A stretch of DNA of 64,000 nt from Planctomycetota bacterium (GTDB taxonomy: Bacteria > Planctomycetota > Phycisphaerae > UBA1845 > UTPLA1). The stretch spans positions 62,001-126,000 of the forward strand of contig JACRIM010000045.1 in NCBI GenBank assembly GCA_016235815.1. The letters run 5' to 3'. The position numbers were made by a program, and so were the translations under genes. The notes under the pieces were generated by a model. It was not told the origin of the DNA, did no database searches, and worked only from the letters and a program-made list of their open reading frames with translations. Positions within the stretch are counted from its first letter, which is position 1; each line of letters begins with the position of its first letter. Below are positions 1-64,000 of this stretch, one piece after another.

Positions 1-295
1 GAAAACGCAGGGCCCCGGCCATCTGGGTTTCAGTCGGAGTCCAAGAACTGAACCCAAACCGACTCGCAAGGGCGTTGCCTTGTTCCGAAAGGATTTTCAG
101 GTGCCGGTCCACAGAGCCCCTTATGACGAATAGCTGAAGTTAATACGATAATCTTGGGGAAGTCAAGAAGTGGAACATCGGGGGCCGAGCGAACGAGCGA
201 AGAGGGGCCGCGGTGGACGGGAAGTCAGGCCGATGTCTTCGCGCCCCGAGGCAAACATCCGGCAGGGCGGGCGCGGTGGAGTGCATCAGCCCACT
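1..295. other. No gene recognised at left edge
   Basis: I see no convincing coding frame, RNA or repeat here. It lies downstream of the last gene of the minus-strand GTPase cassette. Short frames crossing it overlap that gene antisense and have no recognisable motif. The far attachment site of the neighbouring integrative element could lie here or outside the window, but I found no tRNA-Pro-like sequence. Confidence 0.5.
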
Positions 296-1663
296 TCAAC
301 GGTTCGGATTCTTCGAAAGCTCCTCAAGGAACCTCTCAAGAGATTTGTAAGCATCAAACACTGCGTCCGCGATTCCCGAGCCCTTGTTCTCTCGAACTGT
401 ATCGGTCAGGATCGCGCGACTCTTTTTGATCGCGTCGCGCATTCCCGCAAGATGGACACGCAGATCCGTCACAAACTTCGTCAAGCTGTCTGTCGTGACC
501 ACGTCAATACTCCCTTCGGCGCTATCCCAGGTGAACCCACCCATCGAAAGTCCCTGGCGAATGTCTTCCAAGAGTCGGAAGATCATCAGATCTTGGCGGT
601 CAAGCAACGGCGTCGCCGGATCCTGAAAAGAATCCCCAAGACCAACTTCAGTTTCGGCGTCTGCAACTGAGACAAGCATTCTCGAGAATACGTCCCTGGC
701 CCCTTCTTGATTCAGAGCGTCACGGGCTTTCTTAGCAGCCTGTCTCAGATCGGCATACTGCATCCAGGTGGAGAATAGCCACCTGCGCAGGCGTCTAATT
801 TCTTCGGCAGATCGCAAGGGACGATCCCCGACAAACCCGCGGAAGGCAACAGCGCCTTCGATGCTTGGCGAAACGCAATACCGATCAGAACCGTTGCTTG
901 CCGCGACCTTGTTGAGCATCGCAAGAATCTCACCGTCTTCCAGTCCAGTTTTCAAGCTCAGGCCATCAGCCTCTCGTCGGCGGTCCCAGTTGCCAGCTCT
1001 TTTCAGCGAACGTATGACCTCTTCGGGAGTGCATTGCCACTCGCTCGCCAATTCCCGCACTCTCGCTTCATTGGTCAGAAGCAAGGGTTGCTTCTGGGTC
1101 TTCCCGCTTTCCGTTCGGCTAACCCGACGCCCGGAAAACAGCCAAAGCATTCCAACGCAGGCCAGGGCAAGGGTTGCGATGAGTAACCACTTCGTTGGAG
1201 ATCGAATTGGCGGCCCTGATTTTGTGGAGCTACTAGCGACAGTCAATTCCGAAAGCGGTAAGTCGCCAAACAGTTCGCTGGCGACCCAATCTCTTAGCTC
1301 CTCGCAAACGATCACCGTTGACCGGTTGCCAGAGGACCAGTTCATCGACTCGATCAGGCTGTCCAGCGATGGCAGAAGCTTGGTCAATTCTGATTTGACT
1401 TGTTCAATTTGTTCTGGCTGAAGTGCACCAACATCGACACCACCCAAAATCATCCGTTCGGCGCCTTCACGAACAGCGCCATTAGGCAGCCGCTGTGTGA
1501 CCTGGCGGGAAACAGATATATAGCTTCTCCCAACCGCATTTTGACTTGCGGCAGCCGCAGCAAGAGCGACTTCCGATTCGACAGTGTCATTCCGGGAAAT
1601 CAGAAAGCGATGGCCAGCTTCGCCGCCGCGAGGCGTTTCGACAATCAGACGAAGCCCAGTCAT
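296..1663 (-). CDS. Single-pass membrane protein of the GTPase cassette, paralogous N-terminus
   Basis: Function unknown; 455 aa. The first ~65 residues, containing ETPRGGEAGHRFL, match the first ~65 residues of the preceding gene product (ETPRAGELGHRFL), so the two share a domain I cannot name. A single membrane segment lies near residues 159-176, followed by a basic stretch and a mainly helical C-terminal half with no catalytic motif I recognise. The start was chosen at the ATG whose ATGA overlaps the stop of the upstream gene, with AAGGAG 5 bases before it; an in-frame start 18 bases earlier is possible. It is the last gene of the cassette, so it is probably translationally coupled to the GTPase. 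Confidence 0.8.
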   Translation of the reverse strand: MTGLRLIVETPRGGEAGHRFLISRNDTVESEVALAAAAASQNAVGRSYISVSRQVTQRLPNGAVREGAERMILGGVDVGALQPEQIEQVKSELTKLLPSLDSLIESMNWSSGNRSTVIVCEELRDWVASELFGDLPLSELTVASSSTKSGPPIRSPTKWLLIATLALACVGMLWLFSGRRVSRTESGKTQKQPLLLTNEARVRELASEWQCTPEEVIRSLKRAGNWDRRREADGLSLKTGLEDGEILAMLNKVAASNGSDRYCVSPSIEGAVAFRGFVGDRPLRSAEEIRRLRRWLFSTWMQYADLRQAAKKARDALNQEGARDVFSRMLVSVADAETEVGLGDSFQDPATPLLDRQDLMIFRLLEDIRQGLSMGGFTWDSAEGSIDVVTTDSLTKFVTDLRVHLAGMRDAIKKSRAILTDTVRENKGSGIADAVFDAYKSLERFLEELSKNPNR

Positions 1664-2415
1664 GGCGACTCCTTTGTCCACTCGGGCAATTCGAGTGTGT
1701 CTTCAATCAGTGGAAGTCGAACAGTTAGCGTCCCCTCTTGTCGCGGCACACCGGTCGATCGCAACGAAACGTGCGTGACACCCTTTGAATGCGTGCTCAT
1801 CTGCAAATCGCCGACGAAGCGTGTTGACGTTTCCAACAGAGCGGCATCGTCAGCTTCTACCATGACCTGGACGGGCGCTGGCAAGAATCGCCCGGTGATT
1901 CCAAGGTGCGCCATCACAATTACCAGCGGGCGTGAACTTGAAATGACGTCAACTGACTTGACCTTGAAGCCGATCTCGCGCCCGTTCACTGTAAACTTAA
2001 TGATCGATGGCCCATCGAATGGCACATGGATACTGATCACCTCGGCATCAATTGGTTTTCCTGCCCACTCGATCCAGCGATTCACGGGTCGAGACATGGA
2101 CTGCCGCCGTCCGCGTGCCCAGTACCACTGTGCAGCTTCACCTCGCTCCTCGTCGTTGGATTGGCGATTGGACCCGTACAAACTCCGGTCCTCTTGGTCG
2201 ATCGACTCGCACCCCTCTCTTGCCCCCGCGCCGCTACGTTGTGGAACACTCCGGCCGATGGCGATGAACTTCTCACCAATCGAAACGTTGCGGTCGGAAA
2301 CTTCAACGAATTTGGCGATCTCGAACTCCGAAACCGCAAGATCGGCGGGCACCAAAAAGCGGTGGCCGAGCTCCCCAGCCCGCGGCGTTTCAGCGAAGAG
2401 GGTAAGGTCGTTCAT
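1660..2415 (-). CDS. Hypothetical protein of the GTPase cassette sharing the ETPRxGExGHRFL domain
   Basis: Function unknown; 251 aa, no membrane segment or signal peptide. The N-terminal ~65 residues are clearly related to those of the next gene: the same ETPRxGExGHRFL signature, then a conserved VSE-like stretch and a conserved REG. The C-terminal half looks beta-rich. The start ATG overlaps the stop of the 863-aa GTPase gene as ATGA, and its own stop overlaps the next start the same way. The protein ends in LPEWTK, close to the LPEWKK at the end of the GTPase; part of this may simply reflect the purine-rich ribosome-binding site for the following gene. Coupled translation suggests these proteins act in one complex. 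Confidence 0.78.
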   Translation of the reverse strand: MNDLTLFAETPRAGELGHRFLVPADLAVSEFEIAKFVEVSDRNVSIGEKFIAIGRSVPQRSGAGAREGCESIDQEDRSLYGSNRQSNDEERGEAAQWYWARGRRQSMSRPVNRWIEWAGKPIDAEVISIHVPFDGPSIIKFTVNGREIGFKVKSVDVISSSRPLVIVMAHLGITGRFLPAPVQVMVEADDAALLETSTRFVGDLQMSTHSKGVTHVSLRSTGVPRQEGTLTVRLPLIEDTLELPEWTKESP

Positions 2416-5003
2416 CGTTTCTTCCACTCTGGCAGCGGCGGCTCAGGTGGAAATCCTGTCAGCGAAAACGTGGCTTTGTTCGTGAATCCATCTCCGCTGA
2501 GGTCGATTGTGACACCTGACCGGAGTTGATATGGGGTTCCGGTCCAGGTCCCAGAGCCCCCTGACATCGTCGATTTGACCACCCATCCATGCTTGGCCTC
2601 AACAGATACTTCGATGGTAATAGTCTCATTAAGGCCTGCCTCCAGTTTCGCGTCGCCGAGATCAACGCTTCGCGTGTTCGCCTTGCTCAGAATCCCCGTT
2701 CCAATTATCACTGGCTTGCCTTTGACTGTAACTGTCACGTCATTGTAGTAGTTGACGCGCCATGCCCAGTACTTGTCGTGCCACTGGATGCTGGCCAGGC
2801 TCAGCGTCAGATCCATTGTCCCTTTCCTCTTGGTGACCCAATCTCTGTATTCCTTGACTTCCGCCTCCATGGCCTTCAACGGCGCTCGGGATAGGTACGC
2901 ACCGATCTGGTCCTCACACTGTGGCTTGTATCGAAAGATCTGGTCATACAGGTCACGGTCTTCGGCCACATCGATTTCTTGGCCTAGCTTGTGGAGTTCC
3001 TTGATCGCAGGCCCCGGAAGCAGCTTCACCACATTCGGGTTGTCACTCAGTCGGGCCGATTCACGGGCAAGCTGCCAAAAGCGTGCTTTCGAAGCGTCTT
3101 GCACCTTGCCTTGGATGATCGACGGAGCATGTTTTGCAAAATCCGCGACGAGGGCTTGAAGGTCGGCTCCCTTTGGAATCCGAGACTCAAGTTCTCTCGC
3201 CGCATCGCCGACATTTTTGTTCTGCATCAGAGAGAAGTATCTCTGCTTAAACGTCTCCCAGTCGGCCTGCCTTTCCGCTTCGGCCACTTGCGTCTGCTTC
3301 TGGGCAATCCGCACTCTCAACGCCTGCTGCAGTTTCACAATTGGTGCCGACGACACATCGGGATAGGGGATCGTGCCGATCTCCTCGTTCAGTTTGTGTA
3401 GGATATCGAGCTGTGTGGTCGAGGTAGGCGGAATCGCGTTGATCTTGAGCTTAAGTTGACTCAAGTATTCTGCGTTCTTCGTTTCTTGCGCCTGCCGCTC
3501 TGCGTCCGCGACCAAGGTTTCGGCTTCAGAGTGGTGCAGCCCCTTTGGAAACGAATCGAGGTACTTGCGAACGAGATTCAGATGTGTCTGTGGGTTCTGG
3601 GCATTGGTCACCGTTTTCCAGAGAGTCTCGTCGCGTCGCGTTCGGAACTGGACAAGTAGACTATGAGCCTCCGAACGGTCAAGGATCGTTTGGCACGAAA
3701 GCCAATGACAGAAGCCTGGGGAGACGAAATATTGATGAAGCCACTTTTCTCCTTGTTGTAATTTTTCGGTATTAGCGGCCGGGTCATCACGTGTTGCGAG
3801 AATCTTGCGATAGCTGACCCCATCAAATATGGTCTCGACGCCGACAAACAACGCTACCAGGACGAAGAAGCAGACGACAACCTGGCTGGCGAGTTTCAAA
3901 CCAAGCTTGCGCATGGCACCAATAGTTCGAATGCGGAGAAGACTGTTTTCCGGGAAGCGCTGACGGAGTTTCCAGGCGGTTTTGATGGCGGAAGCGGCAG
4001 ATACTCCGCGAAACCAGTTTTTCCATGCAGATTGTTCCCTTCCTGCTCCCACCTCTGTCGTGCCAAGGAGTATCTGCTGGAATGCCCACCAGGAACAGGC
4101 GGAAGTGGCGTCTTCGAGTCGTTTCACTCGCAGGGCATCACACTGCTCGGCCACCCAGATAAAGCCATCCTCAAGTCCGCGGGATTCCAGCAATGGTCCG
4201 TTCAGTCGTGGAACTTCCGCTCCATCACTTCGGATTTCGTGAGCGCCAAATGCACTCACCGGGAAGCAACGATAATTGTCATCGCCAACAGCGTTCCGGA
4301 TTGTGTTCACCAAGGATGCGTGTGGGGGCTGCGGCGATTGATTAAGAAATGCGGCAATCATTCCCCTCTTCTGGGCATCGCCATCACAATCGTCGTCGGC
4401 ACGCCGGTCCCACTTGTTGAAGAGCAACGCAATCGGCCATTCTTGCATTGGCCCAGCGCCCCGCTCATCCAGCAGCAACAAGAACGCCCCCTTGAGTTTC
4501 TCCAGGTCGTCCGCCAAGGGTGCGTGATCGCGGCCGGGGTACGGAACCTCCGCAAGAACCAGAAGCCCATCACAGTCTCGCATGTGGTCACGCAGCTTGG
4601 CGGCCAATTCGCTGGCCGACGCGGTGATGAGTTCCCCGGAATAGTCCATCAGTTCGACATGCAGGGTTCCGTGGTTGCGAGAGCCGAATTCGAACAGAAA
4701 CCGCATGACGTTTTCGCGGTTCGGATTCGGGGCAGGAAGTTCGCCGTTCTTGAGGCGACTCCGTTGCTCGCTGAGCCATTTCCAGCCGACGTGAAATGGA
4801 TCATCCGTCGTCCACGTGACTGGGTCGCCCGACGGAAGCGGGTGCCCCGGCACATGTTCGATCCAGGAGCACGAAAAGCCCTCAGGGTGGGCGACCCGAG
4901 GTAGCGAGAGGGCGGACAAAATGCAGGTCTTGCCGGATGACCGAACACCGTAAAGCGCCAATCGATAGGCTTGGTGCTCAATAGAATTAAGACCGATTGC
5001 CAT
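2412..5003 (-). CDS. Membrane-anchored P-loop GTPase with helical linker and C-terminal beta domain
   Basis: 863 aa. Residues ~15-260 form a GTPase-like domain: Walker A GVRSSGKTC (19-27), a G3-like DYSG (120-123), the guanine-specificity motif NKWD (196-199) and an SAF reminiscent of G5 (250-252). One membrane helix follows at ~370-393. Residues ~400-720 are charged, mainly helical and probably coiled; ~735-863 look like a beta-sandwich with alternating hydrophobics, perhaps C2-like. The layout recalls TRAFAC-class GTPases of predicted multi-gene conflict systems, but I cannot assign it to a named family. It overlaps the genes on both sides (17 bases upstream, 4 downstream). The GTPase is probably the energy-using core of the cassette. 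Confidence 0.85.
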   Translation of the reverse strand: MAIGLNSIEHQAYRLALYGVRSSGKTCILSALSLPRVAHPEGFSCSWIEHVPGHPLPSGDPVTWTTDDPFHVGWKWLSEQRSRLKNGELPAPNPNRENVMRFLFEFGSRNHGTLHVELMDYSGELITASASELAAKLRDHMRDCDGLLVLAEVPYPGRDHAPLADDLEKLKGAFLLLLDERGAGPMQEWPIALLFNKWDRRADDDCDGDAQKRGMIAAFLNQSPQPPHASLVNTIRNAVGDDNYRCFPVSAFGAHEIRSDGAEVPRLNGPLLESRGLEDGFIWVAEQCDALRVKRLEDATSACSWWAFQQILLGTTEVGAGREQSAWKNWFRGVSAASAIKTAWKLRQRFPENSLLRIRTIGAMRKLGLKLASQVVVCFFVLVALFVGVETIFDGVSYRKILATRDDPAANTEKLQQGEKWLHQYFVSPGFCHWLSCQTILDRSEAHSLLVQFRTRRDETLWKTVTNAQNPQTHLNLVRKYLDSFPKGLHHSEAETLVADAERQAQETKNAEYLSQLKLKINAIPPTSTTQLDILHKLNEEIGTIPYPDVSSAPIVKLQQALRVRIAQKQTQVAEAERQADWETFKQRYFSLMQNKNVGDAARELESRIPKGADLQALVADFAKHAPSIIQGKVQDASKARFWQLARESARLSDNPNVVKLLPGPAIKELHKLGQEIDVAEDRDLYDQIFRYKPQCEDQIGAYLSRAPLKAMEAEVKEYRDWVTKRKGTMDLTLSLASIQWHDKYWAWRVNYYNDVTVTVKGKPVIIGTGILSKANTRSVDLGDAKLEAGLNETITIEVSVEAKHGWVVKSTMSGGSGTWTGTPYQLRSGVTIDLSGDGFTNKATFSLTGFPPEPPLPEWKKR

Positions 5004-6045
5004 CTGAATCTCCAGGAGACTTAAGGCTTGGACGTGTTTGAATCCGCAGGCTCTGGTTCAACCATCGGAGCGGCCGGAGCAGCCAGTGTCGCACTCGGCG
5101 AAAGAGCAATGACACGCCTCCTAGAAAGGCAAGAGTGCCGACAACAGCGTATATCCCATTTTGTCCAATAAAGAAGGTATCCCCGATGGCATGGCTGACT
5201 TTCTTTGCAGCGCTTCCCGATCCCTGGCCCATCCCACGGATTGCCGCGGCCGCCACTGCACCGGCAAACTTGGTCAAATGTTCAAAGCCGGCTTCCGTGA
5301 GTTTCCCGGCGGCGTCCTGAAAGTACTGTGGGTTGGCGAGATAGGCAGCCAGTGCGCCACTGGCCGCCCAGATTTTCCAGTGGGGTTGAACGTACTCTTT
5401 CCAGAACCCCCACGAGGCCTCGCCAGATCGCGTCATCGCGCCCCCGAAGTCTGCGAGGGTGATAGCGCGTGTCCCGTCTTTGACAATGACTGATCCGCCA
5501 CGGAGCGCCTCATCCAACTTCAATGCAGCCCGAGCGGCGTCAGGGCCAAACATCCCCACCGCTGCTACTGTCTCCGGCCCCCCCTCGCGCAACAGGCGGC
5601 CCCGCGTTGCAAGATCAGGCACCGTCCCTATGAGGTCTTCACCACCCCTAGCAAGTACGAGCGCAACATCGCGTGAGGATTCATCCAATTGTTCGATCGG
5701 ACGAATCACATTTGGGTTGAGTTCAGACGTTGCTGAACGCAACAGTCGCAACACTTCGTCGGATCTCGCCGCGCCACGAGCAACGTCACCCGTTCCGACG
5801 ATCCGGCCCGCCTTCCGAATTTCGGCGTCGACAGCCCCTCGTACGGCCCGAGACTTCGATAATTCTGCTACGAGATCGTCGACCTTCTTCACGGGGATAT
5901 CATTGGTCACTCGGGCCGTACCACGCACGAAATCCTCCATGACACCCCGCACGCCTTGAGCAAGCACGGGCGAATACACGCCAAGCGGGAGCAGTAGTAG
6001 GATGAGTGCGCGATAGACCCGCATCCGATAACAAATTACCATCAT
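4987..6045 (-). CDS. Exported helical membrane protein of the GTPase cassette
   Basis: 352 aa, function unknown. An N-terminal hydrophobic stretch (residues ~11-29, ending VLAQ) looks like a signal peptide. A long helical region follows, with a weak hydrophobic patch at ~222-237 and a strong membrane helix at ~297-315 with an arginine-rich tail, so most of the protein would face the periplasm and the tail the cytoplasm. The start was chosen for AAGGAG seven bases upstream. The stop of the preceding gene lies only 11 bases upstream and the 3' end overlaps the GTPase gene, so it is part of the same transcript. Alanine/glycine-rich stretches at ~255-285 could be pore-like or amphipathic; this is speculative. 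Confidence 0.8.
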   Translation of the reverse strand: MMVICYRMRVYRALILLLLPLGVYSPVLAQGVRGVMEDFVRGTARVTNDIPVKKVDDLVAELSKSRAVRGAVDAEIRKAGRIVGTGDVARGAARSDEVLRLLRSATSELNPNVIRPIEQLDESSRDVALVLARGGEDLIGTVPDLATRGRLLREGGPETVAAVGMFGPDAARAALKLDEALRGGSVIVKDGTRAITLADFGGAMTRSGEASWGFWKEYVQPHWKIWAASGALAAYLANPQYFQDAAGKLTEAGFEHLTKFAGAVAAAAIRGMGQGSGSAAKKVSHAIGDTFFIGQNGIYAVVGTLAFLGGVSLLFRRVRHWLLRPLRWLNQSLRIQTRPSLKSPGDSDGNRS

Positions 6046-6056
6046 AGTTACGCTCC

Positions 6057-8006
6057 TTATCGCGGCACTTCTGTGCCTTCAGGTTGAGCTGTATTCTGGC
6101 ACGCGTTTCGAAGCCACCAAGCCGACACGTTTTGCTGCCACGCTTGCAACTGCTCTTTGGACGAGAGGACGCGTTTGACAGCCTCATGTAGTAAATCTTG
6201 CCCCGGTTCACTTTCGAACGCCGCGCCAAGAGCCAGATCCTGTGCCGTGCGCTCGAAGAACGCGGCGGTGCGGCTGCCAACGACTGCACCGGCCAGATTT
6301 GTAATCCGAACGAAAACCTTGGCGTCGCCCCGCATGAAGAGCCGCGCTTCCATCCCCGTGATGCGCTTCCAGGTTTCCCGGCCCACTCGACCGTACTGGA
6401 ACATGAATTGAAGAGGCCGAGTGATTTCGAACGCCGTCGCCATGCCAATCGTTGTTCGCACTGCTTGTTGCATCTCTGAGAGGGTTCCGGTGATTGTCCA
6501 GTTGACCAATTCCTTCTCGCCCATCTTTTCGGCGATCTCTTTACCGACCTGCTTGCGTGCGAGTTCCAGACCCGTGTCTCGTAGCGCAGTGACGAAAAGT
6601 TGCGCTCCGCCTTTTTCCGCGAGCTTCCGCGTCGCTACTTCCGTTACCTCCTTGCCGCCAACAAGCAAGGCCTTTCGGCCAACTGCGGTACCTCCGCCGG
6701 TATATATGTCTAACACAAGAAATACGGGGTCGACCACTGCCGAGAATAGGTCCATCCCGCTGGGGTCTCTTCCCTGCAGAAGCTTTTGGGGAACCTCGTA
6801 AACCGTGTAGTAGAAAGGTATCCAGGTGACGATTCCTGAATTGGGTGGTCCGACTTCATCCGCCAGGGCTTTGTCGTCGATCCGCGCGTAGAGTGCCAGC
6901 CTGTCTGGGTAATTGGGGCCGGCATTGAAAAGTTGCGCTAGGGCCGCCGAAAGTGTGTCCGACGACAGATCACGCTGCATGAACTTGTGGAACAGTGGCT
7001 CGCGTCGGAATTTCATGAGTGCATGAATCGTGCGCTCCTCACGTCGCAACAGCATCTGCACAATCTTGTCATGCAGGACTTTTGGATACGGAACGTGATC
7101 GATTTCCGGATATCCATAGAGTAAGTCGATCGGCAGCAACCCACATCGCTTCAGCAACTCCTCACCGTTGTCGAGGGCCAGCAAATCCCAGATTCGTTTC
7201 TCGTCGAGGTATTGCTCAAACATCGCGTGCTCGCCATCGACTGCTCGGGAAAGTCGAGGCCACAATTCGCTCCGAAGCCGCCGGCGAAAGTCCTCGCTGT
7301 GTTTAAGCCGATCGCGGAGCGCAGGGCCGTGGCGCATAGCCAGGTTGACGAACGATGCCAATTCAGCGTCGGACGCCGCGGATTTGGCCTGGATTGCCTC
7401 GCGAAGCCATGTCTCATACTCCTCGGCAGCCACGTCCTGTCGGTCAAAGATGAAGAGCACTTCGCAACCGAGCAGTCCCCGCCTGTGCAGTGCGCAGATC
7501 AGGTCGCGATTCGCCTTCAGTGCCGCAGCAACATCTGCAGCGTCGCGCGGCGCGGCGTGCTGCACGTAGAGTCCTGCAACGATTTGGTAGTCCTCGTAGG
7601 CGGAATCAAGCCCCGCTGCGATTAGTTCAGGATCGTCAGCAACAGCCAGCAGCCCCGCTGTTTCTGGATGCTCTGAAATGAATCGAGCCAGCGTTGAATG
7701 CTGGCCCAAACCCTCCAGCAGCTTGAGCTGAAGCTCGAGACCGGCAGGGTTTTCTTCCGTCTGGATTTCGAACCACTTACTGTTCAACTCGACGACCGCC
7801 CTGGCGGCGCGACTATCCCAACCGGCGTCGGTGAGACGGCGAACATAAGCCGGGGTGGGGACAGGCATAACGGCCGGAGCGACCCTCGGTTTCTCTCCTG
7901 TCTCGCGAGTACGAATGGGCGTTTTCGTCCACAGCACGACCAGCATGCCACAGACAAACACCAAGACCATGGTCGACAAAAACGCCTTGAGGTGTTTCCG
8001 GGCCAT
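6057..8006 (-). CDS. Large N-anchored helical protein of the GTPase cassette
   Basis: 649 aa, function unknown. One membrane helix at residues ~8-27 is followed by a short proline-rich linker and a long helical body with charged repeats that resemble an alpha-solenoid, though I cannot define a repeat unit. A glycine-rich, possibly amphipathic stretch lies near 420-460 (TGGGTAVGRKAL). It has no catalytic motif I recognise. The start was set at the ATG with GGGAGG seven bases upstream, 57 bases inside the longest frame. The topology (short cytoplasmic N-terminus, large exported body) suggests a periplasmic partner of the membrane GTPase. The gene lies between the kinase fragment and the 352-aa gene. 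Confidence 0.8.
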   Translation of the reverse strand: MARKHLKAFLSTMVLVFVCGMLVVLWTKTPIRTRETGEKPRVAPAVMPVPTPAYVRRLTDAGWDSRAARAVVELNSKWFEIQTEENPAGLELQLKLLEGLGQHSTLARFISEHPETAGLLAVADDPELIAAGLDSAYEDYQIVAGLYVQHAAPRDAADVAAALKANRDLICALHRRGLLGCEVLFIFDRQDVAAEEYETWLREAIQAKSAASDAELASFVNLAMRHGPALRDRLKHSEDFRRRLRSELWPRLSRAVDGEHAMFEQYLDEKRIWDLLALDNGEELLKRCGLLPIDLLYGYPEIDHVPYPKVLHDKIVQMLLRREERTIHALMKFRREPLFHKFMQRDLSSDTLSAALAQLFNAGPNYPDRLALYARIDDKALADEVGPPNSGIVTWIPFYYTVYEVPQKLLQGRDPSGMDLFSAVVDPVFLVLDIYTGGGTAVGRKALLVGGKEVTEVATRKLAEKGGAQLFVTALRDTGLELARKQVGKEIAEKMGEKELVNWTITGTLSEMQQAVRTTIGMATAFEITRPLQFMFQYGRVGRETWKRITGMEARLFMRGDAKVFVRITNLAGAVVGSRTAAFFERTAQDLALGAAFESEPGQDLLHEAVKRVLSSKEQLQAWQQNVSAWWLRNACQNTAQPEGTEVPR

Positions 8007-8088
8007 CTCCTGCCTCCCTCTGTTGGACGCCCCGCGAAGAACAACGTCGCAGTACTTTATCAATTTTCTGGCCGAGGCATAGCAATTG

Positions 8089-8670
8089 TTATGAACCTGA
8101 AATTCGACCGACTGTGCAAACGCAACAACAGTTAATTCTGGCGTGCGACCAAACCACTGAGGAATTCTTTAGTCCAAAAATGCCCGACCTCGATCGCAAT
8201 CGATGTAAATGTGAACGGCTGTTGAAAAGTGCAGTGCTGGGTGGGGCCGTCGGTCGGTTGAAAAGTGTAGCGCCCTTGGCAGCCCCAGATGTGGGTCGGT
8301 AACGATACGCACCCCTTGGGGTTCGAACGCCCGGGATGTACTGCGTTGCAAGCCACAATTCACCTGTTGCGAGTTCGCCGCGCTCAATGGCCCGGACGAT
8401 ATTTGGATGATCGAGTCGGGCTAGAACGTCAGACGCTTGCTCAAATCGAGCGCGTGCCCGGGCGTCCCCTATTCGATCCCGGTGGATTAGCTTGAGGGCC
8501 ACTCTAGTATTGTTGGCCAGGCGGATGGCCTGAAAAACACGCCCTTGCCCTCCCGAGCCCAGGTGATGAACCATGCGATAGCCAGGAACAACCGGCAGTG
8601 AACCGGATGTCATTTCGCCATCAGATAATTGGAGCGGAGTGTTTAGATTGAAGTCAACCTGACGGCCCAT
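8089..8670 (-). pseudogene. Ser/Thr protein kinase, N-lobe only
   Basis: The frame begins as a normal bacterial Hanks-type kinase: glycine loop GSGGQGRVF, beta-3 lysine in VALKLI, an alpha-C region and the hinge ATQYIPG, closely similar in layout to the intact kinase at 59.9 kb. After the hinge (about position 8335) homology stops. The catalytic HRD and metal-binding DFG motifs are absent and the remaining ~75 codons are low-complexity with no kinase features. The gene has lost its C-lobe and cannot phosphorylate as it stands, though a truncated N-lobe could still bind a partner. The break coincides with repeats resembling an insertion-sequence end. It was probably the first gene of the GTPase cassette. 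Confidence 0.8.
8221..8270. repeat. Two direct copies of GTTGAAAAGTGYAG, possible IS end remnant
   Basis: GTTGAAAAGTG(C/T)AG occurs at 8221-8234 and 8257-8270, 36 bases apart, inside the non-homologous tail of the broken kinase. Short repeated terminal motifs of this kind are usual at the ends of IS21-family elements; no istA or istB gene is present, so this would be a solo end left by deletion. Confidence 0.35.
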
Positions 8671-8679
8671 ATCAGATGT

Positions 8680-8685
8680 ATTATA
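8680..8685 (-). promoter_or_regulatory. -10 box of the kinase-GTPase cassette
   Basis: The minus strand reads TATAAT ten bases before the ATG of the kinase fragment, so the transcript would start within a few bases of the start codon (leaderless or nearly so). I see no strong -35 box at the usual spacing. This is the only promoter-like sequence found upstream of the cassette. Confidence 0.45.
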
Positions 8686-8778
8686 CCAAATCGTGCGGCA
8701 TCAATCCGGTCATGCATTCGTTTGCACCGGGAGATGCTCAGCCGATGGGTCCACTACTGATCGCCGCGACCCCACGCC

Positions 8779-8803
8779 AAATTTTGAACCAGGTTACAAA
8801 ATC
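8779..8803. promoter_or_regulatory. Palindromic site, copy 1
   Basis: An imperfect inverted repeat (TTTTGAACC A GGTTACAAAA) closely related in sequence to the palindrome at 9489-9513; both begin CCAAATTT and share AACC-N-GGT-N-ACAAA. It lies between the stop of the 189-aa gene and the promoter of the kinase cassette. It may be an operator or a recombination site. Confidence 0.5.
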
Positions 8804-8846
8804 TCCGTACGGCCTCACAGACGATGAACCAGCACGCCCACTGCAT

Positions 8847-9416
8847 TCAGTCTCCTGGCCCGTCCTCGTCTGAATCCGATACCTCTTTAAGAAGCGCGTC
8901 GGCGCCGAGGGTCAGCGCAATCCGCTTCAACCGAATATCCTCTGGAGTAATCGCTTCGCGGCCTTTCGCCGGGCAATCCTCCATCGCATCCCAGGCCTCG
9001 AAGAACTCCGGATCATCCAGGAGCGGGCGGATATCGAAGAACAAAAACTCGAACCAGTCGACCACCTCTGGGATCAGCCTAAGCCGATCGGCGATCTCGT
9101 CGGCGGGCAAGTCCGCATACAGCAAGGCCTCAACCAGCGTTCGCATCCGCGCCTGTGAAGGGTCTTGCCACAACCGCCAAGCCCGGCCGATAGCGGAACC
9201 GAGGATCGCATCGCTGGTCGTCGGAGGAGGCGGCCACTCGCTGCAGTCCAAGTCCAGGCAGAAGCGACGGGCCGCCAGGATGCGCGGATCTGACTTCGGC
9301 AGATCGTGGGGGAGTGTTTCGCATTCTTCGAGGCATTCACAAATGTTGTGCCATCGCCATGCCAAAAGTTCCTCGAACATGGTTCGGGAGAATAAGACGT
9401 CTTCGATCTTTCCCAT
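8847..9416 (-). CDS. Hypothetical protein, HTH-like, paralogue of the 260-aa protein
   Basis: 189 aa, acidic. It aligns over its whole length with the protein at 9680-10462: an AWRWxxIxxCL segment near the N-terminus, then EADLP-type ADEIADRLRL, then DWFEFLFFDIRPLL, then a C-terminal LTLGADALL. The EIADRLxL segment followed by a tryptophan-rich helix resembles a helix-turn-helix that ends at WYEYLFYDxR, so DNA binding is plausible, but I recognise no named family. The start is supported by AAAGGA upstream. It is flanked on both sides by related palindromic sites, which fits an autoregulated DNA-binding protein (inference). Part of the integrative element. Confidence 0.72.
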   Translation of the reverse strand: MGKIEDVLFSRTMFEELLAWRWHNICECLEECETLPHDLPKSDPRILAARRFCLDLDCSEWPPPPTTSDAILGSAIGRAWRLWQDPSQARMRTLVEALLYADLPADEIADRLRLIPEVVDWFEFLFFDIRPLLDDPEFFEAWDAMEDCPAKGREAITPEDIRLKRIALTLGADALLKEVSDSDEDGPGD

Positions 9417-9488
9417 GTCAGTCAGTCCTTTCGTGTTCAGCGGAAGCTTTGCCGGTTATTTTACGATGGGATGCGCCAACTCATCACC

Positions 9489-9513
9489 AAATTTGTAACC
9501 CGGTCACAAATTT
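9489..9513. promoter_or_regulatory. Palindromic site, copy 2
   Basis: A 25-base near-perfect palindrome, AAATTTGT...ACAAATTT with a central ACCCGGT and one mismatch in the arms. It sits 73 bases upstream of the 189-aa gene and is the better conserved of two related copies flanking that gene. Confidence 0.55.
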
Positions 9514-9596
9514 TCGAGGCTACATTCATTCGTCAGATGTAGATCATCGATGGCGGTTACTCAAGTGAGCTGGGAATGCCCGCCCAACCACCAGCC

Positions 9597-9648
9597 ACCC
9601 CCCGGGGGTTGCCCACCGGCTTCGCCGGGGCAAGCCCCCGCGGGGGGG
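9597..9648. repeat. GC-rich intergenic stem-loop
   Basis: A long GC hairpin: GGGGGTTGCCC pairs with GGGCAAGCCCCC around an inner CCGGCTTCGCCGG. It lies between the 260-aa gene and the 189-aa gene, both on the minus strand. There is no T-tract on the minus strand, so it may be a REP-type palindrome or an mRNA-processing barrier rather than a classical terminator. Confidence 0.5.
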
Positions 9649-9679
9649 ATTTCATCGTGCCAGCCTAAACGGCCCACTG

Positions 9680-10462
9680 CTATGCCGGACTGAGTTGGAT
9701 CTTGTCCTTTTGGCCCCTCAGGCGCCACAGGTCAGCTGCTGCCGACAGGCCGCTCATGCTGGCCAGTAATCGATCCCATGGCTTTCGGGCCAGCGGGTTG
9801 TCCAGTGAGATTTTTCCTTCGTGGATGCGCCGTGTCACATCGTCCACCAGCCCGCTCTCGATACCGCGCAGGAAGGAAAGCCAGTGAGGTTTTTCATCAG
9901 GCTCCGGAACCAACCGAAGCAACGCCTCGGGCCCCAGGGTGATTGCGATGAGCTTCCACACCAGTTCATCGAAAGGCACCTCGTCAAGGGCGTCGTCCGG
10001 TCGTGCAAAGACGCAGTCGCTGATGAGCATGAAGAGTGGAAGTTCCAGGAACGGGCGGGCGTCGTAAAAGAGGTACTCGTACCAATCCAACATTTTTGGA
10101 CTGAGCTTGAGCCGGTCGGCAATCTCACTGGTCGGCATGGCCCCCAGGATGCAAGCCTCGACCATCCAGCGTGTTCGGTGCCGACGTTGATCCCCCTGGA
10201 AACTACAGGCATCGATAAGATCGCCGCTGCACAGGCTGGGGTTGAAATACAGGGTTTGCAGCGGGATCTCCACCTCCTGCAGCCGCTGCTGCCGTCCTAG
10301 TTCAGCGCAAAATCGGTAGGTCTCCGCCAGGCGCGGTTCCGCTGCCTGAACAGACTCCGGGATGGATTGCCCATCGTTGAGGCAGCCGCGGATTTTTTCC
10401 CACCGCCACCTGAAGGGCTTCTCCGGGTACGAGCACAAGAATATATCCTTCACAATCCCCAT
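9680..10462 (-). CDS. Hypothetical protein, HTH-like, paralogue of the 189-aa protein
   Basis: 260 aa. Shares with the 189-aa protein an RWRWEKIRGCL segment, an SEIADRLKL possible helix-turn-helix, the block DWYEYLFYDARPFL and an ITLGPEALL motif, then carries an extra ~70-residue C-terminal extension. The start was set at the ATG ten bases after AAAGGA; the frame is open 282 bases further upstream but that part is not conserved with the paralogue. No known family. The pair probably arose by duplication inside the integrative element. Confidence 0.7.
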   Translation of the reverse strand: MGIVKDIFLCSYPEKPFRWRWEKIRGCLNDGQSIPESVQAAEPRLAETYRFCAELGRQQRLQEVEIPLQTLYFNPSLCSGDLIDACSFQGDQRRHRTRWMVEACILGAMPTSEIADRLKLSPKMLDWYEYLFYDARPFLELPLFMLISDCVFARPDDALDEVPFDELVWKLIAITLGPEALLRLVPEPDEKPHWLSFLRGIESGLVDDVTRRIHEGKISLDNPLARKPWDRLLASMSGLSAAADLWRLRGQKDKIQLSPA

Positions 10463-10551
10463 GATTCCATAGTCCTTTCTGAGCCTGCAGGTGCACGGCC
10501 AAAAATGTACAACACGATTCAGTGCGCCAGCGACCGCCGGCGACAACGTAA

Positions 10552-11037
10552 TTACCCTGCGAGGCGACCTTTCGTGGGCCGCCCACCACGCCTGCGCAGA
10601 TGCCGTTCGCGGGCAACCACAGGCCACCGACGGATCGCCGCCCACAACGTGGGCGGGTTGGCCAGGGCCGCCTTCATGTGGTTGATGAAGGCGCGGCGAT
10701 GTCGGCCTTTCAGTGATTTCGAATGTCCCATCAGCATCTTCCATGTCTCCCGAACCTGCGGTACCGGGGAACGACCGGGGTGGTGCTTGATTTGCCAGGT
10801 GAATAGAAGCTCCTGGGCCCGTCGCACCAGCTCTTCATCGCTACCCAGGTAAATAGCGCGAAGCACGGCCCTGCCGGACTCCCGGGGTTCCCGGAACCGG
10901 ATCGAGGCCACAGGGGCAGAGCGGTAACGCCAGCGAACTACATATCCCCCACGCTCAAGCCGATGCTTATGACGTTCCATCGCGGAGCGAATGCGATCCC
11001 ATTTCGATTCAAGGTCATTCGGTGAAAGGTTGGTCAT
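10552..11037 (-). CDS. Hypothetical basic protein of the integrative element
   Basis: 161 aa, strongly basic, with a C-terminal arginine-rich tail (RHLRRRGGRPTKGR), so nucleic-acid binding is likely. Its ATG overlaps the stop of the 202-aa gene (ATGA), making the two a coupled pair. The central part contains RRAQELLFTWQ, and I recognise no family. The tail GRPTKGR resembles an AT-hook. Confidence 0.65.
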   Translation of the reverse strand: MTNLSPNDLESKWDRIRSAMERHKHRLERGGYVVRWRYRSAPVASIRFREPRESGRAVLRAIYLGSDEELVRRAQELLFTWQIKHHPGRSPVPQVRETWKMLMGHSKSLKGRHRRAFINHMKAALANPPTLWAAIRRWPVVARERHLRRRGGRPTKGRLAG

Positions 11038-11642
11038 CGCAGTCGCTCCGTCATGGCGTTTACATGCCGGAATTTCGTGTAGGAATCGCAGAGCCTGATC
11101 ATCAGATGCGACAAATCAGTCATGGCGGGCAACAGCTCACGGACCTCCGCCGGCAAATTGAGAATGTTGCACGCATTGCGGCCGCCATCGACGGTCTCGT
11201 CGACGCGCCCTAATTGCCACGACAAAGCAGCCTGCAGTCGAAGGGCCAATGTCGCGGCCGTTTCGATGCAGGCCGACAGACCGGCATCCAAAACATGATG
11301 CGCTCCAAGTCGGCTGAGTTGCAGGACGGTGCGAGTGATCTCACCGACGAGCTTGACGTCGAAATCCAGGACCATTCGGTTGCCCTGGTAGGCCTTCTCC
11401 ATGTGATCGTGGAGCAAGGCGCGCAGCGCATTGGGATCGAAGGTGGGTGCATCGGGCTCGATGATTGCTTCGGTGGTGGAATCGGGCGGTGCTTCTTCGG
11501 TAGCACGGGGTCCTGTCTTGGCATCTGTGTTGACGACCGCGTCTTCGTCAGTAGTTGGGTCTACGACGCGCAGGTTTGCGGCAATCATTAAGGCATCGAG
11601 TGGATGGGAATTTCGATCGCTCGTAGCCATGACTGTTTGCAT
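11034..11642 (-). CDS. Hypothetical protein of the integrative element
   Basis: 202 aa; no motif recognised. Residues 1-70 are acidic, threonine/proline-rich and probably disordered; residues ~85-195 look helical, with an alternating LQLSRLGAHHVLDAGL pattern suggesting a helical bundle. A ribosome-binding site AAGG lies upstream. It ends by overlapping the next gene. Position just downstream of the origin-like region makes an accessory replication or maintenance role possible, without direct evidence. Confidence 0.65.
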   Translation of the reverse strand: MQTVMATSDRNSHPLDALMIAANLRVVDPTTDEDAVVNTDAKTGPRATEEAPPDSTTEAIIEPDAPTFDPNALRALLHDHMEKAYQGNRMVLDFDVKLVGEITRTVLQLSRLGAHHVLDAGLSACIETAATLALRLQAALSWQLGRVDETVDGGRNACNILNLPAEVRELLPAMTDLSHLMIRLCDSYTKFRHVNAMTERLR

Positions 11643-11841
11643 ATTGCACCTTTTCGGGAGGACTTTTGTTCACCCAGCAATCACCTACCGAACGACGGTG
11701 GTGCGTGCCAGCGACAATAGAAGCAGGCTACCCAGGAGACGTGCTGGAACGAAAAATCAGCGACCACACACGCCACATGGAATCTGGGGGCGGCAGGACA
11801 TGTTGACGGGCGACGGGGGGGCGCCCGATGCAGCCAACACT

Positions 11842-12036
11842 ACCTGCGCTGACCTGCGCGCTGTTTCACATTGCGCTCGGGGGGGGGGGGGAGGTCTAAA
11901 CTCCCCCCCACTCCTTTCTCCTGTGATAGTTAGAGCAAGTCCCGCATGTTCGCGCAGGTCTCGTTGTAAATCCTTGCTGCATCAAATCCCCGTGCCTGCG
12001 CGGTCCGCATTTTCATCGCGCAGGTTGTGCGCAGGT
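11842..12036. repeat. Iteron-like GCGCAGGT repeats around a poly-G hairpin (candidate origin)
   Basis: GCGCAGGT occurs at 11952-11959, 12018-12025 and 12029-12036, and its reverse complement at 11842-11849 and 11852-11859; a 7/8 inverted match lies at 11993-12000. Copies within pairs are 10 or 11 bases apart, one helical turn. Between the two groups a G-run can pair with a C-run in a hairpin with a GTCTAAA loop (about 11880-11910). The block fills the 370-base gap after the primase-helicase gene and overlaps its last codons. Iterons next to a primase-helicase are typical of replication origins of P4-like and plasmid-like elements; I infer an origin. Confidence 0.5.
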
Positions 12037-14490
12037 GTCCGTAGGTTGCACACCGACGTTCAGATATCCATTGAGAGGAAACGGCGCGTTTACAATGCCA
12101 ATGCCCTGATAAAAGCGATCGTTGTCGGTGCCCACACGCACCTGGATTTCAGGAACCGCAGCGGCCAAGTCTCGGCCAAAGGATTGCTTCGTGCCTACAT
12201 AGTCACGGCCCTCAGCCTCACACCAAGCCTGCCATCGTGCGTACAAAGCGCTGACCGTGATCCTAAGCTCCGGCTTCACAACGCAACATTCCCGAACAAA
12301 CGCTCCGACCGGACTCGACAACTCTTCAAGACACCGCATTTCGTTCTCGACACTGGCCGGCTGAATGAAGCGCCCTTGCTCACGCAGGCGGTGCCAGCCC
12401 TTAATGGCCCAGCAAAGAATGCCTGGTAGTTTGGCGAGCAGCTTGTCGGTCAGTGCCGTATCCTCCCGTCCGTAGAAACTCTTCCGCATCCGCAACATCA
12501 TGAATCGGCCCGCAAGGGCGCTTGAGCTGTCGTTAAAGCGCGGCAACTCATTGCTCAGAAACAAAAAACGTGTCGGAAGTTTCAGCGTGAGACTCCCGAC
12601 GTGCTTGCGATCCACCGTCAGCGTGTCCTCGCCCGAAATACAGAGTAGCCTTTCAACAACAGTTGGAAGATTAGGCCCCGAAAAGCGAGCATCGCTTACG
12701 ATGGCGATCGACTTGCCGATTAGCGGCTGCAGGCCGAAAGTTCCGGCCAAACCTGAAATTGTCGGGCCACAAACATTGCCAGGGCCCACAAGCTTGGCCA
12801 GCACGCGGGCGATAGTGCCTTTGCCGCTTCGTCTTGGCCCGATGGCCAAAAGCATTTTTTGCTGCGACGTATCACCGGTTAAGCAATATCCAAAAAACTG
12901 TTGCAACAACTCCACCGACGGTACATCACCGTCAAACACCTGATTGAGAAATTCAAGCCACTCCGTTGGTTCTGGCGCATCTGGTTGGAAGTCATAGTCC
13001 AGGGCGTTTACATTAAAAAACGCGGGCGTCGGATGAATGAGGCGCATCGTCGGCAGGTGCAAAAGCGACGACCGGCAAGGCAAAATGTCGCGCGGGTCGG
13101 GCTCACTGCGCCCGTCCAGCCACGATGGCGAAGTCGTTGTCGCCGGCAGGTGTGTGAGCGTCTTTATTGAATCAAGTGCGGCTTTGATGGTTTTGGGGTT
13201 GGCTGGAAAATCGCGTGGCTCCCAAGATTTATTCTCGAGATTCCACCTCATGCACACTGCATTATGCATCCAGGGCTGTAGTTGGTTTCGAATGGCATCG
13301 TCTTCAATCTCTTCATACCTGCTCCCATTCCACTGCATCAATGCCCCGGCATAGTGACACAATGTATTGCGATTCGGATTGCGATAATACTGTTCGACAA
13401 ACGCACGCGCGGTGGGCAATGTTATCGTCGGGGACAGAATTAGGCGGCCCGTCGAGGGGTCTGCGGTGCCTGGCGCTGGCGCGCCGTTCAGCAAGTGCGC
13501 AGAATCAGCAACTACGGTCTGAATTGACGAACGAGCCCGGTTTCTGCTGGACGGAGGCCTGTACTGATCGGTGACCATTTCCAACGCACGTGATATCGTT
13601 CGCTCGCCGTATGTCATTCCGCCGCGCTTCTCGTCCCACTTTTTGCGAAACAGACCTGAGCGGCGAAAAATCCTGTCAATTTGGACTGGGTCTTTTGTAA
13701 AGAATGCGAGGCGGAATACCAGAGATGAGTCGGCTTCGCTCTGCGAAGTAAAATTCTCGTTCCAGTCGCCATTCATTAATGATTTGAACTTGTCGCCGGC
13801 CTTGCCCTTGCCTTGGGCAAGCCGAAGAATCGCGTCATCGTCAAGCAGGGGTCGATCGAGCTCGTCCATTGCCAATGAAATGGGGCTTTGTGGGGACTTC
13901 TTGTTGCCGAAGACATCGGCATACAATCGCGCGATTTCCTCCTGGCGTTCTTTAACCTCCACTCCAAAATCGGGAAGGCGATTTCCAGTCACTACAAAAA
14001 ATCGGCCCTGATCATAAATTTCCACTTCACCGTCATGGTACTTTTTTCGGCATCGTTCACCGGGCTTTCTGGCACGCAAAAATGTCTTCACTCCACACCC
14101 GGAGGGACTGATTTCTGAATAAGAACTCAGCTCGTTTAGAATTCTTGTGGCCCATGGTTTGACCTCGCCAGTCGCTTGGTCAATGCAATCGTCGAGATCG
14201 ACGCCGCAGTAGTCGTCATCCGGGGTAAATACGAATCCAATGCCCGCCAGATCGGGACATTGCTTGCACTTCTCGACCGCTTGGTCAAACGATGCCCATG
14301 TCGCCGAATTAATTGACGATGCTTGCGCTCCTGTCATGGGATTGACCGGGCACTTTGTTTGCTTGCCGCCGCGCTTGATGTATCTAAAGCACACCCACTG
14401 TCGCCGATCGCGAAGGCAGGTGGGCACGTTTTGCAAGATCGCATCGGGATCAAACTTATATGGTCGCGTGAATTGAAACGGTTCGTGCAT
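12013..14490 (-). CDS. Primase-helicase (AEP-like primase plus SF3/D5 helicase)
   Basis: 825 aa. The N-terminal third resembles phage/plasmid archaeo-eukaryotic-type primase modules, with GIGFVFTPDDDYCGVDLDD (catalytic-type DxD at ~98-100). A middle region follows, then a D5-type superfamily 3 helicase with Walker A GPRRSGKGT near residue 550, a downstream Walker B-like IAIVSDARFSG and an arginine-rich sensor region. Such proteins start and unwind replication of P4-like satellites, phages and integrative plasmids. The start was chosen at the ATG six bases after GGAG; a GTG 18 bases earlier is also open. It is the replication gene of the integrative element and faces the iteron block at its 3' end. 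Confidence 0.88.
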   Translation of the reverse strand: MHEPFQFTRPYKFDPDAILQNVPTCLRDRRQWVCFRYIKRGGKQTKCPVNPMTGAQASSINSATWASFDQAVEKCKQCPDLAGIGFVFTPDDDYCGVDLDDCIDQATGEVKPWATRILNELSSYSEISPSGCGVKTFLRARKPGERCRKKYHDGEVEIYDQGRFFVVTGNRLPDFGVEVKERQEEIARLYADVFGNKKSPQSPISLAMDELDRPLLDDDAILRLAQGKGKAGDKFKSLMNGDWNENFTSQSEADSSLVFRLAFFTKDPVQIDRIFRRSGLFRKKWDEKRGGMTYGERTISRALEMVTDQYRPPSSRNRARSSIQTVVADSAHLLNGAPAPGTADPSTGRLILSPTITLPTARAFVEQYYRNPNRNTLCHYAGALMQWNGSRYEEIEDDAIRNQLQPWMHNAVCMRWNLENKSWEPRDFPANPKTIKAALDSIKTLTHLPATTTSPSWLDGRSEPDPRDILPCRSSLLHLPTMRLIHPTPAFFNVNALDYDFQPDAPEPTEWLEFLNQVFDGDVPSVELLQQFFGYCLTGDTSQQKMLLAIGPRRSGKGTIARVLAKLVGPGNVCGPTISGLAGTFGLQPLIGKSIAIVSDARFSGPNLPTVVERLLCISGEDTLTVDRKHVGSLTLKLPTRFLFLSNELPRFNDSSSALAGRFMMLRMRKSFYGREDTALTDKLLAKLPGILCWAIKGWHRLREQGRFIQPASVENEMRCLEELSSPVGAFVRECCVVKPELRITVSALYARWQAWCEAEGRDYVGTKQSFGRDLAAAVPEIQVRVGTDNDRFYQGIGIVNAPFPLNGYLNVGVQPTDTCAQPAR

Positions 14491-14591
14491 TATCGACTCC
14501 ACGTGCACTAATTATTCTGAAGAGCCTCATCCGCCGGACTTTGTTCTACTTCTGCAACTTCACGGTTACTCCGAAAAAGTCGCTTCTTGAG

Positions 14592-14891
14592 TCAAAGACC
14601 AAAGTCTTGGAGTTCTTCTTCCGCCGCAGCAATTTGGCGCGCTCTTACGTTAGTATTCACAGTGGTTGAAGTACTCTTGTTGGAAAGTGCGTTAAAAAAC
14701 CGCTGGAGCGCCTCTGTGCTGGTGCATCGCGATCCACCGATGCGAATTGTTTCGAGACGAGTACCGCGCAGACCGCGCGTTACCCATCGATAGAGCGTCG
14801 CAACGTGAAGGGGCCTGCCGTTGCGACACCGCGGGAGCCGCTTGGCCGCTTCGCGTAATGTCAGAATCTCGTCGACGAGTGGGTCGATCAT
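14592..14891 (-). CDS. Excisionase-like winged-HTH protein (DUF1580-like)
   Basis: 99 aa. Begins with LTLREAAKRLPRCRNGRPLHVATLYRW, the pattern of planctomycete DUF1580 proteins and related MerR/Xis-type helix-turn-helix modules, and continues with a wing RGTRLETIRIGG. These proteins usually bind DNA near the integrase site to direct excision, or act as repressors. It lies upstream of the primase-helicase gene on the same strand and between it and the integrase, as expected for the regulatory gene of a small integrative element. The C-terminal ~30 residues are less conserved. Confidence 0.78.
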   Translation of the reverse strand: MIDPLVDEILTLREAAKRLPRCRNGRPLHVATLYRWVTRGLRGTRLETIRIGGSRCTSTEALQRFFNALSNKSTSTTVNTNVRARQIAAAEEELQDFGL

Positions 14892-15072
14892 CGGAACACC
14901 GAACCGCGCGCATGAACCGCCGCCGCGCTGATGCGACTGGTCAGTGACGCGGCACGGCGACGGTTTATTGTTTCGAGTTCGACCAGTCGCAGAGTGGGTA
15001 GTTGATTCGAAGTTGGCTTCGATCGATAAGGGGAAGATCTAAAAATCTTTTCCCCCCATGATCCCGCAGCGG

Positions 15073-16251
15073 TCAGCCGGCGAGGCGAGATTTGATGAAT
15101 CCGCGGAGATCCTGAACATCTTCAAGGCCCGGCCTATTCCCTTCCGGCCCCGGCTTTTTTGGGGAGAGGAACTGGCCGAGTACTTCTTCAAGGCGTCCGA
15201 TGTTCCCTTTGAGATTTCCCCCCACGCGTGACTTGAGAAGCTCCCAATAGAAGTTCAAGCGAAATAAACGACCGAGCCGCGCGGAGCCCAGTGGTTTGCG
15301 CTTTAACTTAAGTGATTGTCTACGCCATTCCTGAAGATGCCCGGGAGCCAGATGCTCGAGAAGGCTCTTGGCCATGGGCTCAAGGCCCATCTCTCCGATT
15401 ACGATGAGACTGTGCGGCAGGAATAAGTAGTTCCCCATTTGGGCAAGTTGGTCCCATTGGTTCTTAAGCAGGGCGGGAATTTGCGGGCCAACAGGAACGG
15501 GGAGATCCCATGTGCAGAAACCCTGCAGGCACCATCGCTGATAAAACGTCCGAAACGATTCGTACATCTCAGATTGCGTTACGTCGGCTTTCTTAACACC
15601 AAATGACTCAAGTGACTCAGAACTATGTGGGATCAGCAGTGTCGGTATGGCGCGATCTTTCATGATGCGGTTTTCCCATTTGCGACGCAACTCATCCCGT
15701 TCATCGATGAATGTCTTGTTGGTCATCAGCCAACCGAGATAGCCCTGAAGACGAGAGAAGATCGCCTGGCGTCGGATCTCAACTTCCCCCATCGCCTGTT
15801 CTGTGGTGCCGATTTTGCTCCTAAGGCTTTCTTCGCTTGGCGGGGGACCTTCTTTTTCTGACGCAATCGTATTTTGCTTGTGCCACTCTGCGATCAGGTC
15901 ATGTGGGATGGGCTCGAACGGGATGACACTTTCACCAAGGTACTCAAAAATGAGCGGTTGACCAAACCAGAAACCGATACAATTGGATTTCTTACATAGA
16001 TCTGCGAACGCTGCCTCAAAGTCGAAGCTTATGTTGGGGGGACATTTTTTTCCGAAGACTCTGTCCAGAGCCTGCAATAATGCGGCCGGCACCGCATAAT
16101 ACGGTTTTGTTGCGTCCCAGTTGATGTGTGGGAATCGTTGCTCCAATTTTTGCAGTTCGTTGCCGACGTTGACGAATCCCGGTGGGACTTTATCCGTCGT
16201 GAAAAGCTGCATGGCCTCTTGATCGCCTAATTGCGTAGCCTTCTTCGCCAT
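15073..16251 (-). CDS. Hypothetical protein of the integrative element
   Basis: 392 aa, soluble, no signal peptide. I recognise no domain. A lysine/glutamate-rich helical section runs ~135-210; the C-terminal third is basic (LKLKRKPLGSARLGRLFRLN). Codon use and composition are slightly less GC-rich than the core genes nearby, consistent with acquired DNA. It sits between excisionase and integrase, a common place for element-specific or cargo genes. Confidence 0.72.
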   Translation of the reverse strand: MAKKATQLGDQEAMQLFTTDKVPPGFVNVGNELQKLEQRFPHINWDATKPYYAVPAALLQALDRVFGKKCPPNISFDFEAAFADLCKKSNCIGFWFGQPLIFEYLGESVIPFEPIPHDLIAEWHKQNTIASEKEGPPPSEESLRSKIGTTEQAMGEVEIRRQAIFSRLQGYLGWLMTNKTFIDERDELRRKWENRIMKDRAIPTLLIPHSSESLESFGVKKADVTQSEMYESFRTFYQRWCLQGFCTWDLPVPVGPQIPALLKNQWDQLAQMGNYLFLPHSLIVIGEMGLEPMAKSLLEHLAPGHLQEWRRQSLKLKRKPLGSARLGRLFRLNFYWELLKSRVGGNLKGNIGRLEEVLGQFLSPKKPGPEGNRPGLEDVQDLRGFIKSRLAG

Positions 16252-16404
16252 GATTGTGCTCCAGCTAGTAATCCGCTTCCTTGGATCAGTCCTGCAACCC
16301 GTGATTCCGCACCGGACCTCCTCCCGCCCAAATAATAGCCGTTCGCATGTTTCAGCCGCTGTGCGTATTCCCCAATTGGGAAAACGAGTGGTCTATGGCT
16401 GCTT

Positions 16405-17634
16405 CTATCCAACCTCTGCCATGATCCTTGTGGCCTGGACCTGATTCACTTCAGCGTAGATCTGGGTCGTTTCGATGTTTGAGTGTCCTAGGATGCACTT
16501 CGCGGCCTCAAGGCCGTATTTCCGGCGAATCTGCGTTGCTGCGGTATGCCGCAATTGGTGAGGGTGAAAGCGGTGATCCTTTTGCCACGCCGCAATGTCT
16601 TTGGCCAACATTCCCTCCGGAGCTGGGAAGGCCACATCACAGCCGCGACAAATGGCACGTCGGTAGCTGTTGGTGTCATATCGGTCACGTGCTGGGCGGG
16701 TGCGGCGGCGTTTGCGACTGCTTCCGGGTCGGTTTCCACAGGACATTGGAGTCGTTCGAGCAGCATGGCGGTTCTTTAGTCGCACCGCTTCGGCTTCTGA
16801 CGGAGAAAAGAGGTACGCAGAGAGGTCCCGGTTCAAGAACGGATGAATAACCTGCTGCGCCCGGGGGCCCAATGGGATGAGGCGCTCGACTTCGTGATGC
16901 TCCGTCTTGTGGTAGGCGGGCCGGTAATTCCATACCTCCCCGGACATGTCGAGATCGATGCCTCGCATGATCGTCACCTCGCCTGATCGCATGCCGGTGA
17001 GCAGCTGCAGACGGATCATGGCGGCGACCTGATCTGATACGTGGGCCAGGATAGCCTCAACATGATTTTCGGCTACCGGTTGCACCCGTCTAGGCTCGCG
17101 AGCGGCTGATCGGCCCTTCCTCAGGCCGGCAACGGCACGAAGTGCCTCGTATTTGTCCGCTGTGAGGATTTCATTCTCAACAGCCCACTTGAACATCTTG
17201 CGGATACGCTGGATGCGACCGTTTACTGTGGTGCGGGCCCATCCCTTCTTGATCATCTCTTCGCGAACTGTCTTCAGCTTGAGTGGGCCGAATTCTGATG
17301 CTGGAAGTCGACCGTAGAGTTCGCGAAGCGGCCGCATGGATTCGGCAACGCAGGGTACTTCGGACGTGGGCTCACCATTCTTGGTGTAATAAGTTTGGCA
17401 AAAACGCCAGTATCTTGCGATCAGTTCAACCAGCGTCAGGCCATCGTTCGGGTCGGCCGGCATGGAGCGCCGACCGGATGCATTCCATTCCGCGATGAGG
17501 CGCCGGTACATGGCACGACTTTCGGTCGATCCGTGCCTACCCAGGTAATGGTCTCTCCCATCGATTGTGACGACGGCAAGACCAGAACGCTTGTGATGAC
17601 GATACTTCGGTATACGGTGAACAAGTCGGGGCAT
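16405..17634 (-). CDS. Tyrosine recombinase / integrase
   Basis: 409 aa. N-terminal arm- and core-binding region, then a catalytic domain with the family residues: arginine in TGMRSGEV, HQLRHTAA (HxxR), LGHSNIETT and the nucleophile in IYAEV. A basic, cysteine-containing insertion (CRGCDVAFP) lies between the first arginine and HxxR, as in several planctomycete integrases. The start was set at the ATG eight bases after GGGAGG; the frame opens 84 bases earlier. The gene is 140 bases from the 3' end of tRNA-Pro, the usual arrangement for tRNA-targeted integration. It catalyses insertion and, with the excisionase, release of the element. Confidence 0.92.
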   Translation of the reverse strand: MPRLVHRIPKYRHHKRSGLAVVTIDGRDHYLGRHGSTESRAMYRRLIAEWNASGRRSMPADPNDGLTLVELIARYWRFCQTYYTKNGEPTSEVPCVAESMRPLRELYGRLPASEFGPLKLKTVREEMIKKGWARTTVNGRIQRIRKMFKWAVENEILTADKYEALRAVAGLRKGRSAAREPRRVQPVAENHVEAILAHVSDQVAAMIRLQLLTGMRSGEVTIMRGIDLDMSGEVWNYRPAYHKTEHHEVERLIPLGPRAQQVIHPFLNRDLSAYLFSPSEAEAVRLKNRHAARTTPMSCGNRPGSSRKRRRTRPARDRYDTNSYRRAICRGCDVAFPAPEGMLAKDIAAWQKDHRFHPHQLRHTAATQIRRKYGLEAAKCILGHSNIETTQIYAEVNQVQATRIMAEVG

Positions 17635-17672
17635 TTGGCGACCTCCCAGCTTCAAAGACGATCCAACGGCCA

Positions 17673-17693
17673 TTGATACCGTTTTGATACCGT
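17673..17693. repeat. Tandem TTGATACCGT pair near integrase
   Basis: TTGATACCGT occurs at 17673-17682 and 17684-17693, an 11-base period. They lie between the integrase start and the tRNA gene, where arm-type integrase sites or an integrase operator would be expected. Confidence 0.4.
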
Positions 17694-17773
17694 CTTGCGC
17701 TTGGGTTGTAGGCCGCACTGCCCAACACAGGCAGGTACGCTTAATTCCAGCGTTCGGCAGGATTTACAAACAC

Positions 17774-17849
17774 TCGGGGCGACTAGATTCGAACTAGCGA
17801 CCTTCTGCACCCCATGCAGACGCTCTAGACCAGGCTGAGCTACGCCCCG
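17774..17849 (-). tRNA. tRNA-Pro (GGG)
   Basis: Full cloverleaf: acceptor CGGGGCG pairs with CGCCCCG, discriminator A, D-arm with AGCCTGGTCTA loop, anticodon stem TCTGC/GCAGA with loop ATGGGGT (anticodon GGG), and a TTCGAAT T-loop. CCA is not encoded. C1 and A73 are typical of bacterial proline tRNA. The integrase gene lies on its 3' side, so this is the probable attachment locus of the element. Confidence 0.95.
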
Positions 17850-17886
17850 TAACCTAGCCCTTATGATAAGGGATTCTCGTCCAAGT

Positions 17887-18167
17887 TCAAGATTGGACGA
17901 GCGAACCGGGAGATTGTATCTGCAATCGTGTGCGGAATGTCTCGCGCCCCTTGTCGGTCTTGAAAAACCGCACTCGCATTAGCGCCTCATGTCGCGTGCC
18001 AAACGTCTCAACATGAACGACTACCCAGGGGGGAGGCCGTGGTGCGCGGCCGCAGACCGACCCTGACTGTGACGCATTAAATAATTGGTCTGGTTTCCCG
18101 TCGAGCCAACCTAAGTACGAAGAGTCAAGGAACCACGCAACACATAAACGAAGAACGACGATGCCAT
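17887..18167 (-). pseudogene. GIY-YIG nuclease-like gene, frameshifted
   Basis: Starting at 18167 the reading frame gives MASSFFVYVLRGS, the usual start of a small GIY-YIG protein, then hits a stop. A shift of frame near 18120 restores SSYLGWLDGKPDQ, matching the YIG half, followed by PPWVVVHVETFGTRHEALMR and FFKTDKGRETF, the characteristic C-terminal block of this family. The conserved HN is replaced by FN, so it is degenerate as well as frameshifted. GIY-YIG proteins of this size are standalone single-domain nucleases of the UvrC/homing type. It lies exactly between the intact tRNA-Pro and a duplicate of that tRNA's 5' half. Confidence 0.7.
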
Positions 18168-18213
18168 GACCGTAGCGAGTTGAAGCAAACAAGCGACCTG
18201 TCGCCGCGGCGAC

Positions 18214-18244
18214 CGCTCTAGACCAGGCTGAGCTACGCCCCGTA
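18214..18244 (-). repeat. Duplicate of the tRNA-Pro 5' half
   Basis: 31 bases identical to 17821-17851, covering the acceptor, D-arm and first bases of the anticodon arm of tRNA-Pro plus two bases upstream, in the same orientation and 393 bases away. The T-arm and 3' half are not repeated, so it is not a functional tRNA. It looks like a recombination scar at the same locus. Confidence 0.9.
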
Positions 18245-18297
18245 CGGTCGGCGATGATAGCGGCGGCGGGCGGATGGCTCAAGACGCCCGCTGGCCG

Positions 18298-19416
18298 TCA
18301 ATCCAACCACCACGATCGCTGCTTCAGCCGCTGCGGCACATAGGTTTCGGTCACGAAGCTGATGCTCTTCGTGAGGAGACTTTCCACTTCCATCTTGAAG
18401 CCGTGGCGAAGCATGAGCGCGACTTCTTTCTCCCATTCTTTCTTGCCCTTGAACCACGGGTATTCGAGAATTTGATTCGCCCGCTTAATGTCCTTGTCAT
18501 CGACCGCAATCTTTACGTCGTCTGACAGGCCGAACTCTTCGAAGTCCTTGCTGCGCACGCCGATGAATTTTGCATCGGGGATCGCCATTCGGTTCGATTC
18601 GAATGCCAGGTTGATCGAACCCTGTTTGATGACGCTGTAGATGTAGAACCCCCAAGGGTCGTTATCGAGCAGGCAATACACAGGAAGCTTCAACTCATTG
18701 TGCATGCGATAGAGCAATCGCCGCACGCCGCGCGGGGGCTGTCCGCCGCCATGGATCAGGATGCAGTTGTGCTTTTTCCAGAACTTGTCCTCGTTGAAAC
18801 GCGACCAGACCGTGCCCTTTTCGACGTGCAAGATGAACTTTGCATCGCATTTCCTGAACGTGAAGACGTCCGGCTCCACGATGCTCGGGATCGAGTAGCC
18901 TCCTGCGCCCATTCGGCGAAGGTCGATCTCGTCCCCGCGCGAGGTCACCGTCAGATTCCCGGCGATGCTCCCGCGGTTATCCGCGAACACATGCAACTCT
19001 TCGCGCAGCGATCCAATGGCGACTTCCAGGTCCTCGATGATCGGGTCGCTCTCGCCTTGATCGTTAAACGTTTTTTCGCTGGTGCCGGGAATCGTGTGCT
19101 TCAACAGATAATACAAACCGCGAATGCTCACGGTCTTTTCGTCGTCGATCAGTCTCTTGCAGCCACTGGCGATCAGCAGCGTTTGCATGAAGCTCTTCGC
19201 GGTGCTGAGGTTGAAGAAATTGCGGCTCTGGCTTTTGCCGCCCATCTCGATGATGCGGCGATCCTTGTTGTATTTCGCGTTGGAAAGCGCCCGCAGCGGA
19301 ATATCCACCGTCGGGTCCTTCTTTTTGCCGGCCAGCGCCACCACCGATTCGGCCAATTCGACAATCTTGTCGGCTGCCGGCGCCTTGCGTGCACGAGACT
19401 TGGTTTTGGTTGCCAT
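18298..19416 (-). CDS. top6A: DNA topoisomerase VI subunit A (Spo11 family)
   Basis: 372 aa, normal family length. The DNA-cleaving winged-helix domain has SIRGLYYLLKHT with the catalytic tyrosine at 102/103, and the Toprim domain has the metal-binding glutamate in HVEKGTVW (E199) and LLDNDPWGFY (D251, D253). With subunit B this enzyme passes one DNA duplex through another using ATP. Topoisomerase VI is mainly archaeal and plant but is found in several bacterial lineages including planctomycetes. Subunit B, often the adjacent gene, is not in the window: upstream is a transglutaminase operon and downstream the tRNA/integration locus. The lysine-rich first 15 residues are poorly conserved. Confidence 0.92.
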   Translation of the reverse strand: MATKTKSRARKAPAADKIVELAESVVALAGKKKDPTVDIPLRALSNAKYNKDRRIIEMGGKSQSRNFFNLSTAKSFMQTLLIASGCKRLIDDEKTVSIRGLYYLLKHTIPGTSEKTFNDQGESDPIIEDLEVAIGSLREELHVFADNRGSIAGNLTVTSRGDEIDLRRMGAGGYSIPSIVEPDVFTFRKCDAKFILHVEKGTVWSRFNEDKFWKKHNCILIHGGGQPPRGVRRLLYRMHNELKLPVYCLLDNDPWGFYIYSVIKQGSINLAFESNRMAIPDAKFIGVRSKDFEEFGLSDDVKIAVDDKDIKRANQILEYPWFKGKKEWEKEVALMLRHGFKMEVESLLTKSISFVTETYVPQRLKQRSWWLD

Positions 19417-19490
19417 CCGTGGTCCTCAGGAGTGAACGTCGATGTCGCTGGTGGGGATTATCCGTCGGTGGCGGGCGGCGGACAAGCGGC

Positions 19491-21731
19491 CTAATTCTCG
19501 CCAAAGGCCGTATCCTCGCGAAGCCGGGCCAGCGTTGCCTTGACGCGCTGCCACTCGGCCCCCGTCAGCGATTCCCCCGCGTACTGCGCACGATAATACC
19601 ACTCGGTGAACAACGGAATATCCGCAAAATCCGCGTGCTCAGATGCCAACTCATCGGCGAATTCGCGCGGCGTCAAGTGACTCGGTTTGATGTGGCCGCG
19701 ACTTGCCAGCAGCAAAAGCAGGCGATCGTAGAACTTTGCCTCCGGCCGCCGCACAAACCCGCGTCCCGATCGCGATCGCCCCGGCAGATACTCCCGCAAG
19801 ACAAGTGACCCGATCCAAAGAACGCGCAGGACCAGTACGATGACCGATACAAACAGGACCAACAAGAACCAATAGCACACGCGCTGCCAAATCGGAATCA
19901 TCTCCGGGCCCCACAACAGCGCCATCACACTTTCAAGAAGCGACCCCGGGCGATGTCGCAGCTCCGTCAACACGCGTATCCACCCCTCGACGCTCGAAAG
20001 CAACTCCTCCCGGCTTGACGAATCGAACGTCACCACTGAGGTTGCCCATCTGAATCGCGCATAGTCCGACAGCCGATGAAACTTCGCGTAGACGTCGTCG
20101 TTGCGCTCGGCCTCTCTTCCGGGTGATGGCGGACTCGCGTCGTACGTCACCCATCCCGATGGAGGCAAAAAGACCTCGACCCACGCATGGGCATCCTTCG
20201 CGCGAAACTGGTAGTACCCACCGACCGGGTTGAACTCGCCGCCGTAATAGCCATTGACGGCCCGCGCCGGAATGTCCATCGATTGCAACATCAGCCCCAT
20301 CGCCGTGGCGAAATACTCGCAGTGTCCCTGTCGATTATCAAAGATGAAATCCTTCATCCGATCAACGTCTTCGGGTGTGAAGCCGCGGTCGAGCGAATAG
20401 GCGTAATCCCCGTTTTTCAGATATTCACACACCGCATCCGCAATCGCCCGGTGCTGCGACGGGTCCCGAAAGTCGCCTGCCGAACTGAAGAACTCCCGGG
20501 AAAACTGCTTAATCGCCGGATGAATCCGCGAAAATCCGCCCGACCAATCACGCAGCGCCGGCGGCGCATCTGGAACGCGCGTGAACTCATGCCGCCCCGC
20601 CACCATGGACGTCACACGATAGGACACTGCGCGGCGCGTCGTATCCTCGGTGTAAATCGTCAGGTCCGTCGGCCGCTGTTGGATGCCGCGCAGATCCTTC
20701 GACGCCACGCTCACCGGCGGATACATCGAAAACAGCGCGCCCTGGGTGACCGCTTCCAGCCAGATGTCTGCCTCAACAACGCGATCGCCTCGGACCGGCA
20801 CGGGCACATCCGGCAATACACGAAGTACATCGTCGCGCCGTGTCGCCACTTCGCTAATAAGGACGTTGCGCGTTCGTCGCCACTTCCCATCCCGGTACTT
20901 GTCGTGCGTCGCTCCGCGCAGGTACGGCTGAAAATCGTCGCCGCCGAACGGTGCTCCGTTCTTGAGAAACCTGGCCCGCATAACCAGGGATGGGTCCTCA
21001 ATAATCCGCGCGTCGCGGAGGGTCATCTCCTCGGTAAAGGCCGTTACGGCAACCGGCACGACATTTTGAATTCGGCCAAAAATTCCGCGCCCCCATCCTC
21101 GGGGCACGGAGACAAAGGTCACCGTCGCAATCACCGCCATGATCAGCGCCATGGAAATGGCCGGCTGCCATTGCGATGCGGCGGGTGCCCCCTCGGCCGC
21201 GTCGGTCCGACCGGACGTCGGCAATCGAACGTGCTCCAAGGCCCGCTGTTGACGCCACTGCACCGCGAAGGCCTCGCGATCCACCTGAAATCGCATATAC
21301 CACATGACGCCGTACGTCGCATCGAGAAACAGCGCAATGCCGAATGAGGGACTTGCACTGACGAACGCGCCGATAATCAGGAGAAGGTAGCAGATCAAGA
21401 GCACCAGGCCGATGTCGCGATGGGTTCGAAGTTCAAAGAATTTGCAACACGCCAGAAGTATGATGAAGTGCGAGAGGTCGACAATGTAGATTGTCTCCGG
21501 TTGCATCATCTCATAGCCTGTCACACAGACCGACACGAGCACTCCGAGGAGGACGATCGATGACGGCATGCGGCTTCCGCCATCCGCTCGCCGCAAGACG
21601 AGCGCCAAGATCGCGCACACGACCGCGACCGCGAGCAACTGCCATGAATCCGCGGCCTCGATGGCCGGCATCATGTTGACCAGCGTCAACAGGATGATGC
21701 CCACCTGAAGTCGGCGCGAGGTCGTGGTCAT
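19491..21731 (-). CDS. TgpA-like transglutaminase membrane protein
   Basis: 746 aa. An N-terminal block of about six membrane helices (DUF3488 type) is followed by an extracytoplasmic transglutaminase-like domain with the Cys-His-Asp triad visible in GHCEYFATAMGL (Cys471), DAHAWVEVF and VTYDASPPSP, then another membrane helix and a cytoplasmic C-terminal tail (DUF4129-like). The start overlaps the DUF58 stop as ATGA, with GGAGG upstream. Together with MoxR ATPase and a DUF58 protein this forms a conserved three-gene operon whose exact substrate is unknown; proposed roles include envelope protein remodelling. Confidence 0.9.
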   Translation of the reverse strand: MTTTSRRLQVGIILLTLVNMMPAIEAADSWQLLAVAVVCAILALVLRRADGGSRMPSSIVLLGVLVSVCVTGYEMMQPETIYIVDLSHFIILLACCKFFELRTHRDIGLVLLICYLLLIIGAFVSASPSFGIALFLDATYGVMWYMRFQVDREAFAVQWRQQRALEHVRLPTSGRTDAAEGAPAASQWQPAISMALIMAVIATVTFVSVPRGWGRGIFGRIQNVVPVAVTAFTEEMTLRDARIIEDPSLVMRARFLKNGAPFGGDDFQPYLRGATHDKYRDGKWRRTRNVLISEVATRRDDVLRVLPDVPVPVRGDRVVEADIWLEAVTQGALFSMYPPVSVASKDLRGIQQRPTDLTIYTEDTTRRAVSYRVTSMVAGRHEFTRVPDAPPALRDWSGGFSRIHPAIKQFSREFFSSAGDFRDPSQHRAIADAVCEYLKNGDYAYSLDRGFTPEDVDRMKDFIFDNRQGHCEYFATAMGLMLQSMDIPARAVNGYYGGEFNPVGGYYQFRAKDAHAWVEVFLPPSGWVTYDASPPSPGREAERNDDVYAKFHRLSDYARFRWATSVVTFDSSSREELLSSVEGWIRVLTELRHRPGSLLESVMALLWGPEMIPIWQRVCYWFLLVLFVSVIVLVLRVLWIGSLVLREYLPGRSRSGRGFVRRPEAKFYDRLLLLLASRGHIKPSHLTPREFADELASEHADFADIPLFTEWYYRAQYAGESLTGAEWQRVKATLARLREDTAFGEN

Positions 21732-22957
21732 ACGAATGCCTCCGCTCGCTCCCGACGCAACGGCGCCCGCGCCGGCACCCACTCCGCCTGCATAAAGAGG
21801 CTGTCAAACGCCGGGGTTCCCGGAAGGCAAATCGTGGTGGGCCCTATCGCACGCTGCAACGCCCGTGCGGCTGCGCGCACATCATCCGTGTCGCGCGGGG
21901 CAAACAACAGACACCCGCCTCGCCATCGATTGGGCCAGGTCAATCGCTCAATATGCGGCGCCAAATCGTCGTGCGTATTTCGCGCACGCAGCGCCAGCTC
22001 GCGCAACAGACGCGGCCGGTGGGCTCGACCACCACCCGGCGGCAGCACCACCAGCGGCTCTCCGTCACAAATCAAACCGACGCGAATCCCTTTTTCGAGC
22101 GCATCGCACACTGCGGTCGCCGCCGCCGAGATGGCGGACTCCAGCCGCTGCGAATCCATCGGGTCCTTCGGGTTGATCCGCGTGCTGAGCACGCACCAAT
22201 ACTTGTGGTCGCGCGTTTTGGTCATCTCGCGAACCATCAACTGCCCGGTGCGGGCGCTTTGCCGCCAATGGATGCGCCTTGGATTATCGCCGGCGCGATA
22301 CTCGCGCACGCCATAGAACTCCTCGTCGCCCTTCACCGCCGCGGGTACGCCGCCGGTGAGCGCGGTGTCGGCGGCCCGTGTCGGCGGGCGAATATCACCA
22401 AGCAACCGGCAAAGCCTCGGGAAAACCACGATCTCGTGTTCAATTCGAACGGTGACGGACTTGGCAAAAATGCCGAATGGAAACGTGGTAATGCAGCGGA
22501 CGCCGGTCAGTCGCACGCGGCCCCTGTTTCGCGCCGCCATTGGAACCGTCACGATCAACGTCTCCCCGGCGCGCAACATCGGCACGTAGGCCTCCGGGGC
22601 GTTCAACACGGCGCCGCGTTCAACGGAATCGACAAGGTGCAGATTTCGTACCGCGCCCCACCGCGAGTGATTGCGAACCGTGTAGCGAATCTCGAAGGGC
22701 TGACCGGCCGTCACGCCGTCGGGCGCAACCCGCTGCACGTGAATGCGCCGCAGGGGCCGCCACCCCACAAAGCCGGACAGCAACACCGCGCCGAGGCAAA
22801 GGCCGAACACCATGAGCAGGAGGTTGATACCAGCATCAATGGAGGCAAGCCCAATAAGGGTCGTGCCGAAAAGGAAGAACGCCCCTCGAAGCGAAAGCGA
22901 GGCCGACTGCAGCGCGCCCAGCCGCTGAATCAGCAACCATCGCAGGAATCGTCTCAT
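21728..22957 (-). CDS. DUF58 domain protein
   Basis: 409 aa. Two N-terminal membrane helices (~25-70), a periplasmic/beta-rich region and the DUF58 signature around YRAGDNPRRIHWRQSARTGQL, which lies in the first part of a von Willebrand A-like fold. It is the middle gene of the moxR-DUF58-transglutaminase operon: 51 bases after moxR and overlapping the transglutaminase by four bases. In this widespread operon MoxR is thought to act as a chaperone on the DUF58/vWA partner. Confidence 0.9.
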   Translation of the reverse strand: MRRFLRWLLIQRLGALQSASLSLRGAFFLFGTTLIGLASIDAGINLLLMVFGLCLGAVLLSGFVGWRPLRRIHVQRVAPDGVTAGQPFEIRYTVRNHSRWGAVRNLHLVDSVERGAVLNAPEAYVPMLRAGETLIVTVPMAARNRGRVRLTGVRCITTFPFGIFAKSVTVRIEHEIVVFPRLCRLLGDIRPPTRAADTALTGGVPAAVKGDEEFYGVREYRAGDNPRRIHWRQSARTGQLMVREMTKTRDHKYWCVLSTRINPKDPMDSQRLESAISAAATAVCDALEKGIRVGLICDGEPLVVLPPGGGRAHRPRLLRELALRARNTHDDLAPHIERLTWPNRWRGGCLLFAPRDTDDVRAAARALQRAIGPTTICLPGTPAFDSLFMQAEWVPARAPLRRERAEAFV

Positions 22958-23008
22958 GGCGCGGGCCGTCCATTCCCCCGTTGCGAGCGCGATGCGTCGC
23001 GCGACCCA

Positions 23009-23971
23009 TCACGTCGGCACGGGTATCTTTTCAAGAATGTCACGGATGATCTGATCGTTGGACGACGCTCGTCCATCGCGCAAGTAGGACTTACTCACCA
23101 CGCGATGGGCACACACCGCCGGCGCAAGCAATTTGAAATCATCGGGCACGCAGTAATCTCGCCCTTGCAGCAGGGCCGAGGCCCGCGCCGCCCGCATGAG
23201 CGCCAAGGCTCCGCGCGGCGAGACACCGACCTCAAACAGATCATGCCGGCGCGTAGCCTCCACGACGTCCTGCATGTAGTCCACGAGCGCGTCATCGACA
23301 CGCACCTGATCCGTCATGTCCTGCAAGGCCAGCACTTCCTTCGCCGACATCACCGACTGCAAGGCATCCAGCGGCTCACGGCCGGGCTGCTGGCGCAAAA
23401 TCAACTTCTCATCTTCCCGCGACGGATAGCCAATGTGAATCCGCAGCACGAAGCGATCGAGTTGGTTCTCCGGGAGGAAATAGGTTCCTTCAAACTCAAA
23501 CGGATTCTGCGTCGCCAGCACCATGAATGGCTGTTCGAGCCGGATCGCCTGACCATCGACACTGACCTGGGATTCGTTCATCGCCTCAAGCAGGGCCGAT
23601 TGTGTGCGCGGCGTGGTTCGATTGATCTCGTCGGCAAGCACGATGTTCGCAAAAATGGGTCCGCGCTTGAAATCAAACATTCCGGTCTTGTCGTTATAGA
23701 CGCTGATGCCCAGGATGTCGGAAGGAAGCAGGTCAGGCGTGAGTTGCACGCGCGAGAATCGACAATCGATGCTCTTGGCCACCGCACGGGCCAGAACGGT
23801 CTTACCCACACCGGGAACATCTTCAATCAACACATGCCCGCGCGCGAGCAAACCGATGAGCAATTGGCTCACGGCCTCGGGCTTGCCGATGAAGACGGAC
23901 TCCACGTTAGCCCGGAGCTGCTGAAGGCGCTCGAATAGACGTTCGCGTTGGGGGGGGGCGGCGGTGTTCAT
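23009..23971 (-). CDS. MoxR family AAA+ ATPase
   Basis: 320 aa, the usual length. Walker A VPGVGKTV (52-59), Walker B IVLADEINR, and the MoxR-typical ENPFEFEGTYFLPENQLDRF sensor region (given here only as a landmark) are all in place. The longest frame begins 183 bases earlier, but that part overlaps a promoter and is not conserved, so the ATG at 23971 is preferred. It starts the operon with DUF58 and transglutaminase genes. Confidence 0.9.
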   Translation of the reverse strand: MNTAAPPQRERLFERLQQLRANVESVFIGKPEAVSQLLIGLLARGHVLIEDVPGVGKTVLARAVAKSIDCRFSRVQLTPDLLPSDILGISVYNDKTGMFDFKRGPIFANIVLADEINRTTPRTQSALLEAMNESQVSVDGQAIRLEQPFMVLATQNPFEFEGTYFLPENQLDRFVLRIHIGYPSREDEKLILRQQPGREPLDALQSVMSAKEVLALQDMTDQVRVDDALVDYMQDVVEATRRHDLFEVGVSPRGALALMRAARASALLQGRDYCVPDDFKLLAPAVCAHRVVSKSYLRDGRASSNDQIIRDILEKIPVPT

Positions 23972-23983
23972 ACTCTGCACACC

Positions 23984-24011
23984 ATTATACAAGAAAAATG
24001 AGTGCGTCCAA
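23984..24011 (-). promoter_or_regulatory. Promoter of the moxR operon
   Basis: On the minus strand TTGGAC (24006-24011) and TATAAT (23984-23989) are separated by 16 bases, a near-consensus sigma-70 promoter. The -10 box ends 12 bases before the moxR ATG, so the leader would be about six bases and no clear ribosome-binding site is present. This also supports the shorter moxR start. Confidence 0.7.
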
Positions 24012-24023
24012 AGTTCCCGCGCG

Positions 24024-24878
24024 CTAACGGGGCTTCTCCTGATCTCCCGGGGGCCGCCACAGATCGAACACCGTCGCCACGATCTGCACCCCAAAGGCAA
24101 GGCCAAATACGCCTCCCGCGGCGAGTATGAAATACGCCCCCAGCCCCGAGACACGTGCCAACCACCAACCGCCGAAGTCGAAGATCAGCGTAAGCATCGG
24201 TAGTGGCGTGATCAGACCTTTCAGCCATGCCGGCGTGAACCGAATAAGCGAAAACGCAAGCCCAACCAACAACGTGAATATCGGAATGGCCAGCATGTGC
24301 TGATGGCTGAAAAGTATCAGGCGGGGAACAGTGTATTGCGGAGGAACGGCGGCACGTTCTCCGCCGGTCGCGGGGGCGGACCCTGCGAACAGAGCGATTT
24401 TGTCGTAATCCACTTCAAACTCGTCTGGGCCGAACGGAGACTCTTTCGCAATGCCTGTGCCGGTGCTTTGGCCGTGGCAACGCAGGCAGTCACGGACGAT
24501 GATCTTTCGCGGCGTTCGCTTCCCCTCGCCTTGATCAAAAGCCTCTTGCTTTGCACCAGTGGTCAGCCATGACTCCAGTGCAGCAAAGTCGAGATCCGAC
24601 GAGAAATACTGCCTCATTTCGCTTCGGATCATTGTCAGCATCCGTGATGAGGCCGCCGCGCCGGCGGTCTTCTTGTATCCGCCGAACACCGCACGAATAT
24701 CATCGAGCGACAAGCCCGGCTTGCCGTCGGCCATGCCGTGCCGCTCCTGAATATTTAAGAACGCAATGACATAGCCGCATCCGATTAGCACGATGAATGT
24801 CGTCAACAAGGCGCGAACGCCCAACGGAAGCCGGGGCAATACACCGCCGGCGAAGACTTGGCGCACCGATTCATTCAT
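24024..24878 (-). CDS. Membrane protein with one c-type haem motif
   Basis: 284 aa. One N-terminal membrane helix (~20-42), an exported region with a single haem-attachment motif CLRCH, then about four membrane helices in the C-terminal half. A histidine in FSHQHML at the first of these could be an axial ligand. I recognise no named family; a membrane cytochrome or electron-transfer accessory is the most that can be said. It overlaps the nrnA gene by eight bases, so it is the last gene of the ribF-nrnA operon. Confidence 0.75.
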   Translation of the reverse strand: MNESVRQVFAGGVLPRLPLGVRALLTTFIVLIGCGYVIAFLNIQERHGMADGKPGLSLDDIRAVFGGYKKTAGAAASSRMLTMIRSEMRQYFSSDLDFAALESWLTTGAKQEAFDQGEGKRTPRKIIVRDCLRCHGQSTGTGIAKESPFGPDEFEVDYDKIALFAGSAPATGGERAAVPPQYTVPRLILFSHQHMLAIPIFTLLVGLAFSLIRFTPAWLKGLITPLPMLTLIFDFGGWWLARVSGLGAYFILAAGGVFGLAFGVQIVATVFDLWRPPGDQEKPR

Positions 24879-25884
24879 GCCCCTGCTCCGCCATGGCCGT
24901 GATCATCGCCTCGGCGACGCGCTTGGCCACGTCGTCGATCGTGCCGCTCACTTTCGCACCGGCCGCACGGGCGTGACCGCCGCCGCCAAAGGTCGATGCA
25001 ACAGCCGCGACATCAACGCCGCGCTTGCTGCGGAAACTGACGCGGATCGGACCGTCATCCGGCGGCTCGGTCAGCAGCACGCAGGCCACCACGCTCCCGA
25101 CGCGTTGCGGCTCGTTAATCAGATCCTCCGTCATTTGCTGCGTCGCGCTGCATCGATTCAAGACGTCGCGCGGCAGGCGGACCATGGCGAGCTTTCCGCC
25201 GGCGAGCAATTCGAATGACGACATCACCGCGCCGACGAGCCTTGCCCGCGGCACCGGTTCGTTCAGGTACAGCCGCTCGTACAACTCGTTGGGCTTGGCC
25301 CCCGCGGCTACAAGGCGAGCAGCGGTCTTGTAGGCGGCCGCATCCGCATTGGAGAATCGAAACCAGCCCGTGTCCGTCGCAAGCCCGACGTAGAGCAACT
25401 CAGCCGTCACCGGATCAATCTCCCAACCGGCCGTGTCGAACAAGTGCGCGATGATTTGGGCACAAGCCGCGGCGGTTTCGTCTGCATAAACGTCGCGCAC
25501 GATGTCGTCGCGCGTAATGTGATGGTCGATTGCGAGGGAGTGTGTCGTGGCCGCTTTCACGACGTCGCGTATCGGTTCGATCTGTGCGGCCGAGCAGGTA
25601 TCGAGCACCAACAGCAGGTCCGCTTCCGCAAGCTCGGCCGCCGCCGTCTCCGCGTTCCATGTTGTAAGCAGTTTGTGCGGATCGAGAAATGCGTATCGCT
25701 CGTTGACCCGCTCATGCAAAAAGGCCTGAGCCTTTTTCCCCTGCATTTGCAAAACTCGCTGCATCGCCGCGACACTGCCGATCGCGTCGCCATCGGCGCG
25801 GGCGTGCGTCGTGATCGCAATGCGGTTCGCCTGTCGAATGCGATCGATCGCTGCTGGAAGATCAACACGTGCGGACTGTTTCAT
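24871..25884 (-). CDS. nrnA: DHH family phosphoesterase, NrnA-like oligoribonuclease/pAp phosphatase
   Basis: 337 aa. DHH domain with THARADGDAIGS, LVLDTC and the DHH box as IDHHIT, followed by a DHHA1 domain ending GGGGHARAAG. These enzymes degrade 2-5 nucleotide RNA to mononucleotides and dephosphorylate 3'-phosphoadenosine 5'-phosphate; some act on linear di-nucleotides made from cyclic-di-AMP, which this genome can probably produce (cdaA at 46 kb). The stop of ribF overlaps its start as ATGA. Confidence 0.9.
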   Translation of the reverse strand: MKQSARVDLPAAIDRIRQANRIAITTHARADGDAIGSVAAMQRVLQMQGKKAQAFLHERVNERYAFLDPHKLLTTWNAETAAAELAEADLLLVLDTCSAAQIEPIRDVVKAATTHSLAIDHHITRDDIVRDVYADETAAACAQIIAHLFDTAGWEIDPVTAELLYVGLATDTGWFRFSNADAAAYKTAARLVAAGAKPNELYERLYLNEPVPRARLVGAVMSSFELLAGGKLAMVRLPRDVLNRCSATQQMTEDLINEPQRVGSVVACVLLTEPPDDGPIRVSFRSKRGVDVAAVASTFGGGGHARAAGAKVSGTIDDVAKRVAEAMITAMAEQGHE

Positions 25885-26828
25885 GTCGAGGCCTCCTGCG
25901 ATGTAATCGCGCGAACTCGCTCAACATCCCGGGTGATCTGCTCGGTCAACGCTTCTCGGTCGCCGAATTTGACCTGGTCGCGCAAACGGTGCATCAGTTC
26001 CAAAACTGCACATTCCGCGTACCAGTCGCCCGCGTCATCCAGCACGAATGCCTCGACCACAAGAGCGTTGCCGCCGAGCGTCGGGCGACGGCCGATACTG
26101 ATGGCGGCTGCGCGGCGCAACCCCGCCACCTCCGCGAATCCGGCATAGACCCCTTCGCCCGGAACAAGTTGCTCGCCCACATCGAGATTTATCGTTGGGT
26201 ACCCGAGTGTTCGGCCATCTCCCGCACCATGAATCACTGTTCCAACAAGGCGATACGCGCGACCCAGACACGCCGCCGCGTGATCGACCTGTCCTGTCGC
26301 GAGATAGTTCCGCGTCAGCGTGCTCGACACGATGACTTGCTCATCGCCGATGTGGGTGCGATAGGGCTCCACCACGCGCACCTGAAACCCGCCGCGCTGC
26401 GACATCGCCTGAAGCGTGTCGACATTTCCCTTCCGACCCCGACCGAAGCCGAAATTCGGCCCTTCGACGATGTACGACGGATGAATGCGTTTGATCAGAA
26501 TCTCTCTGACGAAATCATCGGCTGCGAGCGACAGGAGTGGCCAATCGGTGTCCAAACGAACAACCGCATCGGCCCCGGCGCGCTCCAATTGGTGAAGTTT
26601 CTCCTCCCACGGCGTCAGTCGCGGAACGACGCGATCGGGTTTGAGCAAATTGATCGGGTGGGGTTCGAAGGTCATGGCGATGACCGCAGCACTCGAGACC
26701 TTTGCAAGCGCGTGGGCCGTGCGGAGGATGCGCTGGTGCCCGAGGTGTACGCCGTCGAAGTTGCCGACCGTCAACACGCCGCCGCGCAGGCTGTCGTCGA
26801 TCGAGGCTACACCGCGGAAGACCTTCAT
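25881..26828 (-). CDS. ribF: Bifunctional riboflavin kinase / FAD synthetase
   Basis: 315 aa. The N-terminal FAD synthetase (nucleotidyltransferase) has TVGNFDGVHLGHQ; the C-terminal riboflavin kinase domain has GRTLGYPTINL and GVYAGFAEV. It makes FMN and then FAD from riboflavin. First gene of a three-gene operon with nrnA and the haem-motif protein; rbpA/truB-type neighbours often seen with ribF are absent. Confidence 0.93.
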   Translation of the reverse strand: MKVFRGVASIDDSLRGGVLTVGNFDGVHLGHQRILRTAHALAKVSSAAVIAMTFEPHPINLLKPDRVVPRLTPWEEKLHQLERAGADAVVRLDTDWPLLSLAADDFVREILIKRIHPSYIVEGPNFGFGRGRKGNVDTLQAMSQRGGFQVRVVEPYRTHIGDEQVIVSSTLTRNYLATGQVDHAAACLGRAYRLVGTVIHGAGDGRTLGYPTINLDVGEQLVPGEGVYAGFAEVAGLRRAAAISIGRRPTLGGNALVVEAFVLDDAGDWYAECAVLELMHRLRDQVKFGDREALTEQITRDVERVRAITSQEAST

Positions 26829-26858
26829 TGCGCCATACTCCGAGTGACCAAGCTGATT

Positions 26859-29075
26859 TCACTCCGGCTGGAAGGCCGCTCCACGGCGTTTCAACCGAAG
26901 GGCGTTCAACACGACCGTCAGCGAGCTCAGCATCATGGCCGCGGCCGCCCACGCCGGGGGCAGCCGACCCATCGCCGCTGCCGGAATCATAATTACATTG
27001 TAGACGAAGGCCCAGAACAGATTCTGGCGGATCACGCGTACGCTCGCCCGTGCAAGATCGACGGCATCGGCCACCAAGTGCGGCGTTGAGCCGATGAGGT
27101 TTATACCCGCCGATTCGCAAGCCACGTCGGCGCCGGTCGCAAAGGCAACTCCCACATCGGCCTCCGCAAGGGCTGCGGCATCGTTCACGCCGTCGCCGAT
27201 CATCGCAACCCGTCGGCCCTTTTCGCGGAGGCGGCGAATCTGGAGCAGCTTGTCCGACGGGGACTGCCGCGCGAGCGTCGTGCCAATGCCGACGGACTCG
27301 GCAACCTCGCGCGCCACCGGCTCCGAATCACCCGTCAGAAGCGCCACCTGAATGCCGCGCGACGTCAGCCGCTCGACCGCCGATTGTGCTGACGGCCGAA
27401 TCGTGTCGGCCAACCCGATGAAGCCCTGAATGACTCCGCTGCGTGCCACCGCGGTGATCGTGTAATTACCCGCCGGAAATTCCACGCGCCTTGCGCGATC
27501 CACTTCGACCCCGCGCGATTCGAGGAACGCCTCACTTCCCACAAGCACCTCGTTGCCGCCCAGCGTGGCGCACACACCGCCGCCCGGAATGAGTTCAAAC
27601 GCCGTCGGAACGTCCAGTGCGGCGCCATGGCGCCGAGCCTGTGCCTCCAACGAGCGTGCGATGGGGTGCGACGAGAATTGTTCGGCGCTCGCGGCGAGGG
27701 CGATCAACTCTGCTTCGCTGATGGATCCGATCGGCCGAGCCCATCGCACAGACAATTGCCCCGTCGTGAGCGTTCCGGTCTTATCCCACACCACGGTATC
27801 GACGCGACCCATTGCTTCCAGCATGGCGCCATCGCGCACCAGAATACCACGCATCGCCGCCATTCCGGAAGCGACGACCGTCACCACCGGCGTCGCCAAC
27901 CCCAGCGCACACGGGCATGCCACCACCAGTACGGCAATGGCGGCGCGCAGGCCGTTCGCCAGTTCCGTCCGACCGCCGATCACCATCCAGGTCACAAACG
28001 TGCCCACGGCAATCGCGATCACAATCGGCGTGAACACCGCGGCGATCTGATCCGCGAGGCGCTGCATGCGCGTCTGACCTGACTGTGCATTCGCCACGAG
28101 TTCGACAATGCGGCCAAAGGTGGATTGCGCGCCCACCGTGGTGGCTCGAAGCGTGATCGTTCCGTCCGTCACCAGCGTGCCGGCCATCGCAGAATCCCCC
28201 ACGGATTTCACAACAGGCATAGACTCGCCGGTCATCATGCTTTCGTCCACACCCGACCGGCCTTCAACGACCACGCCGTCAACAGGAATTGTGCTCTGCG
28301 GAGGAACGATGACGAGATCACCCACCACCACATCGTCGACCGCGATACTCTCAATCGCCTGACCGCGACGTACTCGCGCCGTCTTTGGCGCACGCCGGGC
28401 TAACGCCTTCATTGCCGACGAAGCGCCCAGTCGCGCCTTTGCCTCGAGATAGCGCCCAACACTGACGACGGCGAGGATCATGGCGGCCGCGTGAATATGA
28501 ACGAACGCCTCGTCGCGGGCCACGAACATTCCAAAGATGCTGCTGATCGTCGCGACGAAAACACCCATGCCGATCAGGGTGTCCATGTTCGGCGAGCGTC
28601 GGAGGACGGCGCGCAACCCTCCCACGAGGATCGGTGCACCCGCGGGGCTTCGCAGCAGCATCACGAGCAGCACAAGCTCCAGGATGAGTGCGGTCGTCTG
28701 GCTCGCAAGGGTGTGCGGCCAGAGCACGTGCCGGAAATGATCGACGGCGAGAATCGGCAGCGCGAGCCCGAGGGCCTGAATTAATGTTTGTCGGTGCTGA
28801 CGCAGCGACTCTTTCGCATCGCGATCCCCGGCCAGACGTTTCAGCATCTCCGCACCGGTCGCGGAGGCTTCGGCGTCATAGCCCGCCGCGCGAACCGCCG
28901 CGATTAATCGAGACGCAGGAACATCCTCCTTGGAAAGCGTGACACTGGCGGATTCCGTCAAGAGCTGAACGGACGCACTGGCGACTCCGTCGACCTCGCG
29001 CAATGCCCGCTCAACCGATGCCACGCAACCGGCACAGTGCATTCCGATGATTCTCAGATGTCGGTTTTCGGTCAT
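26859..29075 (-). CDS. copA: Copper-type P1B ATPase
   Basis: 738 aa. An N-terminal heavy-metal domain (GMHCAGC, residues ~11-17), then eight expected membrane helices with the ion-binding CPC in CPCALGLATPV, the phosphorylation site DKTGTLT, TGE-type actuator loop (MTGESMPV) and hinge GDGVNDAAAL. CPC plus a single CxxC domain fits monovalent copper export. The serine-rich segment before the catalytic domain is normal. It is monocistronic as far as visible, with no copper-responsive regulator adjacent. Confidence 0.93.
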   Translation of the reverse strand: MTENRHLRIIGMHCAGCVASVERALREVDGVASASVQLLTESASVTLSKEDVPASRLIAAVRAAGYDAEASATGAEMLKRLAGDRDAKESLRQHRQTLIQALGLALPILAVDHFRHVLWPHTLASQTTALILELVLLVMLLRSPAGAPILVGGLRAVLRRSPNMDTLIGMGVFVATISSIFGMFVARDEAFVHIHAAAMILAVVSVGRYLEAKARLGASSAMKALARRAPKTARVRRGQAIESIAVDDVVVGDLVIVPPQSTIPVDGVVVEGRSGVDESMMTGESMPVVKSVGDSAMAGTLVTDGTITLRATTVGAQSTFGRIVELVANAQSGQTRMQRLADQIAAVFTPIVIAIAVGTFVTWMVIGGRTELANGLRAAIAVLVVACPCALGLATPVVTVVASGMAAMRGILVRDGAMLEAMGRVDTVVWDKTGTLTTGQLSVRWARPIGSISEAELIALAASAEQFSSHPIARSLEAQARRHGAALDVPTAFELIPGGGVCATLGGNEVLVGSEAFLESRGVEVDRARRVEFPAGNYTITAVARSGVIQGFIGLADTIRPSAQSAVERLTSRGIQVALLTGDSEPVAREVAESVGIGTTLARQSPSDKLLQIRRLREKGRRVAMIGDGVNDAAALAEADVGVAFATGADVACESAGINLIGSTPHLVADAVDLARASVRVIRQNLFWAFVYNVIMIPAAAMGRLPPAWAAAAMMLSSLTVVLNALRLKRRGAAFQPE

Positions 29076-29119
29076 CGTAATCCCGGCCGGCCTGACCGAG
29101 TGGTGGTCGATAAAAACAC

Positions 29120-29149
29120 TGAAATCCGAAACGCCAAAACACCAAAAGC
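29120..29149. repeat. Left flank repeat of the four-helix-bundle gene
   Basis: Contains ACGCCAAAACACCAAAA, imperfectly inverted relative to the sequence at 29681-29715 on the other side of the gene. The two flanks could pair over about 22 bases with several mismatches. Confidence 0.45.
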
Positions 29150-29196
29150 TCGATCCATGCGACGCACTCTCACAAGTTCAGCCAGGCCATGCGTAC

Positions 29197-29619
29197 TCAT
29201 TTGACAGCGCGAATTCTTCGCGGGCTGACCGGCGACGGCATCTGCTCCGGAGCAGAGTCGGCAACACGCGATTGAGTCTTACGTACGATGGACGAGAGAA
29301 TTCGTGTCAGTTCATCCGATTCTTCGCGAAGCTTGATCGCAGCGCCCCCGGAAACAAGGCCAACGCATATTGCCAAGTCGATCCAGTAGTTTGTTTCTGC
29401 CGCTTCCTTTCGAGCGATGCTGCACTTGTATGCGAATTCGGAGGCCGTGTGCGCGTTGTCCGCTTCTCGAACATTCGCACCAACTCCACAGCCTGACCGA
29501 ATAAGTTGCTTTCCAATCTCCCAGCCTTTTATGTTTTTCGGGAGGGTATCAACCAATTCGACTATTTGGCGAGCGAAATGAAAAGTCCGCTCCTTCAAAT
29601 CTCCTTGAATTCGCGACAT
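29197..29619 (-). CDS. Four-helix-bundle protein (S23 / 23S rRNA intervening-sequence family)
   Basis: 140 aa. Helical throughout, with the family pattern: IVELVDTLPKNIKGWEIGKQLIRSG, GVGANVREAD and ARKEAAETNYWIDL (landmarks only). Members are encoded in rRNA intervening sequences of some bacteria and elsewhere as standalone genes; no catalytic activity is known. Here it stands alone between copA and a nucleoside hydrolase gene and is flanked by imperfect inverted repeats, which suggests it travelled as a small unit. Confidence 0.85.
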   Translation of the reverse strand: MSRIQGDLKERTFHFARQIVELVDTLPKNIKGWEIGKQLIRSGCGVGANVREADNAHTASEFAYKCSIARKEAAETNYWIDLAICVGLVSGGAAIKLREESDELTRILSSIVRKTQSRVADSAPEQMPSPVSPRRIRAVK

Positions 29620-29680
29620 ACCCTTGCCTAGCCCTCGTATGGGTCCCTGAAACTCTTGGTCTTTCGCGTCACAACGCCGG

Positions 29681-29715
29681 GCATTTTGGCTCTTGGCGTT
29701 TTGGCTTTCCGGCTT
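29681..29715. repeat. Right flank repeat of the four-helix-bundle gene
   Basis: Contains TTTTGGCTCTTGGCGTTTTGG, imperfect inverse of the left flank at 29120-29149. AAGCCAAAACGCCAA-type strings are low-complexity, so chance is possible, but they bracket exactly one gene. Confidence 0.45.
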
Positions 29716-29721
29716 TATCCC

Positions 29722-30648
29722 TCAGACGACGAATGCTTCATGACAGAGCGATTCTAGCAGGTTCTCCAGCAGATCGACGGCGTTGACGGCCGTGAGCAGA
29801 TCGACGCGCTGCGCCGGGTCGCCGCCAAGTTGCGGCTTGCACCGGCCCGCCTCGGGGCCAGTCGTGAGCACATCGAGCCTCATGCGCGTGCGCATGAAAA
29901 GGTCCGGCCAAAGCAGCGCGGCCGCGGCGACGGCGTCATGGATGTGCGTCTTGCCGACGCCGGGCGGATGATCGGCTGCCAGTGCTGAACGGAGGAGCGT
30001 CGCGAGCGTTTGCCCGATTCGTGTGCCGCTGGCCGAAAGGTGAGCGACGTGCGACTCGTCAAGCGCGAGAAACGAGGTGACATCGAGCGGAGCGACCGTG
30101 ATCGGCAGGCCCGACGAAAGCACCTTTGCGGCAGCGGCCGGATCGCGATGGAAGTTGAACTCGGTCGCGGCGACGTTGCCCTTGCTCCACACCGCGCCGC
30201 CGGAAATTGCGACGCGGGCAATTTTCGATTTCAAATCCGGTGCGTCGTTTACGAGCGCGGCAAGATTTGTCAACGGACCAAGCGACAGGATCGTTACCTG
30301 GTCCCCGGTTAGTTCGAGGCAACGGCGATACACCGCTAGGAAATCGTGCTCGACGTCGGCCTGTCCATCGGGAAGGGCGCAGTCTCCCAATCCGTCCTTA
30401 CCGGTTGGAAAAAACCTGCCCGCCTGTACTGATGAACTTGGCTGCAACCCTCTCGCAATTGCCGGCATTCGCGCCGGGGCAAACGCGGTCAGCACGCGGC
30501 CGATGTTGGAGGCGACTTGATCAACCGCCACGCGCCCGCCGACGCCGATCACTGCGCGAACCTCAAGCGCGGCACTGGAAAGCGCCAGCCCCACGGCGAC
30601 GGCGTCGTCGATTCCCATATCGGTGTCGATGATCAGAGGCGTGGCCAT
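29722..30648 (-). CDS. Inosine-uridine type nucleoside hydrolase
   Basis: 308 aa. Begins with the calcium-binding cluster DTDMGIDDA at residues ~7-15 and contains SLGPLTNLA and the conserved HDAVAAAALL near the C-terminus. These enzymes cleave nucleosides into base and ribose. The start was chosen at the ATG just before this cluster; the frame extends 159 bases further but overlaps galK. It is divergent from galK, with 61 bases between starts. Confidence 0.9.
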   Translation of the reverse strand: MATPLIIDTDMGIDDAVAVGLALSSAALEVRAVIGVGGRVAVDQVASNIGRVLTAFAPARMPAIARGLQPSSSVQAGRFFPTGKDGLGDCALPDGQADVEHDFLAVYRRCLELTGDQVTILSLGPLTNLAALVNDAPDLKSKIARVAISGGAVWSKGNVAATEFNFHRDPAAAAKVLSSGLPITVAPLDVTSFLALDESHVAHLSASGTRIGQTLATLLRSALAADHPPGVGKTHIHDAVAAAALLWPDLFMRTRMRLDVLTTGPEAGRCKPQLGGDPAQRVDLLTAVNAVDLLENLLESLCHEAFVV

Positions 30649-30709
30649 TTGAACCCACCTGCTGTGAGGACTGAAGCGTACAATTGCGATTATCCAACGA
30701 GGTGCCTGC

Positions 30710-31882
30710 ATGGTCAACGTGAAGACACTGGTCGAAGAATTCCGACGCCGATTCCCGCATTGCACGCCAGAGGTGATCGCGCGGGCGCCGGGCCGCGTGA
30801 ACCTCATCGGTGAACACGTCGATTACAACGGCGGGCTGGTGATGCCGTTTGCGATTCCGCTTGCGACGTGGGTGGTTGCGGGGCGGCGGGATGACGATCG
30901 CGTCGTCGCGCAGAGTCTTCAATCCAAGGAGGCTGTCCAATTTGACGCGCACCAAATCGGGAAGCCATTGATAGGATGGGGCGCTTATGTTCAGGGAGTC
31001 CTACACGAGTTGCAGGTGCGAGGTCTTCCCCGAAACGGAATCAACTTTCTAATCAACAGCGATGTACCGTCGGGCGCTGGGTTGTCGTCAAGCGCGGCAC
31101 TGGAAGCCGCCGTTGCGCTGGCTGCAATTGAATTATTTGGGCCCAGGCTAACGCACGATGAGATTGCGGATGCGTGTCGTGCCGCCGAGCATGATTTTGC
31201 TTTGGTTCCTTGCGGCATCATGGACCAGATTGCAAGCGTGTGCAGTCGTTCTGACCACGTCATGCTATTGAATTGTCGCAACGGGTCGTTTGAGCATATT
31301 CCGTGGCCCCGGACAAATGTTCGCATCACCGTTGTGGACAGCCGGAGTCCTCACAAACTGTCAACGGGGGACTATGCACTGCGGGTAAGGGAATGCGAAC
31401 TCGTACGTTCCTATCTGAAAGAACAAGCTAATTGGTTCGTAGGCTTTCGAGAGGCGTCGCTCAGCAGGCTGGCGGTGCATGGGTCAAAAATTCACCCTAC
31501 GATACAACTCCGCCGCGCCCGCCATGTGATCACGGAGATCGCGCGAGTTCGCGACGCCGCCGATGCCCTGCGGCGCGGCGATTTCCCAACGCTCGGCCGC
31601 CTGATGAATGAAAGCCACCAGTCGCTCGCCGAGGATTACGAAGTCTCCACACCGCAAGTGGATGCCCTGGCCGACTGCATTCGAAAGGTGCCCGGCGTAT
31701 TCGGTGCGCGATTGACCGGCGCGGGGTTTGGCGGATGTGTCGTCGCAGTCGCAGAGCAATCCGCAGTGAACGCCATCGAGTCCGCCGTCCGGCGCGACTA
31801 TGATCCGCATTTTGGTGTCACCGCGCCGGTGTGGACATGGCATCCGTCGGAGGGCGCGACGGTTCAACGGTTGGATACCTGA
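30710..31882 (+). CDS. galK: Galactokinase
   Basis: 390 aa. GHMP kinase signatures: RVNLIGEHVDYNGG near the N-terminus (galactokinase signature), the ATP-binding PSGAGLSSSAA, and C-terminal GAGFGGC. It phosphorylates galactose at C1 in the Leloir pathway; the partner genes are not adjacent. GAGG lies nine bases before the ATG and a TACAAT -10-like box at 30679. Confidence 0.93.
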   Translation: MVNVKTLVEEFRRRFPHCTPEVIARAPGRVNLIGEHVDYNGGLVMPFAIPLATWVVAGRRDDDRVVAQSLQSKEAVQFDAHQIGKPLIGWGAYVQGVLHELQVRGLPRNGINFLINSDVPSGAGLSSSAALEAAVALAAIELFGPRLTHDEIADACRAAEHDFALVPCGIMDQIASVCSRSDHVMLLNCRNGSFEHIPWPRTNVRITVVDSRSPHKLSTGDYALRVRECELVRSYLKEQANWFVGFREASLSRLAVHGSKIHPTIQLRRARHVITEIARVRDAADALRRGDFPTLGRLMNESHQSLAEDYEVSTPQVDALADCIRKVPGVFGARLTGAGFGGCVVAVAEQSAVNAIESAVRRDYDPHFGVTAPVWTWHPSEGATVQRLDT

Positions 31883-31895
31883 CTCCAAAAACAAT

Positions 31896-32909
31896 ATGAA
31901 TCAACTTGTGAACATGGTGATCGATGGTATGACGCTCTCGGAAGCCGAGAGCCGCTCGCTGTTTGAGTCCATCATGAAGGGAGAGGTCGCGGATGAGGAA
32001 TCGGAGCAAGTCCTTGGCGCCATGAGCGCGCGAGGCGAAACGGTGGACGAAATCGTCGGCGCGGCTTCGGTGCTTCGCCGACACGTCACGCCGATTCCCT
32101 GCGAATTCCCCAACGCCATCGACACCTGCGGCACTGGTGGCGACGGGATCAGCACGTTCAACGTTTCAACCGCCGCCGCAATCGTTGCCGCCGCCGCCGG
32201 GGCCAAGGTCGCCAAGCACGGAAACCGCAGCTACACACGAAAAAGCGGCTCGGCCGAAGTGCTGACGGAACTGGGCGTGAATGTTGACGCGTCTCCCGCC
32301 GTCGTTGCGCGGTGCATTTGCGAAGTCGGGATCGGCTTCCTCCACGCCGCGCGACTTCACCCCGCCATGGCCCGCGTGGCGGAGATTCGCCGGCGCATCG
32401 GCAAACCGACGATCTTCAACATGCTCGGCCCACTGGCGAACCCGGCCAGCGTGCGCCGACAGATCATCGGGGTGCCGCGCGACGCGTGGATCGACAAACT
32501 TGCCGCCGCGCTCGCCCGACTAGGCACGGAATACTCATTAGTTGTGTGCGGCGAGGGCCGACTCTGCGACTTCACCATCACCGGGCCGAGTCGTTACGCC
32601 GAGATTCGTGGATCACATGCCACCATGCAGGAGATATCCCCCACCGCGCTGGGCATGAAACTCGCACCGCTTGAATCGCTGATTGTTTCAAGCCCCCAGG
32701 AAAGTGCGTCGGCGATTCGCGCTGTGCTAAACGGTGAAACCGGCCCGCGCCGCAATCACACGCTCTTCAATGCTGCCGCTGCACTGGTTGTCGCCGACGT
32801 TGCCGTAGATTTCGCTCAGGGTCTCAACGATGCTGCTCGCGCAGTCGATTCTGGAGAGGCGAGTCGCACGCTTGATTCGCTAAGTCGACTTTCTCACGCC
32901 CCGGCCTGA
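31896..32909 (+). CDS. trpD: Anthranilate phosphoribosyltransferase
   Basis: 337 aa. Glycine-rich PRPP-binding DTCGTGGDG (~71-79), KHGNRSYTRKSGSAEVL and NMLGPLANP are all conserved. It joins phosphoribosyl pyrophosphate to anthranilate in tryptophan synthesis. The ATG at 31896 is preferred over an upstream start inside galK. It follows galK by 13 bases on the same strand and converges with trpE, overlapping it by 16 bases; trpG, trpC and others are not here. Confidence 0.93.
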   Translation: MNQLVNMVIDGMTLSEAESRSLFESIMKGEVADEESEQVLGAMSARGETVDEIVGAASVLRRHVTPIPCEFPNAIDTCGTGGDGISTFNVSTAAAIVAAAAGAKVAKHGNRSYTRKSGSAEVLTELGVNVDASPAVVARCICEVGIGFLHAARLHPAMARVAEIRRRIGKPTIFNMLGPLANPASVRRQIIGVPRDAWIDKLAAALARLGTEYSLVVCGEGRLCDFTITGPSRYAEIRGSHATMQEISPTALGMKLAPLESLIVSSPQESASAIRAVLNGETGPRRNHTLFNAAAALVVADVAVDFAQGLNDAARAVDSGEASRTLDSLSRLSHAPA

Positions 32910-34411
32910 GCCATTGCCACCGCCGCCAATAGCGCCTTCGCCTTATTCAGCGTTTCCTCATACTCCGCCTTCGGCTCGCTGTCGGCCACAATGCCCGCGC
33001 CGGCCTGAATATCCACCGTCCAACGCCCGCTCGCGCCCGGCGTGATCACCATGGTTCGCAGGGCGATGCAGGTGTCCATGTTGCCTGAGAAATCGAAATA
33101 ACCCACCGCCCCGCCGTACGGCCCGCGGCGCACCGGTTCCAGCTCGTCGATGATCTCCATGGCGCGAATCTTCGGCGCGCCGCTCACCGTGCCGACAGGC
33201 AGGCACGCCTTGAGGGCATCGATCGCGGTGCGGCCGTCGGCCAGTCGTCCGGTGACATTGCTGCTGATGTGCATAACGTGGCTGTAGCGCTCAACCGTCA
33301 TCAGCTCCGTCAGCGCCACCGACCCCGGCCGGGCCACGCGGCCGACATCGTTTCGCCCGAGGTCAACGAGCATGATGTGCTCGGCGCGGTCCTTCGGGTC
33401 AGCGAGAAGTTCCGTTTCCAGCGCGACATCTTCTTCGGTCGTCGCGCCCCGCCGTCGCGTACCGGCCAATGGGCGATTTGTAATCACCCCGTCTTCGACG
33501 CGACAAAGTATCTCCGGGCTGGCTCCGACAAGGATGCACTTGGGGCTTTTGAGGAAAAACATAAACGGCGACGGATTCACGACGCGCAGGGCACGATAGA
33601 TGTCGAACGGGTCGGCCGCCGTCTCCACGCGCAGCCGCTGGCTCAACACGACCTGAAAAATATCCCCCGCGACAATGTATTCCTTCGCCTTCCGGACGGC
33701 AGACTCAAAACCGGCCTGCGTGAACGTGCTCGCAAACGGCACGTCGGGCCGTGCATCCGGTGACAACTCATCCGAGAGCGACGTCACCGGTTCGCGCAGC
33801 CTGGCCACCAGCTCCTCTATTCGGCGACGCGCGCCGGCATACTCCGCCTCAGCCGTTCCGCGCGACAAATCGGCGTGCGCGACCACAAGCATCGTCTTGT
33901 TCACATGGTCGAAGATAACCAACGAGTCGTAGATGCCGAAGTCGATGTCATCGAGCCGCCGATCATCCTGCGGCGCATTGGGTAGTGCTTCAAAATAGCG
34001 GACCGTGTCGTACCCCGCGAAGCCCACGGCGCCGCCCCGGAAGCGCGGCAGACGAATGCCGGGCATGGCGATGGCCGACGATGTTCCCCTCTCGTTCCGC
34101 AGCTGTTGCAACACACTCAGCGGATCGCCGACGTGGCTCAGTAGTTCAACCGATCCATCGGCCCGGGTAATCGAAGCGGCGTCACCGCGCGCCGTCAGCA
34201 CCGTTGACGGCGACACGCCCACCATGCTGTACCGCGCGATCTGCTCGCCGCCGACAACACTTTCCAGAAGAAAGGCCCGATCCGCGCCGCGCGAGAGTGC
34301 GGCGAAGGCGCTCACCGGTGTCATTCGATCCGCCAGAAGTCGGCGAATGACCGGCACCAATCCGCCACCTGCACTGCGAATCGCATCCAATGTCGGGTGA
34401 TAGACCGTCAC
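32894..34411 (-). CDS. trpE: Anthranilate synthase component I
   Basis: 505 aa. Chorismate-binding domain complete, with PLAGTRRRG, VDLGRNDVGRVA, GAPKIRAMEIIDELEP and the C-terminal GAGIVADS. N-terminal LLES-type segment (FLLESVVGGEQ) matches the tryptophan feedback-inhibition region. GTG start preceded by GAGGGAG. It converts chorismate and glutamine to anthranilate with a separate glutaminase subunit that is not in this window. The 3' ends of trpD and trpE overlap. Confidence 0.93.
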   Translation of the reverse strand: MTVYHPTLDAIRSAGGGLVPVIRRLLADRMTPVSAFAALSRGADRAFLLESVVGGEQIARYSMVGVSPSTVLTARGDAASITRADGSVELLSHVGDPLSVLQQLRNERGTSSAIAMPGIRLPRFRGGAVGFAGYDTVRYFEALPNAPQDDRRLDDIDFGIYDSLVIFDHVNKTMLVVAHADLSRGTAEAEYAGARRRIEELVARLREPVTSLSDELSPDARPDVPFASTFTQAGFESAVRKAKEYIVAGDIFQVVLSQRLRVETAADPFDIYRALRVVNPSPFMFFLKSPKCILVGASPEILCRVEDGVITNRPLAGTRRRGATTEEDVALETELLADPKDRAEHIMLVDLGRNDVGRVARPGSVALTELMTVERYSHVMHISSNVTGRLADGRTAIDALKACLPVGTVSGAPKIRAMEIIDELEPVRRGPYGGAVGYFDFSGNMDTCIALRTMVITPGASGRWTVDIQAGAGIVADSEPKAEYEETLNKAKALLAAVAMAQAGA

Positions 34412-34465
34412 ACCATCTCCCTCGTTCCATCCATGATAGCGGGGCAGCGTGCGGCAGTTGAGTCG

Positions 34466-34894
34466 CTACTTCTTCGACAGCAGCTTCTTCAGTATCTTCT
34501 GAGCCTGGCCCATCTCCGTGGCTGTTGCGAAGGCGATGTAGCAGACGTTGCGACGACTGATCGAGGCCGCCGACAGACCGCGGATGTTCAAACCGGCCGA
34601 GGCCAAGCCGCGCGTGAGATGCGCGCCCAGTCCCGGTCGATCCGGACCTTCGATGCGTAGGGCGTGCATTCCCTCAGCCTTTTGCAATCCCACATCCTTT
34701 GCGGCCCGAAGCACCTTCGCGCCCTTGAGCGGCGCAAGAAAAACACGGGAAGTATTCTGCGAAACCCGTCTGGCGATCACAAATTCGAGATTGGCCCCCG
34801 CGTTGGTCAGGGCCTCAAGTACCCTCGCCAGCATCCCGGGTCGATTCATGAGGTCCGTTGCATACGCTTCGACTGCTTTAATGGAATACGCCAT
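34466..34894 (-). CDS. ACT-domain protein
   Basis: 142 aa, two ACT-like halves: the first with NRPGMLARVLEALTNAGANL, the second with DRPGLGAHLTRGLASAGLNI. ACT pairs usually bind amino acids or other small ligands to regulate enzymes. No catalytic domain is attached. It lies 54 bases upstream of trpE on the same strand, so regulation of an amino-acid pathway is a reasonable guess; the ligand is unknown. Confidence 0.8.
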   Translation of the reverse strand: MAYSIKAVEAYATDLMNRPGMLARVLEALTNAGANLEFVIARRVSQNTSRVFLAPLKGAKVLRAAKDVGLQKAEGMHALRIEGPDRPGLGAHLTRGLASAGLNIRGLSAASISRRNVCYIAFATATEMGQAQKILKKLLSKK

Positions 34895-35027
34895 AGCGGA
34901 GCTCCTTCGTGTGCGTTCGACACGGAGCCTATCCGATAGGTAAGGAAGGATTCAACTGGGCGACAAAAATGCCGCGGGGCCGCACCCCACCCCATCGTCA
35001 TTCACGAAGAAATTCTCGTGCAATCCG

Positions 35028-37565
35028 TCAATTTCGCGAGCTGAACTCATCGTCCAGATCGGCAGTACCAAAGGAATCATCTTCATTCGCGTTCATATCC
35101 GCCCGATAGCCCCCGCTGCGAACTTCCGTATCACGCTGACGGCGAATCGCCTCCCACTCCTTGTCGGTGATCAGCACCTCGCGAGCCTGGCTGCCTTTGT
35201 ATTCGCCGACGATGCCGGCCGAGGCCATTTGATCGATCAGACGGCTGGCTCGCGAATAGCCGATTTCGAGACGGCGCTGCAGGAGACTCACGCTGCCTCG
35301 GCGGGTCTGCACGATGATCCCTACCGCCTCATCAAAGAGCGGATCACGCTCGCCCGATTCGCCTTCACCCTCGGGGCGTAGTCGCTGCAATTCGTGATGA
35401 AACTCCGGCCTGGCCTTGCCAGAGAGGTCGGTGATAACGGCCCGCAATTCCTGATCGTCGATCCACGTGCCCTGTGCGCGAACCAGCTTCGCCGAGCCTG
35501 GCGGCAGGAAGAGCATGTCGCCTTCGCCCATCAGCACCTCGGCGCCGTTTTGATCCATCACGATCCGGCTGTCCATGCGACTCGCCACGCGGAATGCGAC
35601 TCGACACGGGAGATTGCTCTTGATCAAGCCCGTCACGACATTCGCCTGTGGCCGCTGCGTGGCGACGATGAGGTGAATGCCGACGGCCCGGCTCTTTTGC
35701 GCGAGGCGCGACAGGTGATGCTCGACTTCCTTGCCGCTGGTCATCATCAGGTCCGCCAACTCATCGATGATGATCACGATGTAGGGCAGGTGCGTGGGGA
35801 TCTTCATCTTTTCTTCGTCGTTAGACGGTTGGAATCGCTCGTAGATCTGCTCCTTGGTCATGCGGTTGAAGCTGCCGATGTCGCGCACGCCGGCCTCGGC
35901 GAGCAACTCGTATCGCTCGTCCATCTTCGTCGTGGCCCATTGCAGGATCATCTCAGCCCGCTGCATGTCCGTGACGATCGGGCACATCAGGTGCGGGATT
36001 TCTTTGAAGATGGAAAGCTCGACCATTTTCGGATCGACGAGGATCATCTTCACGTGGTCGGGCCGCTGCGTCATAAGGATGGACATGACCAGCGAATTGA
36101 TGCAGACGCTCTTTCCGCTGCCGGTCGTGCCGGCGATCAGCATGTGAGGCATCGTCGCCACGTCGCAGATCAGCGGATCACCGCTTGAATTCTTACCGAG
36201 GAATACCGGGAGCGCCATCTTGGTCGGCTTCACGCCGCCGAGCATGATCAACTCTTTGAGACGCACCTTCTCCTTGTCGAGATTGGGCACCTCAATACCA
36301 ATGGTGTTCTTGCCGGGGATGGGGGCAACGACGCGAACCGCCGGCGCCTTGAGCGCCCGGGCGATGTCGTTGGCGAGCGAGTTGATCTGGCTGACCTTCG
36401 TGCCGGCCGAGAGTTCCAACTCGAACATGGTGATGACGGGTCCGGTCGTGATTTCCACAACGCGAACCTCGATGCGAAACTCAGCAAGCGTCTGCTCAAG
36501 AATCGCCGCCTTCTCACGAACAACGTTTTCCTGGCTGACGTTGTAGCGCGCCTCGGGGTCGCGCAGGATCGAAAGCGGCGGCAATACATAATCGCCCAAC
36601 TCGGTCGGCCACGCGCTCTTGGCAGTCTTACCCTCGACGCGATCCTTGCCGAGCATCTTGACGATCAACTGCCGCTCCGGCGGAAGCTCTATGTCCTCCC
36701 CCGCGCTCTTCACAGTCGACAACGTTTCCGGAGTGGCCGTTTCATCCACCGATTCAACTTCATCGGCTGCGTCACCATTGTCTTCGTTGCCAGCCGCCTC
36801 GTCGTCATCCAATTGGACCTCGACCGTGGCCGGAGCGGACGCTGCGACCGGCCGCAACGGCAATGGCGAAGGCTTCGCCGTGTTCCCCGCGCCGATCATC
36901 ACGGGCGTTAATCGCCCCTGTGGGGTTGTAGCCACCTTGGCCGCCAGTACCACAGCACGAATCTTTCTCGATGCCAAACCAATCCACGAAGGCACCGCGA
37001 GCAATACATCGTCAATCGTGAGCAGCAGGCCGACCACCAGCGACGCTGAAACGACGAGCAATGTCCCCATTGTGGAAAAGCTGCTCTTCAGAAGTGTTGC
37101 GACTGCAATGCCGAGAATCCCGCCGCGCCCTTCCACGAAACTCGCGCCGCCGTTCGGGTGCATCAGCGCCACGACCGTCGCCGTCACCGTCACCAGCAGC
37201 ACCGCGCCGATCACGCGAAGTGAAACGCCGCCGATCTGCCGGCGCGCCATTCGCGCCAAGGCCGCGCCCGTCAGCAGCATCAGAATCGGGTACACCCCTT
37301 CGCCGAAATAGTGCAGCAACTGGAACGCCACCCATGCCCCGGCCTTGCCGCAGGCGTTGTTCGTCGGGTAGGCCTGAGGCCAGACCGCCGGGTTGGGCCA
37401 ATCGGCCGCGTTGAAGGTCAGCACCGCCACCCATGTGAAGGCGAGGCCCACGCAGGCCCCCACCAGGCGACAATTGCGCAGGGTGGCCATCCGCCGCTCA
37501 AAGGCCGGATCGTCGGTAGTCTTGGTCCTTGCGGCACTTACGTTCTTCGAGGTCTTTTCTGCCAT
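35028..37565 (-). CDS. ftsK: DNA translocase FtsK/SpoIIIE
   Basis: 845 aa. Four or five N-terminal membrane helices (~35-200), an acidic linker (~230-290), the RecA-like motor with Walker A GTTGSGKS and Walker B IIIIDELADLMM, and a C-terminal winged-helix gamma domain (RRLEIGYSRASRLIDQME-like, here with QMASAGIVG) that reads KOPS-type sequences. It moves chromosome ends at the division septum. AAAGGAG precedes the ATG. Confidence 0.95.
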   Translation of the reverse strand: MAEKTSKNVSAARTKTTDDPAFERRMATLRNCRLVGACVGLAFTWVAVLTFNAADWPNPAVWPQAYPTNNACGKAGAWVAFQLLHYFGEGVYPILMLLTGAALARMARRQIGGVSLRVIGAVLLVTVTATVVALMHPNGGASFVEGRGGILGIAVATLLKSSFSTMGTLLVVSASLVVGLLLTIDDVLLAVPSWIGLASRKIRAVVLAAKVATTPQGRLTPVMIGAGNTAKPSPLPLRPVAASAPATVEVQLDDDEAAGNEDNGDAADEVESVDETATPETLSTVKSAGEDIELPPERQLIVKMLGKDRVEGKTAKSAWPTELGDYVLPPLSILRDPEARYNVSQENVVREKAAILEQTLAEFRIEVRVVEITTGPVITMFELELSAGTKVSQINSLANDIARALKAPAVRVVAPIPGKNTIGIEVPNLDKEKVRLKELIMLGGVKPTKMALPVFLGKNSSGDPLICDVATMPHMLIAGTTGSGKSVCINSLVMSILMTQRPDHVKMILVDPKMVELSIFKEIPHLMCPIVTDMQRAEMILQWATTKMDERYELLAEAGVRDIGSFNRMTKEQIYERFQPSNDEEKMKIPTHLPYIVIIIDELADLMMTSGKEVEHHLSRLAQKSRAVGIHLIVATQRPQANVVTGLIKSNLPCRVAFRVASRMDSRIVMDQNGAEVLMGEGDMLFLPPGSAKLVRAQGTWIDDQELRAVITDLSGKARPEFHHELQRLRPEGEGESGERDPLFDEAVGIIVQTRRGSVSLLQRRLEIGYSRASRLIDQMASAGIVGEYKGSQAREVLITDKEWEAIRRQRDTEVRSGGYRADMNANEDDSFGTADLDDEFSSRN

Positions 37566-37754
37566 ATCTCCTTTGATATCGGCAGGATACGAGCGGGGGC
37601 TGGATGGGCCGGGGACGACATCAGGAAGAACCTTTGGAACAGAAACCGAAAGCTACTTCGAAAACGGAAGCAACTTACCACAGCTTTGGAATACGGACAC
37701 AAACCGGGGGGGGACGCGAAGGCCGGCGCTTTGGAAGGCCCAGACCAGTATCAC

Positions 37755-38891
37755 TCAGCGGCAGGGCTGGTCAAACAACAATCCGAGATGGAGGAATTCA
37801 GTTGCAGATTTCGAAAATAGGAGAGAACGTACACGATCCTCAATCTCACTTATCCCATCGATCAATGCCCCGGCGTGGGCTTCGCCGAGGGGGAACGGGT
37901 AATCGCTGCCCAACGCCACGCGCTCCGCGCCGAACAATTTGATTAAATGCCGCAGCGCGTCGGCATCGTGCACCAACGAATCCACCCAAAATCGTGCCGG
38001 CGCCACGCCACCCTTGCCGTCCGGCCGCGCCAGGTAATCTCGCGGATTCACGCTGTTGTCTTTCGCGCAGAGGTCGGGGCGGACGTTGAAGCCATGTTCG
38101 ATGCGGCCGATGGAGCCGGGGAATGCGCCGCCGCCATGCGCAAACGCGATGCGAAGATTCGGCAAACGCTCCAGCACGCCTCCAAAGATCACCGAGCAGA
38201 TCGCCAGGCTTGTCTCCGCCGGCATCCCGACCAACCACGGCAACCAATAATCCGGCATGCGCTCCTTGCCCATCATGTCCCACGGATGAACGAATACCGC
38301 CGCGCCGAGTCGCGCCGCGGTTTCGAAAACAGGGAACAATTCCGCATCGTTCAGATTCCACGCTCGCGAGCGGCCGGTGAACGTGTTGGCTTCGACGTGT
38401 GTTCCGATTTGCACACCGCGCATACCCAGTTCGCCGATGCACCGCTCCAACTCGCGGCATGCCATGTCGGGGTCTTGCAGAGGTATTGTTCCCAGCCCCG
38501 CGAAGCGCGTCGGATACTGCCGCACTACGCCCGCAATGTGGTCGTTGAGCAAACGCGAAACGTGAAGCGCGTCCGCCGACTTCGCCCAATAGCTGAACAT
38601 CACCGGCACGGTGGAGAGAACCTGCATCGTGACGCCGACACGATCACACTCCTCGATTCTCCGCGCAGGGTCCCAGCAGTTATCCGTGATCTCCCGGAAG
38701 ACCTCCCGCCCCTTCATCATTCGCGCGCAGCACGGCTGGTAATGCTCCAGTCGAATAAAGCCCGAATACCCGAACCGCGCGTCGAAATCCGGCCACTCGC
38801 GCGGGAGGATGTGCGTATGCAGGTCGATCTTTTGCGGCGCGAATTTGCTCAGCGAAATACCCTCATTCGCCGGCTCTTTGCACGCGTGCAT
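37755..38891 (-). CDS. ACMSD-like amidohydrolase (amidohydrolase_2) with replaced N-terminus
   Basis: 378 aa from the ATG at 38891 (a GTG at 38915 is also open). Metal-dependent TIM-barrel of the 2-amino-3-carboxymuconate-6-semialdehyde decarboxylase type: DLHTHI near the N-terminus, QIGTHVEAN, FVHPWDMMG, FAHGGGAFPG and LGSDYPFPLGE. ACMSD diverts the kynurenine pathway from quinolinate; 3-hydroxyanthranilate dioxygenase, the preceding step, is at 55.9 kb. The first ~20 residues are encoded by an inserted segment and overlap the PEP-CTERM gene by 43 bases. The native promoter, GTG start and first 27 codons are left behind at 40479-40561. The catalytic body is intact, but expression may now depend on upstream readthrough. 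Confidence 0.75.
   Translation of the reverse strand: MHACKEPANEGISLSKFAPQKIDLHTHILPREWPDFDARFGYSGFIRLEHYQPCCARMMKGREVFREITDNCWDPARRIEECDRVGVTMQVLSTVPVMFSYWAKSADALHVSRLLNDHIAGVVRQYPTRFAGLGTIPLQDPDMACRELERCIGELGMRGVQIGTHVEANTFTGRSRAWNLNDAELFPVFETAARLGAAVFVHPWDMMGKERMPDYWLPWLVGMPAETSLAICSVIFGGVLERLPNLRIAFAHGGGAFPGSIGRIEHGFNVRPDLCAKDNSVNPRDYLARPDGKGGVAPARFWVDSLVHDADALRHLIKLFGAERVALGSDYPFPLGEAHAGALIDGISEIEDRVRSLLFSKSATEFLHLGLLFDQPCR
38752..38831. repeat. 80-bp direct repeat, left copy
   Basis: Identical over all 80 bases to 40479-40558, in the same orientation. It encodes the KIDLHTHI... start of the ACMSD-like protein and is joined to the rest of that gene. Confidence 0.95.
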
Positions 38892-40072
38892 GCGATGCCC
38901 AATGTCAACAAACACACGCTGCCCGGTTCAGGTACGTTGATCGCCGTCAACTGTCCGTTAGCCCCTGCAATATACAAGGCGTCAGGTCCAAGGGTCAGGT
39001 TACCGCTTGCGTTATATGACCAATCAACTTGGTGAGAGTAGATGTTCAGCGCATAGACCTTGCTCGACGTACGCACAAAAAGGTGTGTGTTCGTGGCAAT
39101 CATGTTTCCCGTCAATATGCCTCCCGCTGGAGCTTCCCACGCCCAAAGTGGCGAGCCGTCGGATTCACGTCGAACCGACAAGGCACCTCCAAGAATGGTG
39201 AAGATGTTACCATTTGCAACCGTCGGCTGCCCAGTAAACGCACCCGCGATCTCATAACCGATGGATCGTGTGTCCAATTGGAAGTCAATCAAACGCCCGG
39301 AGTGAATAGCGATCACGTTGTTTCGCGATCCCAGAACCGGAGCGAGATTCATACTCCATCCGTTCCAGTTGAAGTTCGGATCCGGAATGGTGAATGCGGG
39401 AGTTCCACTTAACCGATCGAACACATACAAGCCGGGGGAATACTCACCCACGTAGGCAATGGAATACGCATTGTTGACTGCCGGCGTCCAATCATCGTAC
39501 TGTTGAAGCCCCTGAAACCAGTTTTGGCTGCCGGTGTGTGCATCGAACGAATACATTCCGCCGTAGTATCCGCCATTGACATAGACACGGTTTTGAAACA
39601 CGGTGGGAGCATAGTAACTCTCCCATTGGGCTGAATGCGGAGTTCGGAATACAAGATCACCGGTATCGGCATTGTAGGCGCGAAGGTAGGTATCACTACC
39701 GTGATTACACGTCTGAATGTAAACGTTTCCGTACCCAACACTCGGCGGGTTTACGGAAAAGGGGGCGCCAAAATTCTTGGTCCATAGCGTGTTGCCGGTT
39801 TCGGAACTCAACGCAAAAAGAGCGTCTCCATTCGAGTTGCCCTGAGACACGAACACCTTTCCATCGGCCGCACTTACGGGATTCAATTGACGCCCTCCGG
39901 GAATGGTCTTCTGCCATCGCAATGCAAACTGAGACGGATCCAACCCAATGGGAACGTATCCGTCGTGAGAGGGGTTTCCTTGATAAGTGCTCCACGCCAT
40001 TTGGCCCACGGTTGGTTGAACCAATGATGCGAGAAGGACTGCGATCACGACATGAAACCGAGTTCGAGACAT
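38849..40072 (-). CDS. PQQ-type beta-propeller protein with PEP-CTERM tail
   Basis: 407 aa. A signal peptide (VVIAVLLASLVQPTVG) is followed by repeated beta-propeller blades of the outer-membrane-assembly/pyrroloquinoline-quinone type, with blade turns such as VFVSQGNSNG, YVNGGYYGG, AYNADTGDLVF and VYALNIYSHQ. The C-terminus is VPEPGSVCLLTLG, then a hydrophobic stretch and basic end, the PEP-CTERM sorting signal recognised by exosortase. It is therefore probably anchored in or released from the outer envelope. AAGGAG precedes the start. The whole gene lies in a segment that splits an ACMSD-like gene between 80-bp repeats. Confidence 0.85.
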   Translation of the reverse strand: MSRTRFHVVIAVLLASLVQPTVGQMAWSTYQGNPSHDGYVPIGLDPSQFALRWQKTIPGGRQLNPVSAADGKVFVSQGNSNGDALFALSSETGNTLWTKNFGAPFSVNPPSVGYGNVYIQTCNHGSDTYLRAYNADTGDLVFRTPHSAQWESYYAPTVFQNRVYVNGGYYGGMYSFDAHTGSQNWFQGLQQYDDWTPAVNNAYSIAYVGEYSPGLYVFDRLSGTPAFTIPDPNFNWNGWSMNLAPVLGSRNNVIAIHSGRLIDFQLDTRSIGYEIAGAFTGQPTVANGNIFTILGGALSVRRESDGSPLWAWEAPAGGILTGNMIATNTHLFVRTSSKVYALNIYSHQVDWSYNASGNLTLGPDALYIAGANGQLTAINVPEPGSVCLLTLGIACTRAKSRRMRVFR

Positions 40073-40111
40073 GTGTTTCTCCTTTATCATGAGGGCCCTG
40101 TTCAAAAGCAT

Positions 40112-40478
40112 GGGTGCACTGCGACCCTAGATCAGTGCAGCCCCCAGAAAGGCATTGTAAACCAAGTAATTGCGTAATGTGAACTGCATCTCGAAATGCC
40201 GAGCCTCAAACACTTGCCGGCATTCACCCTCCCAAACTCCGGCCGTAGCACGCAAACCAGCGCTCGCCGTAGCCCCTTTACATCCTTTGATCCGCCTTAC
40301 ACGACGTGACCAACGGATCATTGGCCATGATCAGGGTGATTTGAACTGCGTACGCCCTTGATTCGCCGCCAGACCGCTACAACATGCGACGGGCCTTTTC
40401 AATGTCTCGCTATTAGATAGTCGCTGGTTCTGCTTTTCGGCCCAGGCGATCGGCCAACACGGAGTATGTTGTAGACAG
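40112..40478. other. Upstream region of the inserted PEP-CTERM gene
   Basis: No gene recognised. It contains a small TGCACTG...CAGTGCA hairpin near 40127-40151 and is the rest of the segment lying between the 80-bp repeats. No transposase gene or clear terminal inverted repeat was seen. Confidence 0.5.
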
Positions 40479-40561
40479 CGAATAAAGCCCGAATACCCGA
40501 ACCGCGCGTCGAAATCCGGCCACTCGCGCGGGAGGATGTGCGTATGCAGGTCGATCTTCAC
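40479..40561 (-). pseudogene. Detached 5' end of the ACMSD-like gene
   Basis: GTG at 40559-40561 followed by KIDLHTHILP and 27 codons identical to the start of the ACMSD-like gene, then unrelated sequence. A -10-like TACAAT lies at 40571-40576, ten bases before the GTG. This is the original head of the gene at 37.8-38.8 kb. Confidence 0.85.
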
Positions 40562-40629
40562 GATACCGGGATTGTACCGATGGCTTCGGCTTCGTGCCCC
40601 CAATGAACTGAACCAACAAGCACGGCGGC

Positions 40630-41787
40630 TTACGAACCCTTGCCTACAAGCGCCGTGCGGACGCCTTTCACGATATCCCGGCAGGCCTCCTGCGCCGCCT
40701 GATCCGCCGCATTGGTTGCCACAACCACGGCATAGTCTTTGGTGGGCACGATTTGAATGACGGCAAACCAACGCCCATTGCTGCCGCTGTGGCCCAACGT
40801 CTGGCCGCCGGCCCAATCTTCTTTTCGAATCGCCCATCCATAGGCGTAGTCCTGCCCCGGCGCGACCTGGTGCAACTTCGACATCGTCGCCGCGCTCAGC
40901 AACGGCGTTCCGCCGACCGATCCTTTCAAATGAAATTGCGCGTACTTCGCCCAATCCGCGACCGATGCGTGCACCATTCCCGCCGGCGCGATCACCGCCG
41001 GATTGTCTGACATCGGACCAGCCTTCACGGGAGTATACGCGCCGCCGAAAGAATCATGACCGCTGGGTTGATTGACATCGCCATCAGATCCCGGTGCGCC
41101 AAAACCGGCTGACGCCATGCCGAGCGGCTCGAACAGCATCGACTGCATCAGTTCTTCATACGCCTTACCCGTGGCAGCCTCACACATCGCTCCGGCAATG
41201 ACGAATCCGCTGTTCGAATAGGCAAACGCCGTCCCCGGCGCCGCCACCGGCGGTCGCGGCAGCAGGATTTCCATCATCGCGATCCGCTGCTGCGGCAACG
41301 GGCCTTTGAGCGCGCGAATCTTCGGCCAAGTCTTCATGTCCGGGGCGCGATCCTCGGGAAGGCCCGATCGGTGACACAGCAATTGCTCCAGCGTCACCTT
41401 GTGCCAATCAGGATGAATTGTCTCAACAAGTTTTGGAAATGCATCAGCCATGGTGCGATCCCACGACAACTGGCCCTTTTCCACGAGCATCGCGCAGAGC
41501 GTCGCGGTCATCGATTTGGTGCACGATCCGAGATGAAAACAATCGTCGCCTGTAACGGGGTTCTTCTTCGACTTTGCTTTTCGAAGGCCGACGGCATCCG
41601 CGGCGACCAACCCATCCCCCCGAACGACCGCCGCCGCCAATGCCGGCACCTTCTTCTCGTCGCGTGTCTTCTCAAGGAGCGAATGCAGGGATTCAGCGCT
41701 ATGCCCGGCAGAAGGCTTGGCCTCCTGGGCAAGCGAAATGGTCGATGAACAGACAACCGCCGCAAAAAGAACGAGTCGTGATTTCAT
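40630..41787 (-). CDS. Beta-lactamase-fold serine hydrolase
   Basis: 385 aa with a signal peptide (VLFAAVVCSSTISLAQ). Class C beta-lactamase/DD-peptidase fold: nucleophile SxxK as SCTK, YxN as YSNSG, and a C-terminal HSG-type GHSGSNG. Such proteins act on peptidoglycan peptides, esters or D-amino-acid peptides; the substrate is not evident. The ATG at 41787 begins the signal peptide and is preferred over 41823. Confidence 0.85.
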   Translation of the reverse strand: MKSRLVLFAAVVCSSTISLAQEAKPSAGHSAESLHSLLEKTRDEKKVPALAAAVVRGDGLVAADAVGLRKAKSKKNPVTGDDCFHLGSCTKSMTATLCAMLVEKGQLSWDRTMADAFPKLVETIHPDWHKVTLEQLLCHRSGLPEDRAPDMKTWPKIRALKGPLPQQRIAMMEILLPRPPVAAPGTAFAYSNSGFVIAGAMCEAATGKAYEELMQSMLFEPLGMASAGFGAPGSDGDVNQPSGHDSFGGAYTPVKAGPMSDNPAVIAPAGMVHASVADWAKYAQFHLKGSVGGTPLLSAATMSKLHQVAPGQDYAYGWAIRKEDWAGGQTLGHSGSNGRWFAVIQIVPTKDYAVVVATNAADQAAQEACRDIVKGVRTALVGKGS

Positions 41788-41873
41788 AGGTGCATTCCTC
41801 AGAGAAGACCCAACGGAATGCACAGGACCGGCTCACGAAAATCCTGGGGGTTGCGTGTGAAGGCGCCTGATGC

Positions 41874-42284
41874 CTACGCCAGGATATTGAGAATCTGCCC
41901 GATGAGGTCGGCGCCCCCGGTCAAGTCCGTCGTCGACGGCTGACCCTGCGGGACGTTGGCCGGCCACTGCGTGGGCCATACGCGGCTGTTCAGCAGCTCG
42001 GCTGCAATATCGATCGGGTCACCCTCGCGCAACGCAATGGGCGTGAACAGATCCTTCAGGCCGGAGAGAGTCTGCGAATTGACATACCCGGATGGGTCGA
42101 CAAGCGATTGAGAATCTCCGCCGCCCAGGAAAAGCGTATTCAGGTATTGCCCGGCGTCGAACTGCCGACGGTACGCATTCTGACCGGCCGGCCACTGCGG
42201 CAATCCATACCAATAGCGCGACGTTCCGATTGACGTGCTTACAACCGACGAGCCGTACATGGATGAATTGACGCCACCAATCAT
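41874..42284 (-). CDS. Small hypothetical protein
   Basis: 136 aa, rich in Ser, Gly, Gln, Pro and Trp, no membrane segment. No known motif. The start was set at the ATG directly after GAGGGGG. It ends just downstream of the beta-lactamase-fold gene's start region, with an 86-base gap. Confidence 0.55.
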   Translation of the reverse strand: MIGGVNSSMYGSSVVSTSIGTSRYWYGLPQWPAGQNAYRRQFDAGQYLNTLFLGGGDSQSLVDPSGYVNSQTLSGLKDLFTPIALREGDPIDIAAELLNSRVWPTQWPANVPQGQPSTTDLTGGADLIGQILNILA

Positions 42285-42561
42285 GATTCCCCCTCGCTTC
42301 GATGACGGCCTTCGAACATGCGATGAAACGCATGAGCGAAGGTCCGCAAATGCAGAAAAGAATGGCTCTTTCCCCTCGACGCAATCCACTTGCAAGGTCC
42401 GTGCCCGTCGGCGAAGAATTCACAGTATCCGACGCTAACCCGCGCAACTCGTGACGCCGCAACAAGATCACGAACAGGCCCCACTCACCCTCACAGAAGA
42501 GGACGTTGTCCGGCATGTTCCCCGAATGCAACGCTGTTGCCGCGCAGCATCATCGACGGCG

Positions 42562-43404
42562 TCACCCCGCTGGTTGCGACGCGGCCTCGCGTAGGAACTG
42601 CTGCATCTCCTCAGACATCAGCCCCGCCAACACCAGACTTGTCGAGTCAATAAGGGCATGCGCGATCATGCACGGCCACAACGACCGCGACCGCGCTGCA
42701 ACCGTCGCCAGAACCAATCCCACGATCGTCGTTTGGCATACGCCCATCAGCCCTTGCGTAAAGTGCAGCGACCCGAAGATCACGCTCGAAATCACCACCG
42801 GTCCTATGACACCCTTTGAGAGCGCCCGCAACCGAGTTAGTACGAACCCCCTAAACAAAATCTCCTCGTAGATACCAACGAAAATCGAAAGCGTAAAAAT
42901 CAGCCACAGGGGAATGTCCGACACGCCCCCGAGAAACTCCTCCCGCTCCTTAACGAAATCCACCAGCGATCGCTGCGTCACCAATGCATAAATCAAGTTA
43001 CTGATCGCCCCACCCACAAAGCACACCGGCACCGTCAATAGGCCGATGCCCAGCCACCGCCAATGCCAATTCGTTAACCCGATGGACCCGGCCCGCTGTC
43101 GGCGATGCCGCACCAGCGCCGCCACGGCCCCCATGCAGATCGCGCCGTTCAGAAACGCGGGCAGGATGACGGCGATATCGGGGAAACGCTGCGCCAGCCA
43201 GTGCGGAAACCCTGTTTCAAAAATCGCGGTCATAAACGCGATCGCCAGAAATACAACAATGCAGAGGTCGCGCAACGCGTCGCCGCGGGTAAGCGTGCTA
43301 TCGGGAAAAACCTTGGGAGCGTCGATCGCACGCGCGACCATGTAAGTGACTGGGAGCGGCTGCGGCGTTTGGGATTCGGATTCTGAGGCGGACGGCGGCA
43401 TCAT
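42562..43404 (-). CDS. CPBP family intramembrane metalloprotease
   Basis: 280 aa, about eight membrane helices. Carries the CAAX/Abi catalytic motifs EEILFRGF (EExxxR), FGSLHFTQG and HALIDS. In bacteria these proteases process membrane proteins or confer self-immunity to peptide toxins. No toxin gene is seen nearby. Confidence 0.88.
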   Translation of the reverse strand: MMPPSASESESQTPQPLPVTYMVARAIDAPKVFPDSTLTRGDALRDLCIVVFLAIAFMTAIFETGFPHWLAQRFPDIAVILPAFLNGAICMGAVAALVRHRRQRAGSIGLTNWHWRWLGIGLLTVPVCFVGGAISNLIYALVTQRSLVDFVKEREEFLGGVSDIPLWLIFTLSIFVGIYEEILFRGFVLTRLRALSKGVIGPVVISSVIFGSLHFTQGLMGVCQTTIVGLVLATVAARSRSLWPCMIAHALIDSTSLVLAGLMSEEMQQFLREAASQPAG

Positions 43405-43423
43405 GCCGCGTCATCATACCGCG

Positions 43424-45724
43424 TCACTTCGCCGGCGCAGCGCCCAACACCCGGGAGGATAGCCAGTGGTACAACATCGATGCCCCCACGAGCAAAACTC
43501 CCAGCGCCATGAAGAGGACCACGCGATAGCTCGCCTCCACATAGGCAAGGTCGAGCACCAACACCTTCATCAGCGTCACGGCGAAAAGAATGATCGACAT
43601 GATCCGCAGACTCTGCATCACGCGCATAAGCCCTACAACGAGGAAAACCATGGCACTGCCCGCCCAGAAGATCGACAGGCTGACCTGGAATGCCAGATCG
43701 GGTTGTGAAAACCTTGCTCGAAACTGCTCATGCCCGAATGCCCGCAGGATCTCAAATGTCCCGGTCCACGTGAACAAAAACGCCGCGAGGATCGTTAAAC
43801 CCAATCGCCACGCGACACCACCCATGCGCCGGTACATGAGTGGCGACAACTGCCGCACCCCGGTCCGCGCGATCATCACCAATAGAACAAGCAGCAAGCC
43901 CATTGCCGTGGCGCGATTCCAGATCGGGTCAATCAACTCCGCCCAATCCACATCGAAGAACGTCGCCAGCGTATCCCACGCCAGGTACTTTACTACCGCT
44001 CCGGCCGTCAACCACAACGCGCCAACCGCGGCAACCGGGAATCGAAGTGAACCCACGCACCACAGGGCCGCCAACATCATCCACCAGGCCGTCGCCCAAT
44101 AAGCATCGGTCTGCATTGCCGACACCACCAGCAGCACGATGCACCCAAGTCCGCAAAGCACCGCGCATACACGCCGCTCCCACGGCCCTGTTGTCCGCCC
44201 GCCGACCAAAAGCACTGTCACCAGACACGACGTCAGCGTCAGCCCCCCTGCCATCACCGTCAGCCATGTGTAATCAAAAAGATTTCGAACCGTCCACAAC
44301 TCCGTCAGCGTTTCGTCGGCAAACTCATACATGAACAGGTGGCTAAACGCTGCGACGACCAATCCCGCGACATACAACGTTGGCAACGGCCCGAACATTC
44401 GACGACAGATCAACGCCATCACCACGGCCTGCACGCTCCACCCCACTGTCACCAGGTAACCATCCCAATACAGCGGCACCAGCCATGCCAGGAAAACCGC
44501 CCCATCGACACGAATCGCCCGCCGAATCGTCCGAGGCGCCAGATCGAGTCCTTTAATTCGGCCGGCGAGAATCCAGACGCCCACGGCTGCCACGATGCAA
44601 AACGCCATCAGCCTGCCCGGCGGTGTATCACGCATCAAATGCACCGCAGTTCCAAATACCGCGATGTTGTTCAGGTGCAAGACCGTGCAAATTTCCCACG
44701 GGAATTCATCCGACAGGCGCCGGCTTGCCACCAATGCCTCGATGGTGAACACCGCATACACACTCGCCAGGCACGCCAGCGCTCCCCAGCCACTGGGTAC
44801 TTCCGTTGTATTTAATGAGGCAACCGCGATCGTCGTCGCGCAGGCTCCCCACGCCACGATTCGAATCGACTCCCACCGCTTCCACCATCCTGCGATCAGC
44901 AAAACCGCGCCAACCCCAACCCCATACCCAACCATTTCAAGCGAAAGCCCATGCTGCACGCCGACTCCGATCGGGCCGGCTCCCGCGCATATCCCCGCGA
45001 ACAACGCCAGTGCCAGTGACTCGCATTGCATCGCCGCGCCGGCCAGCAGCAGCGTCGTGACCCCATACCCCAACAGCGTCAACCACACCGGAAACAAGGC
45101 ATGAAGATCGTGCGCCCATGCAATCGTTCCGTGCACCATCATGCCGCCGACAAAAAAGACCACCGCGACCTTTCGCCAGCCGAACAGCAGCATCACTTCG
45201 CCAAGACAAAACGTAGCACCGCCACAGAACAGAAACAGCATCGACAGCGCAGCCGGCGTGAGCATTCCTTCGTCGTATGCAAATTTCAGAAGAAAAAAGA
45301 GGCCGAGCAGCAGAATCGATACACCGGCACGCCGCAGCCACCGCTCGCCGATGAGCATCTCCATGACGCTCTCCTGCGATGGTCGACGAGACAGATTGCG
45401 ATTCGACTTCTCCGTCAGATTCGCGCTCACCCGCTTTCGACGCGGCGCGTCATCCGACGACTCATCGTCGTCGGCATCCCGGGCCAAGGGCGAACCCAAC
45501 GCGCGCGGTGGCGACGCCTGCACGGTCGACTGCGTGCCGGGGTGCACCGGGACCCGGGTCGGCGCCGTCGGTCGACTTCGCATCGAAGCAGGCGGGCGCG
45601 TGGGCGCGAGTTGCTCCAGTTTCTGAATGACGCGCAACAGCGCCGCGAACGCCGACTGCAGATGCAGCGCGCTCTCCTTCAATTCGCGAAGGTCGTCCTC
45701 AGTTGTCGGACGCGGTAAGGGCAT
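43424..45724 (-). CDS. DUF2339 membrane protein
   Basis: 766 aa. A short N-terminal helical/coiled region (LRELKESALHLQSAFAALLR), a proline- and basic-rich linker to ~110, then about 20 membrane helices. The helix-dense C-terminal block matches DUF2339 proteins of unknown function. The start is set at the ATG inside the longest frame where the coiled region begins. Monocistronic. Confidence 0.82.
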   Translation of the reverse strand: MPLPRPTTEDDLRELKESALHLQSAFAALLRVIQKLEQLAPTRPPASMRSRPTAPTRVPVHPGTQSTVQASPPRALGSPLARDADDDESSDDAPRRKRVSANLTEKSNRNLSRRPSQESVMEMLIGERWLRRAGVSILLLGLFFLLKFAYDEGMLTPAALSMLFLFCGGATFCLGEVMLLFGWRKVAVVFFVGGMMVHGTIAWAHDLHALFPVWLTLLGYGVTTLLLAGAAMQCESLALALFAGICAGAGPIGVGVQHGLSLEMVGYGVGVGAVLLIAGWWKRWESIRIVAWGACATTIAVASLNTTEVPSGWGALACLASVYAVFTIEALVASRRLSDEFPWEICTVLHLNNIAVFGTAVHLMRDTPPGRLMAFCIVAAVGVWILAGRIKGLDLAPRTIRRAIRVDGAVFLAWLVPLYWDGYLVTVGWSVQAVVMALICRRMFGPLPTLYVAGLVVAAFSHLFMYEFADETLTELWTVRNLFDYTWLTVMAGGLTLTSCLVTVLLVGGRTTGPWERRVCAVLCGLGCIVLLVVSAMQTDAYWATAWWMMLAALWCVGSLRFPVAAVGALWLTAGAVVKYLAWDTLATFFDVDWAELIDPIWNRATAMGLLLVLLVMIARTGVRQLSPLMYRRMGGVAWRLGLTILAAFLFTWTGTFEILRAFGHEQFRARFSQPDLAFQVSLSIFWAGSAMVFLVVGLMRVMQSLRIMSIILFAVTLMKVLVLDLAYVEASYRVVLFMALGVLLVGASMLYHWLSSRVLGAAPAK

Positions 45725-45963
45725 AATGCAACTTTCACGGGCTATCGACCCGGCAAGAAAAGCCCGGACTTTCCCGCCTATTTTACGCCTCGCGCCGCCA
45801 AAAGCGATAAACCAACCCAATTCCCTCGCGCCGACTATCAGACCAACCCCGATGGTTCCCACACCCCTTCGACCGGAAATGTCCCGTCAATTTGATCATG
45901 CCTCCCGCCAAGCGGGCGATAATTCGCCGACCCCAAGCCCGCCTTGTATGATCCACCTCGCGC

Positions 45964-46785
45964 ATGAACGTCTTCGATCCAATTATTGAAATCCTTCGCC
46001 GGCGCACATGGACCGATTTCGTCGAACTGGCCATCATCGCGGCCGGCGTCTATTCCGTCATGCGATTCCTGAAGGGAACGCGCGGCGCGAGACTCCTCCG
46101 CGGCTTTCTTTTGCTCCTCCTTGGCAGCACCCTGGTGCTGAACTTTATCGCCAACGCATTCGGTCTCGAACGCATCAAGACCATCTACCCGCTATTCGTC
46201 GGCGGCCTCTTTCTCAGCGCCCTCGTGGCCTTCCAGATCGAACTGCGCCGCGCCCTCATCCGCCTTGGCGCTGCCACCTGGTTCGGCGACACCACCAGCG
46301 ACGTCGATCGTGTCATCACCGAAGTCGTCGATGCCGCCGGCCAACTCTCCAAACGCCGCATGGGCGCCATCATCGCCTTCGAGCGAGCGACCGAATTTCG
46401 CGCGCTTGAAGAGACTGGCGTTCGCCTCGACGCAGAATTAACCAAGGATCTTCTTCTGACGATCTTTTGGCCCGGTACTCCCTTGCACGACATGGGCGTC
46501 ATCGTCGCCCAGGGCCGCATCACCGCCGCCGCCGTGCAGTTTCCAATGGCGGACGCCGAAGGCTTCGACGCCGCCATCGGTGCCCGCCACCGCGCGGCTT
46601 TGGGCCTTTCACAGGAGTCGGACGCCATCATTCTCGTCGTCAGCGAAGAAACCGGGATTATTACACTCGTCGAGGATGGACAAATGCAACGTAATCTGAC
46701 CGCCGACAATCTTCGCGATCTTCTCCACCTGAAACTCGGCGGCTCAGAATCCACTGAAGCGCAACCAACCAGGGCAACCGCCTGA
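45964..46785 (+). CDS. cdaA: Diadenylate cyclase CdaA
   Basis: 273 aa. Three N-terminal membrane helices, then the DAC domain: KRRMGAIIAFER, the LHDMG motif at 174-178 where family members have LHDGA, and RHRAALG (208-210). It makes cyclic-di-AMP from two ATP. The DGA to DMG change affects residues around the catalytic aspartate, which itself is kept (D176). It overlaps cdaR by one base, so they are coupled, as in Firmicutes. Confidence 0.88.
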   Translation: MNVFDPIIEILRRRTWTDFVELAIIAAGVYSVMRFLKGTRGARLLRGFLLLLLGSTLVLNFIANAFGLERIKTIYPLFVGGLFLSALVAFQIELRRALIRLGAATWFGDTTSDVDRVITEVVDAAGQLSKRRMGAIIAFERATEFRALEETGVRLDAELTKDLLLTIFWPGTPLHDMGVIVAQGRITAAAVQFPMADAEGFDAAIGARHRAALGLSQESDAIILVVSEETGIITLVEDGQMQRNLTADNLRDLLHLKLGGSESTEAQPTRATA

Positions 46786-47837
46786 TGCGATTGAGGTTTT
46801 CCGCCATGTGGGAAAAAATAAAATCCGCGTCAGCCGTCACCCTTATTACGATCCTCATCTGGATCACAGCCGATCAGAATGTCTCTGAGGAACAGTCCTA
46901 TTCAATTGCCGTCCGAGTCTCGTCCGCCGTCCCCAGTCGCTATGCCGCCCCGGCGGAACCGCCCTATCAGCTCTCGCTCTCGTTTTCCGCCGTCGGCCGC
47001 CGACGCCACCTCAAAGATCTTGCCGACACCATCGCTTCCAAGCAGATCTTTGATGCCGTCGTTGACGAATCGAAACAAGCGTCTCCCAATGAACAGAACA
47101 TCTCAACGCGCGAATTGCTCGCCCTAATCAAGGAAATCGCACAAGCTCCCGTGCGAATCAAAAACATCGACCCTCCCACCGTGGCAATACGCGTCGATGA
47201 GTACACCACCGTCTCCGACATCCGCGTTGCCTGCGCCGTCGGAGATCTAAAAATCAGCGGCGAACCCGTTCCGGCCAAGGTCGCCGTTCGCCTTCCACGA
47301 TTCGCCGCAAGTCAACTTGCCGCCGACCCTGTGGCCCGCGCCGATGCTGAACAGCGAATCCGTAACGCGGCCAAGCCAGACGGCAGCTTCTCCGTCAAGA
47401 TTCCGGTCGTCTTCGATGCCCTCACCAATCTCGATCCGGACATGAAGGTAGACATCCTCCCCGCCCCGGAAGTGACCCTCACAGGCCGCATCGAGGCCCT
47501 CACCACGACACGCCGCAAAGGCCCGATCCTGATCAACTGGTCCATCCCGCAGCAAGTGCAGGACGACTTCCGCATCGTCATTGAGAAGGGCACCAACCTC
47601 CGCCCCGACATCGACGTCACCGGGCCAAAGGACCTTATCGAGCAACTCGACCCTCGCGACATCCGCGCCTTCGTCGATGTCCTCGCCGCGGATACCGAGT
47701 CCCCCAGCGCTCAAATCCGAAGGCCGGTGCAGTTCGTCCTGCCACCGGGGTTCTCACTTGCCCCCGGAAATCCGCCATACGAAATCGCATTTACCCTCGA
47801 GCCGCGCGCCACCAAAACCGCCGCGCCGACGCAATAA
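46785..47837 (+). CDS. cdaR: CdaR/YbbR-like regulator of diadenylate cyclase
   Basis: 350 aa. N-terminal membrane helix (~13-27, AVTLITILIWITADQN) and an exported region with about three YbbR repeats (beta-rich ~80-residue units, e.g. RIEALTTTR and ADVLAAD segments). In other bacteria CdaR binds and modulates CdaA. The start codon overlaps the cdaA stop (TGATG). A ribosome-binding site AGGGCAACC-like sequence is weak, consistent with coupling. Confidence 0.88.
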   Translation: MRLRFSAMWEKIKSASAVTLITILIWITADQNVSEEQSYSIAVRVSSAVPSRYAAPAEPPYQLSLSFSAVGRRRHLKDLADTIASKQIFDAVVDESKQASPNEQNISTRELLALIKEIAQAPVRIKNIDPPTVAIRVDEYTTVSDIRVACAVGDLKISGEPVPAKVAVRLPRFAASQLAADPVARADAEQRIRNAAKPDGSFSVKIPVVFDALTNLDPDMKVDILPAPEVTLTGRIEALTTTRRKGPILINWSIPQQVQDDFRIVIEKGTNLRPDIDVTGPKDLIEQLDPRDIRAFVDVLAADTESPSAQIRRPVQFVLPPGFSLAPGNPPYEIAFTLEPRATKTAAPTQ

Positions 47838-47922
47838 TCAGCGATTCCGTGCACAGCGACACAGGGTTTTTACCTAGGCGCTAACAGCCCTGATTGTTCC
47901 TGCAATTCCTGATCGTGCCCGT

Positions 47923-47928
47923 TATAAT
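47923..47928 (+). promoter_or_regulatory. -10 box of the structured RNA
   Basis: TATAAT at 47923-47928, placing the start of transcription at about 47934-47936, exactly at the base of the predicted long stem. No convincing -35 box is visible at 16-18 bases. Confidence 0.5.
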
Positions 47929-47933
47929 GCTGC

Positions 47934-48029
47934 CTAAAGGCGCGCGGCGAACGGCGCTTTCCGGAAGTGGGAACCAGTTGACTCAGCGGGCCTAATTCCT
48001 TTCTTCGCCGCGGGCCTTTTTTATTTTTT
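47934..48029 (+). ncRNA. Candidate compact structured RNA of ~96 nt
   Basis: The 5' arm 47936-47951 and 3' arm 48004-48019 can form a 16-bp stem with one mismatch, closed over a ~52-base region that holds smaller hairpins (TTCCGGAA among them). The 3' arm runs directly into a T-rich tract, 48017-48029, like an intrinsic terminator, and a TATAAT lies just upstream. No protein frame fits. It resembles a standalone small RNA more than a leader, though it precedes a small zinc-ribbon gene by 11 bases. I could not match it to SRP RNA, 6S or tmRNA. Confidence 0.5.
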
Positions 48030-48040
48030 ACCTCTCCACC

Positions 48041-48220
48041 ATGAACGCCCTGACTCTATGCGTAGTTCTAGCCATCCTCGTTAGCTCCTTCGTCATTTGG
48101 ATGCGTAGCACTACCTATAAGACGCCACGGTTCGACCACCAACCGCGCTGTCCCCGTTGTGGTGCTCCCCTCCCGTTCGCCGCCGCTCCCCGATGTCCGG
48201 CCTGCGGCGACTCAATCTGA
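48041..48220 (+). CDS. 59-aa membrane zinc-ribbon protein
   Basis: One N-terminal membrane helix (LTLCVVLAILVSSFVIW) followed by a cytoplasmic zinc ribbon with two CPxCG-type knuckles (CPRCGAP and CPACGDS). Such small anchored zinc ribbons are of unknown function. It lies immediately downstream of the structured RNA terminator-like tract, so its expression could depend on readthrough. Codon use is like that of the neighbours. No ribosome-binding site is evident. Confidence 0.6.
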   Translation: MNALTLCVVLAILVSSFVIWMRSTTYKTPRFDHQPRCPRCGAPLPFAAAPRCPACGDSI

Positions 48221-48261
48221 CACCCGTTCATTAGTAGTACGCTGTGCGAGATGTTCATCTT

Positions 48262-48277
48262 CGGGCAATCTTGCCCG
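48262..48277. terminator. Short hairpin between convergent genes
   Basis: CGGGCAA TC TTGCCCG followed by TTCTCTT on the plus strand, between the zinc-ribbon gene and the 3' end of hflX. A possible weak bidirectional terminator. Confidence 0.35.
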
Positions 48278-48345
48278 TTCTCTTGCGCGGCGCGTCACTT
48301 GATTTGAGATGTTAGTTCGTGCGCTTGGCCGATCGCCCGCGAAAT

Positions 48346-49680
48346 CTATGCCGATTCCGCATGGGTCGCGGAAATGTGGCCGCCGAGGTTCTGCACGCGG
48401 CGGACTTCGCCCGTCGGGAGCCGAATGTCCAGCGCCACGGTCCGACCGTGGTATTCCTGGCTCAGGATGTGGCCGTATTTGCTCAAGTATGCCAACAGTT
48501 TGCCGTTGCCCGCGTCGGTTTCGATGCGCAGACGGACGTAGCGGTTACGCATGAATTCGAGAACACGGTCGGTAAGGCGGTCGACGCCTTCGCCGGTGGC
48601 GGCCGAGACTTCGACCGCGTCAGGCAGGCTGTGGCGAAGAATGTGAATCGCCGAGAGGTCGTCGATGCAGTCAATCTTGTTAAGCACGTTGACACGCGGG
48701 ATGTCATGGCAGCCGAGGTCAGTCAGTACCTGTTCCACTGCAAGAACCTGCGCCGGGGCGTCGTAGCCGGCTGAGTCGATTACATGCAGAATTAAGTCGG
48801 AGTGAATCGTTTCTTCCAACGTGGCACGAAACGACGCAACAAGATGGTGGGGCAGATTGCGAACAAAACCAACCGTGTCCGAGAGCAATGCTTGCTGGCC
48901 GCCGCCGAGATCCCACTTGCGCGTCTTGGTGTCGAGCGTGGCAAAGAGCTTGTCCGCAACGTAGGTACCCGCGCCCGTCAGCGCATTCATCAGCGTGCTC
49001 TTACCCGCGTTGGTGTAGCCGACGAGGCTCACGGTGAAATAGTCGCCGCGTGCCCGAACCTCGCGGATTTTCCGCTTGTCAATCCGTTCAAGCTGGCCCT
49101 TCAGAAATGAAACCCGCTTCGACACAATGCGACGGTCGATTTCAATCTGCCGCTCTCCCGGCCCGCGTGTGCCAATGGCACCGACCGAACCGGCCTTGGT
49201 GCCACCGCCCGCACCGGCGATGCGCTCAAGGTGGGTCCACATGCCGCGGAGGCGCGGAGCCGTGTACTCAAGCTGCGCCAGTTCGACCTGCAACCGGGCC
49301 TCGTTGGTCCGAGCACGACTCGCGAAAATATCGAGAATCAGCTCTGCGCGATCAATGACGCGAATCTTGCAAACTTCTTCAATATCGCGAATCTGGGACG
49401 GCGACAGCTCATTGTCAAAAATAATGACGTCCGCTTCTTTCGCGGCGGCATACTCGGCGAGTTCGACGGTCTTGCCCTTGCCGATATACGTGGCCGAGCA
49501 AATCTTGGGTCGTTTCTGGATAATGCGACCCGCCACCGTCGCACCGGCCGCCTCAGCCAGCGCGGCGATCTCCGCGAGCGGGTCGTAGCGCGTGCCGGCC
49601 GGCGCCTGGCCCGGCAGGATCAAACCCACGAGGACGGCGCGTTCGGAGACGACGGTATCGGCTTGTTTTTTGTCTTTCAT
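48346..49680 (-). CDS. hflX: GTPase HflX
   Basis: 444 aa. HflX N-terminal domain with YIGKGK and FDNELSPSQ, the glycine-rich GPGERQIEIDRR, and the GTPase domain with Walker A GYTNAGKST, DTVGFVRNLP (G3), and NKID (G4). It binds the large ribosomal subunit and splits stalled ribosomes, chiefly under stress. Complete and in the usual size range. Confidence 0.94.
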   Translation of the reverse strand: MKDKKQADTVVSERAVLVGLILPGQAPAGTRYDPLAEIAALAEAAGATVAGRIIQKRPKICSATYIGKGKTVELAEYAAAKEADVIIFDNELSPSQIRDIEEVCKIRVIDRAELILDIFASRARTNEARLQVELAQLEYTAPRLRGMWTHLERIAGAGGGTKAGSVGAIGTRGPGERQIEIDRRIVSKRVSFLKGQLERIDKRKIREVRARGDYFTVSLVGYTNAGKSTLMNALTGAGTYVADKLFATLDTKTRKWDLGGGQQALLSDTVGFVRNLPHHLVASFRATLEETIHSDLILHVIDSAGYDAPAQVLAVEQVLTDLGCHDIPRVNVLNKIDCIDDLSAIHILRHSLPDAVEVSAATGEGVDRLTDRVLEFMRNRYVRLRIETDAGNGKLLAYLSKYGHILSQEYHGRTVALDIRLPTGEVRRVQNLGGHISATHAESA

Positions 49681-49831
49681 TTCGGCGATTCTGAGACTGC
49701 CCGAGGGGCTTCTTTTCGCACACTATTGTAGCAAACCAAATATGACACGGCGAATCAACGCCTTGTGATCGGCCCTTGCGTGAAGATCATATTTAGGGTG
49801 CGATTCTCTCATAAACAAACCGGAGAATGCC

Positions 49832-50311
49832 ATGACCGACAAATCGGTGCCGCCCCCGAATTGCCCCGAGGCTTTTCGGGTGACCAACCTTGTGCCGATG
49901 GTTCACGTAGTGGACGTGGACCGATCGGTGGAGTTCTACACGCTTCTCGGCTTCTCCTGCATTAGCCGCTTTTCCGGCCACGACGGCGTAACAAACTGGG
50001 CGGACGTCACATCGGAGCGAGCCGAGATCATGTTCGCGCGGGCCAGCGAGCCGATCGACCCGGGTCAACAGGCCGTGATCTTCTATCACTACTGCCCAGA
50101 CGTCATGGCGCTTCGAATGCATCTGTTGTCGAAGGGGTTGGCCGATGGGGGCATACCGCCAGGCGAGTACAAACCGGACGAACCGCTGGGTTCGATGCCG
50201 CAAACGAACGCCGTGTTTCGGCCGACCTTTCCGTTCTACATGCCCGAGGGCGAGATACGCATCCACGATCCCGATGGGTACTGCATCCTCGTCGGCCAAC
50301 TGAAAAAATAG
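49832..50311 (+). CDS. VOC (glyoxalase/dioxygenase fold) protein
   Basis: 159 aa. One vicinal-oxygen-chelate repeat pair with the start MVHVVDVDRSVEFYTLLGF and the end IHDPDGYCILV, typical of glyoxalase/bleomycin-resistance/dioxygenase families. A clear GGAGAA ribosome-binding site precedes the ATG. The substrate cannot be judged from sequence. Confidence 0.85.
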   Translation: MTDKSVPPPNCPEAFRVTNLVPMVHVVDVDRSVEFYTLLGFSCISRFSGHDGVTNWADVTSERAEIMFARASEPIDPGQQAVIFYHYCPDVMALRMHLLSKGLADGGIPPGEYKPDEPLGSMPQTNAVFRPTFPFYMPEGEIRIHDPDGYCILVGQLKK

Positions 50312-50441
50312 CGTCGCATACGAGCCAAACCGTAGGGTCCGCTGTGCGGACCAATGATTAAGTGGAGCGGGCCGGAGCTTACACGCCGTGGCGGGCGCCC
50401 GCTTTCATCTGCGGAACACTCTGATACCATCAGCGTTGACT

Positions 50442-51566
50442 ATGACGGCATCGGCGCGGAAACCTTGGTTCGTCATCGCGGGCGGCGGCACTGGCGGACA
50501 TCTCTACCCCGGCCTCGCCGTCGCCGAAGCCGTGCGAAAACTTCAGCCCGACTTCGATATCACCGTCTTCGGAACGACTCGGCCCATCGATCAGCAACTC
50601 ACTGAATCACGCGGCTATGAACTCGTCGCTCAAACCGTGCGCGCATTTCCGAAGCAACCCTTCGCATGGCCCGGCTTCCTGATGGCGTGGAATCGTTCGG
50701 TGAAGGCCGCGCGAACGCGATTCATGGAACGGCCGCCCGCGTTTGTTTTGGGGCTTGGCGGCTATGCATCAGGTCCTCCCATTGCCGCCGCGTCGAAGCT
50801 CGGCATCCCGACCGCCCTCTTCAACCCCGACGCCGTGCCAGGCCGGGCGAATCGGGCGCTCGCGGCGAAAGTCGATAGAGTGTTCGTGCAGTGGGAGGCG
50901 ACCGGCGAGCACTTTGCGAAGGCGAAGTCCCTCGTCTGCACGGGATGCCCCATTCGAAACGGTTTCGCGACGGCCAAGCTGTTCGACGGCCAACGGGCGT
51001 TGAAGCTGAACCCCGAGAAAAAAACGCTGCTCATCACCGGTGCATCGCAGGGTGCCGCATCAATCAATCAGGCCGCGCTGGAGCTGTGCGAATTGTGGAA
51101 GGTCGCCGAACAGTGGCAAATCGTTCACCTGACAGGAACGAAAGACTTCGAGGTCTGCCGCGATCGGTACAAAGACGCCGGTATCGATGCGCGGGTACTC
51201 TCGTACACCGAGCACATGCCGCTGTGCATGATCACGGCCGACCTGATCATCTCACGGGCCGGCGCCTCGACATTGGCCGAGATCACCGCGATGGGCAAGC
51301 CGTCGGTGCTGATGCCGTACCCGTTCGACCGGAAGCGCCACCAGGAGGCAAACGCCAAGGTGCTCGTCGATCAACAGGCGGCGGAGATGGTGCGTGATTC
51401 AAACGATCCCAAGGACAACGCCAAACGCCTGCGCGACGTGCTTCGCGACTTAATGAAATCGGACGAGCGCAGACGACGCATGGCCCGCTCGGCAGCGGCG
51501 CTGGGGCGGATGGACGCGGCGGAGTCGATTGCGCAGGAGTTGTTTGAGATGGCGAATGGACGATGA
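50442..51566 (+). CDS. murG: UDP-GlcNAc transferase MurG
   Basis: 374 aa. Glycosyltransferase B fold with the family start GGGTGGHLYPGLAVAE, GGYASGPPIAAA, the acceptor/donor block TGASQGAASINQ and ISRAGASTLAEITAMGKP (landmarks, near the C-terminal domain). It adds GlcNAc to lipid I to form lipid II. It is away from other mur genes. The ATG at 50442 is preferred over 50388. Confidence 0.94.
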   Translation: MTASARKPWFVIAGGGTGGHLYPGLAVAEAVRKLQPDFDITVFGTTRPIDQQLTESRGYELVAQTVRAFPKQPFAWPGFLMAWNRSVKAARTRFMERPPAFVLGLGGYASGPPIAAASKLGIPTALFNPDAVPGRANRALAAKVDRVFVQWEATGEHFAKAKSLVCTGCPIRNGFATAKLFDGQRALKLNPEKKTLLITGASQGAASINQAALELCELWKVAEQWQIVHLTGTKDFEVCRDRYKDAGIDARVLSYTEHMPLCMITADLIISRAGASTLAEITAMGKPSVLMPYPFDRKRHQEANAKVLVDQQAAEMVRDSNDPKDNAKRLRDVLRDLMKSDERRRRMARSAAALGRMDAAESIAQELFEMANGR

Positions 51567-51581
51567 TCAGGCGGGATGACA

Positions 51582-52034
51582 TTACTCCTTTGATCGAAGG
51601 GTTCCACACTTGCGGCAATAGCCGGCACGGGGCGGCTCTAGTTGCGCCCCACACTGGGGACAATAGACGATGTCGTCCGACCGTCCAATTGCCGGCAACT
51701 CAGAGAGGAACAGCGATTTGCCGCAGAGAATAAACGAGAATACGACGAAGTAATACGTGAACTGTGACACGCAGGTTATTAATAGTACATGGGGCGTAGT
51801 AATCGGCATATTCATGAATTGGAAACTCTGCAAGTAATTGAGCGGCAATAAGAAAACCCATGCGAGCGGAGCGAGTGCTTTGAACGGACTATGGTTGCCT
51901 GCGCAACAGCCCATCCCGCCGGTGATCAACACAACAAAGAATCCAATGAACGTGCCCGGGATAAAGGAAATGGAGGCAAGCCAGAATGCCCGCTTTAGAC
52001 GCTCAGTCAGCACACTATTGAATGAATCAATCAT
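51582..52034 (-). CDS. Small membrane protein with C-terminal zinc ribbon
   Basis: 150 aa. About three membrane helices (FWLASISFIPGTFIGFF, APLAWVFLLPLNYL, YYFVVFSFILCG), then a zinc ribbon CPQCGAQ and CRKCG. No named family. Convergent with murG, 15 bases apart. Like the 59-aa protein at 48.0 kb it pairs membrane segments with a CxxCG ribbon, but I see no closer similarity. Confidence 0.7.
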   Translation of the reverse strand: MIDSFNSVLTERLKRAFWLASISFIPGTFIGFFVVLITGGMGCCAGNHSPFKALAPLAWVFLLPLNYLQSFQFMNMPITTPHVLLITCVSQFTYYFVVFSFILCGKSLFLSELPAIGRSDDIVYCPQCGAQLEPPRAGYCRKCGTLRSKE

Positions 52035-52149
52035 TCGAAGCCTACTTGATGCCAACAATGCTAAGGAAATTCCATTGCTGCCTCAACCCATCCGAGGTCT
52101 GTCACCAGATTAATGCTGGACCCCTGCTTCATTCAGGTCGACAATTTGA

Positions 52150-53613
52150 CTACACATGCTCCGGCGGCTGAATCTTCGCCACTTCCCCCGCCGCCAGCTT
52201 CTTTTGATATTCCTTCCAACTCATCTTCGGCAGCGTGCTCGGCATCTGCTTCATGCTGATGCAGCCATCGACCGGGCAGACGAGGGAGCACATGTTGCAG
52301 CCGACGCAGGTGTCCTGCTTGATGCTGAACACACCGACGTAGCCGTCGCCTTCGCCGGGCAGCGTCACTACGTCGCCGCTCTTGGTGAAGTGCATGTTGG
52401 GGTTCACGAGTGCGTGGCCGTTGCCGTTTGAGGAGGCTTGCGACTTGAGGCTCGAGGCTTGAGGCACGGCGGCGTGCGGCGCTGCATAGTTCTTCGTGAA
52501 CTCGTCCGTCGGCACGCGCTCCCACTTGATCGACTGATGGCACCCGTCTTCGCAGGCGATGTAACACAGCCCGCAGTGGATGCACTTGGCCTGATCGATC
52601 TCGGCGACGACCTTGTACGACAGATCGAGATCGCCCCAATCTTTGATGTTGGCGACGCCCTTGCCCTGAAAGTCGGCGATCTTCTTGAAGCCCTTTTCTC
52701 GCATCCAGTTCTTCAGGCCGCTTTCCAAATGCTCCACGATGCGGAAGCCGTAGTGCATGACGGCGGTGCAGACCTGCACACTGCTCGCCCCCAGCAGGAG
52801 AAACTCCACGGCATCCTGCCACGCCTGAATGCCGCCGATGCCGCTGATCGGAATCTTCCAGCCCGGATCGGCCGCGATACTGCTGACCATGTTGAGCGCA
52901 ATCGGCTTCACCGCCGGCCCGCAATAGCCGCCGTGCGAGCCGAGGCCGTTGACGGCGGGCTTCGGCGCAAAGGTGTTGAGATCGACCCCCATGATGCTGT
53001 TGATGGTGTTGATGAGGCTGACGGCATCGGCGCCGCCCTTCTGCGCAGCGCGGGCGACAGCGCGGACGTCGGAGATGTTCGGCGTGAGCTTGACCATCAC
53101 GGGAATCTTCGCGACTTCCTTGCACCATGCGGTGATCATCTCGGCATACTCGGGGACTTGCCCAACGGCAGACCCCATGCCGCGCTCGCTCATGCCGTGG
53201 GGGCAGCCGAAGTTCAGCTCGATGCCATCGGCGCCGGTGTCCTGCACCTGTTTGACGATGTCATGCCACGTCTCGCGTTTGGACTCGACCATGAGCGAAA
53301 CGAAGAGGGCGTGGTTGGGGAACTCGCGCTTGATTTGGCGAATCTCCGCGAGGTTCACATCCAGCGTGCGGTCGGTGATTAGTTCGATGTTGTTCAGCCC
53401 GACGACCTTTCGCCCGTCGTAATCAATCGCGCCGTAGCGGGATGAGACGTTGACGATGGGTTCATGGTTCAGCGTCTTCCACACCGCCCCGCCCCAGCCG
53501 GCCTCAAACGCGCGGCGGATTTGGTATGCACTGTTGGTGGGCGGCGCCGAGGCAAGCCAGAAGGGGTTGGGTGCTTTGACGCCGCAGAAGTTGATGGAGA
53601 GGTCGGGGGTCAT
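52150..53613 (-). CDS. preA: Dihydropyrimidine dehydrogenase-like protein (PreA-type)
   Basis: 487 aa. N-terminal dihydroorotate-dehydrogenase-like FMN barrel (PNPFWLASAPPTN, NFGCPHG, GIGGIQAWQDA) and two [4Fe-4S] clusters, CIHCGLCYIACEDGC and CVGCNMCSLVCPVDGC. PreA with PreT reduces uracil and thymine in an NAD-dependent manner; here no preT-like partner is seen nearby. Between the two cluster regions is an unusual insertion rich in Ala-Ser-Leu-Lys (ASSLKSQASSNGNG). A GAGGAGAC ribosome-binding site precedes the ATG. Confidence 0.9.
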   Translation of the reverse strand: MTPDLSINFCGVKAPNPFWLASAPPTNSAYQIRRAFEAGWGGAVWKTLNHEPIVNVSSRYGAIDYDGRKVVGLNNIELITDRTLDVNLAEIRQIKREFPNHALFVSLMVESKRETWHDIVKQVQDTGADGIELNFGCPHGMSERGMGSAVGQVPEYAEMITAWCKEVAKIPVMVKLTPNISDVRAVARAAQKGGADAVSLINTINSIMGVDLNTFAPKPAVNGLGSHGGYCGPAVKPIALNMVSSIAADPGWKIPISGIGGIQAWQDAVEFLLLGASSVQVCTAVMHYGFRIVEHLESGLKNWMREKGFKKIADFQGKGVANIKDWGDLDLSYKVVAEIDQAKCIHCGLCYIACEDGCHQSIKWERVPTDEFTKNYAAPHAAVPQASSLKSQASSNGNGHALVNPNMHFTKSGDVVTLPGEGDGYVGVFSIKQDTCVGCNMCSLVCPVDGCISMKQMPSTLPKMSWKEYQKKLAAGEVAKIQPPEHV

Positions 53614-53670
53614 GAGGTCTCCTCGCTTGCGCGAATGGGGTAAGTATAAGCGGAAGGGCACCCAGAATGG

Positions 53671-53676
53671 TATAAT
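53671..53676 (+). promoter_or_regulatory. -10 box for the Uma2-family gene
   Basis: TATAAT at 53671-53676, 28 bases before the ATG at 53705. No clear -35 box. It lies in the 91-base gap between the divergent preA and Uma2 genes. Confidence 0.4.
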
Positions 53677-53704
53677 GTAAGGGGTGATTGACGGAGTGAA
53701 TCTC

Positions 53705-54265
53705 ATGCATACCACGATGCGACCCGAGCCGATCCGGCTGACCTACGCGGATTTCTGCGCGTTGCCGGAGGATGGACGGCGGTATGAAATACTGGACGGA
53801 GACCTGTTCATGAGTCCGTCACCAGGCGAAAGCCATCAGACGATTGTGTTGAACATCGCCATTTTTTTGCGCGAGCACGTACGCCGAAACAAGCTCGGCC
53901 GGGTTTATGTCGCACCGTTCGACGTGATCCTTGATGAGCACAATGTTATCGAACCCGATGTACTGTTCGTCTCCAACGCCAACAAGGGGATCATCACGTC
54001 ACAGAATATCCAAGGCTCGCCGGATCTGCTGATTGAAGTACTGTCGCCGACAAGCGTTGAGCGCGATACCCGCGACAAGCGAAACCTTTATGCTCGCTGT
54101 CGCGTCAAAAACTATTGGATGGTGGATTCCGAGGGTCGAACGGTGACGGAGCTGGAGTTAGTCGACCGGGCCTATGCGGTCGCTCAAGTCACAACGGGCT
54201 CCGACGTATTCCGTCCACGCTTGTTCCCCGGGCTTGAAGTTCAGCCGGCGGACTTGTGGGAATAG
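53705..54265 (+). CDS. Uma2 family endonuclease-like protein
   Basis: 186 aa. PD-(D/E)XK fold of the Uma2/DUF820 type: YEILDGDLFMSPSP, IEPDVLFVSN, DLLIEVLSPTS and RCRVKNYWMVD, with the catalytic D, E and K positions present. These proteins are abundant in cyanobacteria and planctomycetes, usually in several copies, and their role is unknown. It has its own -10-like box. Confidence 0.88.
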   Translation: MHTTMRPEPIRLTYADFCALPEDGRRYEILDGDLFMSPSPGESHQTIVLNIAIFLREHVRRNKLGRVYVAPFDVILDEHNVIEPDVLFVSNANKGIITSQNIQGSPDLLIEVLSPTSVERDTRDKRNLYARCRVKNYWMVDSEGRTVTELELVDRAYAVAQVTTGSDVFRPRLFPGLEVQPADLWE

Positions 54266-54288
54266 CCGCGGCAACAAGCTTTGCGGAA

Positions 54289-55764
54289 TCACTTCTTCAA
54301 TCGAACCATCACCGGATTCGAATAACACCACAAATCTTCCCACGGATTGATCGTCGTCGACGTGTCCATCGTCGGCTCGGGGAGGTCGCGGTTGGTGGCT
54401 CGCAGGCGGGCGTAGAAGCTCTGCTTCACGTTCTTGAAAGTGTGCGCAAACGTAAGCCACTCCCCATCGCGCTTGGCAACGGCCGCCTTGAATTGTCGGA
54501 CGACTTTCGTCGTCGGGTTCGTGATCTGCGTGCGGTCGGAAGCAATCCCGGTAATATCACCGGCGATCAGGTCCACGTGATGCAGCGTCACCTTCTTGCC
54601 GCCGAAGTTTGATTTGGTGGGCACACGAACGCGGATATGAATGGTCACATCCTGACCGGCTTTCTCTAAGGCAAGTGTGGATCCCATGATCGCCACGGCA
54701 TCGCCGCTCGTCGCGGATAGTTCCAGTCGGTCCAACAAATCGCCGTGCGAAGCGAACATGCTGCCGCTGCGAAGCGCGGTGAGGATGTCATCAGGGTCGG
54801 CCGACTTCGCATAAACCCAGGTCTTGTTGTACTCGCCGGGCCAAAAGTCGATGTTGTCAGACTTATCTGCTTTTTGCGTGGTCGGTGAAACCCGGCCCTG
54901 CGTGGCGTAGGTCAGCGTGTTCACCTTGGTGAGGTCGGTGTAGTGGCGGTGGCTGTCGGAATTCGTGGTGATGTACCACGCGCGACCTTCACCAAGCAGG
55001 CTGTCCCAAAGGCCGCCAACGTTTGCTACGTACCAGTCGTAACCGTTCCACGTTTTGTATGACTCCTTCGGATAACCCGGCCACGAGTCCTTCGCCTGGC
55101 TCTTTTCATAATGCCCGCGCGGCTGTCCCACAAGCGTTGCGGCCTGATGCCCCGCCGCGCCCTCAAACCCCTTGGCCACATCCGGCCCCGCATCGGACCA
55201 ATTGCGAATCTCAATCGGGCTGTTTCGACCACGACGCGCCGGGTGATTGGCAATGAATAGCGGCGCGGGCTTGAGTGCTTGCAAATACTTCACCCCTTCC
55301 ACGGCGGCGGCCTCGGTGTTGGCGGGTGTGTCATTCCGCGAAATATTGAGTTGATCGTAGCGAACCTCGAACTCGGCGATGATCTTCGCTTCATCGATCG
55401 TCTGCGGAATGATGATGCTCCCGTGTTCGGCCTCTGGCACGTTCCACTCCAAACCCTGAAAGATGACCATGTCCGGAAACTTGCTGCGCGCCGCGAGGAG
55501 TTCGGGGTAGGCATTCTCGACCGCGAACTTGTCGTGCATCGGCCCGCCATGGTCGGTGATGACACACCACGATAGCCCGTGGGCCTGTGCCTCGGCGACT
55601 TGTTTCATGATGTCGTACTGACCGTCGGGGCTGAATTTGGTGTGGATGTGATGATCGCCCGCTAGCCAGACGCCGGACGAGTAGGGATCGGTGGCGACGG
55701 CGCGAGGCGCGAGCGCAAGCAAGCCTCCGATGATTCTGAACAGAACAACCATTCGGCTGTTCAT
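54289..55764 (-). CDS. CehA/McbA-type PHP metallohydrolase
   Basis: 491 aa. Signal peptide (MVVLFRIIGGLLALAPRAVA), then a PHP domain with GDHHIHTKFSPDG and VITDHGGPMHD. C-terminal part is beta-rich. Exported PHP proteins of this group are metal-dependent phosphoesterases or carbamate/amide hydrolases; the substrate is not known. A start at 55782 is also possible. Confidence 0.83.
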   Translation of the reverse strand: MNSRMVVLFRIIGGLLALAPRAVATDPYSSGVWLAGDHHIHTKFSPDGQYDIMKQVAEAQAHGLSWCVITDHGGPMHDKFAVENAYPELLAARSKFPDMVIFQGLEWNVPEAEHGSIIIPQTIDEAKIIAEFEVRYDQLNISRNDTPANTEAAAVEGVKYLQALKPAPLFIANHPARRGRNSPIEIRNWSDAGPDVAKGFEGAAGHQAATLVGQPRGHYEKSQAKDSWPGYPKESYKTWNGYDWYVANVGGLWDSLLGEGRAWYITTNSDSHRHYTDLTKVNTLTYATQGRVSPTTQKADKSDNIDFWPGEYNKTWVYAKSADPDDILTALRSGSMFASHGDLLDRLELSATSGDAVAIMGSTLALEKAGQDVTIHIRVRVPTKSNFGGKKVTLHHVDLIAGDITGIASDRTQITNPTTKVVRQFKAAVAKRDGEWLTFAHTFKNVKQSFYARLRATNRDLPEPTMDTSTTINPWEDLWCYSNPVMVRLKK

Positions 55765-55928
55765 GGCTGGTACTATGTGCATGGTTCAATTCCCGTATTC
55801 GTGGCCGGAAAGCGTAGCGGGGCGATGCGGCTGAGGCCAGTCAAACGAACGATGCTCCGGGCCGTTCATTGACACACCGCAACGCAATTCGATACGATTT
55901 GCCCACGTCTTCACACCGGAGGTGTCGC

Positions 55929-56516
55929 ATGGCCGTGAAACCATCATCCCTTGGCAAGCCGCAGTCGCCGCCCGATGCATCCGACGCGGGTTGCGAGGCG
56001 CCGATCAACCTGATGCAATGGATCGCCGCGAACAAGGATTCGTTCAAGCCGCCGGTGAGCAATAAGTATCTGTACAGTGGCCGCGATTTCTTCGTTATGG
56101 TGATCGCCGGGCCGAACGCCCGAAACGATTTTCACCTCGTCAACTCCGAAGAATATTTCTACCAGCTCAAAGGGGACATCATCGTCCGCACGCGCGTGGG
56201 GGATCAGATTGTCGATCATCGCGTGCGCGAGGGCGAGACGTTCTTCATTCCGCCAAACGTGCCCCACTGCCCGATGCGCCCGCCGAACACGCTGGGCGTC
56301 GTGGTGGAAAAGACGCGCCACGCCGGGGAGAAGGAGCACATCCTCTTCTACTGCGAAGGCTGCGGGCACATGGTGCAGGACATCCTCTTTGATTGCCGGG
56401 ATATCGTCGATCACTTCCGCGAAACGATGGAGGCGTTCTGGAAGGATGACGCGCGGCGCATCTGCGGGCACTGTGGCAAGCGCGTGGAGAAGCCGGGGCC
56501 GATGATGCCGATTTAG
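55929..56516 (+). CDS. nbaC: 3-hydroxyanthranilate 3,4-dioxygenase
   Basis: 195 aa. Cupin with iron ligands in RNDFHLVNSEEYFYQL and PPNVPHCP, and two C-terminal rubredoxin-like pairs CEGCG and CGHCGK that bind a second iron in bacterial enzymes. It opens the ring of 3-hydroxyanthranilate to the semialdehyde used by ACMSD or for quinolinate/NAD. The partner ACMSD-like gene is ~17 kb away. The gene converges with the repeat protein and overlaps it by four bases. Confidence 0.93.
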   Translation: MAVKPSSLGKPQSPPDASDAGCEAPINLMQWIAANKDSFKPPVSNKYLYSGRDFFVMVIAGPNARNDFHLVNSEEYFYQLKGDIIVRTRVGDQIVDHRVREGETFFIPPNVPHCPMRPPNTLGVVVEKTRHAGEKEHILFYCEGCGHMVQDILFDCRDIVDHFRETMEAFWKDDARRICGHCGKRVEKPGPMMPI

Positions 56517-59053
56517 CTCCGCTTTCGGCGCAGTCTCACCACCGAGATCATCAGCGGAAGCATCGTCACCATCCCCGCCCCGCACGCACCGCCTCCTGCG
56601 CCACACGCGCCGGGGTTCGGCTGCGGGCCTGGCGCTGCGATGGGTGAGGCGTCACAGGCGTCGCCAATTCCATCACCGTCGCCGTCCACCTGGGTGGGAT
56701 TGGCGATCGCGGGACAGTTGTCGACGCAATCGGCACGGCCGTCGCCATCGGTATCGGTGTCTGGGTTGCCGCAGCCGCATTGACCCGCCGCGATCTTGGT
56801 CGGGTCATTCGGGCAGCCATCGATGCAGTTGGCCGTGCCATCGCCGTCGCTGTCTGTTTCGAGATTGCCGCACCCGCACGCGCCCGGCGAAGTCTTTGCG
56901 GCATCGTTCGGGCAGCCATCAAGGCAGTCCAGCGTCCCGTCACCGTCAGAATCCAGGGCGCTCTCCACGACGCCGCACCCGCAGACACCGGGAGCGATTT
57001 TTAACGGGTCGGCCGGGCAAGCATCATTGCAGTTGGCAGTGCCGTCGGCATCACTGTCCGTGTCGGCGACTCCACATCCGCAGATTCCCGGGGCAACCTT
57101 GAGTGGATCGGCGGGGCAGGCGTCGTTGCAATTCGCGGTGCCATCGCCATCTATATCGGTGTCGGGGTTGCCGCAGCCGCATTGGCCCGGTGCCGTCTTG
57201 GTGGCATCATTGATGCAGCCGTCAATGCAGTCGGCGGTTCCATCACCGTCGGTGTCCGTATCCGCGACACCGCAACCACATTGGCCGGGGGCGAGCTTGG
57301 TTGCGTCGTTCGGACAACCATCGTTGCAATTCGGTGTACCGTCGCCATCGGTGTCCGTGTCTGCAACACCACACCCGCAAATGCCGGGGGCAATCTTCAA
57401 TGCGTCATTCGGGCAGCCGTCGGTGCAATCAGGCGTCCCATCGCCGTCGGTGTCGAGAGCCGGGTTGATGCATCCCGGGAACGAGGCGACGTAAATGGCG
57501 TTCGTACCGTCGGTAAAGCCGACGGTCACACACATCTGTCCGTTGTTGTTTAATTGATAGGTCAGACCGTTTTGCGCGGCGCACCCCGTTGGAGCGACGT
57601 ATTCGCACGTATTGATCACTCGGAACACGCCAGGGGATATCGCAAGGCTCTGGCCCTTGGCGGTGACGGGGGTCAGCACACCGGTCGGGCTGGTGGCCCA
57701 CACGGATGATCCCGATGGCTGAAAAGGTGCCAGACCGGAAAGCTCGGCGCCAAAGGCCACTTGCCCGGCGTTGTTGATACTGGGCGAAAACGACAGCCGG
57801 TTGAAAATGATTCCCGCCGCCATTCCCGGGGCTGCCATTCCATCTCTGGCAAGGAGGCTGACCGTGCCGGCCGGAAGCGAGTATTTGTACATTCCAACCA
57901 ACTGGTTCACCGGGTCCGGCTTCAGGAAACTGGCGTATGCGATTTCACCGGTGGCCGAGAGCGCCGGCGGATAAAGCAAGCCGTAGGTGCCGCCTCCGGG
58001 TGCCGGGTCGCCTTCGCGGGCAATGAGGTGCAGTCCGCCGGCATCTTCTAGCCAAATGCATTCGTCGTTCTCCACGGTCACACCGGCACCCGCCACCAAT
58101 GAAAGGAATGCGTGGTAGCCGTTGGAGTTGACCGTATAGGAGTTGATATTTCCAATGGTCTGGCCGGCCAATCCCGGAGCAGGCTGGCCTGCATAGGCAA
58201 CGACGCGCGGCGGCACTCCGGTGTTGCTCTCGGACATGAGTGCGGACGTTGAGTAATTGAGATTGGCCACAAAGGATACGTTTCCGCCGGCCGTTATCTG
58301 GTAGTTTGAAAAACCACCGCCGTAATTTACGCCGCCGACCGGCCAACCCGATCCTCCCGGAATACTGGGAATGGCATCGCCCTCCCGAGCGACGAGCCGC
58401 ATAGTTCCCGCAGCCGAGAGACACCAAATCCCGAAGTCATCGCCGCTGGTGACTCCTGCAATTCCCTGTTTGAGGCTCGCCGAAAAAGCAACGGCACCGG
58501 AATCGTTCATACTGGGCGTACCGACCGAAAGGAACTGCGCGCCCGCCGGCACACCTGGAAAGGCATCGCCGATTGTGATCCTCTGCACGTTGCCGGCTGC
58601 ATTCTGCGCCCAGATTCCTCCCACATAGATTAGAGGTGCCGCCGCAACACCATAGAAGGCTACACGACCGCTGGGATTCTTAAATTGTGTTGTGAAGCTG
58701 TTGGCGTCGAAGTGCAGCGCGATGTCCCCCGGCGTCGGGCTTCCTTGTCGGGCCACAAGGTGTAAATCGCCGGCTGCATTTTCAGAGTAGAGCGTCCAAT
58801 AGTTGGTAGCATCCACGCCGCCGATGCCGAAGGCCAGGTAACAGCTAAACGAGACGTGGCCGGCTTCATCGATGGAGGGGTAACTCAGTTGCTGAGTACC
58901 AAAAAAGGCCGTGGTGTCCGGGGCAGGCTCGCCGGATCGCATGACCTTTCGATAGGTGATCTGGCCCTGCACCGTCGGGGCCAACGCACCGGTTATTAGC
59001 GCGATCAGGCTCCATTGAAATAGACGACGCGCGAATGCAGGGATCACAATCAT
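56513..59053 (-). CDS. Large secreted repeat protein with TSP3 repeats and C-terminal anchor
   Basis: 846 aa. Signal peptide at the N-terminus (LIALITGALAPTVQG). Residues ~30-520 contain repeated segments with LVARQG/LIAREG...PG every ~65 residues (choice-of-anchor tandem repeat type). Residues ~525-800 hold seven ~33-residue calcium-binding thrombospondin type 3-like units with CGCG, plus a degenerate eighth. The end is a cysteine/glycine-rich stretch (GACGAGGGACGAG), one hydrophobic helix and RLRRKR, a PEP-CTERM-like envelope sorting signal of a different type. AGAAGGA precedes the ATG. A probable cell-surface or adhesive protein. Confidence 0.82.
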   Translation of the reverse strand: MIVIPAFARRLFQWSLIALITGALAPTVQGQITYRKVMRSGEPAPDTTAFFGTQQLSYPSIDEAGHVSFSCYLAFGIGGVDATNYWTLYSENAAGDLHLVARQGSPTPGDIALHFDANSFTTQFKNPSGRVAFYGVAAAPLIYVGGIWAQNAAGNVQRITIGDAFPGVPAGAQFLSVGTPSMNDSGAVAFSASLKQGIAGVTSGDDFGIWCLSAAGTMRLVAREGDAIPSIPGGSGWPVGGVNYGGGFSNYQITAGGNVSFVANLNYSTSALMSESNTGVPPRVVAYAGQPAPGLAGQTIGNINSYTVNSNGYHAFLSLVAGAGVTVENDECIWLEDAGGLHLIAREGDPAPGGGTYGLLYPPALSATGEIAYASFLKPDPVNQLVGMYKYSLPAGTVSLLARDGMAAPGMAAGIIFNRLSFSPSINNAGQVAFGAELSGLAPFQPSGSSVWATSPTGVLTPVTAKGQSLAISPGVFRVINTCEYVAPTGCAAQNGLTYQLNNNGQMCVTVGFTDGTNAIYVASFPGCINPALDTDGDGTPDCTDGCPNDALKIAPGICGCGVADTDTDGDGTPNCNDGCPNDATKLAPGQCGCGVADTDTDGDGTADCIDGCINDATKTAPGQCGCGNPDTDIDGDGTANCNDACPADPLKVAPGICGCGVADTDSDADGTANCNDACPADPLKIAPGVCGCGVVESALDSDGDGTLDCLDGCPNDAAKTSPGACGCGNLETDSDGDGTANCIDGCPNDPTKIAAGQCGCGNPDTDTDGDGRADCVDNCPAIANPTQVDGDGDGIGDACDASPIAAPGPQPNPGACGAGGGACGAGMVTMLPLMISVVRLRRKRS
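56650..57475. repeat. ~99-bp tandem repeats in the surface protein gene
   Basis: Seven units coding DTDxDGDGTxNCxDxCPNDxxKxAPG and CGCG, with a degenerate eighth, arranged head to tail. Nucleotide identity between neighbours is high, so copy number may vary between strains. Confidence 0.8.
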
Positions 59054-59201
59054 GGCGATTCCTTCTAAATATGGCGTTAGCCGGCGTGCCCCAATGAGCT
59101 ACCATAGCAGAATGCGATGGGAAATAGGGCGAATGCACGCACAATTTGGGTGATTTTCGATGCTGCGGGTACAATAGGGGGCGTGTTCAGGGTTGTTTAC
59201 A

Positions 59202-59840
59202 ATGGCATCGCCCCATAACGAAGAATTCGACGTTGTGTCGGTGGTATCGCGCGCCGTTCATGGCGATGCCGACAGTCTGAGCAACCTCCTGGCGCATTTC
59301 GGCCCTCTCGTGGAGCAGCAACTTCAAATCGGCCGGATCTGGCAATCACAAATTGATACGGGGGATGTGATGCAGGTCACATACCTCGAAGCGTTTATCG
59401 AGATCGGCACCTTTCGTCCCGAGCAGGCAGGGGCGTTTGAGGGTTGGTTGCGGCGCATTGCCGAAAACAACCTTCGGGATGCGATACGTGGGTTGGAACG
59501 GCAAAAGCAAATGCCGGCATCGCGGCGTGTTGATTTCACTCCCAACTCAGAAGACTCGTACGTCGGTCTTTACGAGCAGATCGCGGCCACAACCACGACG
59601 GCCAGCCAAGTGGCCATCAAAAAGGATACGCAGCGGTTAATGCAGGCCGCGATTGATCGACTACCGCCGGACTATGCCCTGACCGTTCGATTGTACGATC
59701 TTGAGGGACAGTCAATTGGCGAAGTATCAAAGGCCATCGGGCGATCGGCCGGTGCGGTTCACATGCTTCGCGCAAGGGCCCATGAGCGGCTGGGCGAACT
59801 TCTCGGCACGGCCTCCGCTTGGTTCGACTCCCGCGCGTGA
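59202..59840 (+). CDS. ECF-type RNA polymerase sigma factor
   Basis: 212 aa. Region 2 with TGDVMQVTYLEAF and RRIAENNLRDAIR, region 4 with LPPDYALTVRLYDLEGQSIGEVSKAIGRSAGAVHMLRARA. It belongs to the planctomycete ECF group coupled to Hanks kinases. No anti-sigma factor is adjacent; the kinase begins 44 bases downstream. A -10-like TACAAT lies at 59170-59175. Confidence 0.92.
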   Translation: MASPHNEEFDVVSVVSRAVHGDADSLSNLLAHFGPLVEQQLQIGRIWQSQIDTGDVMQVTYLEAFIEIGTFRPEQAGAFEGWLRRIAENNLRDAIRGLERQKQMPASRRVDFTPNSEDSYVGLYEQIAATTTTASQVAIKKDTQRLMQAAIDRLPPDYALTVRLYDLEGQSIGEVSKAIGRSAGAVHMLRARAHERLGELLGTASAWFDSRA

Positions 59841-59884
59841 AGGTCCGCCGGGATTTGTCGCATAAGAGCCGTGGGAGAATCTGG

Positions 59885-62332
59885 ATGCTCGACCCGGACG
59901 GCGGAGCTCGCCGACATCTTGACCTGATTTCCGCGGCGCGACAGCAATTCGAGCGGGCCGTGAAGGCCGGGCTGCCAAGCGGAAGTTCCGCCGGTGCGAA
60001 TTTGGCTCCGGGCGACGGCCGCATACGTGGGCAACCTTCCATTCCCGGTTACACCATTCGTCGAGAGCTGCATCGCGGCGGACAGGGCATCGTCTATCTG
60101 GCCACGCAACTATCCACCAGTCGCGATGTGGCGATTAAGGCCCTCCGCGAAGGCCCGTTTGCGGGTGAGTCCGAGCGAATACGCTTCGAACGCGAGGTGA
60201 ACATCCTTGCAGGCTTCCGGCACAACAGCATCATTCGCATCCTCGATCGCGGCGAAATCGGCGGAAATCACTTTCTCGTCATGGATTACATCGACGGCCG
60301 CCCGCTCGACCGCTTCGCACGTGATGTCGGCCTGTCCCTGCGCGACCGGTTGCAACTGTTCGCACGAGTCTGCGATGCCGTAAGCGAGGCCCATCTTCGT
60401 GGTGTTATTCACCGCGACCTGAAGCCCGGCAATATTCTCGTCACGGAAGACGGAGAACCGCGCATCCTCGATTTCGGCCTCGCGAAAATGGCCAACAGCA
60501 CCGACCTCGAATCAGCCGCGACTCAGACGGGGCAAATCCTCGGGTCGTTGCCCTGGATTTCGCCAGAGCAAGTGAGCGGGCAACACGCCGCCGTGGACAT
60601 TCGCAGCGATGTCTATTCCCTCGGCGTCATTCTCTATCAACTGCTCACCGATCAGCTCCCCTATTCGACCGTGGGGAACCTTGAGCAGGTTCTCGCGACG
60701 ATCCGCACCGCGGAACCAATTCGGCCAAGCGCCCTCTCCCGCGAAATCGAAGACGATCTCGACCGTATCACATTGAAGTGCCTCGCCAAAGAACCCGAGC
60801 GGCGCTATCAGTCGGTGGGCGAACTCGTCCGTGACATTCGATATTACCTTGCCGGCGAAGCCATCGAAGCCAAGCGCGACAGCACCTGGTACCTGGCGAA
60901 AATCATGCTGCGGCGACACCGGGCCGCGGTGGCCGTGGCGGCCGGATTTGTTGCACTCATGACGGTTTCGAGCGTGGCGTTGACCGTGCTCTATCAGGGA
61001 AAGACGGCGGAGCAGAAACGCGCCCAGGCCGAGGCCTCCAAGGCGACCCAGATTGCTCAATTTGCGCAGGGAATGCTAAGCGGCATTGATCCCGCAACGG
61101 CCGGCGACATGGACAAACGCCTTATTCGCCATGTGCTCGATGATTCGGCACAACGTGTGGAATCAGAGTTAGCCTCGCAGCCCGAAGTGCAGGCCGCCGT
61201 TCGCCATACGATCGGCAAGGCCTATCAGGCAATCGGCGAATTGAAGGCGTCTCGAACCCATTTGGAAAAGGTGGTCGAGATTCGCAGGACCGTATTGGGA
61301 AATGAAAACACCGAGACGCTCGCGGCAATGGATGATCTGGCCATGCTTTATCTTGACCAGGCTAATCTTGTCGAGGCAGAACAGTTGTGTCAGGCGGCGT
61401 TGGAGGGCCGCCGCCGAATCCTGGGACCCGACCATCCGCAAACGCTCCTGTCCATGAGCAACTTGGCGGAGATATTCCTGGCACAGGGTAAATTCAATGA
61501 ATCGGAATCGCTGGCACGAGACGTATTGGAGCGTCGCAAGCGTTTGCTGGGGTCGTCTCACCCTGAAACACTCACGTCCATGAACAATCTCGCGGGTGTA
61601 CTTCGAAATGTTCGCCAGTTCGACGAGGCGGAGCGACTCTATCGGGAAACGATTGAAATTGAGAGACAAGTCAAGGGGGAACTCCATCCGCATACGCTGA
61701 GGACCATGAACAACCTTGCGCTGACGCACTATGAAAGCGGGAGACTGAATCTTGGAGAGCCGTTGTTTCGCGAGGTGCTCGCACTACGGCAGAGTGTATT
61801 TGGCGATGAACACCCCGACACGCTCAATTCGTTGGGCAATCTCGCCGACCTCCTCCGGGCAAAGGGCGATCTGGATGAGGCGGAAGCAATGTTTCGTAGA
61901 CTCATCGACGTCGAGCGCCGTGTCCTTGGAAACAGGCATCCAACACTTGGCGTGCATATCTTTACGCTCTCCGCCATCGTCGGCCAAAAGGGTGACTTTG
62001 TTCAGGCCGAGTCGCTTCTGCGCGAAGCCGTGGCTATCAATGTGGCAGCCCTGCCGGTTGGTCACTGGCAGCTTGTGACCTCGAAGATCGGACTGGGGGC
62101 CTGCCTCTCTCGCCTGAGCAAGTTCGAAGAGGCCGAGGGGCTGTTGTTGGAAGGCCAGGAGGCAATTCAGGGAAAACCAGAGGTGTCGGACGCGTGGCGA
62201 ACGGCTGCCATTGGCTATCTCGTGCGAATGTATGACGCTTGGGAGACGGCTGCCCCAGGCACGGGCAAGGCGGCGAAAGCAGCCCAATGGCGGGAAAAAC
62301 TCACCGCAACCACCGCAAAAGCCGACCCGTGA
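59885..62332 (+). CDS. Ser/Thr protein kinase with TPR sensor domain
   Basis: 815 aa. Complete Hanks kinase (glycine loop ELHRGGQGIVY, VAIKAL, catalytic HRDLKPGNI, metal DFGLAK, PEQ), a membrane helix near 350-365 (AVAVAAGFVALMTVSSVAL), then ~8 tetratricopeptide units of the 42-residue type (HPxTLxxMNNLA signature) outside. The start ATG has GGGAG seven bases before it; a GTG overlapping the sigma stop is an alternative. Together with the ECF sigma it forms a signal-sensing pair, the kinase probably activating the sigma factor (known for this family). Confidence 0.92.
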   Translation: MLDPDGGARRHLDLISAARQQFERAVKAGLPSGSSAGANLAPGDGRIRGQPSIPGYTIRRELHRGGQGIVYLATQLSTSRDVAIKALREGPFAGESERIRFEREVNILAGFRHNSIIRILDRGEIGGNHFLVMDYIDGRPLDRFARDVGLSLRDRLQLFARVCDAVSEAHLRGVIHRDLKPGNILVTEDGEPRILDFGLAKMANSTDLESAATQTGQILGSLPWISPEQVSGQHAAVDIRSDVYSLGVILYQLLTDQLPYSTVGNLEQVLATIRTAEPIRPSALSREIEDDLDRITLKCLAKEPERRYQSVGELVRDIRYYLAGEAIEAKRDSTWYLAKIMLRRHRAAVAVAAGFVALMTVSSVALTVLYQGKTAEQKRAQAEASKATQIAQFAQGMLSGIDPATAGDMDKRLIRHVLDDSAQRVESELASQPEVQAAVRHTIGKAYQAIGELKASRTHLEKVVEIRRTVLGNENTETLAAMDDLAMLYLDQANLVEAEQLCQAALEGRRRILGPDHPQTLLSMSNLAEIFLAQGKFNESESLARDVLERRKRLLGSSHPETLTSMNNLAGVLRNVRQFDEAERLYRETIEIERQVKGELHPHTLRTMNNLALTHYESGRLNLGEPLFREVLALRQSVFGDEHPDTLNSLGNLADLLRAKGDLDEAEAMFRRLIDVERRVLGNRHPTLGVHIFTLSAIVGQKGDFVQAESLLREAVAINVAALPVGHWQLVTSKIGLGACLSRLSKFEEAEGLLLEGQEAIQGKPEVSDAWRTAAIGYLVRMYDAWETAAPGTGKAAKAAQWREKLTATTAKADP

Positions 62333-62359
62333 CGTGTCGCCCACCAGTGTTCGGCCGAC

Positions 62360-62869
62360 CTAAAGGTGACATTCGCAGTCAACTTCCAAGAGCGCGCCCG
62401 GAACAACAAAGTCCTTGACCACGACGGTCGAACGGGCAGGTCGCGGCTCCGGGAAGAACTTCATATAGACCTCGTTAAACTTCGCGAAGTCGCTCTGCTC
62501 CTTCAGAAAGCATGTGCATTTGAGAACCTTGTCCATGCCGGAGCCGGATGCTTCGATGCTGGCCTTGAGATTCAACATCGTCTGAGTCGCCTGCGATTCG
62601 AAATCCTTATCCATCGCGGCCTCGCCGCCTTTTTGGTAACGGCCGACGCATCCGGCGATGAAGATGAGTTGGCCAAGCTGCATGGCGCGGGAGTAGGCGG
62701 TCGATGGGCTTCCAGGAATTGCGTGTCGGGTCAGGTGTCCAGTGAGTGTGTCCGGTTTCTTCTTCGGATCGGAGGCTGCCGCGGGGGTGGCGATGACCGC
62801 GCCGGCGAGGGCGGCTTTGCCGGTGGATGCGAGGAAGTTGCGGCGGGTTGATTCCTGATTTGGATTCAT
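62360..62869 (-). CDS. Tat-exported RidA family protein
   Basis: 169 aa. N-terminal twin-arginine signal (STRRNFLASTG, then a hydrophobic stretch to AAAS) followed by a RidA/YjgF domain with FIAGCVGRYQKGG, ATQTMLNL and LKCTCFLKE. RidA proteins hydrolyse reactive enamines or imines, but are normally cytoplasmic; the Tat signal is unusual. The C-terminus ends with the family's LLEVDCECHL. GGAG precedes the ATG. It converges with the kinase gene, 27 bases apart. Confidence 0.85.
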   Translation of the reverse strand: MNPNQESTRRNFLASTGKAALAGAVIATPAAASDPKKKPDTLTGHLTRHAIPGSPSTAYSRAMQLGQLIFIAGCVGRYQKGGEAAMDKDFESQATQTMLNLKASIEASGSGMDKVLKCTCFLKEQSDFAKFNEVYMKFFPEPRPARSTVVVKDFVVPGALLEVDCECHL

Positions 62870-63097
62870 GAGTAACTCCGTTCCAAAGCACAAATAACGC
62901 GGCTGAATCATGCGAAACCAACCCAGTCGCGTCGTTTCGTCGTACGCATTACAATACACGTGAGATCATACGGCAGTACTTGAATCGCTCAAGCATTTCT
63001 TAGCGCTTCCTGACCCGCTGACGCGGACAGGCTTTCGCGGCTCAGAATAAAGCCCGAAGCGGTAACGAGACCCAAGAAAAAGGACGGCTACTCAGTC

Positions 63098-64000
63098 ATG
63101 CAATTTCGTAACCTGGCCATCATCGCCCACGTCGATCACGGGAAGACCTCGCTGGTCGATTGCCTCCTTCGGCAGTCCGGCAATTTCCGCGAAGGGACCT
63201 TGCACGGCGAACTCATCATGGACTCCAATCCGCAGGAAAAAGAGCGGGGCATCACCATCTTCGCGAAGAACTGCGCAATTCATTACAAGGAATACAAGAT
63301 CAATCTCATCGACACGCCGGGCCACGCCGACTTCGGTGGCGAAGTGGAGCGCGTCCTGAAACTGGCCGACGGGTGCCTTCTCGTCGTCGATGCCTTTGAA
63401 GGGCCGATGCCGCAAACGCGTTTCGTGCTAAAAAAAGCGTTTGAGTATCACCTCAAGCCGATCCTCGTCATCAACAAAATTGACCGCCCCGACGCCCGGC
63501 CCAAGGAAGTGCTGGACGAGTCACATGATCTGTTCATCGAATTGGGCGCGAACGAGGAGTGCCTCGACTGGCCGGTGATTTACTCAAGCGCCAAAATGGG
63601 ATTCGCCCGCTACAACCTGAGCGACACCAACACTGACATCACCCCGCTCTTCGAACAAATCATCAAGAGCGTGCCGCCGCCCGACAGCGACATTGAAAAG
63701 CCGTTACAGATGCTCGTCACCAGTCTCGACTGGAGCGATTACGTCGGCCGCATCGGCGTGGGCCGAGTCTTCCACGGCAGCATGAAGGTGGGGCAGAAGG
63801 TCTGTCGCATTTGCCGCGACGGGCATCGGCATGATGAAACGATCGACACGATCTTTACGTTCGAGGGCTTGGCGCGGAAGAAAGTGACCGATGCCGTGGC
63901 CGGCGACATCGTCGCCGTGACGGGCATCGAGGACCTCGGCATTGGCGATACGCTGGCCGACCCGAACGATCCACGTCCGATGCCCATTCTCGCCGTTGAT
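63098..64000 (+). CDS. typA: GTP-binding translational regulator TypA/BipA (5' part)
   Basis: Incomplete at the window edge; 301 codons visible. Translation-factor GTPase: [10 protein letters not shown] (G1), ERGITI (G2), [11 protein letters not shown] (G3), NKIDRPDA (G4), YSSAKMG (G5), then the start of domain 2. It binds ribosomes, mainly under stress or cold. AGGA lies upstream of the ATG. Confidence 0.94.

Follow-up and report, generated by a model that had tools for sequence, protein, structure and literature searches.

A clade-restricted structured RNA between cdaR and a small zinc-ribbon gene in Planctomycetota, and its complementarity to an order-wide C-rich small RNA

Two described systems, in which one small RNA (sRNA) acts against another, come closest to the locus presented here. 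In Caulobacter, CrfA uses a G/A-rich loop to sponge SisA-D, a four-copy set of UUUCCUCCCU-bearing sRNAs; these alphaR8 sRNAs are built from a weak hairpin, a C-rich single-stranded stretch and a terminator (PMC12559287). In Campylobacter, CJnc180 antagonizes CJnc190, a small RNA that targets G-rich ribosome-binding sites (PMC8687705). Small RNAs of Planctomycetota were not covered by any study in the literature that we searched.

Here, we describe a structured RNA unit from a 4.6-Mb planctomycete genome (G000), located in a 64,000-nucleotide section of contig C27, which we analyzed as a whole and refer to as the window. Like CrfA, the unit is small and has a G/A-rich core with complementarity to the C-rich block of a multi-copy sRNA, and this second RNA has the same layout as SisA-D and carries UUCUUUCCCCUCC. 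Unlike the Caulobacter pair, however, neither RNA has a sequence family match; they belong to a different phylum, are known here from sequence alone, and show a complementarity that extends into the terminator arm of the partner. The likeness to CJnc180 and CJnc190 lies in the setting of one small RNA against another, but CJnc180 is encoded antisense at the locus of its partner, whereas the two RNAs described here lie on different contigs.

The initial annotation of this stretch had placed a compact structured RNA after cdaA-cdaR and before a tiny gene for a zinc-ribbon membrane protein, a setting that open reading frames and domain matches confirm. The locus is composed of the following elements:

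45964..46785, + strand: cdaA, diadenylate cyclase (DAC domain, E 7e-35)
46785..47837, + strand: cdaR, YbbR-like (weak Pfam match), directly upstream of the RNA in 6/6 genomes
47923..47928, + strand: -10 promoter box TATAAT, read from the sequence; TATAAT, TATACT or TATCAT at the equivalent site in 6/6 relatives
47935/47936, + strand: predicted RNA start, from the fold and the position of the 5' arm
47936..47951, + strand: 5' arm of the closing stem, AAAGGCGCGCGGCGAA, from the fold and from covariation among relatives
47952..47973, + strand: conserved core, CGGCGCUUUCCGGAaguGGGAA, with a between-genus identity of 84% versus ~30% in the flanks and complementarity to the order-wide sRNA
47959-47973, + strand: possible hairpin UUCC[GGAAGUG]GGAA within the core
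47974..48003, + strand: variable apical region, from a comparison of six loci
48004..48019, + strand: 3' arm of the closing stem, TTCGCCGCGGGCCTTT, from the fold and from covariation
48017..48029, + strand: T-tract TTTTTTATTTTTT (T6-A-T6), resembling an intrinsic terminator; read from the sequence, in 4/6 relatives
48041..48220, + strand: zrP, a 59-aa protein (open reading frame; sub-threshold zinc-ribbon matches), kept in 11/17 relatives

At its 5' end, the unit is preceded by a perfect TATAAT box, which is separated by 7 nt from the closing stem. The stem forms 15 pairs over 16 positions, contains a single G.G mismatch and runs into the T-tract. It is contained exactly (47936-47951/48004-48019) in the fold of the stretch, which has an energy of -40.0 kcal/mol, lower than that of almost all shuffled sequences, and a z-score of -2.1 against these, or of -2.8 when folding begins at the predicted start. 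TATAAT-like boxes are found 6-11 nt 5' of the stem in all six genomes that have the RNA, but we saw no convincing -35 box, and a sigma-70 scan did not include this promoter in its list. Of the features originally annotated, the promoter stands with regard to its -10 box, the closing stem stands although not as an unbroken run of 16 bp, and the U-tract can be read directly from the sequence. Such a tract is present in four of the six genomes (G000, G013, G015 and G008) and missing in G002 and G012, though both keep the covarying stem. The apical region measures ~22-32 nt in five genomes and is ~120 nt longer in G008.

Conservation of the stem with compensatory changes in relatives had been proposed as a check on the annotated structure, and such changes are present. 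In a MAFFT alignment of five sequences, in which unaligned positions were padded with N to hold a hand-made register and from which G008 was excluded, 93.7% of the cells in the closing stem are paired, and both sides have changed in 9 of 15 pairs. The covariation score is 0.479, compared with 0.199 for shuffled sequences and at most 0.175 with the partner strand slid; shifting this strand by one to three columns makes the pairing collapse. The stem sequence thus varies between genera while its pairing is retained, and this pairing is not explained by mere similarity, since the identity outside the core is only ~0.3 between genera. G008, which lay outside the covariance model and was missed by it, offers a separate case: its stem (UAAGCAAGUGUGGGGCU/AGCCCUGCUCUUGCUUA), located afterwards from the layout, is wholly different in sequence, pairs at 16 of 17 positions, is directly followed by U8 and forms part of the minimum-free-energy fold of its 180-nt unit. 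A stem as good as this one appeared in 2 of 300 shuffles, for which U8 was no requirement. We regard the structure of the unit as solid; the paired ends that were initially annotated are found both in the fold and in the covariation across the five genomes.

Directly 3' of the 5' arm lies a 23-nt core, CGGCGCUUUCCGGAnnnGGGAA. Compared across genera, it has an identity of 0.84, whereas the upstream flank has 0.30 and the downstream flank 0.28, and it is invariant save for three variable positions (n), a C to U change in G008 and an A to G change in G015. In every genome with the RNA, the core has a GGA in the loop of a possible hairpin, UUCC[GGAnnnG]GGAA. In predicted ensembles, it is only partly unpaired (0.31-0.47).

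The locus holds a structured RNA that is genuinely supported by covariation and matches no Rfam family, in agreement with the initial view that it represents no known class. In the whole window, Rfam 15 matched only tRNA at gathering score; in the local stretch, nothing but a spurious 38-nt match at 48206 was found at E<=10, and three homologous loci (L002, L003 and L007) had no family at gathering score. Two well-known RNAs share some of its features. 6S RNA (RF00013) likewise has a long stem that brings its ends together around an internal bulge, but with ~185 nt, a central bubble plus terminal loop and a single copy, it differs in length and sequence. The bacterial small SRP RNA (RF00169) is similar in its ~95 nt, its paired ends and a GGAA in the loop, but it has a conserved apical GNAR loop and a symmetric internal loop, whereas the GGAA here varies (GGAU, GGAC, GGAG) and the loop is not conserved. 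The RNA is neither of the two, both of which are matched at separate places in the G000 genome (6S RNA on contig C37, with none at the RNA locus, and SRP RNA on C44). Given that cdaA adjoins, we also considered the c-di-AMP riboswitch (ydaO/yuaA, RF00379), for which there was no match in the window or the local stretch.

In the family to which this genome belongs, cdaR is found in 17 of 17 genomes, and zrP follows it in the same operon position in 11 (in G007, it was counted by eye). The RNA lies between these genes in six (G000, G002, G008, G012, G013 and G015), always with zrP as its downstream neighbor; in the other five, cdaR and zrP almost touch. The six RNA-bearing genomes fall into one clade of seven in the CdaR tree, whose basal fork is drawn open (86/91), and the seventh member, G001, has zrP but lacks the RNA. 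The simplest history is that the unit was gained once and lost once.

Searches beyond these loci returned no further copies. A search with the whole 108-nt DNA gave mostly core-like chance matches, the real ones being only G012, G015 and G013, while G002 and G008 were reached via cdaR synteny. The covariance model recovered only its five seed genomes among the 114 genomes of the order, and with a laxer filter, it found no convincing copy elsewhere in the family. Across 84,980 species, the exact core pattern occurred in 40 stretches, of which only two, both known relatives, score well on the model. Among the others, a match in Phycisphaerales UBA2402 lies within a long open frame, the match in G007 is the antisense reading of a copy of the C-rich sRNA, and the remainder are dispersed over phyla; viral contigs searched for the core gave no match. 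Within the scope of these searches, the RNA is restricted to one clade.

As for zrP itself, it encodes a membrane-anchored protein of 50-60 aa (homologs L078-L083, L086 and L088-L090) with an N-terminal transmembrane stretch and a CxxC...CxxC zinc ribbon, and stands as the third gene after cdaA-cdaR in the 11 genomes.

Following the core through the family also uncovered a recurrent match to its reverse complement. These TTTCCGGAGGGGAAA matches are not paralogs of the cdaR-side RNA, as their U-tracts reveal that another sRNA is encoded there in the reverse orientation. This sRNA consists of GGCUUCUUUCCCCUCCGGAAAGCaCCG followed by a terminator with a U-tract, is preceded by TATAAT boxes in several copies and is conserved in the block UUCUUUCCCCUCC and the terminator. 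It has no Rfam match, is found in 109 of the 114 genomes of the order (zero for a reversed-pattern control), and its pattern was not seen in 391 genomes from the rest of the phylum. Genomes typically have at least two copies, one of them after the class II nrdJ gene, and they have them both with and without the cdaR-side RNA.

In all six genomes, the core is, at the level of sequence, complementary to the C-rich block of this sRNA, with predicted duplexes of 20-21 bp and -31 to -41 kcal/mol and with 1-3 bulged nucleotides that all fall into the variable nnn part. Because the likelihood of a chance complementarity was judged after the partner had been noticed, the following figures are descriptive rather than formal tests: 0-5 of 1000 shuffled cores pair equally well, no background window of 1696 pairs as well in G013 and in G002, and 5 and 17 of 1696 windows are equal by energy for the weaker copies in G000 and G015, so that the pairing beats between 99 and 100% of the background windows drawn from the genomes. 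The core of G013 is within 2 mismatches of the exact complement of the sRNA block, and only three places in that genome come within 2 mismatches of the block, the antisense core among them (none for the reversed-pattern control). The substitutions in G008 and G015 occur at paired positions and preserve the pairing. Most copies across the order read GCACCG, which results in a single C.A mismatch against the core. For about half of its length, the complementary block coincides with the 5' arm of the terminator hairpin of the partner, outside the seed, and co-folding of the mature forms yields a gain of just 0 to -1 kcal/mol, which does not favor the duplex.

These observations make a base-pairing hypothesis concrete. 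The unit would be a gene for a non-coding small RNA, about 85-95 nt long, whose transcription starts from a -10 box of its own. A long covarying stem would lock the 5' and 3' ends together and serve as a scaffold that retains its pairing as its sequence changes, and in most relatives, stem and U-tract would release the RNA. The core, with its G/A-rich loop, would be the working part and bind the C-rich block, UUUCCCCUCCGGAAAGCgcCG, of the order-wide sRNA family, by a first contact between loop and seed (GGAnnnGGGAA : UUUCCCCUCC); the first pairs would need to form either within the C-rich stretch or while the partner is still being transcribed and its terminator has yet to close. Binding would then lower the activity of the C-rich sRNA, in the manner of a sponge or decoy. 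We infer such a function, from transcription and release as a free RNA to pairing and effect in the cell. A free RNA is favored because of the U-tract in 4/6 genomes, and a sponge because the layout, with its paired ends, presented G/A-rich core, multi-copy partner and C-rich stretch before a terminator, matches that of CrfA and SisA-D. Even so, we put forward a terminated free RNA that acts as antisense or sponge only tentatively, and keep it short of probable because the co-folding of the mature forms does not favor the duplex. Somewhat more tentative still is the full scenario, in which a clade-specific sponge RNA with its own promoter was inserted between cdaR and zrP, its scaffolded core being a dedicated antisense to a nearly universal C-rich sRNA family, and in which the two RNAs form a pair parallel to CrfA/SisA-D that arose independently in Planctomycetota. 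If they do pair, they would constitute an sRNA-sponge circuit outside Proteobacteria.

The strongest rival, doubtful in our view but well worth considering, is that the unit acts in cis as a leader or attenuator: its promoter would drive zrP, and expression would be stopped or blocked by the stem and U-tract together, or by the stem next to the start codon, except when a core-bound factor keeps the stem open. It owes its strength to the constant position of the unit, which in 6/6 genomes lies immediately 5' of zrP in the same orientation and nowhere else, and to the lack of room for another zrP promoter where the ATG is close to the stem. In G013, the ATG immediately follows the U-tract, which means that transcription of zrP has to pass through the stem, and where the unit is absent, zrP directly adjoins cdaR. 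On the other hand, we found no alternative pairing that could act as an antiterminator, a stem of 14-17 bp is hard to switch, neither the U-tract nor the distance between stem and ATG is conserved, and the apical region of G008 is far larger. The initial annotation had allowed for both a free small RNA and a regulator of the zinc-ribbon gene, and the two are not mutually exclusive, as a leader whose transcription is terminated can itself act as a free RNA.

The core could also be a binding site for a protein, for instance a GGA-loop site for CsrA, which the RNA would titrate or by which it would be bound. The GGA in the possible hairpin loop and the occurrence of CsrA in 15/17 family genomes are compatible with this, but there is only a single site, the GGA motif does not explain the strict conservation of CGGCGCUUUCC, and G015 has the RNA without a PF02599 match, in an assembly that is 97% complete and where absence is thus not certain; we consider this reading unlikely. 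Much less credible is that the stretch is simply a terminator for cdaA-cdaR plus a following promoter, with no RNA function. A stem with a U-tract does sit 3' of cdaR, but the -10 box precedes it, two genomes hold the covarying stem without a U-tract, and the 23-nt loop core is conserved far beyond the needs of a terminator, so that this explanation is already largely contradicted. A short leader peptide, finally, is suggested by an open frame (GAFRKWE-like) that spans the core in several genomes, but it is highly improbable: the predicted transcript has no in-frame start codon in G000 or G015, wobble positions are invariant, and frames and ends differ in other genomes.

Some further observations concern the C-rich sRNA. 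In G000, two copies lie outside the window (L057 at G000:C24:71297 and L058 at G000:C43:22123), each with the block TTTCCCCTCCGGAAAGCaCCG and an intrinsic terminator, and one copy is close to a radical-SAM CofH/MqnE-like gene. The terminator arm shows a compensatory change within one sister family (GGAGAGC...GGUGCCCUC). Several copies (L058, L060, L064, L068 and others) could form an alternative hairpin, CUUUCC[CCUCC]GGAAAG, which excludes the terminator stem and would display an anti-Shine-Dalgarno-like CCUCC loop. A divergent relative, TATTCCCCCCTCCGGAAAGCGCCG plus terminator, is found in G005 (L066), G010 (L069) and G007 (L070), in the latter two next to a gene resembling mannose-6-phosphate isomerase. 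Lastly, G008 has a locus elsewhere in its genome (L062, G008:C1:179986) with CGGAGCTTTCCGGAAGGGGAA, complementary flanks CGGAGCT/AGCTCCG and a strong inner hairpin; it looks like another closed RNA of this type.
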